From the IMG/VR virus record IMGVR_UViG_3300043446_000962, positions 1 through 20,472 of that record: a DNA stretch of 20,472 bases, one strand, 5' to 3'. Shown here one piece after another: positions 1 through 20,472 of this stretch (its first letter is position 1; each line of letters begins with the position of its first letter). The translations under genes were made by a program, and so were the position numbers. This DNA is from a virus. Under the pieces are notes generated by a model, which worked only from the letters and a program-made list of their open reading frames with translations, ran no database searches and was not told the DNA's origin.

Positions 1-1229
1 CCACCGCCTGAACGATCTAGATAATAAATTGCCTGTGTATTAGATGAGTACAATGGGCAATCAACTGCTACCCAAGTCTCAGATGCTGAATTCCAACGTT
101 TAACACTAATTTGTGCGCCACCGTTTGGATATGTTGTTTTAACCCATACAGATCCAGTTGCTCGACCGTTGTTGTAAGTTGGAGAATTTCTCTTCCACTG
201 AGGAACCTGTGTATGTGGTGTTTGTTGTAATGCTGGAGCTAGGTATACTCCCTCTTTTAGACCTACTGTGTCTAAGAAAGTTGTTCCACCTGTTCCTGCT
301 TCAATTTCTATAGAATCAACACCGCCAGTGCCATCTGTGTAGATGTAAACTGATCCGTTAACAGCTTTTGCTGTAACCGCAGTACCTGAAAGTAAATTAA
401 TTTTAGATACAACATCCGTTACATCTTCGCCGGATGAAATAGATACTGGTGCACCGTTTACATCAAATGTACCTGCACCTAATGATTCAGCACATGTACC
501 ACTTGGAGTTACTGTAGGAATGCTGGCCTTCCATTCTGGACTACCAACTAAAACCCACATACCAGCATCTACACCAGCTTCCGAATTACCTGGAGATTTA
601 TAAAATAATTTAGCTGTTTTATCTGCTTCTGAATCTTGTAAAACAATAGCGTAATCGCCAATGGAACCTACTGATCCTTTTGGTTCACCGCCGTCAATTT
701 TAGTGCTGTTATCGTCAGTTAGTACAATAGGAGTTTTAGTAGCAAACTTCTGCCCGCCTGTGGTATTTGCAAGATTGCCGTTCCACTCTTGGATTCCCCA
801 TACTGTAGTACTTGAGTCAATCCACCATGCGCCATCATTTGGCATTGCTCCCGGGGCTGTGGCTTGTCCTTCTAGCTGCGCTAAATCTACGTCAGCACGT
901 ACGATAAATGCCGCATTGCTAACTCCTAGCAAGCTGTACGCTGCTAATAAACCATACTCATTGCGCTCGCCGCCATGTACGGGATTTGCTGAAGCTGTCT
1001 TCTCAAAAAATGGTACACCAAAATAATCTACTAGATCTTTTTGGCTCGTCATCTTGAATGCTTTTCCTGCATTCGCTTTGGTTGTTCCTGTAGCAGTGCT
1101 TGTACCTGCTCCGTTTGTTTTGTCTTGCGCTGTAGCTACAACGATTAGAGGTGTAGTACCTGGTTCAGCAGGTGTATAAAAACTCTCGTCGATTACCGTA
1201 ACTTGTACGCCGGGTGATTGTAGTGCCAT
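1..1229 (-). CDS. gp18: Contractile tail sheath protein, gp18 type (3' end beyond window)
   Basis: This is the protomer of the contractile sheath that surrounds the tail tube and shortens during DNA injection. The reading frame is open from the ATG at 1227-1229 to the left edge, giving 409 codons; T4 gp18 has 659 residues, so roughly the C-terminal third or more is missing. The N-terminus reads MALQSPGVQVTVIDESFYTP, which I recognise as the characteristic start of T4-like marine phage sheath proteins, followed by PLIVVATAQDKTNGAG. The start is supported by a strong Shine-Dalgarno (AGGAG, complement of 1238-1242). A late-promoter-like CTAAATA lies 33 bases upstream of the ATG. It diverges from the HNH-like gene. 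Family assignment rests on the N-terminal signature and length; I am confident of it. Confidence 0.9.
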   Translation of the reverse strand, partial: MALQSPGVQVTVIDESFYTPAEPGTTPLIVVATAQDKTNGAGTSTATGTTKANAGKAFKMTSQKDLVDYFGVPFFEKTASANPVHGGERNEYGLLAAYSLLGVSNAAFIVRADVDLAQLEGQATAPGAMPNDGAWWIDSSTTVWGIQEWNGNLANTTGGQKFATKTPIVLTDDNSTKIDGGEPKGSVGSIGDYAIVLQDSEADKTAKLFYKSPGNSEAGVDAGMWVLVGSPEWKASIPTVTPSGTCAESLGAGTFDVNGAPVSISSGEDVTDVVSKINLLSGTAVTAKAVNGSVYIYTDGTGGVDSIEIEAGTGGTTFLDTVGLKEGVYLAPALQQTPHTQVPQWKRNSPTYNNGRATGSVWVKTTYPNGGAQISVKRWNSASETWVAVDCPLYSSNTQAIYYLDRSGG

Positions 1230-1262
1230 TCCCTATTCTCCTGGTAATAGTGTTTCTCAAAG

Positions 1263-1269
1263 TATTTAG
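1263..1269 (-). promoter_or_regulatory. T4-like late promoter candidate for the tail sheath gene
   Basis: The minus strand reads GCTAAATACT across 1270-1261, close to the T4 late -10 box TATAAATA. It is followed 33 bases later by the sheath start codon with a good Shine-Dalgarno between. The same core occurs before 13746 and 14244. Confidence 0.5.
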
Positions 1270-1322
1270 CGGCAAAAGTGAAAATTGGCTTCTTATAGCC
1301 ATATTAAAAGGGGCGGTAAAGG

Positions 1323-1330
1323 TGTAAATA
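1323..1330 (+). promoter_or_regulatory. TGTAAATA element just before the HNH-like gene
   Basis: TGTAAATA ends 5 bases before the ATG at 1336. The spacing matches the elements before 3091 and 14244. It may be a late -10 box giving a leaderless or nearly leaderless mRNA, or simply an AT-rich leader. The core match to TATAAATA is imperfect. Confidence 0.3.
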
Positions 1331-1335
1331 TCGTT

Positions 1336-1671
1336 ATGAGACCACTTTGTAAGTGCGGACAACGCCCCCGAGCTGTAAATTACAAAAAGAATGATAGGGT
1401 TTATTATAGAAGCCTATGTGAGATCTGTTTGGCGCATGGACTTAATCACGGCATACCTCGGTGGCAGCGTTCCGGATACAAGATGAAACAGCAATGTGAA
1501 AAATGCGGACATAAAAGTCCGCATCAAGAGGTATTTAGAGTTTTTCATATTGACGGCAATTTAGATAACTGCCGCCACAGCAACTTAAAAACTATCTGCT
1601 GTAACTGTGCTCAGATATTAAGCAAGGAACAGATTAGTTGGAGACAAGGGGATCTCGTCGCTGACTTTTAA
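1336..1671 (+). CDS. Small HNH-endonuclease-like zinc-binding protein
   Basis: A 111-residue protein starting MRPLCKCGQRP. Cysteine pairs at C5/C7, C28/C31, C54/C57 and C88/C91 suggest two zinc knuckles. The segment from H71 (FHIDGN) through N83 (SNL) to C88-x2-C91 has the layout of an HNH treble-clef fold. The final histidine usual right after the second CxxC is absent (A92, Q93), so nuclease activity is doubtful. I recall similar proteins in T4-like marine phages, generally annotated as HNH endonucleases or hypothetical. The frame is open upstream to a TTG at 1285, but the ATG at 1336 matches the familiar N-terminus and is preferred; there is no well-placed Shine-Dalgarno. It overlaps the 3' end of the kinase gene on the other strand by 54 bases. 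Whether it acts on DNA or is only a structural zinc protein is not visible here. Confidence 0.7.
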   Translation: MRPLCKCGQRPRAVNYKKNDRVYYRSLCEICLAHGLNHGIPRWQRSGYKMKQQCEKCGHKSPHQEVFRVFHIDGNLDNCRHSNLKTICCNCAQILSKEQISWRQGDLVADF

Positions 1672-2277
1672 TAGGTTTTGTGCCTGTTTATATAGATCAT
1701 CAATAGTGCTGTTGTTGTCGATGATAACATCAAACTTAGTACCTACCCAAGCAGTTTCACTAGCATGAATCTTGCGCATCTTTAGCTCTTGCACTGCCCA
1801 ATTATGTCCTTGATTAGCTGCCACTGCTACATCGTACCAGTCGGGCAACTCTCCACGCTGTACCCAAATGATCTGTCCACCTGCACTTTTAATGCTGGAA
1901 ATTTCGTTAGGAAAACGACAATCGCTGATTACTACATTATCTTTACTGTTTCGGAGTTTGTTTTCTAGACTAGCAATCCAGATATCATCATGGAAGCCTT
2001 TGCGGCATACTTCTGTACCCCAATATTGAAGTACCCATCTAGGTGTTAGTGTTGGCATCGAAAGGCGTTCTGCCCACCACGGATCTACTTGTTCTCGCCA
2101 TTCACGAGCTTCTTTAGTGCGTCCTTCGAGTAGTACTCTATCCCACCCAAAGACTGCACTCACAGCATCTTTAAGAGTGTTGGCAAACGACTCTCGTCTA
2201 AATTCGTGGAAGTTAACTAGATAGTCAGCAACTGTGTCTTTGCCACTGCCAATAAAACCGCAAATACCTATGATCAT
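1618..2277 (-). CDS. gp1: Deoxynucleoside monophosphate kinase (T4 gp1-like)
   Basis: A 219-residue P-loop kinase, close in length to T4 gp1, which phosphorylates dNMPs to dNDPs for phage DNA synthesis in the cytoplasm. The Walker A loop GFIGSGKDT is at residues 7-15. A typical arrangement follows: a substrate-side segment (FANTLKDAV), RWVLQYWGTEV, and VVISDCRFPNE, which resembles the PDTRQDHE strand-end of T4 gp1. The ATG at 2275-2277 has an AGGGGA Shine-Dalgarno. The gene lies downstream of the neck gene on the same strand but has its own near-consensus sigma-70 promoter in the 55-base gap, so it can probably be transcribed by host polymerase before late expression. The exact nucleotide specificity cannot be read from the sequence. 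Confidence 0.88.
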   Translation of the reverse strand: MIIGICGFIGSGKDTVADYLVNFHEFRRESFANTLKDAVSAVFGWDRVLLEGRTKEAREWREQVDPWWAERLSMPTLTPRWVLQYWGTEVCRKGFHDDIWIASLENKLRNSKDNVVISDCRFPNEISSIKSAGGQIIWVQRGELPDWYDVAVAANQGHNWAVQELKMRKIHASETAWVGTKFDVIIDNNSTIDDLYKQAQNLLKVSDEIPLSPTNLFLA

Positions 2278-2297
2278 AAATTGTCCCCTTTAGAACA

Positions 2298-2326
2298 ATT
2301 ATACTATAGGTTTACAAAAAAGTCAA
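2298..2326 (-). promoter_or_regulatory. Sigma-70-type promoter for the dNMP kinase
   Basis: On the minus strand TTGACT (2321-2326; consensus TTGACA) is followed by a 17-base spacer and a perfect TATAAT (2298-2303). The kinase Shine-Dalgarno and ATG lie about 20 bases further on. The -35 box starts just after the neck gene's stop codon. Confidence 0.75.
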
Positions 2327-2332
2327 AGGAAT

Positions 2333-3091
2333 TTAACCAATTATCCAGGTATACCCAGACCCGCCCGGTACTAGTTTCATTAGATCTTCTGTGAGTTTAT
2401 CAATTTCCTGCTGCCCTTCGGTTTTCATAGCAGCACCGTTTAATGATCCGCCACCCTGTGGACCAGCAATTTGACTAAACTTTTCACGTGCCTGCCCTAG
2501 CATAATTTTGCAATTGGCTAGAGTATAATCTTTGATCCATTGCCCAGCATATACATCATCGATGATGGTAAAATCAGGCTTGGCATTGTATACCTGTAAC
2601 ATAACCTGTTCTTCACCTCTTGGACGCTGTTGGATGATTAGTTTACGGCTTTGCGGATTCCAAGTAAAGTTAATAAAACTACCAAACATTTTACCCACAA
2701 GTTCTTGATATTGAGCAAACAATTCATAGGTTAACAATCCGCCCATATTTGTTGAGCTTAACAAATAGGTGTTTGTGTACGCCAAGTTAAAGGGTTCGAA
2801 TACTGTGCCACCGGTTCCGTTGCCTGTACGTGATCCAACACTTCTACGGAATATCTGACGTACCTGCTGTATTTCTTTTGGTAGAATATATTCATTTTGA
2901 TCTTGTATTAAAGTCAGAGAAACAAATGATTCTTCCACCGCATTATCACTGCGTTGACGGAAAACTGCTAGGGCACGATTTAGTGCTGTTTCGTAATGGT
3001 TAGGATCTAGTTCTACATCAATCATGCCGTCGCCCAGCATGGTTTTACAGTAGTCGTATACCTGTTGTTTTGCTTGATCGTTTGAGCTCAT
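2333..3091 (-). CDS. Neck / head-completion-type structural protein (gp13-like)
   Basis: A 252-residue protein that I associate with neck (head-completion) proteins of T4-like marine phages; T4 gp13 has 309 residues. Visible features are an N-terminal helical segment with the phrase ELDPNHYETALNRALAVF (about residues 26-43), then a beta-rich stretch with EYILPKEIQQVRQIFRRSVG (about 67-86), YELFAQYQELVGKMFGSFI, and a glycine-rich region before the C-terminus GYTWIIG. In T4, gp13 and gp14 form the neck joining head and tail; here the gene is back to back with the gp14-type gene, with only 27 bases between the starts, which supports a partner role. The ATG at 3089-3091 has no Shine-Dalgarno but has GATAAATA 5 bases upstream. 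A different virion role cannot be excluded, since the similarity to T4 gp13 itself is weak. Confidence 0.6.
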   Translation of the reverse strand: MSSNDQAKQQVYDYCKTMLGDGMIDVELDPNHYETALNRALAVFRQRSDNAVEESFVSLTLIQDQNEYILPKEIQQVRQIFRRSVGSRTGNGTGGTVFEPFNLAYTNTYLLSSTNMGGLLTYELFAQYQELVGKMFGSFINFTWNPQSRKLIIQQRPRGEEQVMLQVYNAKPDFTIIDDVYAGQWIKDYTLANCKIMLGQAREKFSQIAGPQGGGSLNGAAMKTEGQQEIDKLTEDLMKLVPGGSGYTWIIG

Positions 3092-3096
3092 ATAAC

Positions 3097-3104
3097 TATT
3101 TATC
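3097..3104 (-). promoter_or_regulatory. T4-like late promoter candidate for the gp13-like gene
   Basis: The minus strand reads GATAAATA, seven of eight bases of the T4 late -10 box TATAAATA. It ends 5 bases before the start codon at 3091, so a transcript would begin at or near the ATG and have essentially no leader. Confidence 0.5.
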
Positions 3105-3109
3105 GTAGC

Positions 3110-3117
3110 GGTAAATA
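3110..3117 (+). promoter_or_regulatory. GGTAAATA element before the gp14-type gene
   Basis: GGTAAATA lies 7 bases before the ATG at 3125 (1 base before the ATG at 3119) and resembles the elements at three other gene starts here. It could be a divergent late promoter paired with the one at 3097-3104. The match to TATAAATA is weaker. Confidence 0.3.
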
Positions 3118-3118
3118 T

Positions 3119-4504
3119 ATGACTATGCCAAGACTCTCACTGTACCGCCCAGAAAAGGGCAATGATTACAAGTTCATCGATAAAACCATCTGGGAAATGT
3201 TCCAAGTTGGCGGCGTTGATGTGCTTATACACAAGTATTTAGGACCAGGTGCTTCTGTGCAAGGAGTCACCCCTAGTACTCCGGAATATACAACTCCGGA
3301 TCCTTTCCATATTCAGGACTTGCTATTTCTAGAAAATCGTGATAGAAAATACGAACCAGACATTTATAGATTGCGTGGTGTTTATAATATTCAGGATTTG
3401 GATTTCAATCTAAGTCAATTTGGATTATTTTTACAAAACGATACGATTTTTATAACTTTCCACATCAACGATACAGTGGAAAAACTAGGAAGAAAATTAA
3501 TTGCAGGCGATGTTATTGAGTTGCCACATTTAAAAGATGACTTCGCACTCAACGATTTACAATTTGCTATAAAAAGATTTTATGTAATTGAAGAAGTTAG
3601 TAGGGCTGCTGAGGGATTTTCAGTAACTTGGTATCCACACTTATATCGTGCTAAATGTAAACCAATGGTGGACAGCCAAGAATTTAAGGACATCCTTGAC
3701 GGATTAGCAGATGATACCGGAACCGATACCACAACAACATTACGTGATATTCTATCAACTTATGAAAAAGAAATGCAGATTACACAAGCAGTTCTTGATC
3801 AAGCAGAAGCCGATGTTCCTAGAAGTGGTTTTGATACCACTAGTTTCTATACTCTGCAAACAGACTCGCAAGGTTCAGCAATATTAGAAACTGTAGATTC
3901 GGAAGTACTAGATGCATCTGTTGAGACACAGGCCACAGACGAAGCTGGTAATTTATTATTTGACGATAACGGTGACCCAGTCTATGTTGGCTCAACTGCT
4001 AGTACCATGTTGTTGTCAGCAGCACAGAAAGGATATCGAGGTTACATTACAGAAGATGGAATTCCACAGAACGGTGCTCCGTTCACCGCGGGTATTGCAT
4101 TCCCAATGAATTCTGTAGAAGGTCAATTCTGTTTGAGAACAGACTATCTACCAAACAGATTATTTAGATTTAACGGCGCACGATGGGTCAAACAGGAAGA
4201 TAATATTCGTATGAGTATGAGCAACAAAGGAACTCATGACGGAAAAACTAATAAAGGTTTATGGGCTAACACCACAGTATACAGCAAAGATGATATTGTC
4301 AAATTTAATGGTTGGGAATATGTATCTAAGGTTAATAACAATACTGGAGTTATTCCATCTGCAGATGTTACTAAATGGCAACAGATTCGTCAGACACAGA
4401 AAACCAGCTTTATTAACAATAATAATACCAATGTTATTGACGGACACACTGTAAAAGAGAAACAGAGTCTTTCACAAGCATTACGACCAAAGGCAGACGA
4501 ATAA
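3119..4504 (+). CDS. gp14: Neck protein, gp14 type, with C-terminal carbohydrate-binding-like module
   Basis: A 461-residue protein whose N-terminal ~200 residues follow the pattern of T4 gp14 (256 residues): DLDFNLSQFGLFLQNDTIFI matches the gp14 stretch with FFSNFGMQVQDEVTLSI, and AGDVIELP followed by FYVIEEV matches EGDLIYFP followed by FEINWVEP. T4 gp14 joins gp13 at the neck. A mid-region is rich in D, T and S. Near the C-terminus, residues ~380-424 (GLWANTTVYSKDDIVKFNGW, then EY, then G-x-x-P and a final W) have the W/Y/GD/Y-x-G/G-x-x-P/W spacing of CBM5/12 chitin-binding-like modules. The start could instead be the ATG at 3125 (MPRLSLYRPEKG), which I think is the more likely true start. 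No Shine-Dalgarno is visible. The stop overlaps the next start as TAATG. Confidence 0.72.
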   Translation: MTMPRLSLYRPEKGNDYKFIDKTIWEMFQVGGVDVLIHKYLGPGASVQGVTPSTPEYTTPDPFHIQDLLFLENRDRKYEPDIYRLRGVYNIQDLDFNLSQFGLFLQNDTIFITFHINDTVEKLGRKLIAGDVIELPHLKDDFALNDLQFAIKRFYVIEEVSRAAEGFSVTWYPHLYRAKCKPMVDSQEFKDILDGLADDTGTDTTTTLRDILSTYEKEMQITQAVLDQAEADVPRSGFDTTSFYTLQTDSQGSAILETVDSEVLDASVETQATDEAGNLLFDDNGDPVYVGSTASTMLLSAAQKGYRGYITEDGIPQNGAPFTAGIAFPMNSVEGQFCLRTDYLPNRLFRFNGARWVKQEDNIRMSMSNKGTHDGKTNKGLWANTTVYSKDDIVKFNGWEYVSKVNNNTGVIPSADVTKWQQIRQTQKTSFINNNNTNVIDGHTVKEKQSLSQALRPKADE

Positions 4505-4641
4505 TGGAAAATCAAGATAAAAAACTAGAATATAAATGTGTTTGCGGTTGTGCAAGACATTGCGGACACAGTTGTCAAGACTGTGAAAATTGCCCCGATT
4601 GCGAATGCGAATTATGTCAGCAAGGTAAGGAATTTAATTAA
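4504..4641 (+). CDS. 45-residue cysteine-rich protein between gp14 and gp15
   Basis: A very small protein starting MENQDKKLEYKCVCGCARHC. It has ten cysteines (positions 12, 14, 16, 20, 24, 27, 30, 33, 35, 38) and two histidines (19, 22) in 45 residues, arranged as CxCxC and a run of CxxC. This favours zinc or other metal binding over disulfides in the cytoplasm, although that is inference. Its ATG overlaps the upstream stop (TAATG), and its own stop overlaps the gp15-type start in the same way, so translation is almost certainly coupled through all three genes. The double overlap and lack of frame disruption argue that it is real. I do not recognise a family; it could be a minor virion component or an assembly factor for the neck. 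Confidence 0.75.
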   Translation: MENQDKKLEYKCVCGCARHCGHSCQDCENCPDCECELCQQGKEFN

Positions 4642-6089
4642 TGGACTACTTTTACGACGGGCAAATAAGACGTTATGTAACACAGTTTATGCGTGTGTTC
4701 ATAGGTTTTAGATGGCAAGCGGGTGACGGAACACAGCAAGAAGTTCCGGTAACATACGGCGATATGACACGTATGGTTGCCAGCATCATTAAAGATAACA
4801 GTGAAAATAAATTAGCCACTGTACCTAAAATTGCCTGTTATGTCACTGGATTAGAAATAGATACCACAAGAACATCCGATGCATCATTTGTCAGCAAAGT
4901 GAATATTCGTGAAAGACGTTGGACCGATGCCAGTGGTCAAATTGAATATCAAAGCAATCAAGGTGGCGGGTATACTGTCGAAAGATTGATGCCTACTCCA
5001 TATAAACTTTCTATGAAAGCAGACTTATGGACGTCAAACACTGACCAAAAATTGCAGTTGTTAGAACAGATTTTAGTTTTATTCAATCCAAGTCTCGAAA
5101 TACAGACTACAGACAACTATATTGACTGGACTAGTTTAAGTGTACTCGATGTGAAGAATATCAGCTTCACATCAAGAACTATTCCTCAAGGTGCTGATTC
5201 AGAAATTGATATCTGCACAATAGAATTCGAAATGCCTATATGGATTACTCCGCCTGCAAAAGTTAAAAAATTGGGGATTGTTAGAACCATTATTAATAAT
5301 GTGTTTACCGAAGAAGGTGGCATTGTTAGCCTTGAAGAATTAGTTTACAATAGACGAAAAGGCTCACTTGACACTACCACAAATAGATTTAGAGTATTGT
5401 TGTTTAAGTCTAACAACGGAGAACCTTATGATTACGATGTAACTTTGGTTAATCCAGAAGCTGCGGTATTGGCATTAGGGCTAGATCAAAGATCCGTTAA
5501 GAACGGAGAACCAGTAGATTGGAATACTATATTAGATGTACAAGGCGGGTATAAGCCAGGAAATCAGATGTATTTCAAACAGGCATCGGGATATGAAATG
5601 ATAGGAACGTATGCGATCAATCCAGTTAATCCTGCAGCTCTTGTTGTTACATTTGATCAAGACACTATTCCACAGAATACACTAATTGACAGCACAATAC
5701 TTGGGGTTGATCCACGAGGAACCGTTGATGCAATCATAGATCCTTACAAATACAATCCAGTCGAAGTTTATGGTACACAAGGAAACATACCGCTAGGCAT
5801 AAGATTTTTAATGCTAGATGATGTTAATCCAAACAATGTCAACCAAGACGGGCCCGATGCATGGAAAAATATAGATTTAACAGATCCATGGATCAAAATG
5901 AATTCAATTATTGAGTGGAGTGGAGCATATTGGCGCACAGTTTGGGATCCGGACACCGGCGATAATCCAACGTATATTCAAAATTTAAGAACTGGTATCA
6001 AGTATCGATGGGATGGTGACCAATGGCTCAAAGCCTTTGAAGGCGAGTATGCACCAGGATTATGGAATTTCCTTCCTCCTGAATTATAA
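4641..6089 (+). CDS. gp15: Tail terminator / sheath stabiliser, gp15 type, with long C-terminal extension
   Basis: The first ~230 residues match T4 gp15 (272 residues), the ring that caps the tail tube and sheath and joins the tail to the neck. MDYFYDGQIRRYVTQFMRVF corresponds to the YFYNSSFRRYATLMGDLF of T4, EVPVTYGDMTRMVASI to RVPITYASKEHFMMKL, and PTPYKLSMKADLWTSNTDQK plus the following LLEQIL to PSPIKMIYELSIFTRYEDD and IVEQILPYF; FEMPIWITPPAKV corresponds to FEVNGWMYPPVDD. At 482 residues it carries an extension of roughly 210-250 residues absent from T4, ending in a W-rich part (WSGAYWRTVWDP, then NLRTGIKYRWDGDQW). The ATG is coupled to the upstream stop (TAATG). Co-location with the gp14-type gene fits the neck-tail junction. 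Confidence 0.85.
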   Translation: MDYFYDGQIRRYVTQFMRVFIGFRWQAGDGTQQEVPVTYGDMTRMVASIIKDNSENKLATVPKIACYVTGLEIDTTRTSDASFVSKVNIRERRWTDASGQIEYQSNQGGGYTVERLMPTPYKLSMKADLWTSNTDQKLQLLEQILVLFNPSLEIQTTDNYIDWTSLSVLDVKNISFTSRTIPQGADSEIDICTIEFEMPIWITPPAKVKKLGIVRTIINNVFTEEGGIVSLEELVYNRRKGSLDTTTNRFRVLLFKSNNGEPYDYDVTLVNPEAAVLALGLDQRSVKNGEPVDWNTILDVQGGYKPGNQMYFKQASGYEMIGTYAINPVNPAALVVTFDQDTIPQNTLIDSTILGVDPRGTVDAIIDPYKYNPVEVYGTQGNIPLGIRFLMLDDVNPNNVNQDGPDAWKNIDLTDPWIKMNSIIEWSGAYWRTVWDPDTGDNPTYIQNLRTGIKYRWDGDQWLKAFEGEYAPGLWNFLPPEL

Positions 6090-6097
6090 GTAAAGGT

Positions 6098-6490
6098 ATG
6101 CAACAGCGTGCCGGATTACTTTTTTTATCAAGTTCTACTTCGAGAATTCTTCTAATACTAGAAGATAGCAAGTGGACTGTACCTACGTTTTCTCGCAAAG
6201 ATTCTTTATTATCAGACGCTAGTAAGCTGTTAGAAACTTACAGCTCTGGTAGGATTTTACCTATAGAATTATATCTTAGCGAAGATAGAGGTTTTGAATA
6301 TGGCACTTACGTGTGTGTTGTTAAGGATGAATTTTTAACTCGAGAACCAAAAACACTAGCTTGGTGCGATTTAGATCATTTGCCCAAACAATTACACAGT
6401 GGGTTGAAAGCAACATTAAATAATGCTGTTATTAGAACTAAAATTGAAACTATATTGATATTAGAAAATGATACCGAAAATACAAGATAA
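6098..6490 (+). CDS. Nudix-like fold protein lacking the Nudix box
   Basis: A 130-residue protein. RAGLLFLSSSTSRILLILED at the N-terminus followed by WTVPTF, and the later YGTYVCVV, TLAWCDLDHLPKQLHSGLK, follow the strand order of a Nudix hydrolase (start strands, W-x-L/V-P, later strand pair, then the W and LHPGL-like end). The catalytic signature GX5EX7REUXEEXGU is missing: the corresponding segment is KDSLLSDASKLLETYSSGRI with no REUXEE. Pyrophosphohydrolase activity is therefore unlikely, and a structural or regulatory role is possible. It begins 8 bases after the gp15-type stop; the Shine-Dalgarno is poor. Its 3' end overlaps the next gene by 23 bases. Fold assignment is my inference from motif layout. 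Confidence 0.55.
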   Translation: MQQRAGLLFLSSSTSRILLILEDSKWTVPTFSRKDSLLSDASKLLETYSSGRILPIELYLSEDRGFEYGTYVCVVKDEFLTREPKTLAWCDLDHLPKQLHSGLKATLNNAVIRTKIETILILENDTENTR

Positions 6491-6773
6491 TCCAATCTTT
6501 CTAGAAGATTACAAAAATTACCAAAAGCGCATTGGTAAAATCACGGACGAAAATATTCAAAAAACCTTAACCGATACATTGGTTAAGATGAAGGAACATG
6601 TACAGTATATTGATCGTTGTCACGAACAGGTTTTTATTACTGGTAAGATGCCTTCGGAAATTTCCGACCTAAGACAAGAAGTTGCTCGTTTCAAAAAAAC
6701 TCTAGACGAGAAACTCCACGATTGGGAAAAGACCCAATATCTTAAGCCTGCGCTTCACCCCAACGAAGAATAA
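6468..6773 (+). CDS. Small helical protein of unknown function
   Basis: A 101-residue, highly charged, predicted all-helical protein with no membrane segment. A run rich in K, E and hydrophobic residues every third or fourth position (about residues 24-52 and 65-92, the latter including EVARFKKTLDEKLHDWEK) suggests a helical hairpin or short coiled coil. It overlaps the previous gene by 23 bases, which implies translational coupling, and is the last gene of the plus-strand neck operon. Its 3' end runs into the 3' end of the giant structural gene on the other strand, with 32 bases of overlap. I recall small proteins of this kind in T4-like marine phages without known function. Confidence 0.65.
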   Translation: MIPKIQDNPIFLEDYKNYQKRIGKITDENIQKTLTDTLVKMKEHVQYIDRCHEQVFITGKMPSEISDLRQEVARFKKTLDEKLHDWEKTQYLKPALHPNEE

Positions 6774-9700
6774 TACCTGCTGGTACCGCAGTCCCCGACA
6801 CTTTATAGATATTAATCGCTAGCACGTCTGGACCGTTTGGAAATGCGCCTCGGCCACCAATCGCAGTAGTTGTTAATTCTTTCAACTGTGCTAAGTTAAT
6901 AGATGTTGTTGAACCTGGATTACTAATAAACGAAAATACCTGTTCTCCTGGTAACGCATATTGCACGTCACCGAACTGGAACGTAACTGTTCCTGCTGCC
7001 GATAATGTAGCATTGGCTGTTTGTGTAAACGTCACACGTCTAACAGTCACTCCCCCTAGCGTTCTTGAAGTTACACCAGCGACAGAAGTACCTGCGGGGA
7101 ATTGAGTAAACGAACTTGCTACCCTAGTGCCTGTTGTTGCGCCCGATGCATTCCATGATGCATTGGTAAAGAATAGATAGTTAGTAAGTGCATAACTTGC
7201 AGCAGTTCCAGATGCTGTTACTGTAGTTGACACTGTGTTAACAGCTCCTGCTGTACTTGTACTATTACCAGCAGCACTTAATTGAATCCTTGTGTAGGCA
7301 ACACCGGCTACTAATGCATAACTAGGTGTAATGATCGTAGCGGTTTGATTACCAGTCAAGAACGAAGCTACCGAAACAGTATCACCTACTGCAATACCAG
7401 ATGTTGTTACATCAGTATTAGTAGCTAAGAAATCGCTTCTTGCTGTAGATATAGCACTAGCATACTGTGTTGATATAGATGATGTTACTGTAACAGAAAT
7501 ATTATTTCCTGCACCGCCAACGCTTGATACGTTACCAACGGTGTTCATAGTTATCAATGTATAAGCTGAACCAAGATATGCTCTTGTAATTCCAGAGATT
7601 GATTGTCCACCAACTAGATATGTTGTGGCAGATAAAGTATCACCAACACGCAACGGGGTTGTTGTTAATAATGCATCATATTGTGTGTTAGTGATTAAGA
7701 AATCTACACGAGTATTGCTGATCGCAGAGTTATATGCTGTAGTACCAAAAGGAGTAGTACCAGTAAAACTTAATGCTGTGATCACGTTCGATGTTGTATT
7801 AAACGCTCTAGCCGTTAGTGTTGTTGTTAGTGCACCTTGAATTGTTGCGGTTGTGGTAGTTAATGGAGTTCCACCCCAGTTAATCGCACCACCAAGTGCA
7901 ACCTGTGCAAAACTTGGCTGGCCACCAGCACCAGCACTAGACAATCCACTCCATGTAATCTTAGTCGGATCAGTTGGGTAGTTTCTTGGATTTAAAATAC
8001 CTTCAACAATAATTGCACCAGTTCCTGTGTCAGCAGTTACAGAAATTTCGTTTAACAGCAATTGCGCTCTGTTCAATAAATCTCGTTCTCCTAGATCACC
8101 CACAAGTGCATTTGACACACTTGGTGCTAGTCGAATCATAAATGCTGTTTGTTTATCAATACTAGCACTCAAACCAGTAGCCGCATAGTTAAAGATGTAT
8201 CCACGATCCTCATCAAACATACCGTCTGTTAGAATCGCAGAACCCCAGTGATTAATTGTAGGAGTAATTGTACAGCTTACTAATGCTACACCTGCACCAG
8301 CAGCATGGCTTGCTGCTACACCAGCAGTATATGTTCTATTCTGTCCTGAAGAGAAGTTACTTAAGTTGGCTGATCGAGTTAATCCTGTTAATCTGTTTCC
8401 AGTTTTTGCGCCGTAGCTGATTAGTTCGTTATCAACATAAATCACACCAGAACTTGGAAAAGTTGATGCATCTGTTAGATACAATGATGTAGAAGTTGAC
8501 GTAATTGCTGCTGATAGTTTGCCCAATGCTGATCTATTTTCAACTTCATATCGCACAGGCAAGTTAGCAGTACGCATATACGCTTCGTAGTTAATGTTGC
8601 TGTTACGAATTCTATGCAAGAACACAAACTTACCGTCTGCACCCCTAATCATAAATTCAATAAAACCAGCAGCATACCAAGAATATTGAATACCAATCAT
8701 CTGCATACGCTGTGGAATGATGTTATATCCGCTTGGACCGGTGCCGTCTGCTTTGTCCATATTCCATTCGCTTTGTGGAATGACCAGTTCTGTTACGAGA
8801 CACATCTTTGCGCCAGTAACACTGTTAACACCTCGCCAGTCTGGTGCCACAGTTAGTTGTGTGTCACTAGAAATGCTGGTAACTGTGTGAGTCATTCCAC
8901 GAAGTGTAACCTTGTCGTGTACCTTGAGTTGAGTAGTAAATCTAGTTCCAGTTCCTGTAACTAAATTACTTTCGGTGGCGATTGCCACCTGTCCTGCTAA
9001 TTGGAAAGTGGCACTACGTCTAACTAATGATAATTCCTGTCCATCAAACTGATAGAAGATACCGTTTTGGTCGTCAAATGCTCCGACGCGAACTGTAGAT
9101 CCTGCCCAAGATTTTACAGAAAGCACACATCGTGGTCCAACTTCTGCCGTAAGGGTTGACAATGGAACTAATGCACGAACTCTAAATGATCGAGAAGATA
9201 AAATACTTTCAACAGTGTATGTTCCGTTGTATTCAAAAGAGTTAAAACCAGTTACTTCAATAACACCCCCAGGTTGAAGTCCGTGGTCAGTATCATCTGT
9301 TGACATTGTGATGTAGCTGTTAACTGTTAATCCGGCTGCTGTTGCTGATGCTATATTATAGTTTGGAGCAAACAGCGCACCTGTGGTATACATAATACCC
9401 TTACCAGACTGGTAACGAATGTACTTTTTACTTTGACGAATTGCTTGCGCACCGTGTTGTGGACCACCTGTTCCTAACATAACGCCGCCGTCAAATGGTC
9501 TATGCACAAAGAAACTGTCTGGTCTAGCATATAATGTTCCTGCTAAGGCTGTGGTTACGTTAATAACACCTGTGGTTCTAGCAGGGAATCTAATAGTAGT
9601 CGGTGTTGGTACTTGTGTAATCACAAATGGTCCAGATGCTAAATTATGATTTGCTGAGGTTAATACAATAGAAAGTCCGTTGCTTCCTGATCCAACTGTG

Positions 9701-12700
9701 GCAAAAATTCCAACACCGCCGTAACTACCAAATGCCGTTTCTTCCCAAGTTCCTGAAGATGCTAATGTTTGAGGAGTCCACGAACCTGTAGTTCCGTTAA
9801 ATGATGTTAGTGCAGAAGTTCCGCCATCACTAACAACCACAAAGTTATCATCACCGAATGTAATATTATTCCAGTTAGCTGTTGATGGTAACACAGACGC
9901 AGTCCATGCAGTACCATTTGTTGAAACTGCTGCTGCTGTACCGCCAGTAGCAACTGCAACAAATCGTGCATTACCAAATGTTACAGAAGACCAGTTGCTT
10001 GAGCTCGGTAGTGTTGCTGCTGTCCAATTCACTCCGTTATCAACAGAGTAAGCTGCTGCTGTGCCGCCTGTGGCGATAGCTACGATGTAGTTTGAAGTAC
10101 CAATAACTCCACCAACAACGTCACTCCAGTTACTTAAACTTGGTAGTGTTGACGCGGTCCATGATGTTCCGTTTATTGAATATGCTGCTTGGGTAGATCC
10201 TGATCGCACTGCAATGAAATAACCATTGTAATAAGTCACTGAGGTCCAAGAACCGGATCCTGGCAATGCACTCATAGATGTCCAGTTTACACCATTATCG
10301 ACAGAATATGCTGCCAATGTTCCTGTTTGTTGTAGTGCTACCCAATAGGTTGTTCCACCGATCGGTCCTGCCGCAATACTAGTCCAGCTTGATGCCGCTG
10401 GTAAGTTGCCACCAGCACTCCATGTTGTTCCGTTTGTAGAGATATTTGATCTGTTTGAATCTGAGCTTATGGCAACAAATGTTCCACCATACCATGCCAC
10501 TGCGTTCCACGATTGGCTAGCAGTCATTGCTCTTGCAGTTGATGTAAATCCTGGAGCAGGTTGTGATGAAATACTTGACAATATGCTCGAGCCTGGTAAC
10601 AATCCGTGGTTGCTGGCAAAGTCAACCTGGATTGTAGCGATAGCGCCAACGTTAAGGGTTGTGCCGTCTGGAATTTCTCCAGTGATCGCTTCACTGATTG
10701 TCATAGCAGGATATATTATAATCGAAGCACCGGCGTACGGAGTTCCTGCTGCTGTTACAGAGGTTATGCTACCTCCGCTAACTGCTGTTACTGTTACTGT
10801 ACAATCGTTTAATGGTGATGCACCACCTAGTAAATTTCCTGCAATAGTTAATCGATTGCCAACATAAAACCCTGTTCCTGTAGTGCCTCCAAGTGGTGTT
10901 GCTGTGAAAACTCCGTCGATAGCATCAACATTAAACACCGCAGAAGTTCCTGTGTTTGGAACGTCTGTTGCGAGAACACTAGTGTATGTTGCATCACCTG
11001 ACACACCTGTACCACTTAATACGGTAAAGTCGACAATTGCTCCAGTACCAAATGCAACGCCGTCTACTTGGATTACAATATCATTAGCCGGTGTGGCGCC
11101 GCCAAACCTTGTACCGTACCAAGTTACTGTATCGCCCTGAGCATATCCTAGACCGCCACCAACTAACGTAATTGAATAAGCACCGCTACCACCTGTTCTA
11201 ATCACTGTGATTTGTGCAGGTGCTGTATAGGTCACAGATGATGTGGCATCTTGTGAAACGTTGGCGTATGTTCCGCCACCGCTCGATGCAGTTCCTGCAT
11301 AGGTAAATGTGTCAATAGAACCAGCACTGTCAACTGTGGCCACTGTGATAGTTAAATCGTTGGTTACATCAACCCCACCTAATAATGATCCTAGAATTTT
11401 TACTCTATCGCCGGGGGCATATCCTTGTCCGTTTCCTGAACTATCACCTGGATCTATTACTGATGTATAAAAACCTCCAACTCTAGCAACAGTAAACACC
11501 GCTCCTGAACCGTTTGCTGCAATAATAGTTCCTGCAACAGAACTTGTAGAACGATTAGCACCTTGCTTAACCTGAGAGTATGCAGATGAAAGACTTAAGG
11601 CACCACCAGCGCCTACTGAGTTAATAAAGATAGCATTATTAGAACCATCATCAAGTGCCATACCCTGTTGTATGCCTGTTGTGTCAACAACATAGATAGT
11701 TGTGTCAATGGCTTGCGTGGTTGTTTTTATATTTGTTGTTACTGTTGAAGCACCAACTACACCGCTAACTGAAGTACCAGACGGAATATATGACGAACCA
11801 GATATTGGAGATCCTGGCGTTGGTGATGTTCCGTTAAATGCAATCAAATATGATCCAGGCAATGTATCAAATCTACTGGTTACACTCTGTGACGAACCGT
11901 TGCTGAATAAAGAATATGTTGCTGAACCGATAGAAGCACCAGTATAAAAACCAGCCTGTCTAATCTGTACGAAAGATGTATATAGACTTTGATTATTAGA
12001 AGTTCCTACTTTGGCTGATGAATAATAGGTAAATGAAATTGATGAAATAATACTGTTAACTAAGAAACTGCCTTCAGCTCTTGAGAATCCAGAAACAGAA
12101 GCATTTAAACCTTTTACTGTAATTGGTGTACCTACACTAAATCCATGAGAACCGTTTGTAGTAACTGTGATTAAGCTGGCTCCGAAGTTTCCTGTATTAA
12201 CTGATGCGTCGGTGACAATATCGGATACTGAAACATCAGTTCCGGACTGTTCATATAATGATGGATAGTTACGCATCATTCCAATAGCCTGCCACTTAGT
12301 AGGCTGTAGTCCGTATTCAAAGTCCGCGTCCAACATGGCCTGCGGAGCAGCAACACGCATACGTTCAATAGCGTCTGTACCAAACTCCCAAGGACGAATC
12401 TGTTGATTAGGATCTTCTACGAATATCTGTACATCGTTGCCGCTAAATGCTGTAGTGTCATATGATAGGTATAAGGTTGTGATACAGTCGCCTGTTTGCC
12501 ACCAGCTAGGAAAATCTAAATCACTAACTGGTTGATTGTTCGAACTGCTTTTTGCAGTCTTATATTCAATATCCAACGTTGTTGCTGGGTCAGAGAAGTT
12601 ATAGATAATATTTCCACTTTCTGTATCAGTTATTAGTAATATTTCACTATGGGTATATCGACCCATCATTCTAATACTGCTGACTCCGTTTTCTTTTGCA

Positions 12701-13233
12701 GGAATATTCGGTGTTCCGTTAGTAATAACATCGCTGAATATATTCCATAATTCGGTATTTCTATCGTCAGCTCCATCTTCGGCAGGTGAACCTGTGTATT
12801 TTACTTGCTGTGCTGGACCTGCTGATCCGTAGGTTGTTGGTACCGTGATATTTTTAAAGATGTAGTTATTGATTGTATCTCTGAGATAAGCCTGTCCTGT
12901 TGTTTCGGGACTTACATCGCCACGGATCTGTGGCTCGCCATCAATCCAAAAATAATCAGAAGTTAATCTTGTTTTAACATTACCGCCGTAACGCAAATCA
13001 TGTGCAATAGCATCGATGAAGTAGCCAACATCTCGTGTACATTTTGATGAAGCATAGGTATAACCAGCATAAGGAGCAACACTGTTAGTAATGTTGTAAT
13101 TGATAAATCTCACAACCTGTTCTTGTAGAAATGCTTTATTTGCTAATAACAATGCAACTGCTTTAGGATAAACATTATCATCCTTGCTGATACCCGGTTC
13201 AAAAACAAAATAATCTATCTTTTTCTTTGCCAT
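6742..13233 (-). CDS. Giant virion structural protein (fibre or baseplate-associated) with propeller and repeats
   Basis: A 2163-residue protein. The N-terminal ~150 residues (CTRDVGYFIDAIAHDLRYGG, followed by TGQAYLRDTI) are of a type I recall in large cyanophage structural proteins. After a linker come three glycine-rich modules with GxGY motifs at about residues 602, 694 and 786, then a six-blade propeller-like array (~907-1175), another phage-structural region (~1488-1580, with DGTGPSG and QYSWYAAGFIEFMIRG), and three Ser/Thr-rich repeats (~1826-2092). Composition is rich in S, T, G, A and V with few charges, typical of extended fibres. The ATG has an AAGGAAAA Shine-Dalgarno and follows the 166-residue gene by 12 bases, so they are co-transcribed. 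No signal peptide or chaperone-autoprotease motif was seen. Adsorption or host contact is the likely role, but whether it is a fibre, tape-like or baseplate part is not resolved. Confidence 0.8.
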   Translation of the reverse strand: MAKKKIDYFVFEPGISKDDNVYPKAVALLLANKAFLQEQVVRFINYNITNSVAPYAGYTYASSKCTRDVGYFIDAIAHDLRYGGNVKTRLTSDYFWIDGEPQIRGDVSPETTGQAYLRDTINNYIFKNITVPTTYGSAGPAQQVKYTGSPAEDGADDRNTELWNIFSDVITNGTPNIPAKENGVSSIRMMGRYTHSEILLITDTESGNIIYNFSDPATTLDIEYKTAKSSSNNQPVSDLDFPSWWQTGDCITTLYLSYDTTAFSGNDVQIFVEDPNQQIRPWEFGTDAIERMRVAAPQAMLDADFEYGLQPTKWQAIGMMRNYPSLYEQSGTDVSVSDIVTDASVNTGNFGASLITVTTNGSHGFSVGTPITVKGLNASVSGFSRAEGSFLVNSIISSISFTYYSSAKVGTSNNQSLYTSFVQIRQAGFYTGASIGSATYSLFSNGSSQSVTSRFDTLPGSYLIAFNGTSPTPGSPISGSSYIPSGTSVSGVVGASTVTTNIKTTTQAIDTTIYVVDTTGIQQGMALDDGSNNAIFINSVGAGGALSLSSAYSQVKQGANRSTSSVAGTIIAANGSGAVFTVARVGGFYTSVIDPGDSSGNGQGYAPGDRVKILGSLLGGVDVTNDLTITVATVDSAGSIDTFTYAGTASSGGGTYANVSQDATSSVTYTAPAQITVIRTGGSGAYSITLVGGGLGYAQGDTVTWYGTRFGGATPANDIVIQVDGVAFGTGAIVDFTVLSGTGVSGDATYTSVLATDVPNTGTSAVFNVDAIDGVFTATPLGGTTGTGFYVGNRLTIAGNLLGGASPLNDCTVTVTAVSGGSITSVTAAGTPYAGASIIIYPAMTISEAITGEIPDGTTLNVGAIATIQVDFASNHGLLPGSSILSSISSQPAPGFTSTARAMTASQSWNAVAWYGGTFVAISSDSNRSNISTNGTTWSAGGNLPAASSWTSIAAGPIGGTTYWVALQQTGTLAAYSVDNGVNWTSMSALPGSGSWTSVTYYNGYFIAVRSGSTQAAYSINGTSWTASTLPSLSNWSDVVGGVIGTSNYIVAIATGGTAAAYSVDNGVNWTAATLPSSSNWSSVTFGNARFVAVATGGTAAAVSTNGTAWTASVLPSTANWNNITFGDDNFVVVSDGGTSALTSFNGTTGSWTPQTLASSGTWEETAFGSYGGVGIFATVGSGSNGLSIVLTSANHNLASGPFVITQVPTPTTIRFPARTTGVINVTTALAGTLYARPDSFFVHRPFDGGVMLGTGGPQHGAQAIRQSKKYIRYQSGKGIMYTTGALFAPNYNIASATAAGLTVNSYITMSTDDTDHGLQPGGVIEVTGFNSFEYNGTYTVESILSSRSFRVRALVPLSTLTAEVGPRCVLSVKSWAGSTVRVGAFDDQNGIFYQFDGQELSLVRRSATFQLAGQVAIATESNLVTGTGTRFTTQLKVHDKVTLRGMTHTVTSISSDTQLTVAPDWRGVNSVTGAKMCLVTELVIPQSEWNMDKADGTGPSGYNIIPQRMQMIGIQYSWYAAGFIEFMIRGADGKFVFLHRIRNSNINYEAYMRTANLPVRYEVENRSALGKLSAAITSTSTSLYLTDASTFPSSGVIYVDNELISYGAKTGNRLTGLTRSANLSNFSSGQNRTYTAGVAASHAAGAGVALVSCTITPTINHWGSAILTDGMFDEDRGYIFNYAATGLSASIDKQTAFMIRLAPSVSNALVGDLGERDLLNRAQLLLNEISVTADTGTGAIIVEGILNPRNYPTDPTKITWSGLSSAGAGGQPSFAQVALGGAINWGGTPLTTTTATIQGALTTTLTARAFNTTSNVITALSFTGTTPFGTTAYNSAISNTRVDFLITNTQYDALLTTTPLRVGDTLSATTYLVGGQSISGITRAYLGSAYTLITMNTVGNVSSVGGAGNNISVTVTSSISTQYASAISTARSDFLATNTDVTTSGIAVGDTVSVASFLTGNQTATIITPSYALVAGVAYTRIQLSAAGNSTSTAGAVNTVSTTVTASGTAASYALTNYLFFTNASWNASGATTGTRVASSFTQFPAGTSVAGVTSRTLGGVTVRRVTFTQTANATLSAAGTVTFQFGDVQYALPGEQVFSFISNPGSTTSINLAQLKELTTTAIGGRGAFPNGPDVLAINIYKVSGTAVPAGIILRWGEAQA
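6958..7758 (-). repeat. Three Ser/Thr-rich repeats near the C-terminus of the giant protein
   Basis: Three copies of roughly 87-90 residues start near residues 1836 (SAISNTRVDFL), 1926 (SAISTARSDFL) and 2013 (SYALTNYLFFTN). Each runs through a VGDT-like or GTRV segment, a T-G-V/I-T element and ends in a NxxSxAG...VTVT strand. The third copy is the most diverged. Confidence 0.6.
9709..10515 (-). repeat. Six-blade propeller-like repeats in the giant protein
   Basis: Six repeats of 40-46 residues, each ending in S-x-(D/N)-N/G-x-x-W with the tryptophans at residues 938, 984, 1025, 1070, 1110 and 1152. The motif resembles the Asp-box (SxDxGxxW) of BNR/sialidase-type propellers. Each repeat also begins with a conserved W-x-x-(V/I) strand, for example NWSSVTFGNARFVAVATGGT. 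A partial seventh element follows. Confidence 0.75.
10729..11511 (-). repeat. Three 92-residue glycine-rich modules in the giant protein
   Basis: GQGYAPGDRVKILGSLLGG (from residue 602), GLGYAQGDTVTWYGTRFGG (694) and GTGFYVGNRLTIAGNLLGG (786) are spaced exactly 92 residues apart. Each is followed by a ND-x-(T/I)-(I/V)-x-V strand and then by another glycine-rich linker. Confidence 0.7.
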
Positions 13234-13245
13234 TTAATATTTTCC

Positions 13246-13746
13246 TTAAGCGCCAAACGCTATTGCAAATGCTGAAACTCGTGCATCGACATAATCTTTT
13301 CTCGTTGCATGTGTAGGTAATGTTGGAGTTTTTGTTATATAAATGTCGCCATCTACAGTAAGCTCGCCTGTACTGTCTCCTGGTCCAACATTTAAAGAAG
13401 TGAAATTTCCGTCTGCTGGTGATTGAGCACCGATAGTGATATTATCAATATTGCCAATACCACCTTGAATTCTAATGTAGGGTGTTGATGCGTTTGATAC
13501 TACTAGGTCGCCGGAAACATTTAGATATTCTAAAGTACCGATTTCTTTTAGACCAAGAGCACGTTGGATAACAGGATCTAACCCAATAATCGAATCGCTG
13601 GGATCGATAATAGGTACACCGTTGATTTTAAAACTACCTGTAGTATCTATATTGCCCGATACTGTGAGATCGCCATTTTCATTGACTGAAAATCCGGGGC
13701 TTTTGAAGCCGCTTTTTGATTCAAAAGGAACGTATCTGGTTGACAT
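13246..13746 (-). CDS. Small virion structural protein (fibre or baseplate component)
   Basis: A 166-residue protein starting MSTRYVPFESKSGFKSPGFS. Residues ~24-45 (ENGDLTVSGNIDTTGSFKIN) and GDLVVSNASTPYIRI are beta-strand-rich, and GNIDNITIGAQSPADGNFTS then LNV is a phrase typical of phage fibre and baseplate proteins in T4-like marine phages. The C-terminal PTHATRKDYVDA recalls the stalk-to-head joint of fibre proteins. The ATG has a GGAG Shine-Dalgarno and a late-promoter-like CATAAATA 50 bases upstream. It lies 12 bases before the giant structural gene, so the two share a transcript and perhaps a structure. Its exact position in the virion is not evident. Confidence 0.6.
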   Translation of the reverse strand: MSTRYVPFESKSGFKSPGFSVNENGDLTVSGNIDTTGSFKINGVPIIDPSDSIIGLDPVIQRALGLKEIGTLEYLNVSGDLVVSNASTPYIRIQGGIGNIDNITIGAQSPADGNFTSLNVGPGDSTGELTVDGDIYITKTPTLPTHATRKDYVDARVSAFAIAFGA

Positions 13747-13795
13747 GTGATCTCCGCTATTAATCCAACTACAACTTCTACAAAGACTGCAAATG

Positions 13796-13803
13796 TATTT
13801 ATG
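13796..13803 (-). promoter_or_regulatory. T4-like late promoter candidate before the 166-residue virion gene
   Basis: The minus strand reads GCATAAATAC across 13804-13795; CATAAATA matches TATAAATA at seven of eight bases. About 50 bases of leader with a GGAG site follow before the ATG at 13746. This is the clearest late-type promoter in the window. Confidence 0.6.
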
Positions 13804-13812
13804 CGGAGGTGC

Positions 13813-14244
13813 TTAGCCTAGGCTGTTCAGAGTGTGATAATAGTTTGCACTGAAAATCACCTTGCTACCTACCAGCAACGACGAATTATCATATGTAGAT
13901 CCGTCTGGACTGTTAGCAGGTTGTGCAATTAACTGTACCTTTGATGTATTTACAACTGCTCTTAAATCGATGAGGTTTTCACTGGTACTGGTTCTACCAA
14001 AAATTGTAATATCTGCATTATCGGGTCCAGCTACCAATAGACATTTTACCATCTCTCTGCGTGATCCACCAATGTCTACAACTACAGTATATTCTGCGGC
14101 ACAAAATTCACCTATGTACCATTCATCTAATACTGTGTCAGAAATAACGGTAACCCAAGGCCCTTTATAGGAGAAATTGACTCCGTTTTGTAGCCTTAGT
14201 GTATTTTTAATACCTTTGAAGAAGTAACGTGCAAAATTTAACAT
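13813..14244 (-). CDS. Virion-structural-type protein of unknown role
   Basis: A 143-residue protein starting MLNFARYFFKGIKNTLRLQN. It is beta-rich after a short N-terminal helix, with VTVISDTVLDEWYIGEFCAA in the middle and IFSANYYHTLNSLG at the end. I recall similar proteins next to large structural genes in T4-like marine phages, where they are annotated as virion or hypothetical proteins. It is the first gene of the structural run that continues to the giant protein. There is no Shine-Dalgarno; CTAAATA lies 5 bases before the ATG, immediately after the terminator that closes the carbamoyltransferase gene. No catalytic motif is visible. Confidence 0.55.
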   Translation of the reverse strand: MLNFARYFFKGIKNTLRLQNGVNFSYKGPWVTVISDTVLDEWYIGEFCAAEYTVVVDIGGSRREMVKCLLVAGPDNADITIFGRTSTSENLIDLRAVVNTSKVQLIAQPANSPDGSTYDNSSLLVGSKVIFSANYYHTLNSLG

Positions 14245-14249
14245 AGTAG

Positions 14250-14256
14250 TATTTAG
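14250..14256 (-). promoter_or_regulatory. T4-like late promoter candidate before the 143-residue gene
   Basis: The minus strand reads GCTAAATACT; the CTAAATA core ends 5 bases before the ATG at 14244, the same spacing as before 3091. It starts 8 bases after the end of the terminator hairpin, fitting restart of transcription. Confidence 0.5.
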
Positions 14257-14264
14257 CAGATAAT

Positions 14265-14290
14265 AAAAAAGCCCCTTTCGGGGCTTTTTT
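14265..14290 (-). terminator. Intrinsic terminator after the carbamoyltransferase gene (bidirectional form)
   Basis: A five-base G/C stem (GCCCC / GGGGC, loop TTTC on the plus strand) extended by six A:T pairs, with a run of six T on each strand. On the minus strand the stem follows directly on the carbamoyltransferase stop codon, whose last two bases lie in its A/T arm. Confidence 0.9.
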
Positions 14291-16118
14291 AGTTTGCTAC
14301 CTTGATTAATTTACCGTATTCGGGCAAATATAGGTATTCAATTTCTGACTGGCTCAGTGTCCATAGAGCATCGTCTAGGGTTTCTACCAGAGGTTCTCCA
14401 CCTAAATTAAAGCTGGTATTGAATAAAATAGGCACGCCTGTTTCTTCTTTAAATGCTTTAATCAAATCATAGTAGTGTTTATTTTGTTCAGCGTTAACTG
14501 TTTGGATTCTACAGGTGTGATCTTCGTGAATAATGCTAGGAATTTTTTCTTCAATTCCTGGTTGGCAGTTAACAGCATACATCATAAATGGACTGTTTTT
14601 CATTCCGCGGAGATCAAACCATTCATGTACATCTTCTTCTAAGATACTTCCTGCGAAAGGACGGAAATACTCACGACGTTTAACTTGATTTACAAAGTCT
14701 TTACCGTCCGGGAAAGTTGGATCGAATAATACAGAACGATTACCTAAAGCACGTGGACCGTTTTCTGAACGTCCTTGGAATACTGTGACAATATTCTTTT
14801 CACGCAAGAGTTTAACAACATCTTTGTGTGTGGCATCAGTAATTTCTCCACCAACTGCTGAAACTTTATTTTCAATTTCTTCGTTAGTGTAGCAGTATGC
14901 TGGTCCTAGATACAGTGATTCGCCTGGACGGATTGTTGTATCTTCTTGCATACCATGCCAGAAAATAAGAGCAGCACCAATTGCTGTACCAGCATCATTA
15001 GAAATTGGTTCAACATAAATTTCAATGCCGTCGTCTTTTAATCCATCGAGATAGAAATAGTTAGCAACACAGTTCAAACCATATCCGCCGCTGATAACTA
15101 CACGTTTCTTGCCAGAAATTTCTGATGCTTTACGAATAAGTTTTAACACCTGTTCTTGTGTTTGTGTTTGGCAAGCATAAGCCAAGTCACGTCTATTCTG
15201 CATCAATGTTACATCACTGTCTTGATCTTCTGGCATTTCGTCGAGGTAATCAAAGAGATTCATGTTAACTGTTGATGACATAGGATATCTTGGTACCATT
15301 AGATTTCTATTAGACAACGGAATCTTAGATGTCTCGTCAAACAGTTTAGGAATTGCATCGTTGGGTTTACCATACGGAAATAATCCCATAGTCTTGCCAG
15401 CTTCGATTGCACTGAACCCGCAATATTCAGTAACACCTTCGTAGACTTTAACAATACCTGCGTGGTCGCTGACATAAGCAACGTGTGTTTCGCCTTCTTC
15501 GCCTAGTGGACTAGAGTCAAATTCTGGAATGTATGAGCCTGCGATTGGATCTCTGGCTCCGTAGTGCTTGTACAAGGTTTTAAAATTTGCTGGATAGTTA
15601 CAATCTACAATAGATTCAACTTCCCATAACCAAATACCTTGATTGTTGTACTGCATTGGATAAAATGTACCAGCACCGTCTACGATTAGAGATACTGCAT
15701 CTTCCCATCCAGAACGATAAAATGCACAGGCTGCGTGTAATTTGTGATGCATAAAGCTCAAGTCAACAACCTGCGGATGTCTGTGTAGGTCTGGAACTTT
15801 ACGTTCAATTAATCCTAGCTTACGAGCAAGTCCTGTGTAGACATCGTCACCGGTATAGTCAATTTTACCAGCAGTTTCTTGTAGATTCTGAGTGTGTGCA
15901 ATTACTAGATAATCTAGTTTATCTGTGTACTCTAAAATCTTAACCATAGAAGCAAATGGACCACCGTCATACTTTTGACGGCTTAGACGTTCTTCTTCAA
16001 TACTAAAAACTATTTCTCCGTCTTTAAGCAAACAGATACCTGAGTTATGACCTCGGGCGATTGCTGCAATCCATACTGGCTTATGTTGCTTGAGTGTTGC
16101 TATTGATTTAACTGTCAT
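14289..16118 (-). CDS. Carbamoyltransferase, NodU/CmcH (TobZ) family
   Basis: A 609-residue enzyme with the full family layout. Such enzymes make carbamoyl-adenylate from carbamoyl phosphate and ATP and transfer the carbamoyl group to a hydroxyl, often of a sugar. N-terminal Kae1-like domain: GHNSGICL from residue 23, EEERLSRQKYD, the metal site HHKLH (H124, H125, H128) and VDGAG (D147), SGGYGLN (343-349) and EPISNDAGTAIG with N374/D375. C-terminal YrdC-like domain: GRSENGPRALGNRS (449-462), KRREYFRPFA (480-489) and NTSFN (567-571). No key segment is missing. The gene overlaps the upstream glycosyltransferase-like gene by 11 bases and ends in a strong terminator. The acceptor is unknown; given the neighbour, a sugar on a virion or cell-surface glycan is the best guess. 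A role in hypermodified DNA is also conceivable. Confidence 0.9.
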   Translation of the reverse strand: MTVKSIATLKQHKPVWIAAIARGHNSGICLLKDGEIVFSIEEERLSRQKYDGGPFASMVKILEYTDKLDYLVIAHTQNLQETAGKIDYTGDDVYTGLARKLGLIERKVPDLHRHPQVVDLSFMHHKLHAACAFYRSGWEDAVSLIVDGAGTFYPMQYNNQGIWLWEVESIVDCNYPANFKTLYKHYGARDPIAGSYIPEFDSSPLGEEGETHVAYVSDHAGIVKVYEGVTEYCGFSAIEAGKTMGLFPYGKPNDAIPKLFDETSKIPLSNRNLMVPRYPMSSTVNMNLFDYLDEMPEDQDSDVTLMQNRRDLAYACQTQTQEQVLKLIRKASEISGKKRVVISGGYGLNCVANYFYLDGLKDDGIEIYVEPISNDAGTAIGAALIFWHGMQEDTTIRPGESLYLGPAYCYTNEEIENKVSAVGGEITDATHKDVVKLLREKNIVTVFQGRSENGPRALGNRSVLFDPTFPDGKDFVNQVKRREYFRPFAGSILEEDVHEWFDLRGMKNSPFMMYAVNCQPGIEEKIPSIIHEDHTCRIQTVNAEQNKHYYDLIKAFKEETGVPILFNTSFNLGGEPLVETLDDALWTLSQSEIEYLYLPEYGKLIKVAN

Positions 16119-17052
16119 CTTTTTTTCCTAAAACGTGATTGACCACTAAGGTTGTAATATCATCAGTCATTGCCATGATATTTTCATTTGCTCTTGAAAC
16201 TCTTTCATCTGGGAAAATACGAATAGGATCGTATTCTCTATGTATTTCTCCCATATCTAATATATCAAAACTTGGTTCATCTGGAAATGATACGTTAATT
16301 GGGAATGTCGATCCTGTAACTACCACAGCTTTTTGACCCATCGCATAGGCAAGATGTTGTCCTAAACTGTCACAGCCTAAGAAATGATCTGCATACTTGA
16401 TAACTGCGGCCCAAAGTCGGAAGTTTGCATTTTCTGGCATTGCAACTTCGTCTTTGAGTTTGGCATCAGTGAAGTCTACTTTGAATTCACTCATCATTAT
16501 AATGCCGTAATCTTCTTTTTGTAATTTTTTAACAATACTTTTTACATCTTTGAGCTCAAAGCTTCTTGCTGTTTTGTCAATTAGTGTTTCGTCGATGTAT
16601 TCAATGCCACGACCAAATGGTTGAAATACTATGATTTTTTCTTTTTTTAATTTTTTCTTAACTTCAGAAACTACTTGTCTGCCACTTAACAGCTCGTCTT
16701 TGCTGAGTCTAAGTGTAGGTTTTGGTAAACTTCTAATGCCTTTGTTATTAATTTGGATGTCAAATGCTTGAGCAATAGAGCATTGTTGATTATAGTATTC
16801 CCAAATTCTATACGGCTCTGTGCTTACTATTTCTCTTTCTTTGAGATAATCTTTAAAGAGGTTCTTATGCCATACATCGTAGGTATGGTCATCTAGTGTG
16901 GGATGGCCTTTAAACACATCTGTTCCGCCTTCGCACACGATGATAAAATCTTTGTCGCCTGATTCTTCCTGATATTTTTCTAGTGCTGGAATAGCACTAA
17001 TCATGCGCCCTGCGCCGCCGTTGATAAAAAATGCTTTGGATCTATTAGTCAA
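16108..17052 (-). CDS. GT9-like (heptosyltransferase-type) glycosyltransferase
   Basis: A 314-residue GT-B-type protein. INGGAGRMISAIPALEKY (from about residue 10) is the N-terminal loop typical of ADP-heptose:LPS heptosyltransferases; IIVFQPFGRG starts the C-terminal Rossmann half; and HFLGCDSLGQHLAYAMGQKA plus the following VVVTGS corresponds to the GT9 signature (D-S/T-G-x-x-H-L-A-x-A-x-G). The start is a TTG at 17050-17052 supported by a GGAG Shine-Dalgarno six bases upstream; no ATG is available before the essential loop. It overlaps the carbamoyltransferase by 11 bases, so the two are probably made together and act on the same glycan. Members of this fold can be enzymatically divergent, so donor and acceptor cannot be named. 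Confidence 0.75.
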   Translation of the reverse strand: MTNRSKAFFINGGAGRMISAIPALEKYQEESGDKDFIIVCEGGTDVFKGHPTLDDHTYDVWHKNLFKDYLKEREIVSTEPYRIWEYYNQQCSIAQAFDIQINNKGIRSLPKPTLRLSKDELLSGRQVVSEVKKKLKKEKIIVFQPFGRGIEYIDETLIDKTARSFELKDVKSIVKKLQKEDYGIIMMSEFKVDFTDAKLKDEVAMPENANFRLWAAVIKYADHFLGCDSLGQHLAYAMGQKAVVVTGSTFPINVSFPDEPSFDILDMGEIHREYDPIRIFPDERVSRANENIMAMTDDITTLVVNHVLGKKDDS

Positions 17053-17062
17053 TTTTTACTCC

Positions 17063-17117
17063 AAAAAAATAGCCTTGTACTTCATTATATATTCATATAA
17101 CGAAAAGCACAAGGCTA
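17063..17117 (-). terminator. Intrinsic terminator after the 215-residue gene
   Basis: On the minus strand TAGCCTTGT (17117-17109) pairs with ACAAGGCTA (17078-17070), with further inner pairing (CTT/AAG and TTATAT/ATATAA), followed by seven T (17069-17063). It separates the cysteine-rich operon from the sugar-modifying cassette. Confidence 0.75.
17084..17112 (-). promoter_or_regulatory. Candidate sigma-70-type promoter for the glycosyltransferase-carbamoyltransferase pair
   Basis: A perfect TATAAT (17084-17089) sits 17 bases after a weak -35 (TTGTGC, 17107-17112), about 30 bases before the GT start. Both boxes lie inside the terminator hairpin, so reading through the hairpin and starting from it overlap. 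The weak -35 keeps confidence moderate. Confidence 0.45.
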
Positions 17118-17136
17118 ATCTTGGTTTTAAATTAAA

Positions 17137-17784
17137 TTATAATGCCAAAACAGGGAATGGAATTTTCCAGTGATCGACGTTTTTATATTTTTCTTCAAGT
17201 GTTACAATACCATCAAGATGTGCTTGGATTTTATCAAGTTGTTCTTTTGTATATGTACGAGTATCACCTGCTAACAATGCTGTGTAGGTTTCAATTTGGC
17301 TGTTTACGCTAGCCCAAAAGTCTTTTTTACTTACAGCATGGCTTCTGTATCTTGGACGAGTCCAAGTGTCGGTTTCCTTGTTATAGTGAAGATCGTTAAC
17401 ATAGAATGGTTGTTCTACAGCTGAACCTTCATCGTCATAGTGATAGGTCCAAGTCGAACCGTCTGGAAGGGTTTCTGTATAATCATCGAATGGCGCATGT
17501 GTGTAGTAGCCTGTTACATGAGCAGCTTCCCATGTATGTTCCATAGCATCGAGAACTACCTGATAATGCCCTTCACCATCTAAATTGTGTTGAGCTATCT
17601 TCATTACGTCGATGCGTTCGAGATCTTCTTCTTCCTCGTCGATTGCATATACTAGTCCAGTTTCTGCTACAATTCTTAATAGTAGATATCTTGGACCGTC
17701 GTAGGTGCATTCAACCGTGATGTTCTTTTTGGTTGTTGTCTTATATGGTTCATCCGGTAATACCGTTGTGAATACTTTTTTCAT
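17137..17784 (-). CDS. Unknown 215-residue protein after the cysteine-rich array
   Basis: I do not recognise the family. The protein starts MKKVFTTVLPDEPYKTTTKK, has a strongly acidic run (DEEEEDLE, residues 49-56), a W/Y-rich middle (GSTWTYHYDDEG, 109-120) and a helical C-terminal part (about 155-205) ending HWKIPFPVLAL. There is no signal peptide, membrane segment or catalytic motif that I can see and no cysteine enrichment: it has only one cysteine (C26). The ATG has a GGAG Shine-Dalgarno seven bases upstream and lies 12 bases after the last cysteine-rich gene, so it belongs to the same operon, which ends in the terminator at 17063-17117. By position it could be an assembly chaperone for those proteins, as Tfa or gp38-like proteins are for fibres, but nothing in its sequence proves this. 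Confidence 0.6.
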   Translation of the reverse strand: MKKVFTTVLPDEPYKTTTKKNITVECTYDGPRYLLLRIVAETGLVYAIDEEEEDLERIDVMKIAQHNLDGEGHYQVVLDAMEHTWEAAHVTGYYTHAPFDDYTETLPDGSTWTYHYDDEGSAVEQPFYVNDLHYNKETDTWTRPRYRSHAVSKKDFWASVNSQIETYTALLAGDTRTYTKEQLDKIQAHLDGIVTLEEKYKNVDHWKIPFPVLAL

Positions 17785-17796
17785 TTAATAACTCCG

Positions 17797-18795
17797 TTAT
17801 CTATCAATGTATGTAATTCTAATTAGTCCGTGTCCACCGCGCCATGCGTGATCTCGAACGTCGCCGCAAGGATGAGCTGGATGAGCTCCAGTGCCTGTAG
17901 GCCAAAATGGTTGACATCCTTGTACATCATAGCATCCACATGCTTTTGATGACATCCAGCAGGTGTTAAATGGTACACCGCGAGCTGGAGAACGATTCAT
18001 TCCGTTCAATGTATGGATGAACTGATGATGTCCCATACCAGACCATTGTGACCAACCGTTATCTGATTCTGTACCGTAGGTTACAACACCGCCATCGCAG
18101 GCAAATAGACCTGGCGGAATAGCAATGTGATATGTTGTTGAACATGGACAGTTACCATAACATGTAAAGAATGTAGCACAGCTAAAGCCGCCTCGTTTAT
18201 TAATATCTCCGCCATAGGCTTCAGCACAGCAGCTACCAGTACCTGAACCATAGTTACAAACAATACCGCAACCACCACCCATATTTGAGTATACACAGCC
18301 GCAGAAACTACCAGCTGTGAAACAGCAGAATAATGGTCCTGCGCCTGTGTTACAGAATGTAGTGCCTCCACGCCCGCCTTGTGCGCAGATACAACCACTG
18401 GTTGTTGCGCCTGTATATTGATTTCTACCGTTCCAGCATAAACATGTTGCTTCTGAACAGCCACGGAAACATAAATCGTTTGAGTTGTTGCATGAGCGGC
18501 CCACATAACCGCAGATAATACAACCTGCAACTACACAGATACATTTACGAGCCCATGCTCCTGGATTACCTGGAATACCGCCACCACAGCAGCACATCTT
18601 AGCGCCAGAGCCGCCTGCACCCCATGCATCTATAATTACTTTACCAGTGCCAGGGGCAACCCAGCAAATGCCTGCTAAGAAGTTGTTGTATTCAGTACCC
18701 GAACTGTAAGCCCAAACTTTTCCTTTTTCGAGTTGGACTTCATCCCAATCGATTTGATCTAGTTTTGCTTCTACTAATGCTTTTAAGGTTGCCAT
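17797..18795 (-). CDS. Glycine/cysteine-rich fibre-like protein, third tandem copy
   Basis: A 332-residue protein. After an N-terminal helix it reads KVIIDAWGAGGSGAKMCCCG (a start typical of glycine-rich phage fibre domains), then a cysteine-dense region with CGYVGRSCNN and CFRGCSEATCLCW, then CICAQGGRGG, YGGDIN, and a C-terminal GDVRDHAWRGGHGLIRITY. It has 34 cysteines, about 10 percent of the protein, many as CxC, CC or CCC. The start chosen is the ATG at 18793-18795, two bases after the upstream stop, because it aligns with the start of the previous copy (MATLKALVE vs MAKLTELLG); a longer reading from 18828 exists but would overlap the previous gene. No signal peptide. It is probably a virion-surface or receptor-contact protein, but the family is unnamed to me. 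Confidence 0.7.
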   Translation of the reverse strand: MATLKALVEAKLDQIDWDEVQLEKGKVWAYSSGTEYNNFLAGICWVAPGTGKVIIDAWGAGGSGAKMCCCGGGIPGNPGAWARKCICVVAGCIICGYVGRSCNNSNDLCFRGCSEATCLCWNGRNQYTGATTSGCICAQGGRGGTTFCNTGAGPLFCCFTAGSFCGCVYSNMGGGCGIVCNYGSGTGSCCAEAYGGDINKRGGFSCATFFTCYGNCPCSTTYHIAIPPGLFACDGGVVTYGTESDNGWSQWSGMGHHQFIHTLNGMNRSPARGVPFNTCWMSSKACGCYDVQGCQPFWPTGTGAHPAHPCGDVRDHAWRGGHGLIRITYIDR

Positions 18796-18796
18796 A

Positions 18797-19990
18797 TTAG
18801 TACGTATTGCCTCCGTCTGTTGGGACATATTTAATTCTAACCATTCCCATACCGCCTCTCATGCCGTGATCTCGAACGTTACCGCATGGATTTGGGCCAA
18901 CTCCAGGAACACCGTATGGTACAAATTGGTGACAGCCTTGCATGTTGTAACATCCGCAGCTTCTTTGTCCGCTCCAGCATGTGTTGTAATAGGTATGCGA
19001 TGGTTGTCTTGACAGCATAACCAATGTGTTTAATAAGTTTGGTGTGCCAGTTCCTGCCCATGATGCATTTTCTGTATCGCCGTCTGTCATGAACGAAATC
19101 ACCGCTCCGTCTTCAGCAAACACACCAGCAGCAGTTGGAATGTGATGCATTGTTTGACATGGACATGATGACAAGCAGCCTAAGAAGTCTACGCAGCTTA
19201 TAGCGCCGCAGCAGTTAACATCTCCGCCCCAAGCACAAGCAACGTTGTTACCTGATTGACACCAGTTACATACACGTCCGCAAGCAGAGTTACCAGTATC
19301 GCACATGTTGTGTCCAGTACCTACACGCTGTCCGCAGAAATAACCAGTGATAAAGCATGAGAATGGAGATTTCGTATCCATACAATAACTCATACCACCA
19401 CGTCCGCCTTGTGCGCACATACATCCGTTGCCTTGTCCAGCGTTATAGCACAAGCCGCCGCCTGCACAGCAGGACGAAATTCTTGTACCAAAATAACCTT
19501 CTGCTCGTTTAGGTCCTAGGTTGAAACAGAAACCATCTCTTTCATTGCCCCAACCCCACGGATTATTTCCTCTCCATGACTGTTGAGCGCAAGGATCTTG
19601 TCCGTCTGCATATAAGGGATTTGGTGAACAACCAAACCAACATACACAGGTGGCTTCTGAACAACCACGGAAACACAAGTCGTCAGCATTGTTACATGAA
19701 CGACCTACGTAACCACAGATATAGTTACCTGGGCATACGCATATACATTTTTTCACATACGCAGGTGCATTACCGTCAGTACCGTGTCCACAGCAGCACA
19801 TTTCTGCTGTTGATCCTGCAGAACCCCAAGCTTCAATAATTACTTTACCGCAACCTTGAGCTCTCCAGCAAAAGCCGTTACAAAATGCTGAGTACATATT
19901 ACCGTCTGAGTAAACCCAGATACGGCCTTTTTCTAACATGTCTTTTTGAGCTTGTTCTCTATTGCCTAATAATTCAGTTAACTTTGCCAT
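18797..19990 (-). CDS. Glycine/cysteine-rich fibre-like protein, second tandem copy
   Basis: A 397-residue paralogue of the following gene with 42 cysteines. It shares KVIIEAWGSAGSTAEMCCCG, CGYVGRSCNNADDLCFRGCS, EATCVCW, CAQGGRGG, WGGDVN and a C-terminal GNVRDHGMRGGMGMVRIKY. It carries about 60 extra residues between the CSEATC part and CAQGGRGG, rich in W, N and G (PWGWGNERDGFC, SCCAGGGLCYNAG), which could be a variable receptor-contact insert. The start is the ATG at 19988-19990, one base after the upstream stop; a reading from 20026 exists but would overlap the preceding gene. A GGAGG Shine-Dalgarno for this gene lies within the last codons of the preceding gene. Function is not recognised. 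Confidence 0.7.
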   Translation of the reverse strand: MAKLTELLGNREQAQKDMLEKGRIWVYSDGNMYSAFCNGFCWRAQGCGKVIIEAWGSAGSTAEMCCCGHGTDGNAPAYVKKCICVCPGNYICGYVGRSCNNADDLCFRGCSEATCVCWFGCSPNPLYADGQDPCAQQSWRGNNPWGWGNERDGFCFNLGPKRAEGYFGTRISSCCAGGGLCYNAGQGNGCMCAQGGRGGMSYCMDTKSPFSCFITGYFCGQRVGTGHNMCDTGNSACGRVCNWCQSGNNVACAWGGDVNCCGAISCVDFLGCLSSCPCQTMHHIPTAAGVFAEDGAVISFMTDGDTENASWAGTGTPNLLNTLVMLSRQPSHTYYNTCWSGQRSCGCYNMQGCHQFVPYGVPGVGPNPCGNVRDHGMRGGMGMVRIKYVPTDGGNTY

Positions 19991-19991
19991 G

Positions 19992-20472
19992 TTAGTATGA
20001 GCCTCCCAATTTTCCTGCGCGAGCATTTTGGTTTTCTAGTGTACCAGAACCTCTATAAGTTAATCTAATAGCACCGTGCCCACCTCTACGTCCATGATCT
20101 CTAACGTCTGGACATGGCCAAGGTTGGTTTCCTGGTACTCCGTATGGGAATGCTGGCATACATCCGGATGATTCATAACATCCGCACATCTGATTACCGT
20201 TATAACAAATCGTAAATGGAGCACCGCCTGTTGGCCATTTTGAAGCAAAGTTCAAAGTATGCGCCTGTGCGTGATATCCGTTACCACTCCATTGAGTGTG
20301 TTCGTTGTCGTCGTCTTGTGTAAAGATAATGTTAGCGCCACATTCAGCAAATATCATTGGTGATGTTGCAACAATAGTATCTGTTTGGCATGGGCAAAGT
20401 GCGTTACCTGTTCCTTTAAATATCACACATGAAATACAGCCGCAGCAACCAATGTCGCCACCGTATCCGCAG
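19992..20472 (-). CDS. Glycine/cysteine-rich fibre-like protein, first tandem copy (5' end beyond window)
   Basis: The frame is open to the right edge, so the N-terminal part is missing; a GTG within the frame at 20424-20426 is an internal codon. The visible 159 residues begin CGYGGDIGCCGCISC and continue through CPCQTDTIVATSPMIFAECG to a C-terminal PDVRDHGRRGGHGAIRLTY followed by a short tail. These align with the C-terminal halves of the two downstream copies (YGGDIN, CPC, DVRDH-x-x-RGG, R(L/I)xY). It is the first visible gene of the array, and its 3' end encodes the Shine-Dalgarno of the next gene. The gene may be longer or shorter than its paralogues. Confidence 0.7.
   Translation of the reverse strand, partial: CGYGGDIGCCGCISCVIFKGTGNALCPCQTDTIVATSPMIFAECGANIIFTQDDDNEHTQWSGNGYHAQAHTLNFASKWPTGGAPFTICYNGNQMCGCYESSGCMPAFPYGVPGNQPWPCPDVRDHGRRGGHGAIRLTYRGSGTLENQNARAGKLGGSY

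Follow-up and report, generated by a model that had tools for sequence, protein, structure and literature searches.

The array genes and their setting

The window, by which we mean the whole 20,472-nucleotide stretch of viral DNA analysed here (positions 1 to 20,472 of IMG/VR record IMGVR_UViG_3300043446_000962), ends in three adjacent genes for cysteine- and glycine-rich paralogues, as an earlier note on this DNA had recognised; all three are on the minus strand and arranged in the order P3, P2, P1. The first gene, P3 (19992..20472, minus strand), is represented by its C-terminal 159 amino acids only, with 13 cysteines, because its open reading frame runs off the edge of the window; the full-length orthologue in L002 has 341 amino acids and 35 cysteines, and the full-length orthologues in L002-L026 range from 339 to 344 amino acids. 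The middle gene, P2 (18797..19990, minus strand), encodes a paralogue of 397 amino acids with 42 cysteines and an insert of 58 residues, and the third, P1 (17797..18795, minus strand), an adhesin-like cysteine- and glycine-rich protein of 332 amino acids with 34 cysteines. The lengths and cysteine counts of P1 and P2 are based on the family start M-A-x-L, with which the figures given previously (34 in 332; 42 in 397) agree exactly; P1 is 343 amino acids long if the upstream ATG at 18828 is taken as its start. One base separates each stop codon of the array from the next start, an arrangement typical of coupled translation.

The motif framework originally described for all three paralogues holds in part. 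A YGGD or WGGD motif and a VRDH-RGG-G-R-Y end are present in P1, P2 and P3, whereas W-G-x-G-S, CGYVGRSCNN, CFRGCSEATC and CAQGGRGG are visible in P1 and P2 only. The P2 insert (19445..19618, minus strand), which occupies residues 137-194 of the 409-amino-acid open reading frame, had been put forward as a variable site of about 60 residues, and its behaviour bears this out: it is 52% identical to the nearest orthologue, against 83% for the rest of P2, and forms both the entropy peak within the family and the fastest-evolving part of the protein. Such hypervariability is what would be expected of a receptor or tip loop, and the insert is a candidate receptor-contact loop.

Cysteine makes up 8-10% and glycine 15-17% of the residues in the array paralogues. 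Eleven other genes examined in the window contain 0.59% cysteine, so the content of the array cannot be put down to chance (binomial P of the excess over this background 3e-30 for P1, 1e-37 for P2 and 2e-11 for P3). A profile-guided scan found encoded relatives in about 257 IMG/VR stretches, with relatives at every depth, and among 110 representatives at 80% identity 22 cysteine columns are conserved in 85% or more of the sequences, with C80, C81, C148, C159, C191 and C305 essentially never lost. Two of these, C80 and C81, do not vary in any representative; they belong to the CCC motif of P1 (C79-C81; 18586..18594, minus strand), which occurs, as such or as a variant, also in cyanophage homologues. 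Across 87 independent close pairs cysteine sites changed in 2.7% of cases, glycine sites in 10.6% and all non-cysteine sites in 14.4%, so that cysteines are about five times slower to change than other sites. By this measure few features of the proteins are under selection as strong as that on the cysteines; the rate makes it unlikely that they are tolerated as small packing residues, given the faster change of glycine, and it answers the concern, raised with the original observation, that their positions might not be conserved in homologues. Outside the core, cysteines are gained or lost singly, mostly in exchange with polar residues, yet a protein's total remains close to 30-35 (about 35-43 where a middle copy carries an insert, as P2 does).

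Relationship to known adhesins

The earlier note could name no family for these proteins, but families do exist: phrog_4205, phrog_35878 and the Pfam family Gly_rich_2 (PF21722), and isolated cyanophages carry such arrays. A direct tblastn search of window proteins against phage records found nothing, and a PDB sequence search with the array proteins gave nothing useful. The route to named phages ran through the phrog_8954 neighbour to Synechococcus and Prochlorococcus phages, and from there through gene order and profiles. Tandem cysteine- and glycine-rich hypothetical proteins of phrog_4205/phrog_35878 are found in the Kyanoviridae S-CAM1 (three, SXBG_00224-00226), S-SSM7 (three, SSSM7_114-116) and P-SSM2 (two, PSSM2_304 and 306), placed between a tail fibre and a gene set shared with the window family, phrog_8954 included; in S-CAM1 the array lies just before phrog_9740, the phrog_8954 protein and a carbamoyltransferase. 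Profile-profile comparison (hhalign) establishes the homology of the two groups (99.5%, E 2.9e-23), and both have CCC, or a close variant, and CAxGG. They differ in that identity is about 25%, many cysteine positions beyond CCC and CAxGG do not coincide, and the cyanophages have two or three copies. P1 matches phrog_4205 over essentially its full length (residues 51-341, E 5.6e-11), and P2 weakly and in its N-terminal part only (E 0.01).

P1-P3 have no Pfam match, including to Gly_rich_2. Direct matches to that family were obtained for five of 94 family members (best 1.9e-6), and one S-CAM1 homologue scores 4.3e-10, or 40.4 bits against a cut-off of 24.3. On these scores the window proteins are distant relatives of Gly_rich_2 and not members. 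They resemble it in a W-x-x-P...x-x-x-W-G-A-G-G start and a GG-x-G-x-(V/I)-(R/K)-I-x-Y end, and differ in that P1 and P2 do not reach the Pfam cut-off and cysteine stands in for much of the glycine.

The AF2 model of P1, built with 94 homologues (pLDDT 84.4, pTM 0.82), contains a single N-terminal helix (15-29). Its best match among solved folds (Foldseek) is the Pam3 tail fibre 7ypx (E 1.1e-5, probability 1.00), followed by 7yfw and then the Bxb1 tail tip 9d93 and the glycine-rich domains of ALK/LTK; among viral predicted structures (BFVD) the best matches are S-CAM3 (5e-14), P-SSM2 and Syn9 Gp38 (2.4e-7). Foldseek recovers the TNF-like plus glycine-rich lattice fold of the Pam3 gp24 type, with modest TM-scores. 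Since the superposition on the Pam3 fibre is loose (TM 0.39 by query and 0.52 by target, rmsd 7.8), the likeness claimed extends to shared architecture and not to detailed structure. Three gp24 chains make up the Pam3 fibre, which has TNF-like and glycine-rich domains for receptor binding; its glycine loops follow the length of the fibre, conserved close to the base but varying at the tip, where the receptor is proposed to bind (PMC9608196). Common to gp24 (7ypx, 7yfw) and the array proteins are an N-terminal helix, a beta-sandwich, glycine-rich loops and an adjoining partner gene. In contrast, gp24 is a one-gene homotrimer, cysteine goes unmentioned in the text of the Pam3 paper, and the partner in the window folds unlike gp25.

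A second comparison is offered by the glycine-rich tip proteins Gp38 of Syn9, the predicted structure of which matches P1, and gp38 of Salmonella phage S16. The S16 adhesin is a single chain that caps the gp37 trimer through a three-helix attachment domain and carries a tryptophan tip on that domain, and S16 has no array of three. The original reading of the array proteins as glycine-rich phage adhesins gains from both the Pam3 fold match and the homology to Gly_rich_2 through relatives, and we regard their adhesin identity as well supported by homology and fold resemblance. They are probably tail-fibre tips that grip host cells. The literature searched yielded no relevant papers on cysteine-rich cyanophage or tail-fibre proteins, and the array apparently encodes a variant type of glycine-rich phage adhesin not described before. 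The solved adhesins compared here (S16 gp38, Pam3 gp24) are each the product of one gene, whereas a widespread T4-like lineage has in this array three old paralogues with an extreme and strongly selected cysteine content. These findings suggest a role for phrog_4205 and phrog_35878, and less surely for phrog_9740, and would account for several neighbouring 'hypothetical proteins' of cyanophages that have been isolated and can be cultured, which offers a way to test the idea.

Copy number and gene neighbourhood

The lineage of the window is T4-like without being closely cyanophage. In the contig of the relative L006 the capsid protein shares 65-71% identity with its counterparts in Phosso, Vibrio phage 2.275, PA5oct and GAP32, and none of 13 long contigs, possibly fragmentary, matched the psbA family. 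The sole GTDB match is a 15-kb contig of this phage family (L105, PAOW01000006.1) that had been placed in a Euryarchaeota MAG, probably through mis-binning of a virus or contamination.

Exactly three copies are present in 16 of 17 long contigs (85-364 kb); the remaining one has two full or partial copies in an array that runs off the contig end. A rapidly changing copy number is thereby rejected. One clade has a 2+1 split, with a two-copy array and the third copy about 23 kb off among other structural genes; such moved copies (L145, L147 and L151, near 10000, and the contigs of L057, L059, L052 and L074) have no adjoining phrog_9740. In the tree, copies group by position in the array, with 7 changes against 40.5 in shuffles. 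The tree indicates that the three copies are old positional lineages inherited together. Recent tandem duplication or gene conversion is rejected, as copies cluster by position and not by genome; the exception is the divergent L086/L087 phage, whose three copies come together in a quick tree. This fixed set of three, which had not been foreseen, is a stronger clue than those noted earlier.

The gene order of the family runs from a giant structural protein through two proteins of about 106-110 amino acids and the three cysteine-rich genes to phrog_9740, and S-CAM1 shows a matching order. In the window the phrog_9740-type gene (17137..17784, minus strand; 215 amino acids) lies immediately 3' of the array, and a phrog_9740 protein is directly downstream in all 81 loci where the next gene can be seen, rising to 121 loci in an enlarged set where the 12 exceptions are solo copies; some loci share a contig. 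Usually there follow a phrog_8954 protein and a NodU-type carbamoyltransferase. L086 and L087 have the three copies and phrog_9740, with neither of the latter two genes nearby, and as L086 keeps only these four genes, they form the minimal module.

The constant position of phrog_9740 makes its product a candidate dedicated assembly partner or chaperone. Its AF2 model is of very high confidence (pLDDT 96), but nothing in the PDB matches its fold at E<=0.001 (best E 1.1), and 46 homologues include no match to a tail-fibre-assembly Pfam family. A chaperone of the Pam3 gp25 or Tfa type agrees with neither the fold nor the Pfam result, so the suggested role derives from gene position; judging from the model, the protein may have a new fold and represent a fibre chaperone of a new kind.

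Next after the array region of the window, at 14289-17052, come the phrog_8954 protein, weakly glycosyltransferase-9-like, and the NodU-type carbamoyltransferase. In cyanophage relatives heptose-synthesis genes are added at this site. The two proteins might modify the fibre tip or a host surface sugar.

A putative fibre tip and its cysteines

Homology, fold resemblance, cysteine conservation, copy number and gene order are all observed, and with these in hand we think it fairly probable that the array encodes three paralogous, cysteine-reinforced subunits of a tail-fibre tip, most likely combined in one heterotrimer, with the phrog_9740 protein as probable partner. Each subunit would have a short N-terminal helix, a beta-sandwich and long glycine-rich loops that extend and pack as in Pam3 gp24. 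Assembly would take place at the end of a fibre that the giant upstream protein forms, the phrog_9740 protein probably serving as dedicated partner, and the host surface would be bound via variable loops, the P2 insert included. A heterotrimer would comprise one of each copy, where Pam3 uses three identical chains; the retention of exactly three old copies that do not stand in for one another makes it the most likely arrangement. Were the three to form one tip, this would be a heterotrimeric receptor-binding device. A more specific version, in which the heterotrimeric tip is obligate, disulfides or metal lock its glycine lattice once the cell has lysed, and three receptor surfaces vary independently, is one that we hold tentatively, as something short of an even prospect.

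Three genes need not mean a trimer, given that S16 gp38 caps the gp37 trimer as a single chain. The paralogues could instead be three separate adhesins, each forming its own homotrimer, as Pam3 gp24 does, or a gp38-like single-chain cap, and together conferring several receptor specificities; the two copies of P-SSM2, and the clade in which one copy has moved beside other structural genes, fit such independence. Adhesin repertoires usually vary in number. The number here is fixed at three in nearly all long contigs and the copies keep an ancient positional identity, and we find separate adhesins possible but doubtful. That the proteins are intracellular or secreted factors lying by chance within the late structural region is very improbable. 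No virion proteomics covering any member was found, the main text of the S-SM1 proteome paper names no such protein, searches with array members gave no match in S-SM1, S-PM2 or Syn9, and all annotated homologues seen are labelled 'hypothetical', but fold and family are those of fibre and tail-tip proteins and the array lies directly between giant structural and tail genes in every clade.

The cysteines raise a direct and testable question, namely what disulfides or bound metal do in virions that are put together in a reducing cytoplasm. About 20 near-invariant cysteines would form a cross-linking framework, with disulfides that set after lysis and replace part of the packing given by uninterrupted glycine runs in ordinary relatives. 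Such post-lysis disulfides are our first choice, with roughly an even chance of being correct. Not all cysteines are likely to lie in obligate intrachain disulfides, because odd totals are as common as even ones (50:53) and variable cysteines change singly in 28 of the 44 pairs having any change; both observations leave room for disulfides within the invariant core or linking one subunit to another. Co-loss gives weak hints of pairing, confounded by shared ancestry, between 55 and 227 (four loss patterns) and between 120 and 124 (five).

The same near-equal parity, the production of the proteins in a reducing cytoplasm and the dense CCC, C-x-C and CxxxC spacing of the near-invariant core would also suit clusters (CCC, CxC, CGCYxxxGC) that bind zinc, iron or copper; the tip would then be a metalloprotein, perhaps as a means of stability. 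We consider this rather unlikely, as the place of a lost cysteine is taken by S, T, Q, R, N, Y and others and not mainly by His or Asp, the cysteines are distributed over the whole sequence, and Pfam and PDB sequence searches found no metal-site homologue. Thiol exchange with the host surface and unpaired packing share whatever likelihood disulfides and metal leave.

Elsewhere in the window, a virion structural protein (phrog_11591; 3119-4504, plus strand) matches tail-fibre families in its C-terminal part (about 365-449), which is perhaps a sugar-binding module. It is followed by a gp15-like tail sheath stabiliser of 482 amino acids (4641-6089, plus strand), with the gp15 Pfam domain at residues 3-230 and then a long C-terminal extension. 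The T4 late-promoter-like sequence ATAAATA occurs only twice in the window, at 3097-3103 and 13796-13802 (-), where 6.5 matches are expected by chance, and both lie just upstream of minus-strand genes.
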